A stretch of DNA of 64,000 nucleotides, from assembly GCF_029223525.1 (NCBI RefSeq), contig NZ_JARHTQ010000006.1, positions 248,001 to 312,000 of the forward strand, read 5' to 3'. How positions within the stretch are numbered: the first letter of the stretch is position 1; every line of letters starts with the position of its first letter. This DNA is from Streptantibioticus ferralitis. GTDB taxonomy: Bacteria; Actinomycetota; Actinomycetes; Streptomycetales; Streptomycetaceae. The notes under the pieces were generated by a model. The model did no database searches. It was given only the letters and a program-made list of their open reading frames with translations, and had not been told where the DNA came from. The translations under genes were made by a program, and so were the position numbers. Positions 1-64,000 of this stretch are shown one piece after another.

Positions 1-925
1 CGGGGACGTACTTGGCCGCCGTGGCCCTGGCGAGCTCGACCGCCTCCTCGTAGCGATCGGCGTCCACCAGCATCCGGGTCCAGGCGCTGCAGGTCTGGCC
101 GGAGTTGGCCATGACGTTCGCGATGCCGATGTTGACCGCACGGCCCAGATCGGCGCTCGGCAGGATGACGTTGGCGGACTTGCCGCCGAGTTCCAGCGCC
201 ACCCTCTTCACCGAGCGCGCGGCGGTGGCCGCGATCAGCTTGCCGACGGCCGTCGATCCGGTGAACGAGACCAGGTCCACGCCGTCGTGCTCGGCGAGAG
301 CCTGCCCGGCCACCGGTCCAAGGCCGGTGACCAGGTTGAACACGCCCGCGGGGAAGCCCGCATCGTGCACCGCCTCGGCGAAGATCCGCGCGACCATCGG
401 GGTGTCCTCGGCGGGCTTGAGGACGACCGTGCACCCCGCGGCCAGCGCGGGCACCACCTTGGCGACGATCTGGTGCAGCGGGTAGTTCCAGGGTGTGATC
501 GCCCCGACGACGCCCATGGGTTCGTGGTGGACGACGGAGTTCCCGACCTTCTCGGTGAACTCGTACGTCTCCAGCAGCTTGGCGTAGGAGGCGGCGACCG
601 CGGTGGGCATGTCGGTGTGGACCTTGCCGCTGAAGGCGAGCGGAGCGCCGAGTTCGGCGGTCACGGTCCGCGCGATCTCCTCGCGACGGCCGCTGAGCTG
701 TTCACTGAGCGCGGCGATCCGGGCGGCGCGCTCGGCGGGCGGCGTCTCGGCCCAGTCGCGGAAGGCGGCACGCGCGGCGCGTACCGCGCGGTCCACGTCC
801 TCGGCCGTTCCGGCCGGTACCGAGGCGATCACCCGCTCGTCCACCGGGTTCACCACCTCGACCCGGTCCGGGCCCGCGGCCTGCCGCCACTCGCCGTCGA
901 TGTACATCCCGTAGTGAGTCTGCAC
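1..925 (-). CDS. Aldehyde dehydrogenase, 3' end cut by window edge
   Basis: About 308 residues of an NAD(P)-dependent aldehyde dehydrogenase are visible; the C-terminus lies left of the window. GTG at 925 is chosen because GGGAGGA stands 6-7 bases upstream; an in-frame ATG at 907 is the alternative. Seen in order: the Rossmann signature FTGSTAVGK, the general-base segment LELGGKSAN and the catalytic-cysteine segment SGQTCSAW close to the window edge. The family oxidises an aldehyde to a carboxylate through a thiohemiacetal on this Cys. The gene is divergent from hmgA across a repeat- and dyad-rich spacer, so shared control is possible. The substrate cannot be read from the sequence. Confidence 0.93.
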   Translation of the reverse strand, partial: MQTHYGMYIDGEWRQAAGPDRVEVVNPVDERVIASVPAGTAEDVDRAVRAARAAFRDWAETPPAERAARIAALSEQLSGRREEIARTVTAELGAPLAFSGKVHTDMPTAVAASYAKLLETYEFTEKVGNSVVHHEPMGVVGAITPWNYPLHQIVAKVVPALAAGCTVVLKPAEDTPMVARIFAEAVHDAGFPAGVFNLVTGLGPVAGQALAEHDGVDLVSFTGSTAVGKLIAATAARSVKRVALELGGKSANVILPSADLGRAVNIGIANVMANSGQTCSAWTRMLVDADRYEEAVELARATAAKYVP

Positions 926-942
926 GTCGTTGTCCTCCCGGA

Positions 943-1103
943 TTCAACGCCGTCGGCCGACAGGCCGTCCTGGGGGGCGGTGGCCGGGCGACGGGTTCAA
1001 CGCCGCCGGCCGACGGGCCGTCCTTGAGGGGCGGTGGTCGGGCGACGGATTGAACGCCGTCGGCCGACAGGCCGTCCTTGGGGGGCGGTGGTCGGGCGAC
1101 GGG
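943..1103. repeat. Three tandem 53/54-bp GC-rich repeats
   Basis: Units begin at 943, 996 and 1050 with TTCAACGCCG or TTGAACGCCG. Each holds the palindrome GTCGGCCGAC (GCCGGCCGAC in unit 2) and ends in GGTCGGGCGACGG. They lie in the spacer between divergent ALDH and hmgA, outside both coding regions. They could form phased hairpins or be a locally amplified minisatellite. Confidence 0.85.
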
Positions 1104-1126
1104 TGGGCGGATGCCCCGACCACTCA

Positions 1127-1143
1127 AACTAGCGGCGCTAGTT
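1127..1143. promoter_or_regulatory. Dyad AACTAGC-ggc-GCTAGTT, candidate operator
   Basis: A perfect 7-bp inverted repeat with a 3-bp centre in the divergent ALDH/hmgA spacer. No poly-T follows and it is not next to a stop codon, so a protein-binding site is more likely than a terminator. The regulator is unknown; the GntR/UTRA protein at 2615 is one candidate. Confidence 0.5.
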
Positions 1144-1170
1144 GCCGGGGCACCAGCAGGCCCGGGGTGA

Positions 1171-1213
1171 TTGACGGCACGCCGTTGGAATCCTACGGTC
1201 ATCTATAGGATTC
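1171..1213 (+). promoter_or_regulatory. Putative hmgA promoter with overlapping dyad
   Basis: TTGACG (1171-1176), a 17-bp spacer and TACGGT (1194-1199) fit a vegetative sigma promoter. The inverted repeat GAATCCTA (1188-1195) / TAGGATTC (1206-1213) covers the -10 and the expected start point, the usual place for a repressor operator. hmgA starts 26 bp further on. The elements are seen; the function is inferred. Confidence 0.55.
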
Positions 1214-1238
1214 AGGACTCGCAGCGCGGGAGCACGCC

Positions 1239-2582
1239 ATGGGCAGCACACAGGACGGGGTAGGCAACGGCGTCGAGGCGGCCCGCAAGGCCGCCGAGGC
1301 GCTCACATACTCCTCCGGCTTCGGAAACGAGCACGTCAGCGAGGCCGTGCCGGGCGCGCTGCCGGTCGGCCGCAACTCGCCGCAACGCGCACCGCTCGGG
1401 CTGTACGCGGAGCAGCTGTCCGGCACCGCGTTCACCGAGCCGCGCCACCACAACCGGCGCAGCTGGCTCTACCGGATCCGGCCGTCGGCGGCGCATCCGC
1501 CGTTCTACCGGATCGACAACAAGCACCTGCGCAGCGCACCCTTCACCGAGGCCGTGCCGGACCCCAACCGGTTGCGCTGGAACCCGCTGCCCGTACCGCA
1601 GGAACCGACCGACTTCCTGGACGGCCTGGTGACCGTCGGCGGCAACGGGGATGTGCTGCAGCGCACCGGCGTCGGCATCCACTGGTACGCGGCCAACCGC
1701 TCCATGACCGACCGGGTCTTCTCCGACGCCGACGGCGAGCTGCTGATCGTCCCGGAGCGCGGCGGGCTGCTGCTGCGCACCGAGTTGGGGCTGCTGCGCG
1801 CCGAACCTGGGCACATCGCGCTGATCCCGCGCGGGGTGCGGTTCCGTGTCGAGTTGCTGGACGCCGAGGCGCGCGGCTATGTGTGCGAGAACTACGGCCA
1901 GCCGTTCCGCCTTCCCGACCTCGGCCCGATCGGCGCCAACGGCCTGGCGAACGCACGGGACTTCCTGGCGCCGGTGGCCGCGTACGAGGACCGCCAGGAG
2001 CCGGTCGAGGTGGTGAGCAAGTTCGGCGGCGGCCTGTGGACCGCCACCTACGACCACTCACCGCTGGACGTCGTCGCCTGGCATGGCAACTATGTGCCCT
2101 ATGTCTACGATCTGCACCGGTTCAACGTGATCGGCTCGATCTCCTACGACCACCCGGATCCGTCCATCTTCACGGTGCTCACCTCGCCGACCGACACCCC
2201 GGGCCTGGCGGGCGTGGACTTCGTGGTGTTCGCACCGCGCTGGCTGGTGGGCGAGGACACCTTCCGGCCGCCGTACTTCCACCGCAACGTGATGAGCGAG
2301 TTCATGGGCCTGGTGGAGGGCGCCTACGACGCGAAGGCGGAGGGTTTCGTGCCCGGCGGCTCGTCGCTGCACAACATGATGTCCGCGCACGGCCCTGATC
2401 GGGAGACGTTCGACAAGGCCAGCGCCGCCGAACTCAAGCCGCAGAAGGTCGACGACGGCCTGGCGTTCATGTTCGAGACCCGCTGGCCGGTGGTGCCGAC
2501 CACGCAGGCGCTGCACGCGGACCACCGACAGCAGGGCTACGACGCCGTATGGCAGGGTCTGGAGCGACACTTCAGGGCCTAG
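1239..2582 (+). CDS. hmgA: Homogentisate 1,2-dioxygenase
   Basis: 447 aa, full length for the family. The non-haem iron enzyme opens the homogentisate ring to maleylacetoacetate in tyrosine and phenylalanine breakdown. Aligning by eye with the human enzyme (ligands H335, E341, H371), the expected ligands are H348, E354 and H384, all present in [11 protein letters not shown] and [10 protein letters not shown]. The N-terminal [11 protein letters not shown] and [10 protein letters not shown] segments are also typical. The ATG lies 26 bp after a promoter/operator candidate. A GntR-type regulator gene starts 33 bp after the stop on the same strand. No other tyrosine-degradation gene is in the window. 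Confidence 0.97.
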
Positions 2583-2614
2583 CCGTCCTCGATCACACGC
2601 ACGCCGGAGCGAAC

Positions 2615-3364
2615 TTGACCTTTTTCGCCCCCGATTCGATCACCCTGAACCGCAAGCTCCCGTTGTGGTACCAGGTGTCGCAGTCGCTGCGCGCCTCGAT
2701 ACTCGGCCGCGGTGCGGACGCGCCGCTCCGGCTGCCGACCGAGGACGACCTCGCCGCGCACTACGGCGTCAGCGTGCTCACCATGCGGCAGGCGCTGAAG
2801 TCCCTTGAGGAAGAGGGGCTGATCAGCCGGCACCGGCGGCGGGGCACCTTCATCGAACCGGGGGCGCGGCGCACCGCTCCGGTGCGGCTGCTGGGTTCGG
2901 TCGACGCGATCGTGGCCCAGCAGTCCGGAATGCGGGCCACGATCCTCGGACACGGCGCGGTACCGGTCCCCGCCGACCTCAGCGAGCACTTCCCCACGGC
3001 GGAGGAGGTCGTCTCCTACCGCAGACTGCGGCGCGACGAGAGCGGAGAGCCGACCAACTGGGCGGAGAACCACGTCCTTCCGGAACTGGCCGCCCGCATC
3101 GACCTCGCCGATCTCGAACACTGGCCGATGACCAAGGTGCTGCGGGACCGCCTTGGCGTGCGGATCAACCGGATCACCGACACGGTGGAGGCCAGGCTGG
3201 CCGATCCGGAGACCGCACGGCTGCTGGAGGTGCCGCTGTGCAGCCCGATCCTGCACTACACGGGGGTCACCTACGACGAGAGCGGCCGGGCGGTCGACGT
3301 GGTGCGCATCCACTACCGCGGCGACCGGTTCTCGTTCTCGGTCACCATGGAGGCGCGGTACTGA
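2615..3364 (+). CDS. GntR-family regulator with UTRA effector domain
   Basis: About 249 aa from TTG 2615, which has GGAG five bases upstream and starts after the hmgA stop; an in-frame start at 2549 would overlap hmgA and lacks such a site. Residues about 15-80 form the GntR winged helix (LPTEDDLAAHYGVSVLTMRQAL, then LISRHRRRGTFI); the rest is a HutC-type UTRA ligand domain ending in IHYRGDRFSFSV. Such proteins usually repress nearby genes and release DNA on binding a small metabolite. Position suggests control of hmgA and/or the ALDH through the dyads at 1127-1143 and 1188-1213, but this is inference. Confidence 0.88.
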   Translation: MTFFAPDSITLNRKLPLWYQVSQSLRASILGRGADAPLRLPTEDDLAAHYGVSVLTMRQALKSLEEEGLISRHRRRGTFIEPGARRTAPVRLLGSVDAIVAQQSGMRATILGHGAVPVPADLSEHFPTAEEVVSYRRLRRDESGEPTNWAENHVLPELAARIDLADLEHWPMTKVLRDRLGVRINRITDTVEARLADPETARLLEVPLCSPILHYTGVTYDESGRAVDVVRIHYRGDRFSFSVTMEARY

Positions 3365-3452
3365 TGCGCCTTGCGGCGTCGGCCCGGGCGAGGGGTGCCG
3401 GCGGGGGGTCCGGGGGTCATGCCCCGGGAAGGCGCAGCCCGGTCCCAGTACC

Positions 3453-4661
3453 ATGCGTGCGGTGAGCGACGACGCGCCCCTGCTCGACGACCTGATGCCC
3501 TGGTCCGCCGCGCCGCTGAGGCTCGGCCGAAGCTGGGTGCTGGCCCCGGACGCCAAGTCGCTACGTGCCCGCTGGGACGCCCTGTTGCGGGGCACTACGG
3601 CGGAGCGCGAGGCACTGTTCTGCCCGACCAGGTCGCGTACCGTGCACAGTACGGTGGCGCAACTTCCGGGTCACCGCGCACCGACGACCAGGCTGGCCGA
3701 CGAGAGCGGGCCGTGCCCCGAGCCGGTGCGCATGCTGCACGGGCCGTACGACCAGCAGTGGCTGATCCCCGACCACCGGTTGCTCGACGCCGCCCGCGCC
3801 GAGTTGTGGCGGGTCGCGGACGACCGGCAGTTGTTCGCCGTTGAGCAGGGCTACCTGCCGCAGGCTCCCGGCCCCGCGGTGGTGTGCACCGCGCTGCTGC
3901 CCGACGGCCGCTCTCCCGCGGGGCGGCCGGGCCGCATCCGTCCGCTGTACCGCCGTCCCGGCGGCGCCGAGCCCAACTACGCACCCGGGCTGCTGGACCA
4001 CCTCGGCAAGCGATGCGATCGCTCGGTGACCGCGGAGGATCTGCTGGCCTGGATCACGCTGTTCGCCCGGCACTCTCCGGCGGGCTGCGTGGTACCGCTT
4101 CCTGCCGGCGGCGAACTGTGGGACGCGGGCGTCGAGTTGGGCCGGACCGCGCTGGACGTCCAGACCCGCGGCGCCCGCTCCGGCGGGCGGCCGCGGCTGC
4201 CCGGTGGCCGCCGACCGTACGTTCGCGCTCCGCTGCCCGCGCGCCCCGACGCGCTGCGGTACGACCCGCAGGAGGAAGCGCTGTTCGTCGGCGACGGACG
4301 CATCTCGCCGGTTCCGCGCGGCGCATGGGAGTTCCAGGCGGGCGGCGTACGGGTCCTCGACGCCTGGTTCGACAGCCGGACCAGGGTGGCCGAGCCGGGC
4401 ACGCTGGCGGCGATCGGGCCCGCCGCATGGCCGCAGGAGTGGACCTCTGAGCTGCTGGAGCTGATCACGGTGCTGGCACTGCTCGCCGAACTGCGGCCGC
4501 TGCGACGGACGTTGACCGCCGCACTGGAGTCCGGCCCGTGCACCGGCACCGATGAGCTGCGCGCCGCGGGAGTGCTCCCGGTGCCGGAGGCGGCGCGGCG
4601 GCCCGCTTCCGTGCTCGACCATCCCGAGGAGGGTCCGGGCGGCCAGTTCGCGCTGCTCTAG
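3453..4661 (+). CDS. Type ISP restriction-modification C-terminal-domain-like protein
   Basis: 402 aa from ATG 3453 (GTG 3462 is an alternative). The sequence (PLLDDLMPW, EALFCPTRSRTVHS, GPCPEPVRMLHGPYDQQWLIPDHR, DELWRV-like segments) resembles the Streptomyces proteins annotated as type ISP restriction/modification enzymes. I see no helicase, nuclease or methyltransferase motif (no Walker A, no NPPY), so only the part matching the C-terminal specificity domain is present. It may be a domesticated DNA-recognition protein. It follows the GntR gene on the same strand after 88 bp. Family assignment is from memory; function unknown. Confidence 0.62.
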   Translation: MRAVSDDAPLLDDLMPWSAAPLRLGRSWVLAPDAKSLRARWDALLRGTTAEREALFCPTRSRTVHSTVAQLPGHRAPTTRLADESGPCPEPVRMLHGPYDQQWLIPDHRLLDAARAELWRVADDRQLFAVEQGYLPQAPGPAVVCTALLPDGRSPAGRPGRIRPLYRRPGGAEPNYAPGLLDHLGKRCDRSVTAEDLLAWITLFARHSPAGCVVPLPAGGELWDAGVELGRTALDVQTRGARSGGRPRLPGGRRPYVRAPLPARPDALRYDPQEEALFVGDGRISPVPRGAWEFQAGGVRVLDAWFDSRTRVAEPGTLAAIGPAAWPQEWTSELLELITVLALLAELRPLRRTLTAALESGPCTGTDELRAAGVLPVPEAARRPASVLDHPEEGPGGQFALL

Positions 4662-4750
4662 GACCGGCGGGCCTCGGCTTCGTAACCGGCCATCAGCCGG
4701 TTGATCACGCGCTCGAAGGTGGAGTCGGGGTCCGTGGCGGAAGGAGCGGT
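4658..4750 (-). pseudogene. Remnant: C-terminal end of a TetR-family regulator
   Basis: Only about 25-30 codons at the 3' end look coding (DPDSTFERVINRLMAGYEAEARRS, read on the minus strand), matching the usual C-terminus of TetR regulators with a DPD-x-TFE segment. No helix-turn-helix or start lies upstream; the sequence runs straight into the ABC permease remnant. It is probably what is left of the regulator of a divergent efflux operon after a deletion removed the 5' parts of both genes. Its stop overlaps that of the preceding plus-strand gene. Confidence 0.6.
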
Positions 4751-4797
4751 GCGGAGCACTTCGCAGCCCGCCCACTCCGATGGGCCCCGGCCAATGG

Positions 4798-5457
4798 GTG
4801 TACGACGGCTGGGCGATGGTGCTCCGCCATCTGCAACGGCTGCGCAACGCGCCCAGCCTGATCGTGCTGACACTCCGGTTCCGTGGCCTGCCGATGAGCC
4901 GGAGCGCGGTACCTCTGGGGCAGGCGTTGTCGTAGGCGTTCATCGCCGCGATCGCGCTGGTGCCGCTGGTACTGGTGGGCTTGGCGGTGGGCTGGCGAAT
5001 CAGGGGCGGCGCCGCGAGTGCGCTGGGCGCACTGGGGCTGCTACTGCTCTTCCGACTGGTCGCGGGGTGGATCGGGCAGTACCTGGGGCTGCTGGTCGGC
5101 TCCGAGGAGGCCGCGGGCCAACTCAGCAGCGTGGTCTTCGCGGTGACGCTGATCTCCAACACCTATGTGCCGACCGGCAGCATGCCCGGCTGGCTGCGGG
5201 CGGTCGCCGAGTGGAACCCGATCAGCGCGGTGGTGGCCGCCTGCCGGGACCTGACGGGCAACGTGCTGGCGCGGCCCGGCGCGGCCCGGCCGGTGGCGCA
5301 CCCGGTGGCGGGCGCGCTGATCTGGTCGCTGGTGCTGCTGGTGGTGGTGTTCGCACCGCTGACGGTTCGGCGGTACGCGCGGCGGTCACTGACGGGCACA
5401 AACGAGGATCACGCCGGTGATGCTCGGCCTGGCCGGGACCGTGATATGGGCGGCTGA
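4798..5457 (+). pseudogene. ABC-2 type (DrrB-like) permease with deletion and stop codon
   Basis: In one frame, residues like the N-terminus of a drug ABC permease (VYDGWAMVLRHLQRLRNAP) run into a later motif (FRGLPMSRSAV), then an in-frame TAG at 4933-4935, then an intact C-terminal half with hydrophobic segments and SNTYVPTGSMPGWLRAVAEWNP, a DrrB-type signature. Roughly 50-60 central residues seem to be missing and the stop splits the rest. An in-frame ATG at 4960 could yield a fragment, but a working transporter is very unlikely. No ATPase partner is present. With the TetR piece next to it, this is a decayed efflux locus. Confidence 0.8.
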
Positions 5458-5463
5458 CGCCGC

Positions 5464-5557
5464 GGGCATCCGGCTCCCCATGCCGGGGTGGGGCGCCGGA
5501 TGCCCCAGGGAGGGGTGCGCCGGTCGGACCGAGGGGCACGGGAGTCCCGTCGGTCCG
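5464..5557. terminator. Two hairpins between convergent genes
   Basis: Hairpin one pairs GGGCATCCGGC (5464-5474) with GCCGGATGCCC (5495-5505) and has an inner CCCC/GGGG stem. Hairpin two pairs CGGACCGA (5525-5532) with TCGGTCCG (5550-5557). They sit between the end of the permease remnant and the end of the convergent small gene, as expected for a bidirectional terminator without a U-tract. Confidence 0.55.
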
Positions 5558-5569
5558 GTCGGCGGCAGG

Positions 5570-5830
5570 TCAGCCGCGGCTGCCGAACAACGAACGGCGC
5601 AGCCGTCGCAGCGGCGCGAACAGCGAGACGCGCGCGCCGCGGTTCTCTCTGGTCTGGCAGGTGTCCCGCGCCGTCAGCTCGCGCATCAGCAGCGTCGCGT
5701 CCGCGGTCTCGCGCTGCGGCACCGCAGGGCCCCCGAGCACCGCCAGATGGCGGTCAAGACGCGCACTGGACGCGCTGCTCCCGCAGTTGATCGCAGGCAC
5801 ACGTGGCCTGCTGCGCACTATTTGCTCCAT
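5570..5830 (-). CDS. Small hypothetical protein, 86 aa
   Basis: ATG 5830 is preceded by GGGGAG at good spacing. The product is Arg-rich, with an N-terminal MEQIVRSRPRVPAINCGSS segment and a basic tail (APLRRLRRSLFGSRG). No signal peptide, membrane span or catalytic motif is visible. I believe similar short proteins occur across Streptomyces but attach no function. The gene stands alone; 163 bp separate it from the SGNH hydrolase gene on the same strand. The basic tail might bind nucleic acid or membrane, which is speculation. Confidence 0.6.
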   Translation of the reverse strand: MEQIVRSRPRVPAINCGSSASSARLDRHLAVLGGPAVPQRETADATLLMRELTARDTCQTRENRGARVSLFAPLRRLRRSLFGSRG

Positions 5831-5993
5831 TACTACTCCCCACCCGTACGAGGCACCCGGCCCGGGCAGCGTAACCCTATCGCCCCGCCGCGTCACCCGC
5901 GCATCCACAGGCTCGGATTCACCTGCCGAACAGGCGTGTTGACGCCCGACGCCGCGCGCTCGCACGGTAGTTGACCGGATGCCCCATCGAATA

Positions 5994-6791
5994 TCACCTG
6001 GCAGCCGCGGTGAACTCCGGAAGGTACCCGCTTGACTGCCCCTCCGCCGTCGGGTGGTACGAATCACCGAGTGGAACGGTGACGCTGTGCAGCCATGGGT
6101 GGCCGCCGCAGATTTCATGGGGCGCGAAGGCGCGTCGCACGTCGCGAAAGGTGAAACCGTGATCGGCCGCGCGCCGGGCGATGACGGAGTCGACCTCGTC
6201 GGCCGCCCGGTTGACGGCCGAGCGCTTGGCCTCGCTCATCCCGGCGCGGCATGAGCCGTTCAACTGGTAGAAGCGCGGATAGCCCAGCACCACGACGCGC
6301 GCCGCCGGAGCCTTGGCGCGGATCACCGAGTAGACATGGTCGAGGCGGCTCTGCAGCGTGCCGCGAAAGTAGTCCTCGGCTTGTGCGATCCGGTTCAGAC
6401 AAACGGTGTCGGACGACAGCACGCAGGTGGTCATCACACTGGCGAAGCCCGCGTCGTCAGCGCCGGCGGTGATGCTGACCAGGCTGGTCGACTGACTGAG
6501 CGGCCCCAACTGGTTGTTGATGACGTCCGTTGTCGTGGCGCCGTCGCACGCGGTGAAGGCGAAGGACGACGGGGCGTGGGCGGCGGCCCACAACTGCGGG
6601 TAGGCCTTGGTGCTGCGCCTGCAACCGCCGCTGGACCCCGCGTAGTCGCCCGCTCCGACGCCGGCGGAGTACGAGTCGCCGAGCGCCGCGTAGGCCGAAC
6701 CCGTCGCGTCCGCCGCACTCGTGCCGAGCAGGGTGGCAGCGGCGGCGAGCGGCAGCGCGCAAGCGGCGGCGACAAGCCGGGTGAATCTCAT
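5994..6791 (-). CDS. Secreted SGNH/GDSL-family hydrolase
   Basis: 265 aa from ATG 6791 with AGGGGG upstream. A signal peptide is clear (MRFTRL, an Ala/Leu core, cleavage near ADATG). Block I is ALGDSYSAG with the nucleophile Ser; block V is GDSYHPTAEGQ with the catalytic His and Asp. Block III reads ITAGADDAGF, where most relatives have GGND, so the oxyanion Asn is replaced by Asp. Cysteine pairs suggest disulfides, as in Streptomyces esterases of this fold. It probably cleaves esters of lipids or polysaccharides outside the cell. The substrate is unknown; the exopolysaccharide operon next door is divergent. Confidence 0.92.
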   Translation of the reverse strand: MRFTRLVAAACALPLAAAATLLGTSAADATGSAYAALGDSYSAGVGAGDYAGSSGGCRRSTKAYPQLWAAAHAPSSFAFTACDGATTTDVINNQLGPLSQSTSLVSITAGADDAGFASVMTTCVLSSDTVCLNRIAQAEDYFRGTLQSRLDHVYSVIRAKAPAARVVVLGYPRFYQLNGSCRAGMSEAKRSAVNRAADEVDSVIARRAADHGFTFRDVRRAFAPHEICGGHPWLHSVTVPLGDSYHPTAEGQSSGYLPEFTAAAR

Positions 6792-6963
6792 GGAAGCCCC
6801 CTTGAGTGGTGTTCTCCGGCTCTGTCGTAGCAGTGACCAGGGCGGCTGGGCGGCGTCCAGGCCAAGGATTCCCCCGATCGGTGACGGTCTGCGGCGAGAT
6901 TCCCGGAATCCTTGACGGGCTGCCGGGACTGCGCGACATTGAAGCCCGGGGGGCAAGTCGCCA

Positions 6964-7338
6964 ATGCATCCAATTGCCAAGGAATCTCTGCCACTTCTCG
7001 CTGGTGCTGCTGTCGGCACGGGAGTGGCCGGTGCCGCGCTTGTACTGGCCAACATCAGTTCGCCGCTGCGCGCGCCGTTCACCTTCTTCTTCCTGATCGT
7101 CGCGCCCGGAGCCGCGCTGGCCAGCACGCTGCGCAGCCTTGACCCGCTCAGCCGGGTGGTGGTCGCCGCGGTCGGCTCGATCGTGCTGGACCTGCTGGTC
7201 GGCCAGGTGATGCTGATGCTGCATCAGTGGTCGATACGTGGTGGTGTGGTGGTGATCGCCGCGCTGAGCGCCGCGATGTTCCTGCTGCCGCTGGCCCGGC
7301 GTGGCTACGGAGTCACGGCGAGAAGGCGCGATCCTTGA
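6964..7338 (+). CDS. Small membrane protein, first gene of polysaccharide operon
   Basis: 124 aa with four hydrophobic segments (about 10-30, 38-58, 65-88 and 94-112) and a basic C-terminus. ATG 6964 follows a G-rich stretch (GGGGGG). Its TGA overlaps the TTG start of the next gene (TTGA at 7335-7338), so it is translationally coupled to the acyltransferase and belongs to the same operon. It has no recognised domain. It may be a membrane scaffold or accessory subunit of the polysaccharide machinery. Confidence 0.75.
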   Translation: MHPIAKESLPLLAGAAVGTGVAGAALVLANISSPLRAPFTFFFLIVAPGAALASTLRSLDPLSRVVVAAVGSIVLDLLVGQVMLMLHQWSIRGGVVVIAALSAAMFLLPLARRGYGVTARRRDP

Positions 7339-8435
7339 GACCGGAGATCCGTGTCCTGCGCCCGGCCGAGCTGACCGATGCCGACCGTGCGGCCTGGACC
7401 GGCCTCCAGTCGCGGGCCTGGGTGTCCGGCAGTCCTTCGCTCGCCAATCCCTTCCTGTCACCGGAGTTCACCACGGCGGTGGGCCGCTTCCGGCGCGGGG
7501 TGCGGGTAGCGGTGGTCCACGAGGACGGTGAGCCCGCCGCCTTCTTCCCCTTCCAGCGGTCCGCCTTGGGCGTCGGCAGGGCGGTCGGCCTCGGTCTGTC
7601 CGACTGCCAGGGGCTGGTGCACCGGCCGGGCTTCCAGTGGGACGCGCGCGAGCTGCTGCGTGCCTGCCGATTGGCGATATGGGAGTTCGACCATCTCGTC
7701 GAGGGCCAGAAGCCCTTCGAGATGGGCGCCACCGGCTCGTACCCCTCTCCGGTGATCGACGTCGAGCAGGGATACGAGGCGTATCTGGGCTATCTGCGCG
7801 GCCACGCCGCGAAGTTCGTCCGCACCACGCTCGCCAAGGAGCGCAAGCTGGCGCGGGAGGCGGGCGAGGTCCGGTACGTACACGATGAGCGCGATCCCGC
7901 GGTGCTGCGCACACTGATGGGCTGGAAGTCGGCGCAGTACCGCAGGACCGGTCGCAGCGACCGGTTCGCCCGGCCGTGGATCGTGCAGCTCGTGGAGCAC
8001 CTCTTCCACACCCGCGGTGAGGCCTTCGCCGGGCTGCTCTCCGTGCTCTACGCGGGTGGGCGCCCGGTGGCAGCGCACTTCGGGTTGCGTTCCGACCGGG
8101 TGATCGCCTGTTGGTTCCCGGCGTACGACACCGCGTTCGGTAAATACTCACCGGGTCTCGCGTTGCATCTGAGAATGGCCGAGGCGGCTGCGGCTGACGG
8201 GATCGGCTATCTTGATCTCGGCCGGGGCGAAAAGGAATACAAAGAGTCGCTCAAAACTCGTGAACTTTCCGTGACGGAAGGTTGGGTGACACGGCGCCAC
8301 CCGGTCGCGATCGGTCATCTGGCCCGGCGTGCGCCAGTGCGGGGGGCCCGCAACGCGGTGCTGGCGCGCCCCCAACTCCGGGGCCGCGCCGACCAGTTGC
8401 TCAAGCAGCTGGGGCGGCTGCGCGCGGGCGACTGA
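7335..8435 (+). CDS. CelD/FemAB-like GNAT-fold acyltransferase
   Basis: 366 aa from TTG 7335, which overlaps the upstream stop and has GAAGG upstream; the long upstream extension in this frame is read-through of the previous gene. The second half has the BioF2/CelD-like acetyltransferase pattern: HAAKFVRTTLAKERKL, VAAHFGLRSDRVIACWFPAYD, and YLDLGRGEKEYKESLK. Proteins of this family sit in polysaccharide clusters and are thought to acylate sugar residues or carrier-linked intermediates. The enzyme looks soluble. The C-terminus is rich in Arg and lacks known motifs. Confidence 0.85.
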   Translation: MRPEIRVLRPAELTDADRAAWTGLQSRAWVSGSPSLANPFLSPEFTTAVGRFRRGVRVAVVHEDGEPAAFFPFQRSALGVGRAVGLGLSDCQGLVHRPGFQWDARELLRACRLAIWEFDHLVEGQKPFEMGATGSYPSPVIDVEQGYEAYLGYLRGHAAKFVRTTLAKERKLAREAGEVRYVHDERDPAVLRTLMGWKSAQYRRTGRSDRFARPWIVQLVEHLFHTRGEAFAGLLSVLYAGGRPVAAHFGLRSDRVIACWFPAYDTAFGKYSPGLALHLRMAEAAAADGIGYLDLGRGEKEYKESLKTRELSVTEGWVTRRHPVAIGHLARRAPVRGARNAVLARPQLRGRADQLLKQLGRLRAGD

Positions 8436-8984
8436 CGCGCTCCCGGCCCATCGTGCGCACCCCGCGCTTCTTCGCGCCGTATCGGGTAGGCCAGCCGCAC
8501 AACCCCGCACGCAGCGCATTTGTCCTGCGACTCGAAAGGAATAGCTCGCTTCCTCTCAAGATCGATCAGCTCGGCAAGATCAAAGAAACTTCTGGACAGC
8601 AATTCTTTCAATTGTGAATCACCGCGCCGGGTCTTGCCTTACAGTCCTAATCATCAATACCGTCGGACATCCACCCGGATCGGCCATCAGGGAAGGGCGG
8701 CCCTAGGGGACCCCAGGGGAGGGGGCTCGATAGGCCGCGATGGAACCGATACGGGGCGCGGTAGGGGGGTGCCGTGCTCGGACACTGCGCATGTGCCGAG
8801 CCGCGCGCCGCGCGGCCGGTCACGTACGCCAACTCACCGGGCCTGCAAGGAGCCGGATTCAGCCATGGGCAATCCCGCCTTGGGCGAAGACGGCGTAGGC
8901 CGGGTGTGACCCCCCTTTCGAACCGGACCCACGACACGGGCCGCCCGGTGCGGGCGGTCGACCGGACGAGAGGGAAACGGACTC
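8436..8984 (+). other. 549-bp gene-free leader upstream of the glycosyltransferases
   Basis: No convincing gene. The left part (8500-8680) is AT-richer and may hold a promoter; the right 300 bp is very GC-rich with several possible stems. One perfect hairpin, CCGCCCG-gtg-CGGGCGG (8941-8957), lies 27 bp before the ATG at 8985. A long-range pairing GGTCAC (8818-8823) with GTGACC (about 8906-8911) is possible. I compared it by eye with common riboswitch cores (c-di-AMP, c-di-GMP, cobalamin) and could not assign it. Confidence 0.35.
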
Positions 8985-9827
8985 ATGAGCTCGTTTGTTC
9001 AACCAGCCATGCCCGGATCAACCATAAGTTCGAATCCACCCACGAATCCCACCAGCACTCCGGTGCACTTCCGGCCGGTTTCCTCGCACTTGGCGATCGC
9101 ACCGCCGGTCAGCGTCGTGATCCCGGCGATGAACGAGGCGGAGAATCTTCCGCATGTGTTCGCCACACTTCCGCCCTGGATCCATGAAGTAATCCTGGTA
9201 GATGGCCACTCCACCGATGACACCGTGAAAGTCGCGCGTGAGCTGTGGCCGTCGGTCACCGTCGTCGAACAGCGCGGTCGCGGCAAGGGGGACGCGCTGA
9301 TCAGCGGATTCGCGGCGTGCACCGGCGAGATCATCGTGATGGTGGACGCCGACGGCTCGGCCGACGGCAACGAGATCGTCAGTTATGTGTCAGCCCTGGT
9401 CTCCGGGGCCGACTTCGCCAAGGGCTCGCGCTTCGCCAACGGCGGCGGCACCGACGACATGACACCCATCCGCAAGCTCGGCAACTGGGCGCTGTGCGCA
9501 CTGGTCAACGCCAAGTTCGGCGCCCGCTACACCGACCTGTGCTACGGCTACAACGCCTTCTGGAGACACTGCCTGGACCACATCGGGCTGGACTGCGCCG
9601 GTTTCGAGGTGGAGACCCTGATGAACATCCGAGTGGTCAAGGCCGGCCTGAAGGTCCAGGAGATTCCCAGCCACGAGCATCTGCGCATCCACGGCGCGAG
9701 CAACCTGCGGGCGGTCCGGGACGGCTTGCGCGTCCTCAAGGTCATCGTGCGCGAGCGCAGATCACGTCGGCTGCGCTCGCGTCCCGCGGTGCTGCCGGCC
9801 AGCGCCAGTCTGGGGGAGGGTTCTTGA
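8985..9827 (+). CDS. Glycosyltransferase family 2 (dolichol-phosphate-mannose-synthase-like)
   Basis: 280 aa, ATG 8985 with GAGAGGGA upstream. A Pro/Ser/Thr-rich leader of about 40 residues is followed by the GT-A fold: VVIPAMNEAENL, LVDGHSTDDT and the metal-binding VDADGSAD. The pattern ADFAKGSRFANGGGT and the late LCYGYNAFWR are typical of polyprenyl-phosphate sugar transferases. No membrane segment is seen. It probably transfers a sugar from an NDP-donor to a lipid carrier at the inner membrane. Its stop overlaps the next TTG start (TTGA 9824-9827). Confidence 0.93.
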   Translation: MSSFVQPAMPGSTISSNPPTNPTSTPVHFRPVSSHLAIAPPVSVVIPAMNEAENLPHVFATLPPWIHEVILVDGHSTDDTVKVARELWPSVTVVEQRGRGKGDALISGFAACTGEIIVMVDADGSADGNEIVSYVSALVSGADFAKGSRFANGGGTDDMTPIRKLGNWALCALVNAKFGARYTDLCYGYNAFWRHCLDHIGLDCAGFEVETLMNIRVVKAGLKVQEIPSHEHLRIHGASNLRAVRDGLRVLKVIVRERRSRRLRSRPAVLPASASLGEGS

Positions 9828-10837
9828 GCACGGAGACCGTCTCCGTGGTGATCTGCGTGTACACCGAGGACCGCTGGGGCGACATCCTCGCCGCGGTGGC
9901 CTCGGTGCAGGCGCAGAGCTTCCCGGCACACGAAACACTGCTCGTGGTGGACCACAACCCCACGCTGCTCGCCCGGCTGCGCGAACGGTACGAGGCCGAC
10001 GGCACCGTCACCGTCCTGCCCAACGCCGGGCCCCGCGGCCTGTCCGCGGGCCGCAACACCGGGATCGACCGGTCCACCGGCTCGGTCATCGCGTTCCTCG
10101 ACGACGACGCGGTCGCCGAGCCGGACTGGCTGCGGCACTTCGTGGCGGCCTACCAGGACCACCGGGTGATGGCGGTGGGCGGCAGGACCATGCCCGCCTG
10201 GGCCTCCGGCCGCCGCCCCGCCTGGTTTCCGCCCGAGTTCGAGTGGGTGGTGGGCTGCACCTATCGGGGCCTGCCGCCCGGCCGGGTCCGGGTGCGCAAT
10301 GTGCTGGGCGGCAACGCCTCGTTCCGGCGCGCCGCGTTCGAGGCCGCGGGCGGTTTCGCGACCGGGATCGGCCGGGACGGCGACAAGCGCCCGCTCGGCT
10401 GCGAGGAGACCGAGCTGTGCATCCGGCTGCAGCGTGCCCGCCCGGACGCGCTGCTGCTGATCGACGACCGTGCGGTCATCCACCACCGGGTGCCGCCCGC
10501 ACGGGAGCGGTTCGGGTACTTCCGTACCCGCTGCTACGCCGAGGGGCTGTCCAAGGCGCTGGTGACCCGCAGCGTCGGCGCCGAGGCGGGGCTTGAGACC
10601 GAACGCCGTTACACCACAAGGGTGTTGCCGTCGGGCGTACTGCGCGGCGTGCGGGACGCGTTGCGGGGCCGGCCTGACGGCCTGGCCCGGGCCGGCGCGA
10701 TCGTGGCCGGCGTGGCGACGGCCGCGGCCGGCTACGCCGTCGGAACCGTGCGTTCCCATCGCGGCGGCGGCCGTTTCGTGATCGCCGCCGCAGAGCCCGC
10801 CGGGCCGGACGGACGGACGAGAGGAGCAGCGGTATGA
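9824..10837 (+). CDS. Glycosyltransferase family 2
   Basis: 337 aa from TTG 9824 with GGGGGAGGG four bases upstream. GT-A features are VVICVYTEDRW, GLSAGRNTGIDRS and the DXD-like LDDDAVAEPDW, followed by the acceptor-side motif GCEETELCIRLQ. A weakly hydrophobic stretch near residues 290-310 may touch the membrane. It probably extends the glycan begun by the preceding transferase. ATGA overlap (10834-10837) couples it to the deacetylase. Confidence 0.92.
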   Translation: MSTETVSVVICVYTEDRWGDILAAVASVQAQSFPAHETLLVVDHNPTLLARLRERYEADGTVTVLPNAGPRGLSAGRNTGIDRSTGSVIAFLDDDAVAEPDWLRHFVAAYQDHRVMAVGGRTMPAWASGRRPAWFPPEFEWVVGCTYRGLPPGRVRVRNVLGGNASFRRAAFEAAGGFATGIGRDGDKRPLGCEETELCIRLQRARPDALLLIDDRAVIHHRVPPARERFGYFRTRCYAEGLSKALVTRSVGAEAGLETERRYTTRVLPSGVLRGVRDALRGRPDGLARAGAIVAGVATAAAGYAVGTVRSHRGGGRFVIAAAEPAGPDGRTRGAAV

Positions 10838-11646
10838 CCACTGCTGGGGTGCCGATATTGATGTACCACGCGGTCGCTGCCGCTCCGGCGAAGGCGGCGC
10901 GTGGGCTCTCGGTGGCACCGGCGGCGTTCGCCGAGCAGATGGAACTGCTGGCGGATCGCGGCTTCACACCGCTGACCACCCGGCAGTTGGCCGCGGTCTG
11001 GCGGGACGGGCGGCGTGCGCTGCCCGCCCGGCCGGTGCTCATCACGTTCGACGACGGATACGAGGGCGTGCACCGGCACGCCCTGCCGGAACTGCTGCGG
11101 CACGGCTTCCCGGCCACGCTGTTCACCTCGACGGGCTGGATGCGCGGGCGCGGCGCGGAGGACCATGCGCCCGGCGCGCCGGACACCACGCTCGACTGGG
11201 ACCAGGTGCGTGAGCTGGCGGCGTCGGGCGTGGAGATCGGCGGGCACAGCCACAGCCATCCGCAACTGGACCAACTCTCCGACGAGCGACTGTGGTTCGA
11301 GGTGCTGCGCTGCAAGGAGATCCTCGCCGAGGAGCTCGACTCGCCACCGATCTCCTTCGCGTACCCGTACGGCTACTCCAGCCAGCGGGTGCGGCGCACC
11401 GTGCGCACCGCGGGGTTCGGCATCTCGCTGGCGGTGGGCAACCGGCTGGCCGCCCGCGCCCAGGGGCCGTACGCACTGCGGCGGGTCACGGTGCGCCGGT
11501 CCACCTCGATAGCGGAGTTCGAACGACTCGTCGAGGGCCGCGCCGTTGCCCGGAGCTTCGCCAAGGACCGGGCGTTGACAAAGAGTTATGCCATGGTGCG
11601 CAGAACCCGCCGAGCACTGGGGAAGGTACGCGGAGCCCGTGTCTGA
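10834..11646 (+). CDS. Polysaccharide deacetylase (NodB family)
   Basis: 270 aa. NodB motif 1 is LITFDDGYEG (general base and metal Asp), motif 2 is GGHSHSHPQLDQ (metal His pair), and SFAYPYGYSS matches motif 3. These metal-dependent enzymes remove N- or O-acetyl groups from sugars. No signal peptide or N-terminal anchor is visible, so it would act inside the cell, perhaps on a lipid-linked intermediate, unless exported in another way. It overlaps both neighbours. Confidence 0.92.
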   Translation: MTTAGVPILMYHAVAAAPAKAARGLSVAPAAFAEQMELLADRGFTPLTTRQLAAVWRDGRRALPARPVLITFDDGYEGVHRHALPELLRHGFPATLFTSTGWMRGRGAEDHAPGAPDTTLDWDQVRELAASGVEIGGHSHSHPQLDQLSDERLWFEVLRCKEILAEELDSPPISFAYPYGYSSQRVRRTVRTAGFGISLAVGNRLAARAQGPYALRRVTVRRSTSIAEFERLVEGRAVARSFAKDRALTKSYAMVRRTRRALGKVRGARV

Positions 11647-14600
11647 GACGACCACCCAGCAGACATCCGGTACGAGCACATCCGGCCAGCGGGCACCCGG
11701 TCACGGAACGGCGGGCTCCGACGTCGCCACCGAACGTCCGCCCAGACCCGGTCGGCTGCGGCTGCCCGGACGACGCGGCGGGGGCGATCCGCTGTTCCGC
11801 AACGCCTATGCGTTGATGCTCAACACCGGGGTCTCCGCGGTGCTCGGGCTCGGCTACTGGCTGGTCGCCGCCCGCTACTACAGCGACAACGCGGTGGGCA
11901 GGGGCTCGGCCGCGATCGCGGCGATGAAGTTCCTCGCCGGGATCACGGCGGTCACCCTCACCGGTGCGCTGGCCAGGTTCATCCCGGTGGCGGGCAAGCG
12001 CACCGGCAGGCTCGTCTCCGCCACCTATGTGCTGAGTTCGCTGATAGTGGCGGCTGCCGCCGGGGTCTTCCTGCTCACGCTGGGGTTGTGGGGGCCCTCG
12101 TACCACTTCCTGAGCGGTGTGGTGCCGGGGCTGGCCTTCGTCGGCGCGGTGGTCGCCTGGTCGGTGCTCACCCTGCAGGACGGGGTGTTGACCGGGTTGC
12201 GCAGCGCGGTGTGGGTGCCGTTCGGCAACACGGTGTTCTCCGCCGCCAAACTCGCCCTGCTGGTGGTGCTGGCCACCGTGATCCCGGCGACCGGGGTCTT
12301 CGTCTCATGGGTCGCGGCCATCGCGCTGTCTGTGCTGCCGCTCGGCTGGCTGGTCTTCCGACGGCTGATCCCCCGTCATGTCAGGGCGACGGAGGGCAAG
12401 ACCGATCCGCCGACAGGCCGGGAGATCGGGCGGTTCCTCGCCGGGGACTACACGGGGTCGCTGTTCGCACTCGCGGTGGTCTATCTGGTGCCGGTCATCG
12501 TCGCGGCGCGGATCAGCGCGGAGGACAACGCGTACTTCTACATCACCTCGACGATCGGCGGCACGGTCGATCTGCTGGCGATCAACATGGGCTCCTCGCT
12601 GACCGTCGAAGGTGCGCACGACCCGTCGCGGATCGCCGAGAACTGCCGGGCCGCGCTGCGCCGGATGGCCCGGATCATGGTTCCGATCTGCATGTTCCTG
12701 GTGGTCTTCGCCCCGCAGATACTCCATGTCTTCGGCGCGGGGTACGCGGCCGAGGGCGGCCCGTTGCTGCGGTTCATGGCGATCGCCTCGCTCACCCGGG
12801 TGCTGTTCGAGGCGTACTTCGGGGTGCTGCGCGCCCAGAGCCGCACCTCTCGGATCGCCGTGCTCCAGGGCCTGCTGTGCGCGCTGGTGCTGGGGTCGAC
12901 GCTGCTACTGCTGCCGTCGCTGGGCATCGTGGGCGCGGGCGTGGCGGAGCTGGCCAGTCAGACGGTGATCGCGGTGATCGCCTGCTTCGGTCTGGCGCGG
13001 ATACTGCGGGCCCCGGCGCCCGCCCCGGCACCGGTCGTGGAACCGCCCGCGCCGGTCCCACTCGACACCGACACGCTGGTCTTCGGCACCCGTTGGGCGC
13101 TGCGCGCCGCGGTCGACCAGGACACCCTTCCGCTCGGGGTCCGGCTGGACTTCGACCATCTGGAGCGGCGGCCGTATGTCCCCCCGCATCCGCAGACCAA
13201 CCAGGAGTCGCGGTCCGAAGGGGTCACACCGCATCCGGTCTCGGCGCCACCGCCCGCACAGACAGCTCCGGAGCCGCGGATTCCGGTGCGCGAGCGGGTG
13301 GCGCGCTGGTCCTGGGCGGCGCTTGGCGGCTGGCTGACGCTGGCCGTGGCGCTGGCGCTGTACTGGCTGCCGCTGCGCGGGATGAACGACGCCTCGCTGG
13401 ACGGGATGAACGGTCTCGGGCTGATCTCGGTACTGCCGCATCTCACTCTGGTGGGTACGGCGTTGCTGGTGGTGGCGTTCTGCTGGGCGCTGGCGCTGCG
13501 CGGCTGCCGGCCCTGGCTGCTGCTCGCCGTTCTGCTGACGACCGTGGTGTCGCTGCACGCGGTTCCCGCCGTGCTGGAGTCACAGCCGCGCTTCCCGACC
13601 GCCTGGCAGCACGCGGGGTTCATCGAGTACATCACCAGAACCGGCAACGCGGTCCCCTACCTTGACGCGCGCTTCTCCTGGCCGGGCTTCTTCGCGGGCG
13701 TCGCACTGGTCACCAGGGCCTGCGGGATCACCGACCTCACAGAGGTGCTGCGCTGGTGGCCGCTGGCGGTCGAACTGCTCTATCTGGCACCGCTGATGCT
13801 GCTGCTGCACGCGATACGGGCGAGCTGGCGTGCCAAGTGGTGTGCGGCCTGGCTGTTCGTGCTGTGCGGTTGGGTCGGCCAGGACTACTTCTCACCGCAG
13901 TCGATCAACTACTTCTTCTACATCATGTTCGTGGCCGTGCTGCTGGTCTGGTTCCGCTCAACACGGAGCGAGGGCGGCAAGCGGCTGCCGGGCGAGGCGG
14001 AGGCGCGCCCGGCAGGCCGGGCCGACCGGGCGATTCTGCTCGGTGTCCTGGTGGCGCTCTTCGCGGCGTCCGTGGTCAGCCATCAGCTCACCCCGTTCGT
14101 CATGCTCGGGGTGGCGGCGGCGCTGGTGATCTGGAAGCGCTCCACGCTGTACGGGCTGCCGCTGCTGTGCGGGGTCATGGTGATCGCCTGGGTGGGCTTC
14201 CTGGCCGAGCCGTACTGGTCCGGGCACTTCAACGAACTGTTCGGCGGTATGGGTTCGCTGGGCGGCAATCTCTCCTCCAGCGTCTCCGGTCGCATCCAGG
14301 GCGGCTCCCCCGTCCACAAACTGGTGCTGTACTCGCGGGTGCTGCTGGCGGCGAGCGTGATGACGCTCGCCGCCTTCGGCTGGCTGCGCAGACGGCGGGC
14401 GGGGATCAGCGATCGGGCGCTGCTGATCCTGCTGCTGATCCCGTTTCTGGGGTTCGGCATGCAGTCGTACGGCGGCGAGATGGCGCTGCGGGTCTTCCTC
14501 TTCGCGCTGCCGGGCGCGAGCGTGCTGGCGGCGCTGGCACTCTTCCCGCGCGCCGGGTCGGACCGCTCCTGGCCGGGGCTGGTCGCCGCGCTGCTGGCGG

Positions 14601-15292
14601 GCCTTGTGCTCATGGGAGGCTTCCTGATGGCCCGTTGGGGCAACGAGACGTTCGAGCGGGTCCGCACCGGAGAGGTCGCGGCCATGGACTACGTGTACGA
14701 CCATGACGCGCCGTCCGCCCGGCTGCTGTGGCCGAGCAAGGACCCGGCCAACGATCCGACGCCCAACCTGCCGTGGATGGCCCGGGACATGGAGCGGGTC
14801 AACTACCGCGGGGTGCCGGCGCCGCGCGATCCGTCACAGGTCGGCGCGATGGTCGCGGACCTGAAGGCGGCGGGCCCGCAGTCGTATCTGTTGATCACCT
14901 CCGGTACCGCCACCTATCTGCAGCTGGACGCGGGCTACCCGGCCGACTGGCGTATCCGCGTGGTGGCCGGACTCGACGCCCGCAAGGACCTGCGGAAGGT
15001 GATGTCCAACCCGGATGCCGCCGTCTACCAGCTGGCGGACCCGCCCGCGGGGACCGTACCGCGTCCGGTCGTCGGCAAGGTCGGCCCGGTGGTGACGTGG
15101 ACGCCGTGGACGGTGGTGGGTTCGATCGCGGCGGCGTTGCTGATGGTGCTGCTCGGCGCCCGCGAGGTGGTACGTGTCCTGGTTCCGGAGGGCAGGCGGC
15201 GGCGCGGTATGAAGGTGTCGTTCTACCTGGCGCTGCCACTGCTCGCGGTGTTCCTCGCCTCCCTGGTGGACCGCTTCACGACGTTGAGCTGA
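11639..15292 (+). CDS. Wzx-like flippase fused to large Wzy-like membrane protein
   Basis: 1217 aa from GTG 11639, which lies just inside the upstream stop. Residues about 45-460 look like a polysaccharide-lipid flippase (FRNAYALMLNTGVSAVLGLGYWLVAARYYS, about 12 spans). A Pro-rich, probably cytoplasmic linker (about 470-565) follows. From about 570 a second polytopic region with at least ten spans and a large loop (YFSPQSINYFFYIMF) resembles polymerase or membrane glycosyltransferase proteins. One chain could thus flip and polymerise repeat units. Its TGA is 2 bp from the stop of the convergent GH39-like gene. Domain functions are inferred from topology. Confidence 0.8.
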   Translation: MSETTTQQTSGTSTSGQRAPGHGTAGSDVATERPPRPGRLRLPGRRGGGDPLFRNAYALMLNTGVSAVLGLGYWLVAARYYSDNAVGRGSAAIAAMKFLAGITAVTLTGALARFIPVAGKRTGRLVSATYVLSSLIVAAAAGVFLLTLGLWGPSYHFLSGVVPGLAFVGAVVAWSVLTLQDGVLTGLRSAVWVPFGNTVFSAAKLALLVVLATVIPATGVFVSWVAAIALSVLPLGWLVFRRLIPRHVRATEGKTDPPTGREIGRFLAGDYTGSLFALAVVYLVPVIVAARISAEDNAYFYITSTIGGTVDLLAINMGSSLTVEGAHDPSRIAENCRAALRRMARIMVPICMFLVVFAPQILHVFGAGYAAEGGPLLRFMAIASLTRVLFEAYFGVLRAQSRTSRIAVLQGLLCALVLGSTLLLLPSLGIVGAGVAELASQTVIAVIACFGLARILRAPAPAPAPVVEPPAPVPLDTDTLVFGTRWALRAAVDQDTLPLGVRLDFDHLERRPYVPPHPQTNQESRSEGVTPHPVSAPPPAQTAPEPRIPVRERVARWSWAALGGWLTLAVALALYWLPLRGMNDASLDGMNGLGLISVLPHLTLVGTALLVVAFCWALALRGCRPWLLLAVLLTTVVSLHAVPAVLESQPRFPTAWQHAGFIEYITRTGNAVPYLDARFSWPGFFAGVALVTRACGITDLTEVLRWWPLAVELLYLAPLMLLLHAIRASWRAKWCAAWLFVLCGWVGQDYFSPQSINYFFYIMFVAVLLVWFRSTRSEGGKRLPGEAEARPAGRADRAILLGVLVALFAASVVSHQLTPFVMLGVAAALVIWKRSTLYGLPLLCGVMVIAWVGFLAEPYWSGHFNELFGGMGSLGGNLSSSVSGRIQGGSPVHKLVLYSRVLLAASVMTLAAFGWLRRRRAGISDRALLILLLIPFLGFGMQSYGGEMALRVFLFALPGASVLAALALFPRAGSDRSWPGLVAALLAGLVLMGGFLMARWGNETFERVRTGEVAAMDYVYDHDAPSARLLWPSKDPANDPTPNLPWMARDMERVNYRGVPAPRDPSQVGAMVADLKAAGPQSYLLITSGTATYLQLDAGYPADWRIRVVAGLDARKDLRKVMSNPDAAVYQLADPPAGTVPRPVVGKVGPVVTWTPWTVVGSIAAALLMVLLGAREVVRVLVPEGRRRRGMKVSFYLALPLLAVFLASLVDRFTTLS

Positions 15293-15294
15293 GC

Positions 15295-16683
15295 TCAGCG
15301 GTTGGTCCAACTGACCGCGTACGGGCCCAGGTTGACGGCCTTGCCGTCGATGTGGGCGGTGATCTGCTGGTCGGTGGTGTTCACGGCGAGGAGCGTCCGG
15401 TCGCTCGCGAGTACCCGCACCTTCGTGTTGTCGACCGTCACCGACCGGAAGGCCGTGCCCGGCGGAAAGGCGGCGGCGAAGCGCCGTAGCAGGTTCATCA
15501 TGGGCAGCGGTGTGCCGCCTTGTTGGTCGGCCCCGGTGCCGGTCCACAGGCAGCCCGAGCAGTCGCCGCTCTCGGACTCCGGATTCCAGTAGAAGGCGGT
15601 GTCCGTGCCGCCCTCGGCGAGCTGCGTCATGGCGGTGGCCTGGACCGCCATGAGCCGGTTCTCCGGCCAGACGGTGTGGTCCGGCTTGACGTACCACTCG
15701 GCCCACCACAGGGGCAGTCCGGTGTCCTGGCGCAGCCAGCGGCTCAGGTCGTTGAACTTCTCGGTGGCGGTGAAGTCATCGGGGACCAGGGCGCCGTCGT
15801 GGGTGGTACTCGATCCGTCGACGACCAGGAAGTCGGCGCCCGCCTTGTTGCGCTTCCAGTAGTCGAGGGCATCGACGACCCGCTGGTCGAGGCTGCCCCA
15901 GGGGCCGCTGACGGAGGAGGAGTTGTCCTTGGAGCCGGGTGGCATGCTGTCCATGTTCAGGTAAGGACCGCCCACCATGTTCCGCGGGTTGACGCCCTTG
16001 ACCGCCCGGTAGGCGAGGTTGTACAGGCGGGTGTAGTCCTCGTAGTCCCAGCGCTGCGCACTGTCGTTCCAGAAGCCCTTGAACTCGTTCCACACGATGA
16101 AGTCGTGGACGTCCGGGTAGCGTTGGGCGACCTTGGCGGCCAGTTGGGCGAAGTCGGCGTAGTGGTCCGGGGTGGGCGCGGCCTCGATGCGCGACCAGTC
16201 GGTGGCGCCCCGGGCGCCGCCCTTCATCCAGTCGGGCGCACAGCACAGGGTGATCACGGGTGTGCCGCCGGTCTTGCGGATCAGGGCGATACGGCTGTCC
16301 AGGCCGTTGAAGTCGTACTGGCCGGGCGAGGGCTCGGGGTTGTCGGCGCCCCAGCCCATGATGGCCTGGTTCTGCGGCAGCGGCTGGGCGGCCAGCAGTC
16401 TGCCCGCACTGTCCTCGGCCGCCGCGGTACCGCGGTCGGCGCTGTACTCGGTGTGGGTGAAGCCCCAGCCGAGCCGGGCACTGGGCGACTGGCCGGAGCC
16501 GGGGGTTCCGTAGACGCCGGGCGCCGCGGTGCCGGTGGACCGTTCGGCGACACCGTGCCCTGTGGTGTCGAACATGGTCAGCAGGAGGCCAAGCCCCACC
16601 GTCGCGACGGCGATCAGCACGACGACGCGTTGCCGACCGGCGCGTAAGAGGCCGAATCTCCCGGCCGCATGACGAGCGCTCAC
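15295..16683 (-). CDS. GH39-like secreted or anchored glycoside hydrolase
   Basis: 462 aa with an N-terminal hydrophobic helix (about 19-40, VVVLIAVATVGLGLLLTMF) after a basic stretch, giving a signal anchor. The barrel carries clan-A catalytic acids: IVWNEFKGFW (acid/base Glu after Asn) and LWWAEWYVKP (nucleophile Glu). CSGC and CC pairs suggest extracellular disulfides. It lies tail to tail with the flippase/polymerase gene, so it probably trims or releases the same glycan. GH39 assignment is tentative; other clan-A families remain possible. Confidence 0.78.
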   Translation of the reverse strand: MSARHAAGRFGLLRAGRQRVVVLIAVATVGLGLLLTMFDTTGHGVAERSTGTAAPGVYGTPGSGQSPSARLGWGFTHTEYSADRGTAAAEDSAGRLLAAQPLPQNQAIMGWGADNPEPSPGQYDFNGLDSRIALIRKTGGTPVITLCCAPDWMKGGARGATDWSRIEAAPTPDHYADFAQLAAKVAQRYPDVHDFIVWNEFKGFWNDSAQRWDYEDYTRLYNLAYRAVKGVNPRNMVGGPYLNMDSMPPGSKDNSSSVSGPWGSLDQRVVDALDYWKRNKAGADFLVVDGSSTTHDGALVPDDFTATEKFNDLSRWLRQDTGLPLWWAEWYVKPDHTVWPENRLMAVQATAMTQLAEGGTDTAFYWNPESESGDCSGCLWTGTGADQQGGTPLPMMNLLRRFAAAFPPGTAFRSVTVDNTKVRVLASDRTLLAVNTTDQQITAHIDGKAVNLGPYAVSWTNR

Positions 16684-16728
16684 CTTGGCACTGTAAGGCG
16701 GAGAAGCACGCGTAACGACCGTTTTGGT

Positions 16729-16745
16729 AAACCCTGTGAGGGTTT
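16729..16745. promoter_or_regulatory. Dyad AAACCCT-gtg-AGGGTTT
   Basis: A perfect 7-bp inverted repeat centred in the divergent spacer between the GH39-like gene and the AAA ATPase, extended on the outside by GG/CC. It is far AT-richer than its surroundings. Since both neighbours start here, an operator is more likely than a terminator. Confidence 0.45.
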
Positions 16746-16807
16746 TCCTTGTCGATCAACCCGGAAAAAGCCGCGCGACCCCGGCAGTTCTGCCGGATCA
16801 TGGCGTC

Positions 16808-17929
16808 ATGCCCGCGATGAGCCCGCCCGATGACCACCTGCCCGACGCAGCGCTGCCGATCCGGCTGAACACCGCGGGCAACGACTCACCGTCCGACATC
16901 GTGGACGCCATGCTGCTCGGCCGGTTCGCCTCCGGCGCCCAGCCGTACGCGCGCGGCCACTCGGTGCAGCGCGTCAGATCGGGGGTCACACTGCTGCCGG
17001 GCGGCGCTCGGGTGTTGCGGTCGGCGGCCGAGAAGGACCGCCGCGCGGTGCTCGCCGAGGGTGACGGCTGGACGATCCTGGTGTCCCGGTGGAAGCGCGG
17101 GGCGGATGTCACCGTCACCGCGGTCGAGGACGAGCTGGCGCGGCGGATCCTCGACCAGGTGCTGGACGGTGCGGAGGACGAGCCGGAACCGCAGCCGGAG
17201 TTGGTGCAGATGGGCTTCTGGCACTTCTCGCACCGCCGGGGCCCGGTCCGCAACGCGCGCGCCATCACCGCGTCGACCTGGGAGGAGGTGCGGGGCAACT
17301 ACACCGCGCCGGTCGCCGACGCGATGGACACCCTGATGAAGCTGACGCCCGAGGGCATCACCGGTCGGCTGCTGCTCCTGCACGGGCCGCCGGGCACCGG
17401 AAAGACCTCGTGCCTGCGTACCCTGGCGCGCTCCTGGCGGGACTGGTGCCAGGTGGACTGCGTACTGGACCCCGAGCGGCTGTTCAACGATCCCGGCTAT
17501 CTGATGGACCTCGCCATCGGCGAGGAGGACAGCGAGTTCGGCGGCGAGCCCGCGCCCCGTTGGCGGCTGCTGCTGCTTGAGGACTGCGACGAGCTGATCC
17601 GCGGCCAGGCCAAGCACACCGCGGGCCAGGCGCTGTCCCGGCTGCTCAATCTGACCGACGGCCTGCTGGGGCAGGGCCGCAACGTCCTGGTCGGCATCAC
17701 CACCAACGAGGAGTTGGAGCGGCTGCACCCCGCGGTGGTACGGCCGGGCCGCTGCCTGAGCCGGATCGAGGTGGGGCCGCTGACCCGCGAGGAGGCGGTC
17801 GCCTGGCTCGGTACGGCGGAGGGCGTCGGGCGCGACGGCTCGACGCTCGCGGAGCTGTACGCGCTGCGCCGGGGCACGGCGCCCCTGCTGCCCACCCAGG
17901 CCGAGGCCACGGACGGCCTGTACCTCTAG
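16808..17929 (+). CDS. AAA-family ATPase with DUF5925-like N-terminus
   Basis: About 373 aa from ATG 16808 (ATG 16817 is nearly as good). The N-terminal half has the conserved GNDSPSDIVDAMLLGRFA and GFWHFSHRRGPVRNAR segments of a Streptomyces family. The C-terminal half is an AAA domain: Walker A LLHGPPGTGKTS, Walker B LLLLEDCDE, sensor-like VLVGITTNEE and arginine-finger region HPAVVRPGRC. It may be a chaperone-like remodeller of unknown target. Not in a recognisable operon; the CoA-transferase starts 37 bp later on the same strand. Confidence 0.85.
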   Translation: MPAMSPPDDHLPDAALPIRLNTAGNDSPSDIVDAMLLGRFASGAQPYARGHSVQRVRSGVTLLPGGARVLRSAAEKDRRAVLAEGDGWTILVSRWKRGADVTVTAVEDELARRILDQVLDGAEDEPEPQPELVQMGFWHFSHRRGPVRNARAITASTWEEVRGNYTAPVADAMDTLMKLTPEGITGRLLLLHGPPGTGKTSCLRTLARSWRDWCQVDCVLDPERLFNDPGYLMDLAIGEEDSEFGGEPAPRWRLLLLEDCDELIRGQAKHTAGQALSRLLNLTDGLLGQGRNVLVGITTNEELERLHPAVVRPGRCLSRIEVGPLTREEAVAWLGTAEGVGRDGSTLAELYALRRGTAPLLPTQAEATDGLYL

Positions 17930-17965
17930 GGCCGAGGCTGTCGCCGGCCGTAGCATTATGGGTGC

Positions 17966-19378
17966 ATGACACATGAATCTGAGGAGGCCGCCGGGCAGGT
18001 CTGGGCGGTCCTCGGCGGGGCGCCGGAGCTGCTGAAGCGGGTGTCGTACGGCGGGCCCGGCACCGGATTGCCCGCGCGGCTGCCGGTGCGGGCGCTGGCC
18101 CGGGCAACCGTCGCCGCCTGCTCGCTGGCCGCCGCGGAGTTGGCGGCTCGGCGCACCGGACGCCCGGCGCCCGCGGTACGGGTGGACGACGACGCCGTCG
18201 CCACCGCCTTCACCAGCGAACGGCATCTGCGCATCGACGGCCGAGCGCCCATCGCCTTCGCTCCACTGTCCGGGTTCTGGCGAACCGCCGACGGCTGGGT
18301 GCGCACCCACGCCAACTATCCGCACCACCGCGCCCGGTTGCTCGCCTCCCTCGACATCCGCGACGAGGGCGAGGACACGGCACTCGCCGATGAACTCGCC
18401 CCCGTGCTCGGCGAGTTGGCGGCGGAGGACGTACAGGAGCGGGTGTACGCGGCGGGCGGCCTGGCGGTCGCCGTGCGCACCGTACACCAGTGGGCCGAGC
18501 ACCCCGCGGGCCGCGCGGCGGCGGCCCAGCCGCTGGTGCACGTGGAGCGGTTGCCCGGCGCGCCTCGGCGGCCGGTGCGGCCGCTGCCCGCCGGAGTGCT
18601 GCTGCCCGCCGCGGGTGTCCGGGTGCTTGATCTGACCCGGGTGATCGCGGGCCCGGTCGCCGGACGGACACTGGCGCTGCTCGGCGCGGATGTGCTGCGG
18701 ATCGACTCGCCGCGGCTGCCGGAGCTGGCTGATGCCCACGCGGATACCGGTTTCGGCAAGCGGTCGGCCCGTCTCGATCTGACGCGCGGGACGGACCGCG
18801 CGGTCTTCGACGAACTGCTCGGCATGGCGGATGTCGTGGTCACCGGCTATCGGCCGGGCGCACTGGACCGGCTCGGATTGTCGGCACCGGCGCTGCTGGA
18901 GCGCCGACCGGGGCTGGTCATCGCCCAGTTGAGCGCGTGGGGCGACCAGGGGCCGTGGGCCGAGCGCCGCGGGTTCGACAGCCTGGTACAGGCGGCGTGC
19001 GGCATCGCCATGGCGGAGGCCGGGTCCGACGGCCGACCCGGTGCGCTGCCCGCCCAGGCGATCGACCACGGCACGGGACATCTGCTGGCGGCCGCCGTAC
19101 TGCGTGCGCTCACCGAGCAGCACGACACGGGCGGCGGTGCGGTGCTGCGGCTCAGCCTCGCCGCGACAGCCAACTGGCTGACGAACGGCATCACCGCCGA
19201 GGAGTGGACGGACGAGGACGTATACGACGCCTACGATCCAGCGCGCCATCTCGCGCGGACCGACGCGTCGTTCGGCCGTCTTGTCCATGCCCTCCCCCCG
19301 GTGTCCTTCGCCGGCGGTCCGGCCAACTGGTCGTCCGCACCGAGCCGTTGGGGCACGGACCAGCCGGTCTGGGCCTAG
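17966..19378 (+). CDS. CaiB/BaiF family III CoA-transferase
   Basis: 470 aa. The C-terminal half from about 205 carries VRVLDLTRVIAGPVAGRTLALLGADVLRI, the hallmark opening of family III CoA-transferases, then ADVVVTGYRPGALDRLGL and QLSAWGDQGPWAERRGFDSLVQAACGIA. The N-terminal 200 residues match a degenerate second copy, as in actinobacterial fused members. The family moves CoA between organic acids. The substrate is not evident. Confidence 0.9.
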   Translation: MTHESEEAAGQVWAVLGGAPELLKRVSYGGPGTGLPARLPVRALARATVAACSLAAAELAARRTGRPAPAVRVDDDAVATAFTSERHLRIDGRAPIAFAPLSGFWRTADGWVRTHANYPHHRARLLASLDIRDEGEDTALADELAPVLGELAAEDVQERVYAAGGLAVAVRTVHQWAEHPAGRAAAAQPLVHVERLPGAPRRPVRPLPAGVLLPAAGVRVLDLTRVIAGPVAGRTLALLGADVLRIDSPRLPELADAHADTGFGKRSARLDLTRGTDRAVFDELLGMADVVVTGYRPGALDRLGLSAPALLERRPGLVIAQLSAWGDQGPWAERRGFDSLVQAACGIAMAEAGSDGRPGALPAQAIDHGTGHLLAAAVLRALTEQHDTGGGAVLRLSLAATANWLTNGITAEEWTDEDVYDAYDPARHLARTDASFGRLVHALPPVSFAGGPANWSSAPSRWGTDQPVWA

Positions 19379-19411
19379 GGCCGTACCGGCTCGCGCGGCG
19401 GGCCGGACCGG

Positions 19412-19783
19412 CTACCCGTAGACGACACGCAACGCGTCCTCGATGGCGGCCAGCGCGGCGGAGCGGTCCAGGCCGAGGCGGTGGACTCGCTGTGCGTACT
19501 CCGCCGCCGAGGCCGCCGCCTGCCGTTGCGCCGCGTCGCCCGCGGCGGCGATGAACGTGCCGTGCCGACCGCGGGTTTCGATCACCCCGTCCGCCTCCAG
19601 CACGCGGTATGCCTTCGCCACCGTGTTGGCGGCCAGCCCGAGGTCCTCCGCGAGACCTCGTACGGTGGGCATGCGGTAACCCACCGGGAGCGTGCCGCCG
19701 CGCGCTTGGGCGGCGACCTGTTCCCGTACCTGCTCGAATGGCGCGACGGCCGATTCAGGATCGACAGTGATCTTGAGGCTCAC
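19412..19783 (-). CDS. Short GntR-family (YtrA-type) regulator
   Basis: 123 aa. It has one winged helix (PVGYRMPTVRGLAEDLGLAANTVAKAYRVLEADGVIETRGRHGTFI) and only a short helical tail (to 123), typical of the YtrA subfamily, which usually controls ABC transporter operons. No such operon is adjacent. Its ATG overlaps the stop of the Nudix gene (ATGA), so the pair is co-transcribed. Confidence 0.9.
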   Translation of the reverse strand: MSLKITVDPESAVAPFEQVREQVAAQARGGTLPVGYRMPTVRGLAEDLGLAANTVAKAYRVLEADGVIETRGRHGTFIAAAGDAAQRQAAASAAEYAQRVHRLGLDRSAALAAIEDALRVVYG

Positions 19784-20523
19784 GTACGGTCTCCAGCTGG
19801 CTGCGACTGTCGTATGTCGGGTTCATTGTGCGGCAACGCCACCGCGCGGCTCGGGCTTCGCGGGTGGTATCCGATCGAGTCGCCCGCGTGGTGCCAGTGC
19901 AGCACAAAGCGATCCCCGGCCCGATAGGCGTCAACGCCCGCTCTGCAGTAGGCGACCGTGTCGTCCGGCAGCGCGTCGAGTTCGAACCAGGCGATGTCCG
20001 AGCACTTGGCGGGCTCGCGGTTGACCGCTTCTCCGCTCCAGCGGCGTGCTTCGAAGAACCATCCGATGCGCGCGTTCCCATCCGGCGCCCGATGCTGCAT
20101 CACCAGTGCGGCCCGCAGGTCCGCCGGGGCGATGACCACGCCGACTTCCTCGAACGCCTCCCGGATCACCGCCGTGCGCACGTCCTCACCATCCTCGACG
20201 TGTCCGCTGGGCGCGTTCCACAGTCCGTCCGCGTAGCCGGTGTTCGCCCGGCGGGCGAGCAGCACTCGGCGGTCCTGGCGCAGTATCAGGTGCACATCCA
20301 CGATCTCGGCGTGCCGTCGCGGCTTCCCGGGGTGGATCGCGGCGGCGTGCTGCTCGTCCCGTACCCGTGCGCCGTCCAACTGGGCGTCCCGCCCGAGCTG
20401 TTCGCCCTGGGCATGGCGGGCCGGCTGTTCGCCCTGGGGAGGGCAGGCCAGCGGTTCGCTGTCAACGGCCTCGGCGGCGTTCCCGCCCTGCGCCGCATCG
20501 TTGCCAGTACGCTCCGTAGTCAT
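19780..20523 (-). CDS. Nudix hydrolase with long polar N-terminus
   Basis: 247 aa. The Nudix box GHVEDGEDVRTAVIREAFEEVG has all required Glu residues. The first 70 residues are polar and Gln/Glu/Arg-rich with short near-repeats (QGEQ), and may be unstructured or non-translated; a later start near the VDVHLILRQ strand is possible. The family hydrolyses nucleoside diphosphates linked to X. The substrate is unknown. Confidence 0.85.
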   Translation of the reverse strand: MTTERTGNDAAQGGNAAEAVDSEPLACPPQGEQPARHAQGEQLGRDAQLDGARVRDEQHAAAIHPGKPRRHAEIVDVHLILRQDRRVLLARRANTGYADGLWNAPSGHVEDGEDVRTAVIREAFEEVGVVIAPADLRAALVMQHRAPDGNARIGWFFEARRWSGEAVNREPAKCSDIAWFELDALPDDTVAYCRAGVDAYRAGDRFVLHWHHAGDSIGYHPRSPSRAVALPHNEPDIRQSQPAGDRT

Positions 20524-20571
20524 GCCGGGATCTTCGCATCCCCCACTGACAACCGGCCCTGACCAGGGAGT

Positions 20572-22308
20572 TCACCCCAGCCCCAGGCCGCGGTAGCGAG
20601 CCCGTCGGGCAGCCAGCCGCGCGCTTTCGTCCATCACGCGCAGGGCGCCCAGTTCGGCGCCGAGAATGCCGCCGAGCCTGGTCAGGAAGGATTCCGGGGC
20701 ATCGGCCGCGTCCGGGCCCTCCTCGACGATCCGGTCGACGATGCGGTGCGACCGCAGGTCGGCGGAGCGGACGCCCTGCCGGTCGGCGACCTCGTACGCG
20801 CGCTCCGTCGTCCGGTACAGGATCGCCGAGGCGCCCTCCGGCGGGAGCGGGGAGAGCCAGGCGTGCCGGGCCGCCAACACCCGGTCAGCGGGTAGCAGGG
20901 CGAGCGCGCCACCGCCCGCGCCCTGGCCCAGTAGCAGGCACAACGTGGGCGCCGGAAGCGTCACCAGGTCGGCGAGGCAGCGGGCGATCTCACCGGCGAG
21001 GCCGCCTTCCTCCGCCTCCTGGGAAAGCGCGGCGCCCGCGGTGTCTATGACGGTGAGCAGCGGCAGGCCGAGTTCGGCGGCGATCCGCATACCGCGCCGC
21101 GCCTCGCGCAGACCCGCGGGCCCCAACTGCGGCCCGTCCGCGCCCTGTCGGTCATGGCCGAGCACCACACAGGGTGACGAGCCGAACCGGGCCAGCGCCA
21201 GCAGCAGCCCGGGGTCGCGCTCCCCCGCGCCCGTACCGCTGAGCGGGGTGACCGCGCGTCCGGCGGTGCGCAGCAGTGCGCGCAGGCCCGGGCGTTCGGG
21301 CCGACGTGAGCGGCGGATCGATTCGGCGGTGGGCGGCGCTTCGGGTGGTGTGAGCGGTGCCGCCCCCGATTCCACCGTAGGCCGCGACTCTGACAAGGCG
21401 GATCGCTCCGCGCCGGGGTCAACGCCTCCAGCGGCAACCAGGCCGGCGCCAGCCTCTCCGGCGTCACCCAAGCCGACACCCCCGGCGTCAGCGCCCGTGG
21501 CGTCACCCGAGTCAGCGCCATCACCCAGGCCAGCCTCAACGCCCCTGGCGTCACTCAGCCCAGCACCCCCGGCTTCACCGAGACCGGCGCCAACACCCCC
21601 GCCACCGCCCAGACCAGCGCCGACACCCCCGGCGTCACCCTGCCCGCCGCACAGTACGTGCAGCGCGCGGGCCGCGGCTCCCGCGAGCTGATCGGGTGGG
21701 AGCACCGCGTCCAGCAGGCCGTGGGCGAGCAGGTTCTCGGCGACCTGGACGCCCTTCGGGAACTCCTCACCGTAGAGCGCCTGATGGACCCGGGGGCCGA
21801 GGAAGCCGATGAGCGCGCCGGGTTCCGCCGCGGTGACGTGTCCCAGCGATCCCCAGGAGGCCAGCACTCCCCCGGTCGTCGGATGCCGAAGGTAGACGAG
21901 GTAGGGCAGGCCCGCGGCCTTGTGGTCGGCGACGGCCGCGGCCACCTTGACCATCTGGAGGAAAGCGATGGTCCCCTCCTGCATGCGCGTTCCGCCGGAG
22001 GCCGGGGAGGCGAGCAGCGGCAGCCCCTCCCGGGTGGCGCGTTCCACCGCCCGTACCAGCAGCTCCCCCGCCGCGACCCCGATCGACCCGCCCAGAAAGC
22101 CGAACTCACACGCCACCAGGGCGACCCTGCGGCCCTTGATCCGCCCCTCGCCGGTCACCACCGACTCATCGAGGCCGGTGCGCTGCCGGGCCCGTTCAAG
22201 GTCGGCCCGGTAGTCGGGATCCGCCGACAGCGGAACCGCCACCGGCTGGTCCCAGCTGTGCCAGGTCCCCGGGTCGACGACGGTCTCGAACAGCTGCAGT
22301 GCGCTCAT
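20572..22308 (-). CDS. Fused acetyl/propionyl-CoA carboxyltransferase, expanded linker
   Basis: 578 aa. The first ~220 residues form one crotonase-fold carboxyltransferase half (VALVACEFGFLGGSIGVAAGELLVRAVE, LPLLASPASGGTRMQEG, TGGVLASWGSLGHV) and the last ~240 the other (GHDRQGADGPQLGPAGLREARRGMRIA, LLLGQGAGGGALALLPADRVLA). Beta- and alpha-type halves are thus on one chain, as in some Streptomyces acyl-CoA carboxylases. The halves are joined by an unusually long Gly/Ala/Asp-rich linker (about 220-330). No biotin carrier or carboxylase gene is in the window, so the acyl-CoA specificity is open. Confidence 0.87.
   Translation of the reverse strand: MSALQLFETVVDPGTWHSWDQPVAVPLSADPDYRADLERARQRTGLDESVVTGEGRIKGRRVALVACEFGFLGGSIGVAAGELLVRAVERATREGLPLLASPASGGTRMQEGTIAFLQMVKVAAAVADHKAAGLPYLVYLRHPTTGGVLASWGSLGHVTAAEPGALIGFLGPRVHQALYGEEFPKGVQVAENLLAHGLLDAVLPPDQLAGAAARALHVLCGGQGDAGGVGAGLGGGGGVGAGLGEAGGAGLSDARGVEAGLGDGADSGDATGADAGGVGLGDAGEAGAGLVAAGGVDPGAERSALSESRPTVESGAAPLTPPEAPPTAESIRRSRRPERPGLRALLRTAGRAVTPLSGTGAGERDPGLLLALARFGSSPCVVLGHDRQGADGPQLGPAGLREARRGMRIAAELGLPLLTVIDTAGAALSQEAEEGGLAGEIARCLADLVTLPAPTLCLLLGQGAGGGALALLPADRVLAARHAWLSPLPPEGASAILYRTTERAYEVADRQGVRSADLRSHRIVDRIVEEGPDAADAPESFLTRLGGILGAELGALRVMDESARLAARRARYRGLGLG
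21405..21650. repeat. Degenerate repeats encoding the carboxyltransferase linker
   Basis: Within the carboxyltransferase gene, this segment is made of imperfect 12-30-bp units around GCGTCACCC and GCCAGCG-type words. It encodes variations on G-D-A-G-x-G-A-G-L. It is in frame, so it lengthens rather than breaks the protein, and probably varies in copy number between strains. Confidence 0.7.
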
Positions 22309-22560
22309 GGCATCACCCTGCCATGACCGCGTTCTCCACCGCCGCCGAGCGGCTGCCCGCTGTGGGCCAGCTCACCGGCCACATGGGCAACCGCGGCGGT
22401 ACCTAGCCCGCGCCCGGGGACATCCTGTGCCCTCGCTTAGCGCCGCCTTAACGGGCCCGTAAGTCGCCGAACCGGCGGTCGGGGCGGCATTAGCGTGCTG
22501 ATCTCTCCCCCTGTGCTGCCGCCCCGAGGGCAGCCTCCCCCACCAACAGGAGAAGCCACG

Positions 22561-23496
22561 ATGCCCATACGCCGTAAGGTCGCCTTCGCCATCGTTGTCG
22601 GGTCGCCGCTGGTGTTCACGGCGTTGACCGCGACCCCGGCCAACGCGCACGGTTCCCTGCGGAACCCGGTGAGCCGGGTGCTCGCCTGCTACCAGGAGGG
22701 CCCGGAGCACCCGATGTCAGCGGCCTGCCAGGCGGCGGTGCAGGTCGGCGGTACCCAGGCGCTCTACGACTGGAACGGGGTGCGGATCGGTGACGCGGGC
22801 GGCCGCAGCAAGCAGATCATCCCGGACGGGAAGCTGTGCAGCGCTGGCGCCGACGAGTTCAAGGGGCTGGACCTGGCGCGCGCCGACTGGCCCGCGACTC
22901 CCATGAACAGCGGCTCGTTCACGTTCTCCTACCGGGCGACGGCCGCGCACAAGGGCACCTTCGCCTTGTACATCACCAAGGACGGATACGACCCCGGCAA
23001 GCCGCTGAAGTGGTCGGACCTGGAGTCGCAGCCGTTCGCCACGGCCACCAACCCGCCGCCGGCCAACGGCAGTTACACCTTCTCCGGCAAGGTGCCGCAG
23101 CGGACCGGGCACCATCTCATCTACAGCATCTGGCAGCGCTCTGACAGTCCGGAAGCCTTCTACACCTGCTCGGACGTGGTCTTCGGCGGCGGCCGGCAGG
23201 GCGGTGGGACGGGTTCCCCGGCGCCAACGGCTTCCGCGCCCAGCGACAGCCAGCTGGCCGCGGGCGCCGCCAGGTCCTCGATGAAGGACATGCCGGGCAT
23301 GCGCCCGGCCGCCGTCAACCAGCCCGGTCCGGACGGCTCCGCGGCGCCGTTGAACGCCAAGTCCCTTGCCGAGACGGGCGGTTCCGGCAGTACGGTGCCG
23401 CTGGCCATCGGCGGCGCCGCCGTCATCGCGGTCGGCTCCGCGATCCTGATGACCAGCGCTCGCCGCAGGGCCAGCGCCGGAGGCCGGCGCCGCTGA
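22561..23496 (+). CDS. AA10 lytic polysaccharide monooxygenase with LAETG wall-sorting signal
   Basis: 311 aa from ATG 22561 (AGGAGA upstream). A signal peptide ends at ANA, leaving His30 as mature residue 1, the first histidine-brace ligand. His130 in TAAHKGTFALYITK fits the second ligand and the Phe of EAFYTCSDV the axial position. LPMOs use copper and peroxide or oxygen to cut cellulose or chitin. After a Ser/Pro/Gly linker come LAETG (269-273), a hydrophobic span and an Arg-rich tail, a class E-type sortase signal, so the enzyme should be wall-attached. No carbohydrate-binding module follows. Confidence 0.92.
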   Translation: MPIRRKVAFAIVVGSPLVFTALTATPANAHGSLRNPVSRVLACYQEGPEHPMSAACQAAVQVGGTQALYDWNGVRIGDAGGRSKQIIPDGKLCSAGADEFKGLDLARADWPATPMNSGSFTFSYRATAAHKGTFALYITKDGYDPGKPLKWSDLESQPFATATNPPPANGSYTFSGKVPQRTGHHLIYSIWQRSDSPEAFYTCSDVVFGGGRQGGGTGSPAPTASAPSDSQLAAGAARSSMKDMPGMRPAAVNQPGPDGSAAPLNAKSLAETGGSGSTVPLAIGGAAVIAVGSAILMTSARRRASAGGRRR

Positions 23497-23551
23497 TGGC
23501 GGTGCCGGCCTGCGACGGGGATGTCTGACGCACCTGTGGTTCACACGTGGT

Positions 23552-24409
23552 TCATGACAGACAGGTCGTGTGGGTGGCGTGCTCGGGGTCGAGGGCGTTG
23601 GCCGTCTCGTGGTACGCCACCCGGTCCACCAGGCCGATGGTCACATGCTCGGAGATGTCGAGCGGGCACAGGTCCTGTACCACGACGTTGTGCACGTCGG
23701 GCCCGTTGAGGAACTGCGAGGTGTACGGAGTGACGACCTCGTCGTACCTGGTCGCGATCACGGTGTAGTGGACCCCGGGGACGGTGTCCCCGCCCTCGTT
23801 GAGCTTCTCGATGAACGGCGACCCGGCCACCTGGTCGGACAGCCCGGGTGCCGCATGCTGCAACGCCTCGGCCGCGCCGGGGAAGTACGGCAGTAGCTTG
23901 GTCAGCCCGTCGAGGGTGGTCCCGTGGTTGGAGGGAGCGATGCCGACCAGGGTGTTCACCTTGTCGGCGCCGCCGAGGAACTTCAGGTAGTAACGCGGCA
24001 TCATGCCGCCCTGGGAGTGGCCGACCAGGTCCACCTTGTCCGCACCGGTGGCCGCCAGCACCTTGTCGACCTCGCCGGACAGTTGCTGGGCCGAGTCGGC
24101 GATCGGGCCCAGGCCGTCGAAGATCGGCACGCCGGGTAGTTGTCCGTAGTCGAAGGAGAAGACGCAGTACCCGCGGTTCACCAGGTAGGGGGCGAGGGCG
24201 AGCCAGTTGTCGGTTCCGTTGCCGAGAGTGCCGTGTACGAGGACGACAGGCCGCGGGTGGGCTGCCGACGGTTGGCAGTTGTAGTTGTTCCATCCGCTGC
24301 TCGGGGCGGTGTCCGCCACCGCGGGTGTCGCGACGGCCGTGGCCGCGGCGAGCGCCAGTGCGGAGATGAGGCCGACAGTCCGGCTCCGTCGCTTCAGGGG
24401 CAGCTTCAA
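23552..24409 (-). CDS. Secreted lipase/esterase, alpha/beta hydrolase
   Basis: 285 aa from TTG 24409, chosen because GAGGAG lies 7 bases upstream and the basic, hydrophobic signal sequence starts right there (LKLPLKRRSRTVGLISALALAAA, cleavage near AVADT). The lipase box is GHSQGG; the oxyanion segment is VVLVHGTLGN. Asp and His follow in RYDEVVTPY and EHVTIGL. Four cysteines fit two disulfides. It is an extracellular triacylglycerol lipase of the Streptomyces LipA/EstA-like type. It is convergent with the LPMO gene and 55 bp away. Confidence 0.93.
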   Translation of the reverse strand: MKLPLKRRSRTVGLISALALAAATAVATPAVADTAPSSGWNNYNCQPSAAHPRPVVLVHGTLGNGTDNWLALAPYLVNRGYCVFSFDYGQLPGVPIFDGLGPIADSAQQLSGEVDKVLAATGADKVDLVGHSQGGMMPRYYLKFLGGADKVNTLVGIAPSNHGTTLDGLTKLLPYFPGAAEALQHAAPGLSDQVAGSPFIEKLNEGGDTVPGVHYTVIATRYDEVVTPYTSQFLNGPDVHNVVVQDLCPLDISEHVTIGLVDRVAYHETANALDPEHATHTTCLS

Positions 24410-24465
24410 CGTGGTCTCCTCACAATTCAGGCAGGGCTGAGGGGAGCGGCTCTCCGAGTTGCTGC

Positions 24466-24485
24466 CTTGTGATCCGGACCACAAG
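24466..24485. promoter_or_regulatory. Dyad CTTGTG-N8-CACAAG upstream of lipase
   Basis: A perfect 6-bp inverted repeat 57-76 bp upstream of the lipase start, in an AT-richer region that also has GTTAC-N6-GTAAC near 24503-24518. It is placed like an operator or activator site. The protein that would bind is unknown. Confidence 0.35.
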
Positions 24486-24591
24486 ATGCTGTGTGAATCT
24501 CAAGTTACGGGCAAGTAACAACACTCGCTAGTTTCACGCAGGTAAAGAATTGGCCAGGGCTTAGCGGAAGTGACACCACCACATAGGCCAC

Positions 24592-25683
24592 TTACGCCAC
24601 CCCGAGCACCGCCGCCGGACCGACCACGCCCGCGCCGAAGCGGGCCCGGGCTCGGTCGGTGACCTCCTCGATCCGGCGGGCCCGGTCGTCGCCCGGGTCC
24701 AAGGTGAGCTGGTGGGCGGCGAGTTCGGCGTCCGCGAGGCCTTCGGCGCGCAGCGCGACCGCCCGTACCCGCGCACGCTGCAGCCCGAGCGACGCGTACA
24801 TCCGGTACGCGGTGTCGGTGAGCGCCGCGGTGTGCCCGGTCGGCTCCGGCAGGGCACGGGTACGGGTGGTGGCCGACCGGTCGGCGTAACGGACGGTGAG
24901 GGCGAGGGAGCGGGCGACCTGGCCCGCACCGCGTAGCCGCGCGCCCAGCTCGTCGGTGAGCGACAGCAGCGCGCGGCGGTGCCGTACCGGGTCCAACTCA
25001 TCGCGGTCGAAGCGCCGTTCGCCTCCGATGGAACGGGCCGGTGCGTTCGGCGTGACCGGCGTCGGATCGATACCGCGGGCCCGCTCGTACATCCGCCGCC
25101 CGGCGCTCGCGCCGAGGATCCGCTGCAGGGTGCCGAGCGGCACGGCGGCTATCCGGCCGACGGTGTCCAGGCCGTAGTCGCCGAGCAGCCGCGCGGTGGC
25201 GGGGCCGACGCCGTGCAGGGCGGCGGCGGGCTTACGGGCGAGGAAGGCGGCGATCGCGTCCGGCGCGGCGGGCAGCGTACGGACCGCGCCCGGCGGACCG
25301 TCGTGCGCGACCATCCGGGCCAGCACCGGGTTGGCGGCGACGCCGACGGTGCAGTCGACACCGTAGCGGGCCAGCGCCCGCACCCTGATCAGCGCGGCCA
25401 ACTCCTCGGCCGTACGCCCGAAGTACCGCAGGCTGCCCCGGACATCGGCGAGCGCGGCATCGGGCGGCAGCGCCTCCACCACCGGAGTGATCTCACCGAG
25501 CAGGGCGAGCAGCCACCCGTACGCCTCCTCCCCGAGGGTGTCGGAGTGGAAGTGCGCGTACAGCACATGCGGTGCGGGGGCCGCTTCCGGTGCGGGTACG
25601 AGCGTGAGCTGCCGCCCGCCGCCGGGCGCCCCGAACGGTTCGGCGTAGCGGGTGACGGCATCGCTCACCTGACGTCGTGTCAT
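24592..25683 (-). CDS. Y-family DNA polymerase-like protein, ImuB type, active site not conserved
   Basis: 363 aa from ATG 25683; ATGA overlap with the dnaE2 stop means co-translation. Palm-to-little-finger organisation is recognisable: CTVGVAANPVLARMVA, a helix-hairpin-helix (AALHGVGPATARLLGDYGLDTVG), RSIGGERRFDRDELDPV. The two acidic motifs needed for catalysis (usually DxD near the N-terminus and SxDE) are replaced by YAHFHSD and ALADVRGSLRYF. That is the picture known for ImuB, which recruits DnaE2 to the clamp rather than synthesising DNA. No separate imuA gene is adjacent. Confidence 0.85.
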   Translation of the reverse strand: MTRRQVSDAVTRYAEPFGAPGGGRQLTLVPAPEAAPAPHVLYAHFHSDTLGEEAYGWLLALLGEITPVVEALPPDAALADVRGSLRYFGRTAEELAALIRVRALARYGVDCTVGVAANPVLARMVAHDGPPGAVRTLPAAPDAIAAFLARKPAAALHGVGPATARLLGDYGLDTVGRIAAVPLGTLQRILGASAGRRMYERARGIDPTPVTPNAPARSIGGERRFDRDELDPVRHRRALLSLTDELGARLRGAGQVARSLALTVRYADRSATTRTRALPEPTGHTAALTDTAYRMYASLGLQRARVRAVALRAEGLADAELAAHQLTLDPGDDRARRIEEVTDRARARFGAGVVGPAAVLGVA

Positions 25684-28600
25684 CCCGCGCTCCCCGGGCT
25701 GGAGTGCCACAGCTTGCGGCCGGTGGCGGCGCCTTCGCCGGGCGGCTGCAGGTCGGCCCACGGGTGGAGCTGGTAGCCGGTGGGCAGGTGGAGACGGCGG
25801 CCGCCGGAACCGTCCGTGTCGTCCGGCGGTCCGTCCGGCGCCGCCAGTCGCGCCGCGACCGCGTCCAGCCCGCCTTCCCGGCGCAGTTCGGCCAGTTCCC
25901 CGAGGTTCCACGCGGCGGCGCCGACCACACTGAGGCTGCGCGGACCGCGCCGCTGCACCACTCCTCGCACCAGCAGCAGCCAGGAGTGGAAGACGGTGTG
26001 CGCGCAGGCGGCGTGGCTGTCGTCGAAGAAGGCGAGGTCGACCAGGCCGGTGCCGTCGTCGAGGGTGGTGAAGATGACCCGGCGGCCGGAGCGGATCGGC
26101 GGGGTCTGGGTGGCCGCCTTCGCCCCGGCCACCAGGACGGTCTCGCCGTGCCGTACCCCGCTCAGCCGGTTCGCCGGGACCACGCCCAACTCCCCCAGGA
26201 ACGCGCGGTGGTCGTCCATCAGGTGCCGGGAGGCGTCCATGCCGAGCACACCGAGTTCGGCACCCAGCCGCTCGTCGTCGTCCATGTCGGGCAGCCCGGC
26301 CGAGACCCCGCCCCCCGTGGACTCCCCGACGGGCAGTGGGAGTTGGCCGTCGTGCGCGGACGCCTTGCGGCCACGGTGCAGTTCGGCGGTCTGCAGCAGC
26401 AGATCCCGCCGGTTCGCGCCGAAGGCGTCCAACGCGCCGACCCTGACCAGCCGTTCGGCGATCGGGCGGCTGGGGCGCCCCCGCTGCCAGAGGTCCGAGA
26501 GCGAGGCGTACGGCTGTCCGGCGACCAGCCGGGCGGCCTCCTCCCCGCTGATGCCGTGCACCTCGGAGAGGGCCAACCGCAAACCCCACTCGCCAGACAC
26601 CAGTTCGATTCGATAATCCGTACCGGACCGGTTGACGTCCAACGGCAGCACCGGCACCCCGTGCCGCCGTGCGTCGGCGAGCAGCAACCGCTTGGGGTAC
26701 ATACCGGGATCATGGGTGAGCACTCCGGCGTAGAAGGCCGCCGGATGGTGGGCCTTGAGCCAGGCCGACTGATAGGTCGGCACGGCGAAGGCGACCGCGT
26801 GCGCCTTGCAGAAGCCGTAGGAGCCGAAGGCTTCGAGGATCTCCCAGGTGTGCCTGATGACCTCCGGCGGGTAGTCACGTCCGCGCGCCCGCGCCGCGAA
26901 CCACGCCCGTACCCGCCCCTGCAGATCGGGGACGGACAACGCGCGCCGCTTCTCGTCGGCTTCGTCCCGGGCGCAGCCGGTCATGATCCGGATGATCTCG
27001 ATCACTTGCTCGTGGAAGACGACAACTCCGTATGTCTCGCTCAGCACTTCCACCAGGTCGGGGTGCGGATAGCGGGGCTGCTTGCGGCCGTGCCTGGCCT
27101 CGATGAACGGGCGCACCATGTCAGCGGCCACCGGGCCCGGCCGGAAGAGCGAGATGTCGACCACGAGGTCGTGGAAGGTGCTGGGTTGCAGACGGCCGAT
27201 CAGGTCGCGCTGGCCCGGCGACTCGATCTGGAAGCAGCCGAGCGTCTCGCTGGACCTGATCAGCTCAAAGGTCGCACGGTCACCCGGCGGCACGGCGTCC
27301 AGATCGATCCGCTCTCCCGAGGCGCGCTCCACCTCCTTCAGCGCGTGCGCCATCGCGGACTGCATCCGCACTCCCAGCACATCGAGCTTGAGCAGTCCGA
27401 GTTCCTCCACGTCGTCCTTGTCGAACTGCGACATCGGGAAGCCCTCGCCGCTGGTCGGCATGACCGGGGTGCGGTCCAGCAGTCCGGCGTCGGAGAGCAG
27501 CACCCCGCACGGGTGCATGGCGACCCCGCGCGGCAGTCCGTCCAGCGCCTCGACCAGCTCCCACATCCGTCCGTACCGGTCCGCGTCGATCCCCCGCAGC
27601 TCGGGCAGCTCGGCGAGCGCGGCGCGGGCGTCACGTGCCCGGATGTGCGGGAAGGACTTCGCCAGCCGGTCGGTCTCCACCGGGTCCACACCGAGGGCGG
27701 CGCCCACATCCCGTACGGCGTGCCGGACCCGGTAGGTCTCGGGCATGGCGACGGTCGCGACGCGTTCGGCGCCGAAGCGGTCGAAGATCGTCCGGTAGAC
27801 CTCAAGCCGCCGGGCGGACTCCACGTCGATGTCGATGTCGGGGAGCGTGGTCCGGCGGTCCGACAGGAAGCGCTCCATCAGCAGATCGTGCTCGACGGGG
27901 TCGGCGCCCGCGATCCCCAGCAGATGGTTGACCAGGCAGGACGCGCCCGAGCCGCGCGCCGCGACCCGGATGCCGAGGGCCCGGGTGTCGTCGACGACCC
28001 GGGCGACGGTGAGGAAGTACCCGGCGTAGCCCAGTCGTTCGATGATGCCCAGCTCGTGTTCCAGCCGGTTCCAGCGCTCGCGGCTGCGGTCGTACCCCCT
28101 GACCACCATGGCGGCGGCGCACCGGGACCGCAGCACCCGGTCGGCGCTGCGGGTACGGGCCCCGACCAGCCCCGGTTCGGGGAGGTGCACCCGGCCCATG
28201 CCGAGGTCGTCGGCCGGATCGACGACACATTCCGCGGCGGTACGCGCCGTCTCGTCCAGCAGCCGGTACGCGACCGCGCGCCGGAATCCGGCGGCCTCGG
28301 CCACCCGCTCGGCGATCCTGACCATGGAGCCGGTGTCCTTGAGCCAGCGCTCTCCGGTGTCCAGCGACTCCTGCTTGCGCGCGTCGATGGGTACCAGCAG
28401 GCGCGCCGCGTCCAGCACGTCCGCGACCTCGCCCTGGCCGGGGTCGGCGTACCGCACGGCGTTGCTCAGCACCGGCCGCACCCCCTGCTCGGCGGCGAAG
28501 CCGAGGACGCGGGCGGCCAGCCGCAGCGAGCCGGGGCCGGTGCCGTGCCGCCCGTAGTACGCGGCCTCCAGGCGCAGCGCGTCCCCGTACATCTCGCGCC

Positions 28601-29111
28601 AGGGCGCGAGCAGCCGCGCGGCCCGGTCGGGTCGCCCGGCGGCCAGTTCCCGGCCGACCTCGGAGTCGGCGCCCAGCAGTACGGTGACTCCTTCGGCCCC
28701 TACACCGGTCAGGTCCTCCCAGGTCAGCCGGGGGAGACCGGTGGCGCGGTGCGCTGCCGAGACCAGTCGGCACAGCGCGGCCCAACCGGCCGCCCTGTCA
28801 CGGGCGAGGAAGATCGCGCGCGGCGCCGACTCGTCGATGAAGGCACCGCCCCGGACCGGCGAGGGCCGCCGCGGCGCGGCGTCCCTGGACGCCCGCTCCG
28901 GTACGGCGAGCCCCGCCCCGAAGACCGGCCGCACCCCCGCTTTCCGGCACGCACCGGCGAAACGCACCGCTCCGGCAACGGTGTCCCGGTCGGTCAGCGC
29001 GAGCGCGTCCATCCCCCGCTCGGCGGCACACTCGGCCAGCCGCTCCGGATGGCTGGCCCCGTACCGCATCGAGAAGCCGGAGAGGGCATGCAGGTGTGTA
29101 AAGCCCGACAT
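25680..29111 (-). CDS. dnaE2: Error-prone DNA polymerase III alpha subunit
   Basis: 1143 aa from ATG 29111 with GGGAGG upstream; an in-frame start at 29210 would be inside the SOS-box region. The PHP domain (THLHALSGFSMRYGASHP, DALALTDRDTVAG) is followed by the C-family polymerase core, with the catalytic TLPDIDIDVES and the GSGASCLVNHLLGI segment, then helix-hairpin-helix and OB parts (VLVAGAKAATQTPP). It is the translesion, mutagenic polymerase used in SOS mutagenesis. It is the first gene of an operon with the ImuB-like gene, behind a LexA box. Confidence 0.96.
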   Translation of the reverse strand: MSGFTHLHALSGFSMRYGASHPERLAECAAERGMDALALTDRDTVAGAVRFAGACRKAGVRPVFGAGLAVPERASRDAAPRRPSPVRGGAFIDESAPRAIFLARDRAAGWAALCRLVSAAHRATGLPRLTWEDLTGVGAEGVTVLLGADSEVGRELAAGRPDRAARLLAPWREMYGDALRLEAAYYGRHGTGPGSLRLAARVLGFAAEQGVRPVLSNAVRYADPGQGEVADVLDAARLLVPIDARKQESLDTGERWLKDTGSMVRIAERVAEAAGFRRAVAYRLLDETARTAAECVVDPADDLGMGRVHLPEPGLVGARTRSADRVLRSRCAAAMVVRGYDRSRERWNRLEHELGIIERLGYAGYFLTVARVVDDTRALGIRVAARGSGASCLVNHLLGIAGADPVEHDLLMERFLSDRRTTLPDIDIDVESARRLEVYRTIFDRFGAERVATVAMPETYRVRHAVRDVGAALGVDPVETDRLAKSFPHIRARDARAALAELPELRGIDADRYGRMWELVEALDGLPRGVAMHPCGVLLSDAGLLDRTPVMPTSGEGFPMSQFDKDDVEELGLLKLDVLGVRMQSAMAHALKEVERASGERIDLDAVPPGDRATFELIRSSETLGCFQIESPGQRDLIGRLQPSTFHDLVVDISLFRPGPVAADMVRPFIEARHGRKQPRYPHPDLVEVLSETYGVVVFHEQVIEIIRIMTGCARDEADEKRRALSVPDLQGRVRAWFAARARGRDYPPEVIRHTWEILEAFGSYGFCKAHAVAFAVPTYQSAWLKAHHPAAFYAGVLTHDPGMYPKRLLLADARRHGVPVLPLDVNRSGTDYRIELVSGEWGLRLALSEVHGISGEEAARLVAGQPYASLSDLWQRGRPSRPIAERLVRVGALDAFGANRRDLLLQTAELHRGRKASAHDGQLPLPVGESTGGGVSAGLPDMDDDERLGAELGVLGMDASRHLMDDHRAFLGELGVVPANRLSGVRHGETVLVAGAKAATQTPPIRSGRRVIFTTLDDGTGLVDLAFFDDSHAACAHTVFHSWLLLVRGVVQRRGPRSLSVVGAAAWNLGELAELRREGGLDAVAARLAAPDGPPDDTDGSGGRRLHLPTGYQLHPWADLQPPGEGAATGRKLWHSSPGSAG

Positions 29112-29190
29112 ACACACCTCCCGCTTCCCACGCGTCCCCTCCCCTTCGATCCGTCTCTCGGACCTCCTCAGCTCCACCTTAAACCAGGTT

Positions 29191-29206
29191 TCGAATATTC
29201 GTTCGA
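29191..29206. promoter_or_regulatory. LexA/SOS box TCGAATATTCGTTCGA
   Basis: TCGAA-N6-TTCGA is a perfect 5-bp dyad fitting the actinobacterial and Gram-positive SOS consensus (CGAAC-N4-GTTCG type, with one deviation). It lies 80 bp upstream of dnaE2, where LexA would repress the dnaE2/imuB-like operon until DNA damage. Confidence 0.8.
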
Positions 29207-29354
29207 ACATGATGTAACGGTGTTCTTGGGGCGCGAAACGGGGCAGTATGTCCGATTCACATCAGCCGATGACCGCGGCGAAAACGCCGTCCCCGGTGAT
29301 CCGACGGCTAGCATCTCCGCCACCGTCCCGTCCCCGACCGCGGAGTGCTCGGCT

Positions 29355-29608
29355 GTGCCTCAGCCTCGACTGGGCGTTGCCATCCTGACGATGGGAAGCC
29401 GCCCGAAGGGGTTGAACGCCCTCCTGGAGTCGGTGGCCCAACAGGACGTGCGCTCCTCACGCTGCTGCGCAGCCGGTCCCTGGCGGGCTTGCGGGCATGG
29501 ACCGGCGGATTCATCGAGGGCGTCCGCACCCCCTGCGGCCGGCGCCGCCCCATGCGCTGGCGCACGGTGTGGTGGATGACCAGGCTGGGGCGGCCGCCGG
29601 TGGTGTGA
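29355..29608 (+). pseudogene. Remnant of a family 2 glycosyltransferase
   Basis: Starting at GTG 29355 one frame reads GVAILTMGSRPKGLNALLESVAQQDV, the usual N-terminus of a GT2 protein. From about 29455 a different frame reads LTLLRSRSLAGLRAWTGGFIEGVRTPCGRRRPMRW...RLGRPPVV and stops at 29608, the usual C-terminus of such proteins. The catalytic core of some 200 residues is missing and the two ends are out of frame. The 5' flank carries the SOS box of the divergent dnaE2. Confidence 0.72.
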
Positions 29609-29700
29609 CACGCCCGGACGGCAGCCGTCGATGTCACAGCCGCGTGATGTGATCTGTCGAGGCGAAGACGTTCGGGCGGAAGTGGCGGGAGCGCGTTGCG

Positions 29701-30225
29701 GTGACGGAGCGAACGAGCGGTGTACGGGTGCGGATCGAGCCCTGGGCGGATGGCGATCTCGAACTGTTGCGGCGCCTCAACGCGCCGGAGATGACGGAGC
29801 ATCTGGGCGGACCGGAGACCGAGGAGCAGGTGCTCGCGCGGCACGCGCGGTACGTGGACATCGCCGGGACGGGGACCGGGCGGATGTTCCGGATCGTGCT
29901 GCTGCCGCAGGGCGAGGTGGTCGGGAGCGTGGGGTACTGGGAACGGGCGTGGCGGGAGGAGACCGTGTACGAGACGGGCTGGGGAGTCCTGCCGCCCTTC
30001 CAGCGCAGGGGCATCGCCGCGGCCGCGGTGGCGGCGGCCGTGACCAGTGCTCAGGCGGAGCGGGCGCATCGGCACCTGCACGCGTTCCCGTCCATCGACA
30101 ATCCGGCGTCGAACGCGCTGTGCCGCAAGCTCGGATTCTCGTTGCTGGGCGAGTGCGACTTCGAGTATCCGCCGGGCAGCCCCATGCGGTGCAACGACTG
30201 GCGTCTGGAACTCACCGCCGGGTGA
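29701..30225 (+). CDS. GNAT-family N-acetyltransferase
   Basis: 174 aa from GTG 29701 with GGGAG eight bases upstream. The acetyl-CoA loop is GWGVLPPFQRRGIAAAAVAAAV (Q/RxxGxG/A variant), followed by the FPSIDNPASNALCRKLGF motif of the RimJ/RimL-like group. Substrate unknown (an amine or protein N-terminus). It stands alone, 92 bp after the GT2 remnant. Confidence 0.9.
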   Translation: MTERTSGVRVRIEPWADGDLELLRRLNAPEMTEHLGGPETEEQVLARHARYVDIAGTGTGRMFRIVLLPQGEVVGSVGYWERAWREETVYETGWGVLPPFQRRGIAAAAVAAAVTSAQAERAHRHLHAFPSIDNPASNALCRKLGFSLLGECDFEYPPGSPMRCNDWRLELTAG

Positions 30226-30345
30226 CCGCGTTCCCTGGGCCGCGGTGAGGGCGGCGACCAGTGGCCACGGCAGGCCCAGCCGACCGCCTTCCCGTTGGCC
30301 GACTGAACCGTCGCGCGGAACCGCCACCGGCCCGTCCACGTCCCG

Positions 30346-30882
30346 ATGACCATGAACGCGATGACGGACATCAGACCCGCGACGACCGCCGATCTCGACG
30401 CGATGGTCGATGTGCACACCCAGGCACGCACCGCCTACTACCGGGCGGGCGGGTTAGCGGAGGCGGAACTGACCGACCCGGTCGAGCGGGCGGAACGGTT
30501 TGCCGGATGGCGGCGGGCGATCAGCGGCGAGGGCCTCGTCACGTTGTGCGCGGTGCGCGACGGCGCGGTGGTGGGCGTGCTGTCAATGGGGCCGCCGCAT
30601 GAGCAGGACGCTGAACCCGGTTCCGTCGGCGAGCTGTACCAGATCCATGTCCGGCCCGGCAGTTGGGGGTTGGGCATCGGCGGCCGGTTGCACGCGGCGT
30701 ATGTCACGGCGCTGCGGGACGCGTCCGTGCCGTACGGCAGGCTCAGCGTCTGGGAGCGCAACGACCGCGCCCGGGGGTTCTACGCCCGCCACGGCTGGCG
30801 GCCGGACGGGCATCACACGCCCGGCCCGGGCGGCGCGGACTATCTACGGATGCGGCTCGCCGTCCGCGGCATCGGCGGCTGA
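30346..30882 (+). CDS. GNAT-family N-acetyltransferase with a TTA codon
   Basis: 178 aa. The acetyl-CoA site is QIHVRPGSWGLGIGGRLHAAYV, followed by SVWERNDRARGFYARHGWRPDG. Leu37 is encoded by TTA (30454-30456), one of only two TTA codons I found in genes of this window, so translation may depend on the bldA leucyl-tRNA and peak late in development. The last 39 bp overlap the 3' end of the convergent cytochrome gene. Substrate unknown. Confidence 0.9.
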   Translation: MTMNAMTDIRPATTADLDAMVDVHTQARTAYYRAGGLAEAELTDPVERAERFAGWRRAISGEGLVTLCAVRDGAVVGVLSMGPPHEQDAEPGSVGELYQIHVRPGSWGLGIGGRLHAAYVTALRDASVPYGRLSVWERNDRARGFYARHGWRPDGHHTPGPGGADYLRMRLAVRGIGG

Positions 30883-31518
30883 CTCCCGGCTCTCCTCCTT
30901 CTCCCACAGCGGATGCTCGCGGCGCGCCCAGGCGCGCGCCACCCAGCCGGTGCGCAGACCCCGGCGCGCCTCCGGGTCGCGCGACGCCATCCACAGATGG
31001 CCCGCGACCAGCACGCCGATCACCAGCGCCAGCCAGTCGTGGACGAAGGTGGCCCCGGTACGCCACAGCAGCGGGGTGAGATGGGTGAACCACATGATCA
31101 GGCCGGTCCCGAGCATCACCAGCACCGCGCCCGCGACGAAGGCCGCGTACAGCTTCTGTCCGGCGTTGAACTTGCCCGCCGGGGCCGGGCGGGGCACCGT
31201 CCGGTAGCGCAGTGCGGCGCTCAGCCAGCGCCGGTCGTGTGTGCCGAAACGGTTCAGGCGGCGCAGGTCGGCGCGGAAGGCCCGGGAGACCAGACCGGCC
31301 AGCAGCGGCAGCGGAAGCAGCAGCCCGGACCACTCGTGCACGGTCACCAACAGCCTGCGGCGGCCGACCAGTTCGGCGAGCGCGGGCAGGTACAGGAAGG
31401 CGGCGGTGAGCAGCGCGATGCCCATCAGTACGGCCGTGGTGCGGTGGATCCAGCGCTCGGCGGTGGTGAAGCGGCGCAGCGCCGTCTCGGTGGCGGGCGG
31501 TTCAAGACGTAGGGGCAT
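30844..31518 (-). CDS. Cytochrome b/b6-type membrane subunit
   Basis: 224 aa from ATG 31518; the longer upstream extension is read-through of the molybdoenzyme gene. At least four transmembrane helices are visible with histidines placed for haem: ERWIHRTTAVLMGIALL, TVHEWSGLLLPLPLLAG, FVHDWLALVIGVLVAGHLWMA. The gene overlaps the end of the molybdoenzyme gene by 17 bp, so the two are co-translated, and it is likely the quinol-linked electron donor or acceptor for that periplasmic enzyme. The C-terminus is charged and cytoplasmic. Confidence 0.87.
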   Translation of the reverse strand: MPLRLEPPATETALRRFTTAERWIHRTTAVLMGIALLTAAFLYLPALAELVGRRRLLVTVHEWSGLLLPLPLLAGLVSRAFRADLRRLNRFGTHDRRWLSAALRYRTVPRPAPAGKFNAGQKLYAAFVAGAVLVMLGTGLIMWFTHLTPLLWRTGATFVHDWLALVIGVLVAGHLWMASRDPEARRGLRTGWVARAWARREHPLWEKEESRESAADAADGEPHP

Positions 31519-32218
31519 CGTCGCGTCCGTTCGACCTGCCCACCCATGCGTCCACGTCGTACCCGTAGTGCTCCCAGTAGCCGGGCTGCACATGGTCGGT
31601 GACGGTGATCCCGGAGAGCCACTTGGCGGACTTGTAGAAGTACATGGGCGCGGCGTACAGCCGTACCGGGCCGCCGTGGGCGGCGGTCACCGGTTTGTCG
31701 TCCATCTCGTAGGCGATCAGCATGTCCGGGCGTCGGGCCTGGTCCAGGGTCAGGCTCTCGCTGTACACGCCGTCGAAGCAGGTGAAGCTGAGCGCCTTCG
31801 CCTCTGGCCGGACACCGACCACCGCCAGCAGATCGGCGAGCCGGACTCCGGTGAACGCGTAGTGCGGCACCCGCCAGCCGGTCACGCACTGCACATCCCG
31901 TACCAGCCGGGTGGGCCGCATGGCCTTCAGCTGCGCCAGAGTGTAGGTGGTCGGGCGGTCCACCAGGCCGTCCACCGTCAGCCGGTAGTCGGTGTCCGAG
32001 CGGTGCGGCACCGAGGCAGCCACCGAGTAGAAGCGGAAGCCCTGGCCGCCGGGCAGCAGCCCGGACAGACCGGTCGGGTCCTTGGCCGTGACGGAGGCCA
32101 GGAAGCCGTCGAGCCCGTTCTGCAGGTATCCCCCCGCGGCCACCCCCGCCGCACCGAGCCCGAGCATGCCGAGCACCACCCGCCGACCGACGGGGGCGCC
32201 GGTGCCGTCCTTCCTCAT
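31502..32218 (-). CDS. YedY/SUOX-like molybdopterin oxidoreductase
   Basis: 238 aa. A Tat-like N-terminus (GRRVVLGMLGLGAAGVAAGG) precedes the sulfite-oxidase fold. DVQCVTGW carries the Cys that ligates molybdenum, and GGPVRLYAAPMYFYKSAKWLSGI matches the cofactor pocket. The fold family includes MsrP, which repairs methionine sulfoxide in exported proteins, and sulfite oxidases; with a cytochrome b partner the MsrPQ-like role is the closest parallel. The actual substrate is not known. Confidence 0.9.
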   Translation of the reverse strand: MRKDGTGAPVGRRVVLGMLGLGAAGVAAGGYLQNGLDGFLASVTAKDPTGLSGLLPGGQGFRFYSVAASVPHRSDTDYRLTVDGLVDRPTTYTLAQLKAMRPTRLVRDVQCVTGWRVPHYAFTGVRLADLLAVVGVRPEAKALSFTCFDGVYSESLTLDQARRPDMLIAYEMDDKPVTAAHGGPVRLYAAPMYFYKSAKWLSGITVTDHVQPGYWEHYGYDVDAWVGRSNGRDDAPTS

Positions 32219-32346
32219 ACTCCGATTCGACCACCAGTACCCGCACGGTGACCAGCGGGAACGGCCGTCGCCGGGAAGTCGTCAGGGATTCGTAAGGTTC
32301 CCCTGGGCGATCGTGCGGTTCCCGTCGTCCACGCTGTCCGCGAAAC

Positions 32347-32389
32347 GTCGAAGACCGCCCGCACAGGGTGCGTACGGACGGCCTTCGAC
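32347..32389. terminator. Hairpin after the first S1 protease gene
   Basis: GTCGAAGaCCGcCCG (32347-32361) pairs with CGGaCGGcCTTCGAC (32375-32389) apart from two mismatches. It lies 51 bp past the protease stop and upstream of the start of the molybdoenzyme gene, on the same strand. No U-run; this is the usual high-GC type. Confidence 0.6.
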
Positions 32390-32440
32390 GCGTGGGGGGA
32401 TCACGAAGGTACGAAAGGGTGGTACGGGCCTACCGGTGGG

Positions 32441-33523
32441 CTACGGGATCGACGCCCCCTCGGCGTTCAGCGCCGCCGGCACCGGCTGGAAGAACGTCTC
32501 GCCACCGGAGGTGCAGTCACCGCTGCCGCCGGAGGTCAGACCGAGGGCCGCGTCAGCGTCGAACAGGGCACCGCCGCTGTCGCCCGGCTCGGCGCAGACG
32601 TTGGTGTCGATCAGGCCGGAGACCGTGCCTTCCGAGTAGTTGACGGTGGCGTCGAGGCCGGTGACCGATCCGCCGTGCAGCCCGGAGGTGCTGCCGCTGC
32701 GCTGTACCTGCTCGCCGACCGTCGCGTCGGCGGCATGGGTGATCGCCTGCTGGTTGCCGTCGTAGGTGTCGACCGCGCTGGTGTGGTCGCTGTTCGGGTC
32801 GTCGTACTGGACCAGCGCGTAGTCCGTGCCGGGGAACTGCGAGTCGACGGTCTGGCCGACCTCGGAGCCGCCCTGGGAGTCCGACCAGGTGTTGGAGGCG
32901 TTGCCGCAGTGGCCCGCGGTCAGGAAGAACGGGGCGCCGTTCTTGGTGACGTTGAAGCCGAGCGAGCAGCGCACACCGCTGCCCCAGATGGCGTCGCCGC
33001 TCAGGATGTACGGCTTGAACTGGGACTTCGCCTGCTTGAACACCACCTTGTCGCCGAGCGACTTGACGGCCTTGTTAAGTCTGTCCCGTTTGGCTCCGGT
33101 GACGGTGGGATCCGCGGTGACCACCACCTTGTCGCTGCGCGGGTCCACCGACCACGCGGTGCCGGGTATGCGGGCCTGCTTGCCCAAGGTGACGGTGGCG
33201 GCGTGCAGTTGGGCGGTCGAGTACCTGACGGTCCTGGCCATGGCACCGGCGCCGCGCACACTGCTCGCGTCCGACGGGTCGATGACGTTGACGACGAGCC
33301 GCTTGGCCTGTGCGTCGTAGTACGAGCCGGCCGCACGGTCGCCCAGGTGCGAGGCGAGGGTGGATGCGAGCTTGACGGCGGTGGCCTGGTTCAGGCTCGC
33401 CGGGGCGGCGTTGGCGGTGGTGGCCGCGTTGGCGTTGGGCAGCAGGATGGCGCTGGCCGCGAGTGCGGCGGCGCCCGCGCCTGCGAGGGCGATGCGTCGG
33501 GTGGGGATACGCCGGTGCCTCAA
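32441..33523 (-). CDS. Secreted S1-family serine protease (streptogrisin type)
   Basis: 360 aa from TTG 33523, preceded by GGAGG; the upstream in-frame extension lacks a signal sequence. Layout: signal peptide (RRIALAGAGAAALAASAILLPNANA), a ~150-residue prodomain, and a chymotrypsin-fold protease with TAGHCG (His), DYALVQYD (Asp) and [12 protein letters not shown] (Ser). Cys pairs match streptogrisins. It would be secreted as an inactive precursor and mature by self-cleavage. A close paralogue lies at 36125-37216. Confidence 0.95.
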   Translation of the reverse strand: MRHRRIPTRRIALAGAGAAALAASAILLPNANAATTANAAPASLNQATAVKLASTLASHLGDRAAGSYYDAQAKRLVVNVIDPSDASSVRGAGAMARTVRYSTAQLHAATVTLGKQARIPGTAWSVDPRSDKVVVTADPTVTGAKRDRLNKAVKSLGDKVVFKQAKSQFKPYILSGDAIWGSGVRCSLGFNVTKNGAPFFLTAGHCGNASNTWSDSQGGSEVGQTVDSQFPGTDYALVQYDDPNSDHTSAVDTYDGNQQAITHAADATVGEQVQRSGSTSGLHGGSVTGLDATVNYSEGTVSGLIDTNVCAEPGDSGGALFDADAALGLTSGGSGDCTSGGETFFQPVPAALNAEGASIP

Positions 33524-33633
33524 CTCGGTACCTCCAGTGGGGGTTGGGCCCGCCCGTTGGTCGGGCCCGGAGGGAAAGCAGGGGTGAGACGTGTGCATGC
33601 CAATCGGCGCCGACGAGTATTCCGATAGCACTT

Positions 33634-33672
33634 AGCCGCACGCAAGGCCCAATTCCGGTCTTGCGTGCGGCT
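33634..33672. terminator. Perfect 13-bp hairpin between protease and band-7 gene
   Basis: AGCCGCACGCAAG (33634-33646) and CTTGCGTGCGGCT (33660-33672) are perfectly complementary around a 13-nt loop. The hairpin lies 164 bp past the stop of the band-7 gene and 111 bp ahead of the protease start, so it may end the former or sit in the leader of the latter. The rest of 33524-33835 is AT-richer and probably holds the protease promoter; no gene is seen. Confidence 0.6.
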
Positions 33673-33835
33673 GGAATCCCCCGCCTTGGATGCACCGTTC
33701 GCCCCTGGCGCCCGATTTAGGCGCGCGAAAGCCCCACCCCGACTACCGCGAACCGGCCACCTATGAAGAAGCTGTGAGAATCATGTGAGAGTAAGCGCTG
33801 TCCTGTTACCGCCGATCGCGTCCGGTTAACGGTCA

Positions 33836-34855
33836 CTAATCGGCTACCGGGTCCGACTTCCCGTCCTCGGCGACGGATCCGACACCGGGTTCGCCATCGC
33901 TGAACCGGACCTCGGGCAGCTCGTCCTCCGGCAGTTCACCATCTGACAGCTCGACGTGGGGCGCCTCCGCAGACGGTTCCACACCGGGCGGTTCACCGGT
34001 GATCTCATCCGCGGCGGACCGCTCGGGCGTCATCACGGGCGGCCCGGCCGATGCCGGGGCGGACGCCGCGGCAGTCTCCGCGGGAGCGGCATCGAGCTGC
34101 GGGTTCTGCGCTGACCGCTCAAGGAAGCGCAGCAACTCCACCGGGAAGGGCAGCACCAGCGTGGAGTTCTTCTCGGCGGCGACCGCCGTCACCGTCTGCA
34201 GCAGCCGCAGTTGGAGCGCGGCCGGTTGGGCGCCCATCACCGCGGCCGCCTGCGCGAGCTTCTTCGACGCCTGCAGTTCCGCGTCCGCGTTGATCACGCG
34301 GGCCCGCCGGTCCCGGGCCGCCTCGGCCTGCCGGGCCATCGACCGCTTCATCGTCTCGGGCAGCGAGACGTCCTTGATCTCCACCCGGTCGATCTGGATG
34401 CCCCAGCCGAGCGCCGGGCTGTCGATCATCAGCGCCAGGCCCTCGTTGAGCTTCTCCCGGTTGGAGAGCAGATCGTCCAGATCGCTCTTGCCGATGATCG
34501 ACCGCAGCGAGGTCTGCGCCACCTGAAGCACCGCGAAGCGGTAGTCCTCGACCTGGATGATGGCGTCGGCGGGATGGACGACCTTGAAGTACACCACCGC
34601 GTCGACCCGCACCGTCACGTTGTCCCGGGTGATGCCCTCCTGGGCCGGGATGGGCATCGTCACGATCTGCAGATTGACCTTGCGCAGCCGGTCGATGATC
34701 GGCACGATCATGGTGAATCCAGGACCGCGCAACTTCTCCTGCGCATGTCCGAGCCGGAACAGCACCCCGCGCTCGAACTGCTGGACAACACGGGCGCCCG
34801 CCAGGAAGTACACCACGCCGAAAGCCAGCACCGCCGACACCAAGTCCACGACCAT
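33836..34855 (-). CDS. SPFH/band 7 (slipin-type) membrane protein
   Basis: 339 aa from ATG 34855, with AGGGGG five bases before (GTG 34858 is adjacent). One N-terminal transmembrane helix (about 3-22) leads into the stomatin domain: VVQQFERGVLFRLG, PGFTMIVPIIDRLRKVNLQ, GWGIQIDRVEIKDVSLPE, then a coiled coil rich in A/E/R. The C-terminal 90 residues are acidic and Pro-rich, probably disordered. Slipins form membrane microdomain scaffolds; a NfeD-type partner, often found next door, is absent here. Confidence 0.92.
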   Translation of the reverse strand: MVVDLVSAVLAFGVVYFLAGARVVQQFERGVLFRLGHAQEKLRGPGFTMIVPIIDRLRKVNLQIVTMPIPAQEGITRDNVTVRVDAVVYFKVVHPADAIIQVEDYRFAVLQVAQTSLRSIIGKSDLDDLLSNREKLNEGLALMIDSPALGWGIQIDRVEIKDVSLPETMKRSMARQAEAARDRRARVINADAELQASKKLAQAAAVMGAQPAALQLRLLQTVTAVAAEKNSTLVLPFPVELLRFLERSAQNPQLDAAPAETAAASAPASAGPPVMTPERSAADEITGEPPGVEPSAEAPHVELSDGELPEDELPEVRFSDGEPGVGSVAEDGKSDPVAD

Positions 34856-34940
34856 CACGGCCCCCTGCCGTCGCCATCAGCACACCGCGGGCATCGTGAG
34901 ATGTCCTCTTACCTCACGGTACGCCTCGCGGCCACAGCCG

Positions 34941-35891
34941 TCAGCGGGACGCACGGCGCAACCGGTCGGCTACCTCCCGTAGTCGGGCCGCGAGCTCCGG
35001 TGGCTGATGGACCTCGAAGTCCACGCCGAACAGCCCGATGTAGACGGCGAGCGCGTCCAGCGAGTCGAATCCGGTACGCAGCACGCATGTCTGCTCGTCG
35101 ACCGCCTCGACGGTGGCGAAGCCCGAGGAGGTGTAACGGGCGACGGTCTGCACCGGGGCGCGCAGCGTCACCACCGCCTGGTAGCGGTACGCGGCCGAGG
35201 TCACCCCGCGCGCCACGTACGCCGCCGCGTCCACAGGGGGCTTGCGCGGTGTGAATCGCGGGCCGGTCGGCGCCTTGGGCTCGATGCGGTCGGCGCGGAA
35301 GGTCCGCCAGTCGGCGCGGTCGACGTCCCAGCCGAGCAGATACCAGCGCCGGGCGTGCTGGACCAGGCGGTACGGCTCGACCACCCGGCGGCTGGCGGCG
35401 CCCTGGTGGCTTCGGTAGTCGAAGCGGAGCCGCTCGTGATCGCGGCAGGCGACGCCGATGGCGGTCAGCACCTCCTGGTCGACGCTCGGCCCGGAGAGGT
35501 CCGGCGAGACCGCGACCGCCCGGGTCGCCTGCACTCGGTGCCGTAGCCGGGACGGCAGCACCTGCTCCAGCTTGGCCAGCGCCCGCAGCGAGGTCTCCTC
35601 GATCCCGGCCACCGTGCCACCCGCGCCCAGCCGCAGGCAGAGCGCCACCGCCACCGCCTCCTCGTCGTCGAGCAGCAGCGGGGGAAGCTCCGCTCCGGCA
35701 CCGAGCCGGTAACCGCCCGCCGTGCCCGAGGTGGCGTGCACCGGGTATCCGAGTCCGCGCAGCCGTTCCACGTCCCTGCGCACCGTCCGCGCGGTCACGC
35801 CCAGCCGCTCCGCGAGCTCCGGCCCCGTCCAGTCACGCCGGGTCTGCAGCAGGGACAGCAGTCGCAACAGTCGGGCCGAGGTCTCCAGCAT
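34941..35891 (-). CDS. WYL-domain HTH regulator (YafY family)
   Basis: About 316 aa from ATG 35891 (ATG 35900 is 9 bp upstream). The N-terminal DeoR-like winged helix (GPELAERLGVTARTVRRDVERLRGLGYPV) is followed by a WYL domain (RRVVEPYRLVQHARRWYLLGWDVDRADWRTFRADRI) and a WCX-type C-terminus. WYL domains sense nucleic acids or small ligands and often govern stress genes. The target is not evident. A second family member lies at 47835-48851. Confidence 0.92.
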   Translation of the reverse strand: MLETSARLLRLLSLLQTRRDWTGPELAERLGVTARTVRRDVERLRGLGYPVHATSGTAGGYRLGAGAELPPLLLDDEEAVAVALCLRLGAGGTVAGIEETSLRALAKLEQVLPSRLRHRVQATRAVAVSPDLSGPSVDQEVLTAIGVACRDHERLRFDYRSHQGAASRRVVEPYRLVQHARRWYLLGWDVDRADWRTFRADRIEPKAPTGPRFTPRKPPVDAAAYVARGVTSAAYRYQAVVTLRAPVQTVARYTSSGFATVEAVDEQTCVLRTGFDSLDALAVYIGLFGVDFEVHQPPELAARLREVADRLRRASR

Positions 35892-35948
35892 GGGCCCCAT
35901 GCTGTCATCCGGCGTTCCGCCGGCACCGCCCCCAAGGTCCTGGACCTC

Positions 35949-35988
35949 TTCCTCACCACAGGCGCGCGTTCCTCACCACAGGCGCGCG
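35949..35988. repeat. Perfect 20-bp tandem duplication
   Basis: TTCCTCACCACAGGCGCGCG occurs twice back to back (35949-35968 and 35969-35988) in the spacer between the WYL regulator start and the terminator of the second protease. It looks like a recent slippage duplication; no function is apparent. Confidence 0.9.
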
Positions 35989-36084
35989 CCAGTCGGACGA
36001 CCGCTGGTCCGCGCCGCCTTGGTCACCCGCCATCGCGGCGGCGAGCGGACTCCACCGCCGCGACGACCGGCCCGCCGACCGCGA

Positions 36085-36116
36085 GGTCCCTCCGCATGGG
36101 CCCATGCGGAGGGACC
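36085..36116. terminator. 32-bp perfect palindrome after second S1 protease
   Basis: GGTCCCTCCGCATGGG is followed directly by its exact complement (36101-36116). It starts 9 bp past the protease stop and ends its transcript; being symmetric it could also work from the other side. Confidence 0.75.
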
Positions 36117-36124
36117 GGCGGCGG

Positions 36125-37216
36125 TCAGCCGATGCTCACCCCGTAGTGGTAGAGCGCTTCGGTGACCGGTTGGTAGAAGGTCGTACCGCCCAGCAGGCAG
36201 TTGCCGCTGCCACCGGACGTCAGCCCCACCGCGGTGTCACCGGAGTAGAGGGCGCCGCCGCTGTCGCCGGGCTCGGCGCAGACGTTGGTCTGGATGAGCC
36301 CGGAGACGACATCGCCGTTGCCGTAGTCGACGGTGGCGTTCAGCCCGGTGACCCGACCGCTGTGGACGCCACTGGTACTGCCCCGTCGCGTGACCGGTTC
36401 ACCGACGTACGCGTCGGCGGACCTGGTGACGGTCTGGCCTTCGGCCGAACTCCGGTGGGACAGCATGGAGTTGGCGTATCGCACCAGGGCGTAGTCCCGG
36501 CCCGGGAAGGTGTAGTCCACGGTGGAGCCGACCGACTTGGCCTGCCCGGGGTCGGCGTACCAGTTGGCGGCGACCTGGCCGCAGTGGCCCGCGGTGAGGA
36601 AGTAGCGCGTGCCGCCCTTGTGGACGTTGAAGCCCACAGAGCAGCGGTAGCCGCCGCCGTAGATGGCGTCGCCGCCGGAGAGCAGCCGGTCGAAACGCCC
36701 GTCGACCCGCTCCACCCGGACCGCGTCGCCGTACCGGGTGGCGGTGGCACGCAGCGCGGCGAGCTGCGCGGGGTTCACCGTACGGTCGGCGCTGACCACG
36801 AGTTGGTCGCGCACCGGATCCTGGGCCCAGGCGGTGCCCGGGATGTCGAGGGACCGCATGTGCGACCCCACCGCGTCCAGTTGTGCGGCGCTGTGTCTGA
36901 CCAGCCGGGGCAGGGCGCCGGTGGCTCGTACCGAACGAGCGGCGGCGTCGGAGGTGACGTTGACGACGGTGGCTTTGTCAGCGGTGTCGTAGTACGAGCC
37001 GGCGGTCGCGGCGCTGCCGAGCGTGTTGGCGAGGGCGGCCACGGAGGCCGGTATGGCCGAGGCCTCGGGGGTGGTGTCGGCGGTGTTCGCGGTGGGTAGG
37101 GCGATCACTCCGGCGGCCAGGAGTCCGCAGGTGACGGCCGTGACGAGGACGCGTCTTTCGAGTCGGGGGCGGTGGTGGACGGTGCGGCGGTCTTGGACGC
37201 TGCGCTTGATCCTCAC
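36125..37216 (-). CDS. Secreted S1-family serine protease, paralogue
   Basis: 363 aa from GTG 37216, set by AGGAGG six bases upstream. Signal peptide ([25 protein letters not shown]), prodomain and protease domain with [14 protein letters not shown] and [12 protein letters not shown]. It is co-linear with the protease at 32441 over the whole length, so the two arose by duplication; the band-7 and WYL genes now lie between them. Specificity cannot be set by eye. Confidence 0.95.
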
Positions 37217-37429
37217 TCATGCCTCCTGTGCGGTGGAGAGCGCTGTCGCGGAGTATCCGGGCGGCCCAACTCCCACACAAGGGAGCCTTTTCGGACACGT
37301 CACCTCATGTCCGCCCGCCCGAAATGGGCACCGCCCGAGGCCCAACTTCACCCAGAGCCGCCCTATATGACGCAAAATCAGCGGTCGGCTCAGCGGCGGA
37401 TGACCGCCTTCTCCCCCCTCGACCACGAA

Positions 37430-37735
37430 CGGCAAGGTGCTGCCGGGCGGCGGGAACGGGCAGATCCTGTTGACGCCGGATCTCGGCCGCCTTCTGCGCC
37501 GCCTTCTGCGCCGCCTCCGCGTCGGTGCCGCCGAACGCGAAGGTCACTCCGGGCATGATCTTCAGGTCGTCCGGCCGCCGCCCGTACCGCGCCAGGCGCC
37601 GCTTGACGTCGCAGTAGTCGGCGCGGCCCGCCTCCAGCGTGCCGTGCGGCGGTCCGCACGGTTGAGATATCCGCCGCGCCGGAAGTACTCACCGGTGAAC
37701 GCATCGGAGGAGGTCACCACGTTCCAGGCGGCGCG
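37430..37735 (-). pseudogene. Remnant of an NtaA/SnaA-type FMN monooxygenase (LLM class)
   Basis: One minus-strand frame near 37735-37661 reads WNVVTSSDAFTGEYFRRGGYLN, the active-site segment of NtaA/SnaA/DszA monooxygenases. A second frame (about 37650-37440) reads TLEAGRADYCDVKRRLARYG..DDLKIMPGVTFAFGGTDAEAAQKAA, from the middle of the same proteins. The stretch between and both ends are missing and frames differ. A shorter hint (ADLWDARNMG) may continue upstream. The flanks 37217-37429 and 37736-37876 show no gene. Confidence 0.7.
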
Positions 37736-37876
37736 CCCCTCGCGCCTCGTCTTGCCGCTGACCTGGTAGCCGCCCGCGCAGACGGCCCGATCCCCCTTGG
37801 TCCGCCCATGTTCCGGGCATCCCACAGGTCCGCCGTCGGCTGCCACCGGACGCCTCGCACGCCTTCACACTCGCTG

Positions 37877-39118
37877 TCAGCTACACCCGCTGCAGCACTC
37901 AAGACACTGGCAGCACTCCAGGCATTCGCAACACTCGCAGCGCTCACAAGCATCGCAGCAGTCGCAATCACAGTTGCGGCACCAACCGTGCCGCGGCTGC
38001 CCGGTCCACGGGTCGTGGTAGGGGTCTCGGCAACACAACTGGCACGTGCAGCACAGCCCGGTCCATATCGCGCAGCCGACGAACCAGTTGTGGCGGCGCG
38101 GCGGCTCGGGCGGCGGAAACCCACCACCGGGCCCGCCCGGCGCGTAGGGATTCTGGTACGGGTTGCCGTGCGGGTTGCCGTACGGGTTCTGGTGCGGCGA
38201 GTTGTACGGGTTGCCTGGCGGCGGGTAGGAGCCCTCGACCGGGCGGGTCTCGCAGATGTGCCCCTGCGTCCCGAACGCCCGGTCCACCGACCTGGGCAAC
38301 TCGTGGACGAGCAGCACATGCGCGAGCTTGGCGTCGGTGAACTCCACCTCGCGCAGCGCGAGTCGCACCCCGTGCACCGCGTCATCGCACAGTCGGCGCG
38401 CTTCGGCGAGGCTGGTCCCGGTGGCGGTCAGCGGATTCCAGGCGCCGGATTTCTGATCTGCTGTCAAGTCCTCGACGGCGTCCAGCAGATGCGCGAGCCT
38501 GCCGAAGAGCCGGCCCGCCTCGGCGAGCGGTGCGCGGTTCCCCGGCCGTCCGGCGAGCACCGCGGTGTGTTCGAAGGCGGCGGCCGTCGCCGTCTCGGTC
38601 GGCTCGGTGACCGTGAGCAGCGAGGTGCCGGGGCCGGCCAGCGCCTCGATCCCGGTCTGCCGGTCCACCGCGTCGACCAGCACCGCGGTGTCGAAGCCGA
38701 TTCCGGCGCCGACGGACGCGCCCTTGCGGTCCCAGCTACCCGCCACCCGGCGCGCCGCGGCGGCCACCGGACGACGGCCCAGCATTCCGTCGCGGTCGGC
38801 GATGTGGTCCCGTACCTTCGCCGAGGCCAGCACGAGGGAGACCGCGGCGGCGAGTCGCGCGCCCTCGCCCTTGGCCACCGGCGCGGTGCGCATACCGCGG
38901 AGCGGGCAGGGTCCGGCCGTACGCCGCCAGTCACCCGAGTGCTGCGACTGCGCCTCGACCAGGACGGAGATGATCAGCCCGTCGTAGTTGGTGGCGACCC
39001 GGGCCAACTGGCCGTGATCGTCGCGCAGTGCGAGGCACAGGCCGCACAGGTGGGCCATCCATGAGGTGGCAAGGCCTTCGGACAGCCGGTGTCGGCACGG
39101 TCGGATGATCCCGAACAA
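37877..39118 (-). CDS. DUF5685-like protein with NPYGNPHG repeats and Cys-rich tail
   Basis: 413 aa from TTG 39118 (GGGGGAG just upstream), where the family opening FGIIRPCRHRL begins. The N-terminal ~290 residues are helical and carry MAHLCGLCLALRDDHGQLARVATNYDG, a conserved Cys/His patch. Then come proline/asparagine repeats (NPYxNPHxNPY) and a final 65 residues with 22 cysteines in CC, CxC and CxxC spacing. Such a tail could bind several metal ions or form a disulfide-locked domain. The function is unknown; a redox or metal role is inference. Confidence 0.8.
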   Translation of the reverse strand: MFGIIRPCRHRLSEGLATSWMAHLCGLCLALRDDHGQLARVATNYDGLIISVLVEAQSQHSGDWRRTAGPCPLRGMRTAPVAKGEGARLAAAVSLVLASAKVRDHIADRDGMLGRRPVAAAARRVAGSWDRKGASVGAGIGFDTAVLVDAVDRQTGIEALAGPGTSLLTVTEPTETATAAAFEHTAVLAGRPGNRAPLAEAGRLFGRLAHLLDAVEDLTADQKSGAWNPLTATGTSLAEARRLCDDAVHGVRLALREVEFTDAKLAHVLLVHELPRSVDRAFGTQGHICETRPVEGSYPPPGNPYNSPHQNPYGNPHGNPYQNPYAPGGPGGGFPPPEPPRRHNWFVGCAIWTGLCCTCQLCCRDPYHDPWTGQPRHGWCRNCDCDCCDACERCECCECLECCQCLECCSGCS

Positions 39119-39194
39119 CTCTCCCCCATCGTTCAGACAAGCGGCGCGGAACAGGCAGCGCCCAACGAGCGATGCCCAACAAGCGCGCATTTTT

Positions 39195-39214
39195 GATCGT
39201 GAACAGTCACGATC
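39195..39214. promoter_or_regulatory. Dyad GATCGTGA-acag-TCACGATC plus half-site
   Basis: A perfect 8-bp inverted repeat 77-96 bp upstream of the Cys-rich-tail gene, with another GTCGTGATCGG half-site at about 39226-39236. The arrangement suggests a regulator operator. The remainder of 39119-39570 (AT-richer than average) shows no convincing gene but must hold the sepF-like promoter. Confidence 0.5.
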
Positions 39215-39570
39215 GGTCGTCGCCGGTCGTGATCGGCCCGTCATGCTACCGGCCACCCGGAACGTCGGCGCACACGGGAGTGAACCGGGTTCGACGGGGG
39301 AAGTGAACCGCCAAGCTGTTACGGATGAACGGCGGCTCGTGAGCCGTACGGACGCGCGCCGTCACCCTCCCGTGAAGCTCAGCGGGACTTTTTCTCGCAC
39401 ACCGTCACCTTCCGCATTTCCATGACTACCTGACGCATCGCCATGTGCTGCTGTTGCACCAGAACCGTCACGAATCCCCAGTACGGCGGCTTTCCACTTG
39501 GCGCATCATCCGCATCATGGACGACCATAGGAGGGCGGACGTTACGGACCGCACGCGAGAGGAGGCGTCC

Positions 39571-40014
39571 ATGGGTTCGGTACGAAAGGCCAGCGCATGG
39601 CTTGGACTCGTCGACGAAAGCGACGACGAGCGCTACTACGACGAGGAGTACACGGACTACGCGGAGGGTCCCCAGTCCAGCGAGTGGGTCACCGACCCAC
39701 GGGTGCGGGTTGCCGCGGAGAGCGCCGAGGACCACGGCCAGCGGATCGCCACGGTCACCCCGGACGGCTTCCGGGACGCGCGCGGGATCGGCGAGCTGTT
39801 CCGGGAGGGCGTGCCGGTCATCGTCAACCTCACCGCCATGGAATCGGCCGACGCAAAGCGCGTGGTGGACTTCGCGGCCGGACTGACCTTCGGGCTGCGC
39901 GGTTCCATCGAACGGGTGGCAACCCGGGTGTTCCTGTTGACCCCCGCGGACTACACGGTGGTCAACGGCGCCGCGGGCGGCCGTGGCTCGGACAGCTTCT
40001 TCAACCAGAGCTGA
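39571..40014 (+). CDS. sflA: SepF-like cell-division protein
   Basis: 147 aa from ATG 39571 with GAGGAGG upstream. An acidic N-terminal linker ([19 protein letters not shown]) leads to the SepF core: [60 protein letters not shown]. SepF proteins tether FtsZ to the membrane; Streptomyces has one SepF in the division cluster and SepF-like SflA/SflB elsewhere. Since no ftsZ or other division gene is nearby, this fits an SflA-type paralogue that modulates Z-rings in hyphae. The symbol is from memory of the S. coelicolor neighbourhood. Confidence 0.85.
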
Positions 40015-40040
40015 GGGGGCAGGCCAGCGGGCCTGCCCCC
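40015..40040 (+). terminator. Hairpin right after sepF-like stop codon
   Basis: GGGGGCAGGCC (40015-40025) and GGCCTGCCCCC (40030-40040) form a perfect 11-bp stem with a 4-nt loop, beginning one base after the TGA. The rest of the spacer to 40269 shows no gene. Confidence 0.8.
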
Positions 40041-40269
40041 GGTTGCCGGCACGGGGTCTGTCCCGGAGCCCCGCACCGCCCCGCCCGACGGGAGGCGGCG
40101 GGCGCTCCCGTACCGCGGCCCTGTCCACGGGGCCTCGTCGGGTCGCGGCCGGTTCGGCGCCGCCGGTCCAGGCCGCCCGTACTACTCGGCGTCGCGGCGG
40201 CGACAGACTGTCGCCCCCACCCCGAAGGGTTCCGGGCGACTGCCCCCGGACGAGGAAGCCCCCGCGGGC

Positions 40270-41457
40270 CTAGCGGAACGCGTCGAGGGACGTGAGGGCC
40301 TTGCCCAGGACCAGTTGGTGCATCTCCACCGTGCCCTCGTAGGTCAGGACGCTCTCCAGGTTCGTGGCGTGGCGCATCACCGGGTACTCCAGCGAGATGC
40401 CGTTGGCGCCCAGGATCGTGCGTGCCGTGCGGCAGATCTCGATCGCTTCCCGCACGTTGTTGAGCTTGCCGAAGCTGACCTGTTCCGGGCGCAGCCGCCC
40501 GGCGTCCATCCGCCGCCCGAGGTGGTGGGCGAGCAGGATGCCCTTGTGCAGTTCGACGGCCATGTCGGCGAGCTTGGCCTGGGTGAGCTGGAAGGCGCCG
40601 ATCGGACGGCCGAACTGCTCACGGGACTTGGCGTAGTCGAGCGCCGCCTCGAAGCAACTGCGGGCCGCGCCCATCGAGCCCCAGACGATGCCGTAGCGGG
40701 CGTGGCTCAGACAGCTCAGCGGACCGCGCAGCCCGGTCACCTCGGGTAGCACGGCGTCGGCGGGCAACCGTACGTCGTCCATGACCAGTTCGCTGGTGAC
40801 CGAGGCGCGCAGGCTCCACTTGTGCCTGATCTCCGGCGCCGAGAAGCCGGGGGCGTCGGTGGGGACGACGAAGCCCCGGATACCGTCGTCGGTACGGGCC
40901 CAGACCACCGCGACGCCGGCCACCGAGCCGTTGGTGATCCACATCTTGCGACCGGTCAGCACCCAGTCGGTGCCGTCGCGTTTGGCGTAGGTGGTCATGC
41001 CCGCCGGGTCGGAGCCGTGGTCGGGCTCGGTCAGACCGAAGCAGCCGATCACCTCGCCTGCCGCCATCCGCGGCAGCCACTCCTGCTTCTGTTCCTCGGA
41101 ACCGAAGCGGTGGATCGCGTACATCGCCAGCGACCCCTGGACGGAGACCAGCGAGCGGATCCCGGAGTCGGCCGCCTCCAACTCCAGGCAGGCGAGGCCG
41201 TACTGGACGGCGGAGGCGCCGGCGCACCCATAACCCGTCAGGGACATGCCGAGCGCACCGAGCGCACCGAGTTCCCGGGCGAGCTCGCGGATGCCGGGCA
41301 GTTCGCCGCGCTCGTACCACTCGGCGATCCGCGGCAGCACCCGGTCTGCGGCCCATCGGCGCACCGTGTCCCGTACCGCGAGGTCCTCGTCGCTCAGCAG
41401 CTCGTCGAGACCGAGCGGATCGGACGGGTCGAATGACGGCAGCGCGCTGCCACTCAT
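40270..41457 (-). CDS. Acyl-CoA dehydrogenase
   Basis: 395 aa. FAD acyl-CoA dehydrogenase signatures are CFGLTEPDHGSDPAGM, DWVLTGRKMWITNGSVAG and the C-terminal LTYEGTVEMHQLVLGKALT, where the Glu of YEGT is the usual catalytic base. The TVEMHQLVLGKA ending is like glutaryl-CoA dehydrogenases, which decarboxylate to crotonyl-CoA, but the Arg specific for that substrate cannot be placed by eye. The MFS gene lies upstream on the same strand. Confidence 0.93.
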   Translation of the reverse strand: MSGSALPSFDPSDPLGLDELLSDEDLAVRDTVRRWAADRVLPRIAEWYERGELPGIRELARELGALGALGMSLTGYGCAGASAVQYGLACLELEAADSGIRSLVSVQGSLAMYAIHRFGSEEQKQEWLPRMAAGEVIGCFGLTEPDHGSDPAGMTTYAKRDGTDWVLTGRKMWITNGSVAGVAVVWARTDDGIRGFVVPTDAPGFSAPEIRHKWSLRASVTSELVMDDVRLPADAVLPEVTGLRGPLSCLSHARYGIVWGSMGAARSCFEAALDYAKSREQFGRPIGAFQLTQAKLADMAVELHKGILLAHHLGRRMDAGRLRPEQVSFGKLNNVREAIEICRTARTILGANGISLEYPVMRHATNLESVLTYEGTVEMHQLVLGKALTSLDAFR

Positions 41458-41516
41458 GGACGGCTCCTTGGGGCGGTCGATCGTCGCTGATCGATCTTTC
41501 CTGGTCGCCGCTGACG

Positions 41517-43160
41517 CTACGGCCGCGTCCGCTCGCCGTAAAGACCCTCAAGGTCGGCGCCCTCGGACTGCGCGCGGGCCGGCGCCTCGACGGTGCGCGG
41601 GAGCCGGAGCGCGGCGATCGCGCCGAGCAGCAGCAGTGCGGCGCTGGTGACCAGGGTGAGGTGCAGCCCGTGGACGAAGGAGCCGCGGGCGGCGGTGCGC
41701 AGGGCCTCGCCGGTGGCGCCGCCGATCCGGTCGGCCACCTCGTAGGCCTCGCCGAGCGAGTGCCCCGCCTCGGCTCCCGCGGCGGCCGGGACGCCCGGGA
41801 TGCCGCTGACGCCGGGGGCGTATCCGGCGTTCATCACGCTGCCGAGCAGCGCGATGCCCATCCCGGCGCCGAGTTGGTAGGAGGTCTCGCCGATCGCCGC
41901 GGCCCCGCCCGCCTGGGCGGCCGGGGCTTCGCTGAGCATGGATTCGTACGCACCGAACAGCGTGGTCTCCAGCCCGAAGCCGAGCGTGACGAATCCGGCG
42001 GTGAGCAGCCAGGGGCGGTCGTGCTGTCCCATGGCGGTCAGTGCCAGCACGGCGAAGGCGGTGAGGGCGAAGCCGAGGCAGACCATCATCCGCGGGCCCA
42101 GACGGTGCAGTATGCGCGATCCGGCCAGTCCGGCCGCCATGGCGGCGAAGGTGAGCGGAAGCAGCCGCAGCCCGGTCTCCATGGGCTCCAGGCCGAGCAC
42201 GAGCTGCAGGTACTGGACGGCGATCAGTTCGAGTCCGACGAGCGCCAGCATCGCCAGCACGATGCAGCCGACCGATGTGCTGAACGCGGGCCGGGCGAAC
42301 ATCCCCATGTCGACCAGTGGATGCCGCATCCTGCGTTGACGGCGCACGAACAGCCAGAGCAGAACCGCGCCCACCGCCAGCGGAACGACCACCACGGGTT
42401 GGTACGGCACCGCGCCGCCGCCGAGCCGCTTGACGCCGAGGATGACCCCGAGGATGCCCAGCGCGGCCATCCCGGCGCCGAGCACATCCCACGGCCCGTC
42501 GCGCTCGCCGGTGGACTCCGGCAGCAGACGGCGTGCGATCGGCCAGATCACCGCCATCAGTGGAATGTTGATCAGGAAGACCGAGCCCCACCAGAAGCGT
42601 TCCACCAGGAAGCCGCCGAGCACCGGCCCCACCGCCGCGCCCACCGCGGCGAGCGCGCTCCACAGCCCGATGGCGAGCGCGCGCTCCTTACGGTCGGGGA
42701 AGACCTGCCGCAGGATCGACAGCGTGGCCGGCATGATCATGGCCCCGCCAACGCCCAGCAGCGCACGGGCCATGATCAGGACGGCCGGGGTGGTGGCCAG
42801 TGCCGCGACCGCGGAGGCGGCGGCGAACAGTCCGTACCCCAGCAGCAGGACGCGTCGGCGTCCCACGCGGTCGCCGAGCGTGCCGAACAGGATGAGGAGG
42901 GAGGCGGCGGCGAGCGGATAGGCGTCGACGATCCACAGCAGCTCTATCGCGCCGGGACGCAGATCCGCGGTGAGTGAGGGGATCGCGACATGCAGCACGG
43001 TCGCGTCGAGCGCGACGAGCAGCAGGCTGACGCAGAGCACGGCCAGGATCGTCCAGCGGTTGGCGGGACCGAGGTCCCCTCCGGTACCGGGTTGCGGACT
43101 TCTGGCCTGCGGGACGGCGGCCGTCGGCGTCGGGGTGCCGGCCGTGGTCGTCCCCGTCAT
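41517..43160 (-). CDS. MFS multidrug exporter, 14-TM DHA2 family
   Basis: 547 aa from ATG 43160, with GGAGG upstream; the track extends further in frame but without a start signal. The fold opens with RWTILAVLCVSLLLVALDATVLHVAIPSL (motif D1-like) and includes GDRVGRRRVLLLGY (motif A) and ALLGVGGAMIMPATLSILRQVFPDRKERALAIGLWSA (motif C region). Fourteen spans can be counted. It resembles EmrB/QacA proton antiporters that expel drugs. No TetR gene is adjacent. Confidence 0.92.
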   Translation of the reverse strand: MTGTTTAGTPTPTAAVPQARSPQPGTGGDLGPANRWTILAVLCVSLLLVALDATVLHVAIPSLTADLRPGAIELLWIVDAYPLAAASLLILFGTLGDRVGRRRVLLLGYGLFAAASAVAALATTPAVLIMARALLGVGGAMIMPATLSILRQVFPDRKERALAIGLWSALAAVGAAVGPVLGGFLVERFWWGSVFLINIPLMAVIWPIARRLLPESTGERDGPWDVLGAGMAALGILGVILGVKRLGGGAVPYQPVVVVPLAVGAVLLWLFVRRQRRMRHPLVDMGMFARPAFSTSVGCIVLAMLALVGLELIAVQYLQLVLGLEPMETGLRLLPLTFAAMAAGLAGSRILHRLGPRMMVCLGFALTAFAVLALTAMGQHDRPWLLTAGFVTLGFGLETTLFGAYESMLSEAPAAQAGGAAAIGETSYQLGAGMGIALLGSVMNAGYAPGVSGIPGVPAAAGAEAGHSLGEAYEVADRIGGATGEALRTAARGSFVHGLHLTLVTSAALLLLGAIAALRLPRTVEAPARAQSEGADLEGLYGERTRP

Positions 43161-43718
43161 CCATGCACCTCCACTGGTGTTCGCTCGCGCCCCGCGGGCG
43201 GCGCCGGGCGGCGCCCGCGGCCCCGGCGGTGGGCAGCGGCTCCGGGTACCCGGCGAAATGGGGCGGGTGAGCCGCCAGGTTACGCGAGTCCGGCGGCCCG
43301 CCATGCGGTCCGGCCCCGCTTTCCCCATCCGACCCTCGGGTTCCCGCCAGGCCAGACGCGCTCGCGGCAAGTGGCCGCGGTCACACCCGTGAGTCGCACG
43401 GCGGTCCCCCCACGTTGACCTGGCGTTGGCCTGCCCGAGTTCTCGATCATGAAACGGAGGACACGCCCCGGTTAAACCTGAAAGGCCGTCAGATGCCGTC
43501 GGCCCCCGGAAAAACACCCACACCAATTCCGTGATTCCCCCGAAGAAATACCGAACAGAAATGGAGAACACCGCTCCGGGCGCAGCGCCACGGCAGCACC
43601 CAGAGCAAGTGGAAAATGTGAGCTGCATGACATCGCGTGACTGTTGCCACATCACATCGTCATCACAAAAAGGCCCGTTCGGCCAGCCATACCCGTCACA
43701 CGCTGTAACGTCGATTGT
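43161..43718. other. 558-bp spacer, no gene seen
   Basis: The first 240 bp are GC-rich, the last 300 bp clearly AT-richer (43430-43700), as expected for promoters. TAACGT at 43706-43711 lies 7 bp before the proposed GTG of the phosphatase gene, so a leaderless transcript is possible. ORFs here have no RBS or protein-like composition. Confidence 0.5.
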
Positions 43719-44759
43719 GTGCGTACCGACCGAATCGTCGCCCACTCGGCGCAACAGCTAGAGCAGGAGCGACCGAGCGACCGCGAGGTCCCGGGGATGA
43801 GCCGAACACGCCGCGTGCTGTTCGGCACCACCACGGTGGCCTACGCGGCCATAGTCGCAGCCGTACTCGGATCATCCTGGCTGGTGCGGCTGGACTGGCA
43901 GGTGATGCTGTTCCGGCCGTACAAGCAGTGGCCCCAATTCCACGCGTTCCTCGACTACTTCGTGGTCCTCGGACAGCGCGGCCCGACGGCGGTGATGGTC
44001 GCGGCCTGGCTGGCCTGGCGCACCTGGAAGCACCGCACGCTGCGTCCGCTGCTGGTGCTCGGCACCGCGCTGCTGCTGCTCAACATCACGGTGGGCGCGG
44101 TCAAGTACGGCCTGGGGCGGCTCGGGCCGCACTACGCCACCACCATCGGCTCCGCGGAACTCTTCCAGGGCGGCGATATATTCCCCTCTGGCCACACCGC
44201 CAACGCGGTGGTGACCTGGGGAATCCTCGCGTACCTGGCCACCACTCCGCGGGCCCGGCGAGTGCTCTCGGTGGTCAGCGCGGTGCTCTCGCTGGCTGTG
44301 GGCATGACCACGATCTACCTCGGTACGCACTGGGTGACCGATGTGCTCAGCGGCTGGTGCGCGGGACTGCTGGTGCTGTTCGCGCTGCCCTGGTGCGAGC
44401 CGATGATCAGCCGCGCCGAGGAGTGGCTGCTGGTGAAGTGGGCCCAGCTGCGCTCCCGTTGGGCGCTCACGCCCGTCACGGTCTCGCCCATCGCGGCCGG
44501 CTCCGGCCTCATCCCGCCGCGCGGCGCCGCGGACGACGCCCCGGTGCTGCAGCCGGTCGGCGCGGGCGCCCCGGCCCGACCGGCGTCCGCCGCGGTGGCT
44601 TCCCGCGGGGCGCATCACGGCCTGCGCGGCCACACCGCACGCCATGAACGCCCGACGGTCCCGCCGCCCGGCAACCGCCGCCTGCCGCACGGTGAGCGGT
44701 CCACCCGCCCGGTACCGCCCGTACAGACCGCGCACCGCGGCCGGGGCGCCCAGGGCTGA
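43719..44759 (+). CDS. PAP2-family membrane phosphatase
   Basis: 346 aa from GTG 43719 (MRT-like N-terminus typical of Streptomyces relatives); ATG 43797 is the shorter choice. Six transmembrane helices surround the PAP2 motifs: KYGLGRLGP (variant of KxxxxxxRP), FPSGHTANAV and YLGTHWVTDVLSGW. Such enzymes dephosphorylate phosphatidic acid or undecaprenyl pyrophosphate on the outer membrane face. A basic, Pro-rich tail of ~100 residues follows. Regulation unknown. Confidence 0.88.
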   Translation: MRTDRIVAHSAQQLEQERPSDREVPGMSRTRRVLFGTTTVAYAAIVAAVLGSSWLVRLDWQVMLFRPYKQWPQFHAFLDYFVVLGQRGPTAVMVAAWLAWRTWKHRTLRPLLVLGTALLLLNITVGAVKYGLGRLGPHYATTIGSAELFQGGDIFPSGHTANAVVTWGILAYLATTPRARRVLSVVSAVLSLAVGMTTIYLGTHWVTDVLSGWCAGLLVLFALPWCEPMISRAEEWLLVKWAQLRSRWALTPVTVSPIAAGSGLIPPRGAADDAPVLQPVGAGAPARPASAAVASRGAHHGLRGHTARHERPTVPPPGNRRLPHGERSTRPVPPVQTAHRGRGAQG

Positions 44760-44789
44760 CCCAGCACGACAACAGCACGCCAGAGCCGT

Positions 44790-44835
44790 CGACGGCCCGC
44801 GGGAGCGGTACGCACAACTCCCCCGCGGGCCGTCG
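44790..44835. terminator. Strong hairpin between convergent genes
   Basis: CGACGGCCCGCGGG (44790-44803) pairs perfectly with CCCGCGGGCCGTCG (44822-44835). It lies 30 bp past the phosphatase stop and 45 bp past the stop of the convergent I78-like gene, so it can serve both. Confidence 0.75.
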
Positions 44836-44880
44836 GCCGTTCCCGGCTCAGCCTCGCGGGCCCGTGGGTCGTTCCCCGGC

Positions 44881-45096
44881 TCAGCCCGCCCAGCAGCGGG
44901 TGACGACGCCGTCCTGGACGGTGAAGTTCAGCCGCCCGGCGAGGTACTCCATGGTGATCACCGCGTCCGGCGGCAGCGGCCGCACCGTCGTCCAGCCACG
45001 CTCGGCGGCGGTCCGCCCGGCCTCCTCGGCGGTCATGCCAACGTACTGATCGAGGTTGTCATCAGGGACCCGATCGGGTGTCGGCAGGGGGGCCAT
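44881..45096 (-). CDS. Peptidase-inhibitor I78-like small protein
   Basis: 71 aa from ATG 45096. The pattern YVGMTAEEAGRTAAERGWTTVRPLPPDAVITMEYLAGRLNFTVQDGVVTRCWAG fits the potato-inhibitor-I-like I78 family (RLN, then a strand ending at a Cys). No signal peptide is visible, so it would act inside the cell or be a precursor-free stress protein. Inhibitor activity is inferred from family only. The 320-bp region 45097-45416 upstream of its start is AT-richer and shows no gene. Confidence 0.75.
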   Translation of the reverse strand: MAPLPTPDRVPDDNLDQYVGMTAEEAGRTAAERGWTTVRPLPPDAVITMEYLAGRLNFTVQDGVVTRCWAG

Positions 45097-45416
45097 GTCC
45101 GCCACCGTACGACATCCCGCCCGACCGCGTCCGAGGGACGGTTCCCGGTGCATCGTCACGCTTCTGTCACAGTGCGCGCCGCGGTGTTTGCCGTCGGCGT
45201 GTCACTCGCGCACCGCGCAATTCCCCTCGGGAGAAACCGCCGCCGCGCCTTCCGAGAATCATCCGGTGCACCCGCCAGCGTGATTATCCGGAAGGCCGCC
45301 CCAACACCCGGATCCGCTATTCACGGACTGCCGGCGGGGTTAATTCATAACGACAAGCGGAACCCCCGGAACGGAACCCACAATTCCTCCACATCACCCC
45401 CTCGCTGTTCACGTGT

Positions 45417-45839
45417 TCACAATGCGGACCGCCCGTCGGAGAGCCCAGGGCGGGCCTCCACGCCAAGCGCGGCGAGCTCCTCGTCGGTGAGCAGCCGCGA
45501 CCGGATCAGGAAGCGGCGGCCGGTGGGTGCCTCCAACGAGAACCCGCTGCCACGCCCCGGCACCACGTCGATCGTCAGATGCGTATGGCTCCAGTACGCG
45601 AACTGGTCCCGCGCCATCCAGACCGGCACCGGATCCATCCCGGGCACCTCGAGATCCCCGAGGCGCACATCGGCGTCCCCGACGAGGAACTCCCCCGCCG
45701 GGTAGCACATCGGCGAACTGCCGTCGCAGCAGCCGCCCGACTGGTGGAACATCAACGGGCCATGCGACTCCGCGAGACGGCACAGCAACTGCGCCGCCTC
45801 CTCGGTGCACGCGACCCGGCACGCACGCACCGCACCCAT
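45417..45839 (-). CDS. DUF779-family protein
   Basis: 140 aa from ATG 45839, whose A is the last base of the upstream micropeptide stop (TGATG), so translation is coupled. DUF779 features: LMFHQSGGCCDGSSPMCYPAGEF, a Cys-rich patch likely to bind metal, and YWSHTHLTIDVVPGRGSGFSLE. In many bacteria DUF779 genes sit beside aldehyde dehydrogenase genes; here none is adjacent (the window's ALDH is 44 kb away). Biochemical role unknown. Confidence 0.88.
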   Translation of the reverse strand: MGAVRACRVACTEEAAQLLCRLAESHGPLMFHQSGGCCDGSSPMCYPAGEFLVGDADVRLGDLEVPGMDPVPVWMARDQFAYWSHTHLTIDVVPGRGSGFSLEAPTGRRFLIRSRLLTDEELAALGVEARPGLSDGRSAL

Positions 45840-45904
45840 CAGAACGGCCCGAGGCCCTGCGGGGCGCAGCTCACCAGTGGGTTCATGGCCCTTTGTCGAT
45901 CCAC
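45839..45904 (-). CDS. 21-aa micropeptide, core NPLVSCAPQGLGPF
   Basis: GTG 45904 has GGGAGGGA six bases upstream and opens a 21-codon frame ending in the core above; ATG 45886 would give 15 residues. The stop overlaps the DUF779 start as TGATG, so it is the first cistron of a two-gene unit. The second micropeptide at 56052 has the same length and 12 of the 14 core residues, which strongly suggests selection on the peptide. It might be a RiPP-like precursor, a regulatory peptide or a small subunit of the DUF779 protein; I recognise no family. Confidence 0.6.
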   Translation of the reverse strand: MDRQRAMNPLVSCAPQGLGPF

Positions 45905-46578
45905 GTGCGATCCCTCCCTTGACTCGCGCAGTAGGCACACACCGGCGCTTCCCCACCACGGCGCGGGCCCGCGCCCGGCCCGGATCATGCTCAAGCGACC
46001 GGTCATCACGACACGCCAGCACCGTCCTCCCGCCGCACCAAGCAAGGCTGCTCCCCAAGCACCGGCTCCCGCCAGACCACGGGCGTACCTCTCTCATGTG
46101 AACCTCACTCCCGCCGGACGTCGCGGCCGACCGCGCGGCCTACGGCCGACTCCTCGGCGAGGCCGGCACCCCAGAGGAAGCAGCGGCTCTGCTGGTAGCC
46201 AACCTTCCACCGCACGTTGGCGTTCCGTTGGCTACGTGAACTCGGCACTCGTCAGGGGCGGCCGCACGGCCCGCCGCGGCTCGCCGTGCGCGCTGTCCGG
46301 CTGCCACCCGGGCCGACGCTCTTTTCTTCGCTCCGCTCCGGCCCGCCCGCCGTCGCCCCGTCGCCCCATCTCCCCATCGCCCCATCGCCCCATCGCCCAT
46401 GGGCCGTACCGGTCAACGATTCCCGGCCGTTCGAGGGACATACCGGCCATCTCCGGCGCGTTGGCTGTCCACCCGGGGCATCGCTTCTCCCGGGCAGGAG
46501 CGCTCAGTCCCCTTGCAGAAGAACGACAGCGGAAGCGGTCGTAGGGCCTGCCCCTGCGCACGGCGAAGGAGAGGCGAA
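45905..46578. other. 674-bp gene-poor spacer with 9-bp repeats
   Basis: A run of five to six TCGCCCCAT-like 9-mers (46352-46401) sits in the middle. A coding-like stretch of about 40 codons on the plus strand (46090-46227, containing DRAAYGRLLGEAGTPEEAAALL) is preceded by a stop and lacks an RBS; it may be the end of a lost gene. Otherwise no gene is seen. A promoter for the beta-helix gene is expected near its right end. Confidence 0.4.
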
Positions 46579-47490
46579 ATGCCCGTACGCACAGCCCAGG
46601 CGGAGCGGCGCCGGTGGACGCCCGCGGTCATCGTGGCGGCGACGGCGGCGGGGGCGGTCGGCCTGGTCGGGGTGACCCCGGCGGTGTCCGGCGGGCACGA
46701 TACTCACCGTGTCAAGGCCAAGGTGGATTGCGACCGCGACCCGGGTGACCTGCGGATCGCGATCGCCAGCGCTCCGAAGGGGGCGAGACTGCTGGTGAAG
46801 GGGACTTGCGTCGGGCCCTTCAGAATCACCAAAGACCTGACTCTCATCGGCCGAGAGCGCGCCGTCCTCGACGGCAACCACACCGGCAGCACCGTCACGG
46901 TCATCCGAGCTACTCCAGGCTCCCCAGTGCCCCGGGTTCGGCTGACCAACCTGATGATCACCCACGGCACCACCGCCAGCGGTGGCATCGGCGGCGGCAT
47001 CCGCAACGAGGGCTTTCTGAGGCTGAACGACTCCACGGTGAAGGGCAACAGTGCCCCCGGCGGCGTCGGCGGTGGCATCTTCAACAGCGCCACCCTCACG
47101 GTGAAGAACTCCAAGGTGAGTCACAACACCGCGGGCGCGGGTGGCGGCGGCATCGTCAACGACAAGGGCACGGCGACGCTGATCCGCTCCACAGTGAGTG
47201 AGAACACCGCACCGAATGGTGGCGGCATCGTCAACGACGGTACGGCGGAACTGGACCGGTCCCGGGTACGCCACAACCGGGCGACGAACCAGGGCGGAGG
47301 CATCTCCAACGGCGGCACTTTGACGCTCCGTCGCTCCTCCAAAGTCGCGCACAACACCGCGGACGGCGGCCCCGGCTCCGGCGGTGGCATCTTCAACAGC
47401 GGCAAGGTGAGGCTGGATCACTCCAAGGTGCGCGACAACCGCCCGGAAAACTGCGCTCCGCCCGGCAGCGTCCGCCGCTGCAAGGGCTAG
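46579..47490 (+). CDS. Secreted right-handed beta-helix repeat protein
   Basis: 303 aa from ATG 46579 with AAGGAGAGG upstream. A signal peptide (about 12-37) precedes repeats of the type GGGIxNxGxLxLxxSxVxxNxA, at least five turns, the parallel beta-helix pattern of polymorphic outer-surface and pectate-lyase-like proteins. Two Cys at the end (ENCAPPG..RRC) may cap the coil. No lyase or hydrolase residues can be assigned, so it is probably a surface or binding protein. Confidence 0.87.
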   Translation: MPVRTAQAERRRWTPAVIVAATAAGAVGLVGVTPAVSGGHDTHRVKAKVDCDRDPGDLRIAIASAPKGARLLVKGTCVGPFRITKDLTLIGRERAVLDGNHTGSTVTVIRATPGSPVPRVRLTNLMITHGTTASGGIGGGIRNEGFLRLNDSTVKGNSAPGGVGGGIFNSATLTVKNSKVSHNTAGAGGGGIVNDKGTATLIRSTVSENTAPNGGGIVNDGTAELDRSRVRHNRATNQGGGISNGGTLTLRRSSKVAHNTADGGPGSGGGIFNSGKVRLDHSKVRDNRPENCAPPGSVRRCKG

Positions 47491-47834
47491 CCGGCAACCC
47501 GGCGGACGCGGCCCTACGGCAACACGGCCAGTCCGAGCACCCGAAAACTGGACTCCCCGCAGGAACCGGCTCGGCCGGATCGCCGTTTGCAGCCCTGTGT
47601 CGCCGTACCCGACCCTCCGCCGCCAAAGCTGGAAGTGAACGGGCGGACGCACTACTCGGCCCACTACAGCGCCCGAGGCCCGCGCTACAGTTCCCGGCCC
47701 CCGCCGCCTGAGCCAGCTCCACGACTGCCAGCGGCTACTGGTCGTCTTTGCCCCTTGCTGGTGCACTCCGGCCGCACCGCCTCAGATCTTCGCGCTGACC
47801 AACCGCCCCGAATCGTGGCCGACGTGTGCTTGGC
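47491..47834. other. 344-bp spacer, nothing recognised
   Basis: Convergent spacer between the beta-helix gene and the WYL regulator. Short near-repeats such as CACTAC and GGCCCG occur, but no hairpin with a T-run, no RNA signature and no credible ORF was found. Confidence 0.4.
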
Positions 47835-48851
47835 TCATTGGATCGGGGGCGGCGTGGCGGGTGCGTCGGTCGCGGCGTTGGCGTAGCGGTGGGCCAGGCG
47901 CGCGAAGGCGTCCTTGAGCTCGGTCGGCCCGACGACCTCGATGTCGGCGTCGAACCTGCCGATGGTGGCGGCCAGGCCGGGCCATGACCAGGAACCCAGG
48001 ACGAGCCGGCAGCGGTCCGGGCCGAGTTCCTCGACGACTCCGTCGCGGGTGTATTGGGACACGACGGCGGCGGGCAAGGCGAGGATCACCTCACCGCGGC
48101 AGGGCCAGCCGCCCGAGCCGTCGGAGCCCTGGAACCTGCTGGCGACGAAGGCGGCCACCTCACGTCCGGGCAGTTCGCGCGGGGTGAAGCGGGGCCCCGT
48201 GGGGGTACGCGGGGCGATCCGGTCCGCGCGGAAAGTGCGCCAGTCCTCGCGGTCGAGGTCCCAGGCGACGAGGTACCAGCGTCCGCCCCAGGTGACGAGG
48301 TGGTGGGGCTGCACCCGGCGCGGCGGAGTTTCGGTGCTGTCCTGATCGGCTCCCGGTGGGGATGCGGGGGTGTAGTCGAAGCGCAGCACTTCGCGGGCGT
48401 GGACGGCGGCGCTTAGTGCCATGAGCACGCTGCTGTCGACCCGCGGGTCCGGCCGGATCGCGGGCCGCTCGACGGCGGTGACCTGGAGGGTGTCGATGCG
48501 GCGGCGCAGTCGTGCGGGCATGACCTGCCGGACGGTGTTCAGCGCGCGCGCCGCGGCTTCCTCGATGCCGGCGCCGGTGGTGACGGCGATCTGGAGTGCG
48601 ACGGCGAGGGCGACGGCCTGCTCGTCGTCGAAGAGCAGCGGGGGCAGTTCCGTGCCGGCGTCGAGCCGATACCCGCCGTCGGGGCCCTTGGTCGCCACGA
48701 TGGGGTAGCCGAGTTCGCGCAGGCGGTCGACATCGCGGCGCACGGTGCGCGGGCTGATGTCCAGCCGCTCGGCCAGCAGCGCCCCCGGCCAGTCCCGGCG
48801 CGCCTGGAGCAGCGAGAGCAACGACAGCAGTCGCCCTGAAGTCTTCTGCAT
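47835..48851 (-). CDS. WYL-domain HTH regulator, second copy
   Basis: 338 aa from ATG 48851. Winged helix GALLAERLDISPRTVRRDVDRLRELGYPI and WYL part PHHLVTWGGRWYLVAWDLDREDWRTFRADRI. It is divergent from the VOC-family gene at 49081, a common pairing in actinobacteria, and probably controls it from the 229-bp spacer. It is related to but not a recent copy of the regulator at 34941. Confidence 0.92.
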   Translation of the reverse strand: MQKTSGRLLSLLSLLQARRDWPGALLAERLDISPRTVRRDVDRLRELGYPIVATKGPDGGYRLDAGTELPPLLFDDEQAVALAVALQIAVTTGAGIEEAAARALNTVRQVMPARLRRRIDTLQVTAVERPAIRPDPRVDSSVLMALSAAVHAREVLRFDYTPASPPGADQDSTETPPRRVQPHHLVTWGGRWYLVAWDLDREDWRTFRADRIAPRTPTGPRFTPRELPGREVAAFVASRFQGSDGSGGWPCRGEVILALPAAVVSQYTRDGVVEELGPDRCRLVLGSWSWPGLAATIGRFDADIEVVGPTELKDAFARLAHRYANAATDAPATPPPIQ

Positions 48852-49080
48852 GACCCCGATATTGCCCCAAGAAGCGGCCACAACCTGGCCGCTTCTCCTG
48901 CGACTGTGGTCACTGAGCAGGGCCAAGCAAGCCGACCTTCGTGATCGTCATCGGCTGCGGGCGTAGCAAGCCTCCGCTGTCACGGCGGACCGGCCCTGCG
49001 GTCGACACGCTTCGTGGGCCGTCGGACCGAGATGCGTAAGACCGCCCGGACAAGATGAATCGAGAGGCAAGGAGCCAACC

Positions 49081-49506
49081 ATGTCCGTCAACGCTGTGAC
49101 CCACCTGAACTTCCGAGGCGACGCCCGCACGGCACTCACGTTCTACCAGTCCGTCTTCGGCGGGGACGTTGCCATGGTCACGTACAAGGACGCCGGAAAC
49201 GTCCAGGACCCGTCCGCGGCGGACCAGGTGATGTGGGGTCAGGTGGCCGCTGGCAGCGGTTTTCGCGTGATGGCCTACGACGTGCCCTCGCACATGCCGT
49301 GGAACCAGGGTGAGAACGCGTTCTTCGTTTCGCTCCGCGGCGAAACGACCGAGGAGGTCACCGCGTACTGGGAGGGGCTCTCCGACGGTGCGACCGTCCT
49401 GCAGCCGCTGGGACCCGCGCAGTGGGCGCCCCTCTACGGAATGCTGAAGGACCGGTTCGGCGTCACCTGGGTCGTGGACGTCGTCAGCGAATACAACGCG
49501 TCCTGA
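49081..49506 (+). CDS. VOC-family protein, PhnB-like
   Basis: 141 aa from ATG 49081 with AAGGAG upstream. It has the 3-demethylubiquinone/PhnB-like pattern NAVTHLNFRGDARTALTFYQSVFGGDVAMVTYKD and a final YGMLKDRFGVTWVVDV. The two-module fold may bind a metal or a small molecule. Function unknown; WYL-regulated stress response is the best contextual guess. Confidence 0.9.
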   Translation: MSVNAVTHLNFRGDARTALTFYQSVFGGDVAMVTYKDAGNVQDPSAADQVMWGQVAAGSGFRVMAYDVPSHMPWNQGENAFFVSLRGETTEEVTAYWEGLSDGATVLQPLGPAQWAPLYGMLKDRFGVTWVVDVVSEYNAS

Positions 49507-49658
49507 CCGCCAAAGCCCGGGTGGCGGGCATCCGCCACCCGGCCGACGCTCCGACGACGGCGTTCAGCAACGGTGGCGGTCCGCCAGCCGGCGGCCGGCA
49601 CGCGGGAGTTGGTCCATCCGGCCAGGAGCGAGCCCGGCGGAGCCGGCAGCCCGCGTTC

Positions 49659-49988
49659 CGCCACGGCGCTGCCAGCTCCTACCAGACCAAGACGCAACTC
49701 GAAGGCAGGGACGTAGCAGTGAAGACGCGCGCGCTGGGCCTCGCGATGGCCTTCGCCATCACCCACCCCGGCGTCCCCTCGGCCATCATCGGGCCCCGCA
49801 CCATGGTGCACCTGGAGGACCTCCTGGCCGGCGCCGCGACCCCTCTCGACGACGGGGTCCTCGACCGGATCGACCAGATCGTGGCGCCCGGAACCGACGT
49901 CGGACCGCTCGACGTGTCCTGCACCCCGCCGGTCCTCACACGAGCGGCGCTACGGCGGCGATCGGCCGACGGGCGCGTCGCGGCATGA
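49659..49988 (+). pseudogene. Remnant: 3' part of an aldo/keto reductase
   Basis: The frame reads ALGLAMAFAITHPGVPSAIIGPRTMVHLEDLLAGA...VLDRIDQIVAPGTDVGPLD, the last ~90 residues of the AKR family, including the NADP-binding IGPRT motif. The barrel's N-terminal 230 residues with the catalytic Tyr are absent and the sequence between 49507 and 49658 is not related to them. Its end overlaps the AlkZ-like start by 4 bp (ATGA). Confidence 0.75.
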
Positions 49989-51094
49989 CCCCGACGACCG
50001 TTCTCGACGCCCGGGCGCTCAACCGCGCGACGCTCGCCCGGCAGTTGCTGCTCGACCACACCGACCTACCGGTCCTCGACGCCGTCGCGCACCTCGGCGG
50101 CCTGCAAGCACAGGAACCGCAGGAACCGTTCGTCGGACTCTGGTCGCGGCTACGCGCGTTCGACCCGACGGTGCTCTCGGACCTGCTGATCCGGCGGCGC
50201 GTGGTGCGGACCCACCTCATGCGCCGCACTGTTCATCTGCTCACCGCCGAGGACACGCTGGCCTGGCGGGCCCGCCACGACACCATGCTGCGGCAACGGG
50301 TGCTCGGGACCTACCGCCGCGAACTCGACGGGGTGGATCTCGACGAACTCGCCGCGGCGGGCAGGGCGGTCATGGCCGACGACGAGCCCCGCTCGATGAC
50401 CGAACTCACGCGTGTGCTCGCCGACCGCTGGCCGGCGCCGGGGCCGCGGGCACTGGGCGAAATGCTGATCGCCGCCCTCATCCCGATGGCACAGCTGCCG
50501 CCGCGCGGGCTGTGGCGCACGAAGGCGGGAGTACGCAACGTCCTGCTCCGCTCCTGGCTGAGGCGCGAGATCGACCCGCCGGCCCCGGACGGCTCCGATC
50601 CGGTCGGCGAAGCGCTGGTACGGCGCTATCTGGCCGCGTTCGGTCCCGCCGCCTCGGCCGACCTGCGCGCCTGGTGCGGCCTGGCCGGTTTGCCGGCGGC
50701 GGTCGCGGCGATACGAGAGGAGTTGGTCACCTTCCGCGACGAGCGCGGCCGGGAACTGCTGGACCTTCCCGACGCGCCGCGCCCCGACCCCGACACACCG
50801 GCCCCGGTGCGGTTCCTGCCGGCGTTCGACAACGCGATCCTCGGCTACCACGACCGCAGCCGGATCATCGACGACGCCCACCGCGGCCTGTCGGTTGCCG
50901 GCGCTCGCGTCGTCCTGGTCGACGGCCGCGTCGCCGCGACCTGGGTCGTCGAGGCCGACACCGTGATGGTCACCCCGCTGCGCCGCTTCTCCCGAGCCGA
51001 CCGCAGCACCGTCGCCGAGCAGGGGCGGGCGCTGGCGTCGTTCCTCTCCGACAACGACAGCCACCGCGTACACATCGCCGCGTCTCCCGACTGA
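49985..51094 (+). CDS. AlkZ-like winged-helix DNA-binding protein (HTH_42)
   Basis: 369 aa. The pattern RQLLLDHTDLPVLDAVAHLGGLQAQEPQEPFVGLWSRL is the start of the family, with the QAQ of the QxQ motif seen in AlkZ-type glycosylases; later YHDRSRIIDDAHR and VLVDGRVAATW are typical. AlkZ proteins unhook interstrand crosslinks made by polyketide or azinomycin-like DNA alkylators, but most members are uncharacterised. It overlaps the aldo/keto reductase remnant (ATGA). Confidence 0.85.
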   Translation: MTPTTVLDARALNRATLARQLLLDHTDLPVLDAVAHLGGLQAQEPQEPFVGLWSRLRAFDPTVLSDLLIRRRVVRTHLMRRTVHLLTAEDTLAWRARHDTMLRQRVLGTYRRELDGVDLDELAAAGRAVMADDEPRSMTELTRVLADRWPAPGPRALGEMLIAALIPMAQLPPRGLWRTKAGVRNVLLRSWLRREIDPPAPDGSDPVGEALVRRYLAAFGPAASADLRAWCGLAGLPAAVAAIREELVTFRDERGRELLDLPDAPRPDPDTPAPVRFLPAFDNAILGYHDRSRIIDDAHRGLSVAGARVVLVDGRVAATWVVEADTVMVTPLRRFSRADRSTVAEQGRALASFLSDNDSHRVHIAASPD

Positions 51095-51317
51095 GCGACA
51101 CTCCCGCGAACTCAACCGGCCTGCCGCGGCGCGGGTTTTGCAGGCCCACTTTCCAACCCGACGTCCCATACCCCGAGAAGAGTCAGGGCGTGGCTCCAGC
51201 CGCCCGGTCCCGCGAACAGGTCCAGGAGTGTCCAGGGGCGCGTAGCTGCGTTGAAACGTGTGTTGCGGTCGCGTGGTTCCGGGCCGGCGCTCCGCGTCAG
51301 CGCTCGACCGCTGATCC

Positions 51318-51821
<504 letters not shown>

Positions 51822-51826
51822 CCGCC

Positions 51827-52237
51827 ATGGACATCACCATTCACGCGACCTTCCTGCCGCACAACGACCCGGACGCATCCCTGTCCTTCTATCGCGACAC
51901 CCTCGGCTTCGAGGTCCGCAACGACGTCGGAAACGGCGGGATGCGCTGGATCACGGTCGGCCCCGCCGACCAGCCCGGCACGTCCATCGTCCTGGAGCCG
52001 CCGACCGCCGGCCCCGGCATCACCGACGACGAGCGCCGCACCATCGCCGAGATGATGGCCAAGGGCACCTATGCCCGCATCATCCTGGCCACCACCGACC
52101 TCGACGGCACCTTCGCGCGGCTGCAGGCCAGCGGCACCGAGGTCGTCCAGGAGCCGACCGAGCAGCCGTACGGGGTTCGCGACTGCGCCTTCCGCGATCC
52201 CTCGGGCAACCTGATCCGCATCAACGAGCTCCGCTGA
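51827..52237 (+). CDS. VOC-family protein (glyoxalase/bleomycin-resistance type)
   Basis: 136 aa from ATG 51827. Pattern HATFLPHNDPDASLSFYRDTLGFEVRNDV and a final YGVRDCAFRDPSGNLIRINE are typical, with metal-site Glu/His positions possible. The start lies 6 bp after the AraC remnant's stop, so they formed an operon. AraC-VOC-UvrA-like gene sets are a recurrent arrangement in Streptomyces; the VOC protein may bind or destroy a toxic small molecule. Confidence 0.9.
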   Translation: MDITIHATFLPHNDPDASLSFYRDTLGFEVRNDVGNGGMRWITVGPADQPGTSIVLEPPTAGPGITDDERRTIAEMMAKGTYARIILATTDLDGTFARLQASGTEVVQEPTEQPYGVRDCAFRDPSGNLIRINELR

Positions 52238-52327
52238 GCCGTCCGGCCATCGCAGCCATGACCTGCACGGACGGACCGTGAAGGAGCCGGCCCACGACGC
52301 CGGTGGCGACCGCCGGGTGGCCACCGT

Positions 52328-52451
52328 CAGGCCTCGGCGGACGGCACCGCACCGCTGGTTCCGCATCTCCCCGCGCCGCATCCAGGCTTGGCGCGAGGTG
52401 AACGAGATGCCCGACCGCGAGCTGATCCGCGACGGCCGCTGGTCGGCCTGA
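52328..52451 (+). pseudogene. Remnant: C-terminus of a pyridoxamine-oxidase-like flavoprotein
   Basis: About 40 codons ending at TGA 52449-52451 read HRWFRISPRRIQAWREVNEMPDRELIRDGRWSA, the usual C-terminus of pyridoxamine 5'-phosphate oxidase-family proteins. Nothing upstream continues the fold. It is a short 3' remnant. Confidence 0.55.
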
Positions 52452-52653
52452 CGCCTCGGCCGGTCGCGCCGAGTGGCCGGGTGCCGGAGGCTCCAGCCGC
52501 CCAGACCGACACCGTCGAGCAGGGAGACAGCGACCGTTGTCGCGACCGCGCCGACGAACGACAACCAGCCGTTACGCTCGAAGCCGGTCAGATCGAGCCA
52601 GGCGACGCCGACAGAGACCGCGAAAGCCGCCCCGCCCAACAGATTGGAGACAC
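52452..52653 (-). pseudogene. Remnant of a membrane protein
   Basis: Antisense to the UvrA-like leader, one frame reads SNLLGGAAFAVSVGVAWLDL and WLSFVGAVATTVAVSLLDGVGLGGW with normal codon use and two possible spans. No start, RBS or full domain is present. It may be a piece of a lost transporter or just a lucky antisense frame. Confidence 0.35.
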
Positions 52654-52654
52654 G

Positions 52655-55060
<2,406 letters not shown>

Positions 55061-55174
55061 CCGAGGCCCTCGCGGACGCCGTGAGACGAGGTGGGTGCGG
55101 CCGTGGTCAGCTCCCAGTGGTCGGTCTCGACGGGGCTGCACCGCTGACGGCCCGTTCGAGGCGGACTCGGCGCG

Positions 55175-55615
55175 TCAGCCCGACAGCAGAACGCCGGGCA
55201 CCGCGTGGGCGGTGACGGTCCCACTGGTCGACAGGACGGCTGGGCGGAGCACGTCCACACACCACTGGCGGAAGCTGGTCGCGGTGCGCTCGGCAACGGG
55301 CGAACCGCCGTCGTAGATGCCGTCGTTCTGTGCCGTCGTCATATCGACAAGGCCCTGCGCAGATCCTTCGGTCGCTCCGCGCGCCAGCGCCATCGCCTTG
55401 CAGTCCGCGACGCTGATCTGCCGGAAGCGGACCGGCCGGGCCAGCACATCGGACATGACCTGTGCCATGTCGTCGGGGGAAAGATCATCGGGGCCGATCA
55501 CCGGCGTACTGTCCTGCCCGCTCCAGGACGCGTCGGGCAGCAGCGTGGCCGCCGCCGCGGCAATGTCGCGGGTGGCGACCGTCCGCAACGGACGATCACC
55601 GGAATTCGCCAGGAC
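55175..55615 (-). pseudogene. Remnant: C-terminal part of an NmrA-like NAD(P)-binding protein
   Basis: The frame reads RPLRTVATRDIAAAAATLLPDASWSGQDSTPVIGPDDLSPDDMAQVMSDVLARPVRFRQISV and onward to a stop at 55175, the C-terminal half of NmrA/TMR reductases. The Rossmann half with GxxGxxG is gone. The broken end abuts a LysR remnant on the opposite strand, as if one deletion removed the divergent promoter and both 5' halves. Confidence 0.75.
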
Positions 55616-55639
55616 AGCGTGGCACATACCACCGGTTCG

Positions 55640-55872
55640 TCGGCGCAGCCGGCCAGCACCGGGCAAGCGACCTGCTCCAACTGCTCAAGCTCGTCGAACT
55701 CGGCGAGCTGATCACCCTCCTACCGGAATCCGTCGTCAACCGGTACCCGCGCCCTGGTGTCGTCTTCCGCGATGTCGTGGACGCACCGCCCGCGATATTG
55801 GTGATCGCGTGGCCGCAAACGTCCCGGTCGAGCGCCACCGCCGCGCTCGTCCGTGCCGCCAGTGCCGAGTGA
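55640..55872 (+). pseudogene. Remnant: C-terminal part of a LysR-type regulator
   Basis: The frame ending at TGA 55870-55872 reads LVELGELITLLPESVVNRYPRPGVVFRDVVDAPPAILVIAWPQTSRSSATAALVRAASAE, the last strand-helix elements of the LysR effector domain. No helix-turn-helix remains. It is divergent from the NmrA remnant. Confidence 0.7.
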
Positions 55873-55997
55873 TGATCAGCCGCCTCCCCTACACGGAACT
55901 ACACCGCGCGATATACGCCCACCCCACGTCAGCCGAAGGGCTCACCTTCCTGCTGAGACAGCCACCTGCACCTGCCCGGCGGGCCACCGGCCAGTAG
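55867..55997 (+). pseudogene. Remnant: C-terminus of a pyridine nucleotide-disulfide oxidoreductase
   Basis: MISRLPYTELHRAIYAHPTSAEGLTFLL followed by a basic tail and TAG matches the end of the dimerisation domain of mercuric reductase-like flavoproteins. It starts at the LysR stop, and the rest of the enzyme (FAD and NAD domains) is missing. Confidence 0.6.
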
Positions 55998-56005
55998 CCC
56001 CCAAA

Positions 56006-56039
56006 GGCGCCTGACGGGCGAAAGCCCAGGTCAGGCGCC
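56006..56039. terminator. Bidirectional Rho-independent terminator
   Basis: GGCGCCTGACgggc (56006-56019) and gccc-ag-GTCAGGCGCC (56024-56039) form a 14-bp stem with a GAAA loop, followed by TTTT on the plus strand and preceded by AAA (TTT on the minus strand). It starts 13 bp after the micropeptide stop and would end that transcript; it can also end the plus-strand remnants. Confidence 0.85.
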
Positions 56040-56051
56040 CTTTTCAGGCGC

Positions 56052-56117
56052 TCAGAACAGCCCGAGCCCCTGCGGGGCGTAGCTCACCAGCGGGGTCTTG
56101 GTCTCATGGTGGTACAT
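56052..56117 (-). CDS. 21-aa micropeptide, core TPLVSYAPQGLGLF
   Basis: ATG 56117 is preceded by AGAAGGGG at 7-nt spacing; the frame has 21 codons and ends 13 bp before a strong terminator, so this is a complete single-gene unit rather than a shadow. N-terminus MYHHETK. Compared with the peptide at 45839, the length is identical and the core differs only at Tyr/Cys, Leu/Pro and the residue before it. The gene lies between old gene remnants and the polyketide cluster; no modifying enzyme is adjacent. Function unknown. Confidence 0.65.
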   Translation of the reverse strand: MYHHETKTPLVSYAPQGLGLF

Positions 56118-56510
56118 GAAGTCATCCCCTTCTGACCAGCGGCGACGGGTGGAATCGATCGTTGCGATAGCGAGTTGGTCCGTGCCTTGCCCGGATCTTG
56201 GTCGTGGAGAAGCGGTGGGCCAGTCGGTCAGCTGACACAGGCCCCGTTGCCAGCAAGTCGGCCGGCGCAACAGTGTTACGGGTTGGCGGCCTGGGGTGCC
56301 AGCCCTTGCCCAGGCATACGGGGCACCGAACAGGTCAGCTTCAGCAGATGTCGTCCCGATGGCGCGTCATGCGGGGTGTGGCGATCCTGCGGACCTGCTT
56401 GCCGGACAATCTGGTAACGGCCGGCGGGCCGCCGGTGCGGTGGCTCCACGACGGCGGCGATGTTGTAGATGACCTTGGTTGCGCGCCTCTGCTCCGTGGT
56501 TCGCCCAAGC
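56118..56510. other. 393-bp spacer, no gene
   Basis: It lies upstream of the micropeptide and downstream of the rmlD-type gene. No hairpin with T-run, repeat or RBS-supported ORF was found. The micropeptide promoter must be near 56130-56200; no clean -35/-10 pair stands out. Confidence 0.4.
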
Positions 56511-57404
56511 TCACTGGCGCCGCGGGGTGAGGGCCGCGAAGGTCGGGAGGCGAAGGGCCTGGGCAAGCGCGTGGCGCCAGTCGCCGAGGGGGTCGAGCCC
56601 GGCGGCACCCCATCGGTCGTGGCCGAGCACGCTGTAGGCGGGGCGCCGAGCAGTACGGGGAAAGGCTGAGGAGTTCGTCGGCCTGATGCGGTCCGGGTCA
56701 AAGCCGCTCAGTCTGTAAACCGCCCGAGCCAGGCCGAGCCAGGTGGTGCTTCCGCTCGCGGTGCCGTGGTAGACGCCGGCCGGGGCACGCCCGGCGAGGG
56801 CGGCCTGTCCGAGCTCCGCCAGTTTCTGAGCCAGGGCGTACGACCAAGTGGGTTGGCCGTGCTGGTCGTCGACCACATCCAGGGTGTCGCGACGGGCAGC
56901 GAGCTTGAGCATGGTGGCAACGAAGTTCGGCCCGTGCTCGCCGTACAGCCAGGCGGTGCGGATGGTGTAGCCGTTCTTGGGGAGCAGTTCGGCGACGGCC
57001 CGCTCGCCGATCAGCTTGGAACGCCCGTACGCGTTGACCGGGCCGGTGGGCGCGGACTCGGCGTACGGCTCGGTGGCGTCTCCGGGGAGTACGTAGTCGG
57101 TGGAGACGTGCAGCAGACGGGAGCCAACCCCCGCACAGGCGGCGGCGAGGTGGCGGACGCCGGTGCCGTTGACGGCGGTGGCTGCTTCCTCGGCCGCCTC
57201 GGCGCCGTCCACGTCGGTCCAGGCCGCGCAGTTGACGACCACGTCGTGACCACGGACCGACTTGAGGACGGCGTCCGGGTCGACGATGTCGAGATCGGCC
57301 CGGGTGAGTGCCGTGACCTTCTCGCCACAGTGGGCCAGGACCGAGCACAGGTCCTGGCCGAGCATCCCGCCCGCGCCCGTTACCAGCCAGCGTGTGTCGC
57401 TCAT
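56511..57404 (-). CDS. rmlD: dTDP-4-dehydrorhamnose reductase-like (RmlD) enzyme
   Basis: 297 aa from ATG 57404. SDR-fold reductase: VTGAGGMLGQDL (NADPH loop), VVNCAAWTDVDGAE, HVSTDYVLPG and the YGRSK catalytic Tyr-Lys pair; GQPTWSYALAQKL is the RmlD substrate loop. In antibiotic clusters such enzymes make dTDP-L-rhamnose or reduce the 4-keto group of other deoxysugars. The -10-like CAGGGT sits just 7 bp from the ATG, implying a leaderless mRNA from the SARP-box promoter. Confidence 0.9.
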   Translation of the reverse strand: MSDTRWLVTGAGGMLGQDLCSVLAHCGEKVTALTRADLDIVDPDAVLKSVRGHDVVVNCAAWTDVDGAEAAEEAATAVNGTGVRHLAAACAGVGSRLLHVSTDYVLPGDATEPYAESAPTGPVNAYGRSKLIGERAVAELLPKNGYTIRTAWLYGEHGPNFVATMLKLAARRDTLDVVDDQHGQPTWSYALAQKLAELGQAALAGRAPAGVYHGTASGSTTWLGLARAVYRLSGFDPDRIRPTNSSAFPRTARRPAYSVLGHDRWGAAGLDPLGDWRHALAQALRLPTFAALTPRRQ

Positions 57405-57424
57405 GGGCCAACCCTGCGGTGCCC

Positions 57425-57442
57425 GGCTTGAGCCCAGCTCGA
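57425..57442 (-). promoter_or_regulatory. SARP-type box, TCGAGCT-GGGC-TCAAGCC, facing rmlD
   Basis: On the minus strand TCGAG (57442-57438) and TCAAG (57431-57427) are 11 bp apart, as in heptamer repeats bound by SARP regulators. An imperfect -10, CAGGGT, follows exactly 8 bp after the second heptamer (57416-57411), the geometry known for SARP promoters. Confidence 0.7.
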
Positions 57443-57474
57443 CCCCCGCCGGACGCGGGGCCGGGAACGCAGAT

Positions 57475-57492
57475 TCGAGCGGGATTCAAGTA
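57475..57492 (+). promoter_or_regulatory. SARP-type box, TCGAGCG-GGAT-TCAAGTA, facing flavin reductase
   Basis: TCGAG at 57475 and TCAAG at 57486 repeat with 11-bp period in the divergent spacer. The -10 at the ideal distance (57501-57506) is poor (GACGCC), so the exact start is unclear. Confidence 0.65.
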
Positions 57493-57559
57493 ATGCGTGA
57501 GACGCCGTTGAAACGGTATCGGCGAAGGCTTTTTCTGTGGGGAGGTGAACCAGAATTCG

Positions 57560-58069
57560 ATGACGATCACCAAGCCCGTCGGGGGCGAATCGGCAACCCT
57601 GCGCGACTGTCTGGCGCGCTGGCCCAGTGGCGTCGCCGTAGTGACCACCGTGGACCAGGACGGAGCCAGACGGGGATTCACTGCGACGGCCTTCTCGTCC
57701 CTTTCGGCGAGACCGCCCCTGGTGCTGGTCTGCCTCGACCGGAGCGCTGACTGCCACCCCGCCTTCGACGGCGCCGAGGCGATGGCAGTTCACTTGCTCC
57801 GGGACGACCAGGCACAGCTGGCGACGCGATTCGCTACCAAGGCCGCGGACAAGTACGAGGACTTGTCGTCCACTCCTGGGCTGAGCCGCGTGCCGCTCTT
57901 GGACGACGTACTCGCGCGCCTCGAATGCGAGTTGGTCAACCGGTTCGACGGCGGCGACCACGTGATCCTGGTGGGACTGGTCCGACGCTCCGAAGTGTTC
58001 CCCGGCGAGCCGCTGGTCTACTGCGGTCGCCTCTTTCGCTCCCTGCCTCCCGAAGAAAGTTCAGTGTGA
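57560..58069 (+). CDS. Flavin reductase, partner of an FMN monooxygenase
   Basis: 169 aa from ATG 57560; a full GGAGGTGA lies upstream but 14 bp away, and GTG 57545 is the alternative start. Pattern [51 protein letters not shown] and [31 protein letters not shown] fits the ActVB/HpaC-type NAD(P)H:FMN reductases that supply reduced flavin to two-component oxygenases in aromatic polyketide pathways. The monooxygenase itself should lie outside the window. Confidence 0.9.
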
Positions 58070-58098
58070 GCTACGGGATTTCAATCCGAGGAGCAGCG

Positions 58099-58116
58099 TC
58101 GAGTTGTCCTCAAGCG
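58099..58116 (+). promoter_or_regulatory. SARP-type box, TCGAGTT-GTCC-TCAAGCG, facing KS-alpha
   Basis: TCGAG at 58099 and TCAAG at 58110 are 11 bp apart. Exactly 8 bp after the second heptamer comes GAGCAT (58125-58130), a weak -10 of the TAnnnT type. KS-alpha starts 45 bp after the box. Confidence 0.72.
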
Positions 58117-58160
58117 GCAGCCGGGAGCATTCCTCCCAGCTTCGAGGAAGGAATTGTCAT

Positions 58161-59426
58161 ATGTCCAGTCGCATCGTGATCACTGGAATCGGGGTGCGCG
58201 CACCGGGGGCATCCGGAACCAAAGAGTTCTGGGACCTGCTGAGTTCGGGCCGCACCGCGACCCGCCGTATCAGTTTCTTCGATCCCTCGCCCTACCGCTC
58301 TCAGGTGGCCGGGGAATGCGACTTCGATCCCGAGTCCGAAGGGCTGAGTGCGAGGGAGATCCGGCGCATGGACCGGGCCACGCAGTTCGCCGTCGCGTGC
58401 GCCGACGACGCGATCGTGGACAGCGGTCTGGAGGTGAACCGCCTCGACCCGCATCGGGTCGGCGTGAGCCTGGGAAGTGCGGTGGCCGCCTCCACCAGCC
58501 TGGATGTCGAGTACCAGATCCTGTCCGACGCGGGGCGGCGCTGGACGGTGAGCCCTGAATACCTGTCACCGCACATGTTCGACTACCTCACGCCAGGTGT
58601 GATGCCCGCCGAGTTGGCCTGGCGGATCGGAGCCGAAGGCCCCGTGACGATGGTCTCCAACGGCTGCACCTCCGGGCTCGACGCGGTCGGCAACGCCGTG
58701 CAGGTGATCCGCGATGGTGCGGCCGACATCATGCTGGCCGGAGCAACCGACACCCCGATCACCCCGATCGTCGTCGCCTGCTTCGACGCAATCAAGGCCA
58801 CCACCACGTACAACAACGACCCTGAGCACGCGTCGCGTCCCTTCGACGCGTCCCGCAACGGGTTCGTACTGGCCGAGGGCTCGGCCATGTTCGTGCTGGA
58901 GACGCTTGAGCACGCCACCAACCGGGGCGCGCACATCTACGCCGAGGTGAGCGGCTATGCCACCCGTAGCAACGCGTACCACATGACCGGCCTGAAGAAG
59001 GACGGCCGCGAGATGGCCGAGGCGATAGGCGCCGCACTGGCCGAGGCGAGGAAGAACCCGGAGGATCTCGACTACATCAACGCCCACGGCTCGGGCACCA
59101 AGCAGAACGACTGGCACGAGACGGCCGCCCTGAAGCGCAGCCTCGGACTCCACGCCTACGAAACGCCGGTCAGCTCGATCAAGTCGATGGTCGGTCACTC
59201 GCTGGGCGCCATCGGCTCCGTTGAAATCGCCGCCAGCCTGCTGGCGATCGAGAACAACGTCGTACCCCCGACTGCCAACCTGCACGAGGCCGACCCCGAG
59301 TGCGACCTCGACTACGTACCGGTCACGGCCCGTGAACGCCGGGTGGACACCGTGCTGAGTGTGGGCAGCGGCTTCGGTGGATTCCAAAGCGCAATCGTGC
59401 TGAACCGGCCAGGAGGAACACGATGA
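58161..59426 (+). CDS. Type II PKS ketosynthase, KS-alpha
   Basis: 421 aa from ATG 58161 with GAAGGA upstream. Catalytic residues of the condensing enzyme: Cys169 in [10 protein letters not shown], His309 in NAHGSGTK, Lys341 and His346 in SIKSMVGHS. It elongates malonyl units on the ACP together with KS-beta. N-terminal sequence [26 protein letters not shown] is typical of aromatic polyketide synthases. Translation is coupled to KS-beta by ATGA. Confidence 0.97.
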
Positions 59427-60628
59427 CAACCGCTGTGGTGACAGGGCTCGGTGTGGTGGCCCCCAACGGGCTGGGCACCGAGGATTTCTGGAAAGCCACC
59501 TTGGACGGGCGCGACGGAATCGGACAGATCACCCGGTTTGACCCCGCTCCGTATGCCGCCAAGCGAGCCGGAGAGGTGCTGGACTTCGACTCCAGTGAGC
59601 ACATCTCCGTGCGGTTGCTTCCGCAGACCGACATCTCCACCCGGTTTGCCCTGGCCGCCGCCGACTGGGCGCTCGTGGACGCCGAGGTGAAGCCGTCGGC
59701 GCACATCGACTACGACATGTCAGTGGTGACCTCAAACGCCTTCGGCGGCTTCGAGTTCACCCACCGGGAGCTCAGGAAACTGTGGTCCAAGGGGCCGGAG
59801 CACGTGAGTGTCTACGAGTCGTTCGCCTGGTTCTACGCGGTCAACACCGGGCAGATCTCCATCCGGCATGGAATGCGCGGGCCCAGCAAGGCGCTTGTAG
59901 CCGAACAGGCGGGCGGCCTGGACGCGATCGGCCACGCCCGGCGCACCATCCGTCAAGGCGTCGGTCTGGTCGTCACCGGCGGCGTGGACTCCGCCCTCGA
60001 CCCGTGGGGTTGGGCCGCCCAGCTTTCCGGCGGCCGGGTAAGTGCGACCGCCTACCAGCCGTTCGATGTGAACGCCAGCGGCTACATCCCAGGCGAGGGC
60101 GGCGCGATCCTCGTCGTCGAGGAGTTGGCGGCGGCTCGCCGCCGCGGAACCGGACAGGTTTACGGCGCGATCACCGGGTATGCCTCCACCTTCGACCCGG
60201 CCCCTGGTTCCTCGCGCCCGCCGGCGCTGCGCCGGGCCATCGAACTGGCGCTGGCAGATGCCGGATTGACCCCCACGCAGGTGGACGTGGTCTTCGCCGA
60301 CGCGGCCGGTGACAGCGCGCTCGACCTGCAGGAGGCCGAGGCGCTCTCGGCCGTCTTCGGACCGTCCGGCGTCCCGGTGACCGCGCCCAAGGCGCTCACG
60401 GGCCGCCTCTACTCCGGCGGCGGGCCACTGGACGTGGTCGCCGCTCTGCTGTCCATCCGAGACAGCGTGATCCCCGCCACAGCCAACGTCGACGAGGTCC
60501 CCGCCGACTACCGGATCGACCTGGTCCGCGGTGAGCCGCGCTACCAGACCGTGTCGCACGCCCTCGTGCTGGCCCGGGGCAAGTGGGGATTCAACGCGGC
60601 GATCGTCATCAGCGCCCTGGGCGACTGA
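59423..60628 (+). CDS. Type II PKS chain-length factor, KS-beta
   Basis: 401 aa. It keeps the thiolase fold of KS-alpha but replaces the active Cys by Gln162 ([13 protein letters not shown]), the hallmark of chain-length factors that decarboxylate malonyl-ACP and set length. It overlaps KS-alpha by 4 bp (ATGA) as an obligate heterodimer partner. The gatekeeper residues cannot be assigned to a chain length by eye. Confidence 0.96.
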
Positions 60629-60669
60629 ACGACGTGTCACAACTACGACTCGGGATTGAGGAATCACTG

Positions 60670-60930
60670 ATGCGCAAGGCAATCACGACCGACGACCTCC
60701 GCCACATCCTCGCCAGGTGCGTGGGAATCGAGGAGGACGGTGAGCTGGAGGGGGAGATCCTCGACCAGACCTTCGAGGCCCTCGGCTACGACTCGCTGGC
60801 CCTGATGGAGACGGCCGCCGTGCTCCAGCGGGAGTTCGGCGTCGTGATCCCAGATGACGAGCTCTTCAACACCGACACTCCGCGGGCACTGCTCGACCGG
60901 GCCAACCGCGCTGTTGCCAACGCGGGTTGA
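60670..60930 (+). CDS. Acyl carrier protein
   Basis: 86 aa from ATG 60670. Ser42 in LGYDSLALMETA is the phosphopantetheine site; the preceding Asp and following Leu are right for an ACP of type II PKS. It starts 41 bp after the KS-beta stop with GAGGAAT upstream. Convergent with the SARP gene, 94 bp away. Confidence 0.95.
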   Translation: MRKAITTDDLRHILARCVGIEEDGELEGEILDQTFEALGYDSLALMETAAVLQREFGVVIPDDELFNTDTPRALLDRANRAVANAG

Positions 60931-61024
60931 GTGTTCCACCGCACGCGCGGCCGAAGCCGACAGACACCTTTCCGCGTCACGGGGCGTCCGTCGGCCTCGG
61001 CCGTACCAGCGGTCAGCCCACGGG

Positions 61025-61930
61025 TCACCATCCCCCGGAGGTGTGCGGGGCGCTCAGCAGGAAGTCGAGGCTGCCTGATGAGAGGTCGGCGGCGTTCTCC
61101 AGCAGCTCCTGGTGCAGTTTCTGCAGACGGCGCGAGGGCTCGACGCCCAACTCCCGGATCAGACTGGCGCGGAGGTCCCGGAAGACGGTCAGTGCCCTCC
61201 AAACCGCGCCCGAGCGCTGCAGGGCGATCATGAGCATGGCGCAGAAGTTCTCGTGGATCGGGTTCTGGGCGACCAGCATCTGCAGTTCGGGAATGAGAAT
61301 GGAGTGCTTGCCGAGGAGTAGGTCAGCGACGATGCGTCGTTCGTGCACCCGCATCCGGCTCTCCTCCAGGCCGATGGACTCCATGTGGAGTATCCGTCCG
61401 ATCGGTACGTCCACCAGCGCCGGACCGCGCCACAGGGCCAACGCCCGGGTGAGCAGGAGCGAGGCTGTGGCGGCATCGCCCGCCGCCAGCGCGGCGTCAC
61501 CCTCGGTCGACAGTCGCTCGAACTCACGCAGATCCGTGGAGCTCGGATCTGCCATCAGCTGGTACCCGTTGAAGTGGGTGACGATTAAGTCCTTGGCGTC
61601 CCAGCCGGAAGCCGCGTGCAGGGACAATGTGATCAGCCGTCGCAGCTGCAGGATGTAGGTCTGCAGCGTGCAGGCGCTGCTGCGCGGGATATCGTTTCCC
61701 CAGACCTCGTCGACCAAGGTCGATACCGGGATGACCCGGCCGCAGCGAAGAGCGAGCAGAGCGAGAAGCTGCCTCGGCTTTCTCGCAGTGGGTACGATGG
61801 ACTTTCCATTGACACTCACCGTCATCGGCCCGAGCAGACCGATTTCCAACTCTTCGATGCACCGCGGTCTGGTGGATGTGAGTGCCACAGATTTTGCGAG
61901 TGCTACATAGTTCTGGCTAATTGTTCTCAT
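61025..61930 (-). CDS. SARP-family pathway activator with a TTA codon
   Basis: 301 aa from ATG 61930. Winged OmpR-type DNA-binding region (about 27-120: RKPRQLLALLALRCGRVIPVSTLVDEVWG) followed by a bacterial transcriptional activator domain (DLREFERLSTEGDAALAAG...WRGPALVDVP). It fits the small SARPs, such as ActII-ORF4 and RedD, which switch on one cluster. Leu115 is TTA (61588-61586 on the minus strand), so the bldA tRNA may limit its synthesis. Three likely target boxes are listed above. The first ~25 residues precede the conserved part; a later TTG start is possible. Confidence 0.93.
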   Translation of the reverse strand: MRTISQNYVALAKSVALTSTRPRCIEELEIGLLGPMTVSVNGKSIVPTARKPRQLLALLALRCGRVIPVSTLVDEVWGNDIPRSSACTLQTYILQLRRLITLSLHAASGWDAKDLIVTHFNGYQLMADPSSTDLREFERLSTEGDAALAAGDAATASLLLTRALALWRGPALVDVPIGRILHMESIGLEESRMRVHERRIVADLLLGKHSILIPELQMLVAQNPIHENFCAMLMIALQRSGAVWRALTVFRDLRASLIRELGVEPSRRLQKLHQELLENAADLSSGSLDFLLSAPHTSGGW

Positions 61931-62135
61931 TCCCCGTTAACTTTCCAGATCGTGCGCGCATTGCTGTCTGTAGGGCGTACGTATCTGTCCGTTGTTTTTG
62001 ATCATATGCACGCGCAGACGGCATGTCCACCGCCGAAGATCCGGGCACGCTCGATCGTGGATATACCGCTGTTCCAGCGCCCTCGCGGAGGCTGTGCCGG
62101 ACCGCACAGACACGGATGAGGGGAGCCACCCGGTC
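61931..62135. other. Divergent SARP/glycosyltransferase promoter region
   Basis: 205 bp, AT-richer than its flanks, with CGTACGTA and GATATACC words. It has no TCGAG-N6-TCAAG box, so the SARP probably controls itself or the glycosyltransferase by another route, or the glycosyltransferase is read through from elsewhere. Confidence 0.4.
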
Positions 62136-63281
62136 ATGGCATGTACTCTGAGGACGCTCTTCGTAGCTGCGGGAAGCCCGGCCACAGTCTTCGCTCTCGC
62201 CCCACTCGCGACGGCGGCGCGCAACGCCGGCCATGAGGTCTTCGTGGCGGCCACCGAGGACATGATGCCGGTCGTCGTCGGGGCGGGACTGCCCGGGGTG
62301 GCCGCCGCCCCCGGGCGGATGCGCGACTACATGTTCGCAACCCGCGACGGTGTCCCGCTCGACCTGCCCACGGACACCACGACGCGGCTGTACTTCGGCG
62401 GCCGCGGCTTCGGGCGGCTGGCGGCCGACAGTCTGACGTCCCTGCGCGCGCTGAGCCGGAGCTGGCGTCCGGATGTCGTCGTCGGCGGCACGCTTTCCTT
62501 CGCCGCCGGTCTGCTCGCCGCCGAGTTGGGAGTGCCATACGTACGGCACGCATGGGACATGGGCGAGCCGGTCGAGATGGACCGCGGGGCGGAAGCGGAA
62601 CTCTCGCCGGAGCTGGCCTGGCTCGGCTTGGACCGGCTCCCCGAGCCGGAGCTATGGATCCACATCTGCCCGCCGCGCATGCTCGCCCCGGACGCGGCGC
62701 CCGGTGCGATGATGCGCTTCGTGCCCACCGGCCAACAGCGGCAGTTGGAGCCGTGGATGTACACCGCTGCCGTCAAGCCGCGAATCTGCGTCACGGCAGG
62801 CAGCCGGGTCAGCCCCGAGCAGGATCTCGACTTCCTGGAAGGGCTGGTGGGCGAGGTCGGGGAGCTCGACGTGGAACTGGTCATCGCCGCACCGGACGAG
62901 GTCGCAGCGGCTCTGGCCGCGTCACGGCCCCAGGTGCGAGCTGGCTGGCTGCCCCTGGGCACCGTGCTGCGCACCTGCGACGTGCTGGTGCACTCGGGTG
63001 GCGGCCAGACCGCGCTCTCCGCGATGCAGGCGGGCGTCCCGCAGCTGGTGGTGCCGAACATGCCCAAGCTGGTGTCGCATTCGCGTCGGCTCTCCGAGTT
63101 CGGCGCGGCCATCACGCTGCTTCCCGGGCAGGACACCCCCGAAGCCATCGCCGCCGCCTGCAGTCAGCTGCTGTCGACGCCGTCCTACACCGAGCGGTCT
63201 CAGGAGTTGGCCGCCGACATCGCCGCGCTTCCCAAGCCGACCGAAGTCCTCGCCTTGGTGGAGCAGTTGACGGCGGCCTGA
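62136..63281 (+). CDS. GT1-family glycosyltransferase for the polyketide
   Basis: 381 aa from ATG 62136 (GAGGGGAG upstream). The GT-B fold is shown by the N-terminal TLFVAAGSPATVFALAPLATAARNAGHEVFVAA and the NDP-sugar motif VLVHSGGGQTALSAMQAGVPQLVVP near residue 285. Such enzymes add deoxysugars to aromatic aglycones; O- versus C-linkage cannot be judged. It is followed by a convergent NDP-hexose reductase. Confidence 0.93.
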   Translation: MACTLRTLFVAAGSPATVFALAPLATAARNAGHEVFVAATEDMMPVVVGAGLPGVAAAPGRMRDYMFATRDGVPLDLPTDTTTRLYFGGRGFGRLAADSLTSLRALSRSWRPDVVVGGTLSFAAGLLAAELGVPYVRHAWDMGEPVEMDRGAEAELSPELAWLGLDRLPEPELWIHICPPRMLAPDAAPGAMMRFVPTGQQRQLEPWMYTAAVKPRICVTAGSRVSPEQDLDFLEGLVGEVGELDVELVIAAPDEVAAALAASRPQVRAGWLPLGTVLRTCDVLVHSGGGQTALSAMQAGVPQLVVPNMPKLVSHSRRLSEFGAAITLLPGQDTPEAIAAACSQLLSTPSYTERSQELAADIAALPKPTEVLALVEQLTAA

Positions 63282-63287
63282 GCCCCT

Positions 63288-64000
63288 TCAGCCGTCCAGG
63301 CCGGCCGCCCGACGGATGTCGGCCAACAGGTCGGCCTGGGCCAGACACTCAGCCGATGAGGGAGTCCCGGTTCGCACCGCCGAGACGAAGGCGGACAGCG
63401 CGTTGGCGACCTGGTCGTCCGGCGGCAGCGGGCACGACCGGGTGCCCGCTCGGGACTCGATGAGGATCTGCGGTACATGGTCCGCAGGCGGGGTGAAGGC
63501 GCGGTCGACGAGAATGCGGCCGGTGCTGCCGGACAGCTCGTAACGGGAACGGTAGGCATGCTCCATACCGAAGGTCAGGTGTGCCGTGACACCGCCGGGG
63601 CCCCGCAGCAGCACGGCCCCGGCGGTGTCTACCCGGCGGCCGGATGGGCGTTCGAGGACCGCTCCCCTGACCTCCAGCTCCCCCTGCAGGAAGTGCACGG
63701 CCGCGCGCACCGGGTACACCCCGACGTCGTAGAGGCTTCCGCCGCCGAGTTCGGGCTGGTGGCGGATGTCGTCGTCGGGCAGTGCTGGGATGGTGAAGGT
63801 CGCGTCCAGGGAAAGGAGTTCGCCGATCTCGCCCTGCGCCACCAGTCGGCGGACCACCGCATGCTGGGCATGGTGGACGAACATGACATTCTCCATGAGC
63901 ACTAGTTCGCGGGCGCGGGCCTGGCCGATGAGCTCGCGGGTGCGGGCCGGTTCCGTGGTGAGCGGTTTCTCGGCGAGCACGTGTTTGCCGGCCGCCAGCG
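63288..64000 (-). CDS. Gfo/Idh/MocA-type NDP-hexose 3-ketoreductase, 5' end outside
   Basis: At least 237 residues of the C-terminal part; the start lies right of the window. The catalytic-Lys segment LAEKPLT, ENVMFVHHAQHAVV and GGGSLYDVGVYPV are typical of dTDP-hexose 3-ketoreductases of deoxysugar pathways, which act after a 2,3-dehydratase. It ends 6 bp from the glycosyltransferase stop. Together with the RmlD-like gene it indicates a 2,6-dideoxy- or 6-deoxysugar. Confidence 0.85.
   Translation of the reverse strand, partial: LAAGKHVLAEKPLTTEPARTRELIGQARARELVLMENVMFVHHAQHAVVRRLVAQGEIGELLSLDATFTIPALPDDDIRHQPELGGGSLYDVGVYPVRAAVHFLQGELEVRGAVLERPSGRRVDTAGAVLLRGPGGVTAHLTFGMEHAYRSRYELSGSTGRILVDRAFTPPADHVPQILIESRAGTRSCPLPPDDQVANALSAFVSAVRTGTPSSAECLAQADLLADIRRAAGLDG

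Follow-up and report, generated by a model that had tools for sequence, protein, structure and literature searches.

The polyketide cluster and its two SARP genes

The window, meaning the whole stretch of 64,000 nt that was analysed, carries near its end the first part of a glycosylated type II PKS cluster. An rmlD-like dTDP-sugar reductase gene lies on the minus strand (56511..57404; Pfam PF04321), followed on the plus strand by a flavin reductase gene (57545..58069; Pfam PF01613), which may instead begin with the ATG at 57560, and by KS-alpha (58161..59426; Pfam ketoacyl-synt N and C), which opens the minimal PKS set; all three are predicted targets of the regulation discussed below. KS-beta (chain length factor; 59423..60628, plus strand; Pfam ketoacyl-synt), which overlaps KS-alpha by 4 nt, and the ACP gene (60670..60930, plus strand; Pfam PP-binding) are presumed to belong to the KS-alpha operon. 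Beyond position 64000 the cluster reaches about 90.2 kb in window numbering (L004-L006), an end judged by gene content and synteny. Its PKS genes are completed by a malonyl transferase, a ketoreductase and an aromatase/cyclase, and its sugar genes comprise three EryCIII-type glycosyltransferases, rmlA, rmlB, an rmlC-type epimerase and a 2,3-dehydratase; of these, the malonyl transferase, the aromatase/cyclase, rmlA and rmlB were named by reading the translations and not from Pfam. Other genes include those for an acyl-CoA-dehydrogenase-fold protein, a metallo-beta-lactamase-fold protein and two FkbM methyltransferases. Two similar serine beta-lactamase-family proteins are also encoded in the cluster (64435-65604 and 75793-77109, window numbering). 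For the product of the cluster, an NCBIfam search gave no telling match.

Two SARP genes are found in the cluster. SARP1 (61025..61930, minus strand; 301 aa), a candidate regulator with an OmpR-type DNA-binding domain and a BTAD (PF00486, PF03704), lies inside the window, and SARP2 (327 aa; PF00486, PF03704) is encoded on the plus strand 3.0 kb beyond the window end (L004:13008-13991, that is 67007-67990 in window numbering). Both have the architecture of small SARPs, with PF00486 then PF03704 above the gathering score and no other Pfam family; their sequences show 66% identity over 265 residues. A search of genome contigs with the SARP1 sequence led to one locus. The stretch TLQTYILQLR of the recognition helix is common to SARP1, SARP2 and the SARP1 of the related cluster described below. 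The best relative of SARP1 with a solved structure is AfsR, for which Q48, W74, P79, T88, R94 and K95 are described as highly conserved DNA contacts and R92 as a base-specific one (PMC10936776). In the alignment, the counterparts of W74, P79, T88 and R94 are kept in both SARPs, and that of K95 is Lys in SARP2 and Arg in SARP1; Q48 is replaced by Lys and the base-contacting Arg92 by Gln in both, so the AfsR contact scheme carries over in part only. These two replacements may accompany the different repeat sequence found here.

A syntenic cluster is present in another genus, in Streptomyces sp. NRRL S-1022 (L007, G484), where 29 of the 32 query proteins were matched within 60 kb, the exceptions being orf55175, an acyltransferase and a P450. 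The acyltransferase and P450 genes (79359-81852, window numbering; L005) are possibly a late addition to the pathway here, or were lost in S-1022. A literature search for SARPs in NRRL S-1022 led to one paper, which by its title deals with another cluster.

Three repeats and the hexamers that follow them

An earlier note on this DNA had described three copies of TCGAG-N6-TCAAG, facing rmlD (minus), the flavin reductase gene (plus) and KS-alpha (plus), and this placement is borne out by exact matches and by the Pfam assignments of the neighbouring genes. The window contains exactly three exact matches, at 57427-57442 (minus), 57475-57490 (plus) and 58099-58114 (plus), all within 690 bp. Their rarity, put at about 0.1 chance copies per 64 kb in that note, holds up against 100 dinucleotide shuffles of the window, which contained 0.05 copies on average and in no case (0/100) reached three. 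Throughout the 8.80-Mb genome assembly (110 contigs), the only matches are these same three, compared with five for the control pattern read backwards; the strict word is thus not enriched genome-wide, and it is the clustering alone that is unusual.

The predicted SARP operator facing rmlD reads TCGAGCT-GGGC-TCAAGCC (57425..57442, minus strand; exact match), and the -10-like hexamer CAGGGT (57411..57416, minus strand) follows 8 bp after its second heptamer. At the KS-alpha operon, the predicted operator TCGAGTT-GTCC-TCAAGCG (58099..58116, plus strand; exact match) is followed at the same distance by GAGCAT (58125..58130, plus strand), and the two sites agree in this respect with what had been noted before. 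GAGCAT is identical in S-1022, where the orthologous place of the KS-alpha operator reads TCGAGCTGTTCTCAAGCG. At rmlD, S-1022 has three heptamers in register (TCGAACC-CCGC-TCGAACC-CCGC-TCCAGCC), and these changed heptamers indicate that the site has been rebuilt, its letters not being kept. CAGGGT ends 6 nt before the rmlD ATG (57402-57416, minus strand) and the spacing is the same in S-1022 (GAGTGT, 6 nt, ATG), from which a leaderless rmlD mRNA is predicted.

The predicted operator of the flavin reductase gene, TCGAGCG-GGAT-TCAAGTA (57475..57492, plus strand; exact match), has a 16-base core identical in S-1022. The hexamer found 8 bp after its second heptamer is GACGCC, with C in the -7 column in both genomes. 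A possible third, degenerate heptamer, GTGAGAC (57497..57503, plus strand), lies in register at 11 bp, and the -10-like hexamer AACGGT (57512..57517, plus strand) stands 8 bp after it; the heptamer pair 57475/57497 reaches a score of 12.8 at 22-bp spacing with the weight matrix described below. In S-1022 the third heptamer reads GTGAGAT, and GCCGTTGAAACGGT at the AACGGT hexamer is identical, so that from the third heptamer to AACGGT one heptamer base differs and the rest is the same. Because GACGCC is a misfit and GTGAGAC has AACGGT 8 bp on, we infer a three-heptamer operator at the flavin reductase gene.

Extent of the predicted regulon and its candidate regulators

Relaxed to TCRAG-N6-TCRAG, the pattern occurs 31 times in the genome, versus 29 times for its backwards control. 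Six of these 31 sites lie inside one 26.9-kb stretch of the cluster (binomial P ~6e-10) and 25 elsewhere. Besides the three strict copies, the cluster sites belong to a GFO/IDH-type oxidoreductase gene (start 64303, minus strand), to SARP2 (start 66945, plus strand) and to a small gene beside rmlA (start 84277, minus strand; 18-bp coordinates throughout). The view that TCAAG is a consistent second half is right for the three strict sites and fails beyond them: two of the three further sites are TCAAG/TCAAG and one is TCGAG/TCGAG, and TCAAG/TCGAG is found in other clusters. A fixed order of TCGAG then TCAAG was accordingly rejected as a signature of the regulon, the third bases being G/G in 29, A/G in 7, A/A in 6 and G/A in 4 of the 46 nonredundant sites from the collection of loci described in the next section.

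Five of the six relaxed cluster sites match the relaxed pattern exactly at the orthologous places in S-1022, and two are identical over all 16 bases. A count over nine site pairs shows identity in 90/90 positions of the TCRAG columns and in 18/18 of the -11 and -7 columns, compared with 165/270 in the 30 nt upstream, 53/72 in the 8-bp spacer and 198/252 downstream; these counts are biased upwards, since pairs were taken where both genomes score, and they omit three sites, those of rmlD and GT2 (70700) because of their poor alignment and that of the acyltransferase (79372) because its gene is absent in the relative.

A scan with a weight matrix built from 21 nonredundant sites of other clusters yielded 12 hits with a score of at least 12 in 56000-91000 (35 kb). 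The syntenic cluster likewise has 12 such hits in 34 kb, and window positions 1-54000 have none, even at a score of at least 10. In 200 shuffles of the cluster, hits of at least 12 numbered 2.0 on average and 7 at most, and at a score of at least 14, nine hits were observed versus a shuffle mean of 0.5 and a maximum of 2. The cluster read backwards gives four matches of at least 12, so the weakest cluster hits may be due to chance. Assigned by position, the hits other than the relaxed sites lie at a gene of the serine beta-lactamase family (64366), the malonyl transferase gene and its divergent neighbour (73920 and 73874), the glycosyltransferase GT2 (70700), the aromatase/cyclase (78077) and, as the least sure assignment, the acyltransferase (79372), a gene without a match in the relative's 60 kb. 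At 11-bp spacing, no hit of at least 10 was found for the KR gene, both FkbM methyltransferase genes, the rmlC gene and the 2,3-dehydratase gene. A weaker predicted operator, TCGATCG-N15-TCCAGCG (62051..62079, plus strand), precedes the glycosyltransferase gene at 62136 and scores 15.0 at 22-bp spacing, a value without a shuffle control; it is partly conserved in S-1022, and the hexamer GAGGCT (62088-62093, plus strand) stands 8 bp after it. Upstream of another glycosyltransferase gene, three TCRAG words with a 22-bp period occur at 70656, 70678 and 70700 (70656-70706; L004 about 16657-16707, plus strand), a set partly changed in the S-1022 relative.

Just upstream of the cluster are found an AlkZ-like DNA glycosylase gene (PF06224; 49985-51094, plus strand) and a gene for a large ABC ATPase (52388-55060, plus strand) with PF00005 and a zinc-finger-like stretch below cutoff, which we take to be UvrA-like. 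Such DNA glycosylases are described as self-resistance proteins in producers of DNA-damaging antibiotics (PMC9040887, PMC8934636). No match to either gene was found in the 60 kb surrounding the S-1022 cluster, and the matrix scan of positions 1-54000 was empty, so the two genes may be no part of the cluster.

From the way the sites are spaced, concentrated in the cluster and conserved, and from the presence of two SARP genes, we read the three repeats, with a probability of roughly 0.9, as operators of the cluster-situated small SARPs, forming part of a predicted regulon of about a dozen promoters. The idea of a SARP regulon is thereby supported, and the original proposal of three promoters would have to be widened. 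SARP1 and SARP2 would probably read the same operator, as they have TLQTYILQLR in common. The SARP at 61025 had been proposed as the regulator; it is indeed a SARP gene of the cluster, but not the sole candidate, since SARP2 exists with a predicted operator in its own promoter. That operator makes a relay from SARP1 to SARP2, or autoactivation of SARP2, likely.

It may also be that the sites are real SARP operators with SARP2 as the effective regulator, SARP1 feeding into SARP2 or acting elsewhere. This is a serious alternative that we nevertheless consider doubtful on balance. SARP2 has the same TLQTYILQLR stretch, its own promoter carries a TCAAG-N6-TCAAG that is the same letter for letter in the S-1022 relative, and it is better conserved between the clusters (89%) than SARP1 (78%), whose promoter gives no matrix hit of at least 10 at 11-bp spacing. 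However, the recognition helices are near-identical, so that both proteins are predicted to bind, and SARP1 is kept in both clusters. An improbable variant is that the sites are read by AfsR or another SARP encoded in the genome, the cluster SARPs having other targets. The genome may hold many SARP-like genes, as a loose search with SARP1 gave 46 candidates, two of which pass E 1e-60. Nevertheless, the sites concentrate beside the two SARP genes in two genera, and the AfsR box, given as CGTT(T/C)ATCGNN (PMC10972967), differs from the TCGAG/TCAAG of the three sites, which are not afs boxes by that definition. Operators read by the SARPs of the cluster itself are therefore preferred in what follows.

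Promoter geometry across clusters

The sites were compared over 68 loci, a non-random sample made up of this cluster, the S-1022 cluster, seven SARP neighbourhoods and, hand-picked among the matches listed, 59 stretches that surround relatives of KS-alpha; gene boundaries in these loci come from a rough GC3-based caller. The 68 TCRAG-N6-TCRAG sites found were reduced to 46 nonredundant ones by dropping 22 near-duplicates (70% identity over 48 nt). In 26/46 sites the second heptamer is followed at a distance of exactly 8 bp by a hexamer xANNNT, which is lacking there in 20/46, whereas each of 24 other offsets has it 0-5 times and the noncoding background is 1.5%. When this cluster and that of S-1022 are left out, the count is 21/40. 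Within the cluster here, the hexamer is found at this distance in five of the six relaxed sites, with the flavin reductase site fitting only via its third heptamer.

The contrast between SARP-bearing and SARP-less loci is weaker than hoped. Loci with a SARP of at least 45% identity have 34 relaxed sites in 23 loci (510 kb; backwards control 2), those with a more distant SARP 17 in 15 loci (297 kb; control 1), and those with no SARP detected in the fetched stretch 17 in 30 loci (600 kb; control 5). The 8-bp hexamer is present in 17/24, 3/8 and 6/14 nonredundant sites of these classes, respectively, the last class being impure, as the contigs of three of its loci (L036, L045, L046) have a SARP 18-25 kb away (L025, L026, L027) and its stretches may fall short of further SARPs. 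Three type II PKS loci (L029, L031 and L032; sites at 17938 minus, 2322 plus and 18107 minus) have TCGAG-N6-TCGAG, GACAGT or GAGAGT 8 bp further along and similar sequence beyond, with no SARP detected in the fetched 20 kb, outside which one may lie.

The reading of the repeats as chance matches in a GC-rich genome could appeal to the backwards controls, which are about equal genome-wide (5 vs 3 for the strict word, 29 vs 31 for the relaxed one). It is scarcely credible, however, given three strict sites in 690 bp, six relaxed sites in one cluster, TCRAG columns identical in 90/90 cases and the fixed 8-bp spacing to xANNNT, and we reject a chance origin on the grounds of clustering, conservation and spacing. 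SARP operators remain the preferred reading of the repeats.

The first base of the 26 hexamers is C in 14, G in 11 and T in one; with C or G in 25/26, these hexamers lack the T that begins TANNNT. We claim no depletion of T at -12, because T in 1/26 compares with 4.1% of background noncoding xANNNT hexamers, which points to an absence of selection for T instead. In S. coelicolor, TANNNT is reported at 80.4% of 3,570 start sites (PMC4895711). Within the HrdB regulon, too, high conservation is reported for A-11 and T-7 in particular (PMC6344877), which weakens the contrast with ordinary promoters. In the open-licence literature we found no survey that counts the -12 base in a large set of SARP promoters, and one may exist elsewhere.

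The arrangement can be pictured as follows. Each of the two heptamers, which are one helical turn apart, would take up one SARP protomer, the two protomers lying next to each other, and region 4 of sigma-HrdB would dock on the SARP dimer in place of a -35 box. The polymerase would then open the DNA at a weak -10 hexamer, always 8 bp further downstream, in which A-11 and T-7 are kept and T-12 is lacking. Beyond this, we tentatively suggest, at somewhat under even odds, that SARP promoters of aromatic polyketide clusters follow a code that goes beyond the heptamers: a -10 element with A-11 and T-7 only, which would require sigma region 4 to dock on the SARP dimer and would be silent without the SARP, combined with a two-stage amplifier in which two SARPs with the same recognition helix would use one operator set and one of them would stand under that operator. 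The missing T-12 would allow a direct test of how far a SARP replaces promoter recognition by sigma. The pooled sites yield a prediction rule, TCRAG-N6-TCRAG-N10-SANNNT, for SARP promoters and start sites in other clusters. For the aromatic polyketide cluster common to the two genera, the result would be a testable regulon, with expression of SARP1 or SARP2 as a handle to switch it on.

Comparison with known SARP systems

The clusters for oxytetracycline and chlortetracycline encode type II PKSs, and TCGAG is a core of sites of the ActII-ORF4, DnrI and FdmR1 type. The locus described here has the traits of SARP promoters, namely direct repeats of about 7 bp at 11 or 22 bp, a SARP gene in the cluster, sites that are concentrated and conserved and, as read from the sequence, a 3' repeat 8 bp upstream of a -10-like hexamer. 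The closest parallel is offered by OtcR and CtcB of the tetracycline clusters, small cluster-situated SARPs acting at several promoters through 11-bp direct repeats, of which the 3' copy is separated from the -10 by 8 bp, as described with tests of OtcR activation in E. coli; a repeat of the oxyI promoter contains TCGAAG (PMC4393881). The oxy repeat differs in being described as 9 nt long (CGGTCGAAG at oxyI; PMC4393881), whereas TCRAG dominates here, at predicted sites and beside two SARPs.

The AfsR complex is described with two protomers on two repeats and sigma region 4 on them instead of on a -35, and its target afsS, a promoter active in vitro, has the -10 CACTGT, which the authors term suboptimal (PMC10936776). 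The afsS promoter has two 11-bp direct repeats and a poor -35 (PMC10936776), and the sites here resemble it in these features and in the weak -10 without T-12. They differ in repeat sequence, and AfsR is a large protein with NOD and TPR domains whose Arg92 is Gln here. With ActII-ORF4, DnrI and FdmR1, likened here by description and not letter by letter, the sites have heptameric direct repeats in common, three-heptamer sites being reported for each (PMC10972967), and with FdmR1 also the 8 bp from the -10 (PMC7040171). PimR-type SARP-LALs likewise use heptamers with 4-bp spacers and need two heptamers for binding, but PimR is a large regulator whose heptamer is CGGCAAG and whose main operator does not overlap the -35 (PMC5930380). 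A general rule for SARP operators is already given in these sources (PMC10936776, PMC10972967, PMC5930380, PMC7040171). Since both this rule and the analysis of OtcR in tetracycline clusters have been published, the kind of on-switch predicted for the present cluster is one already known.
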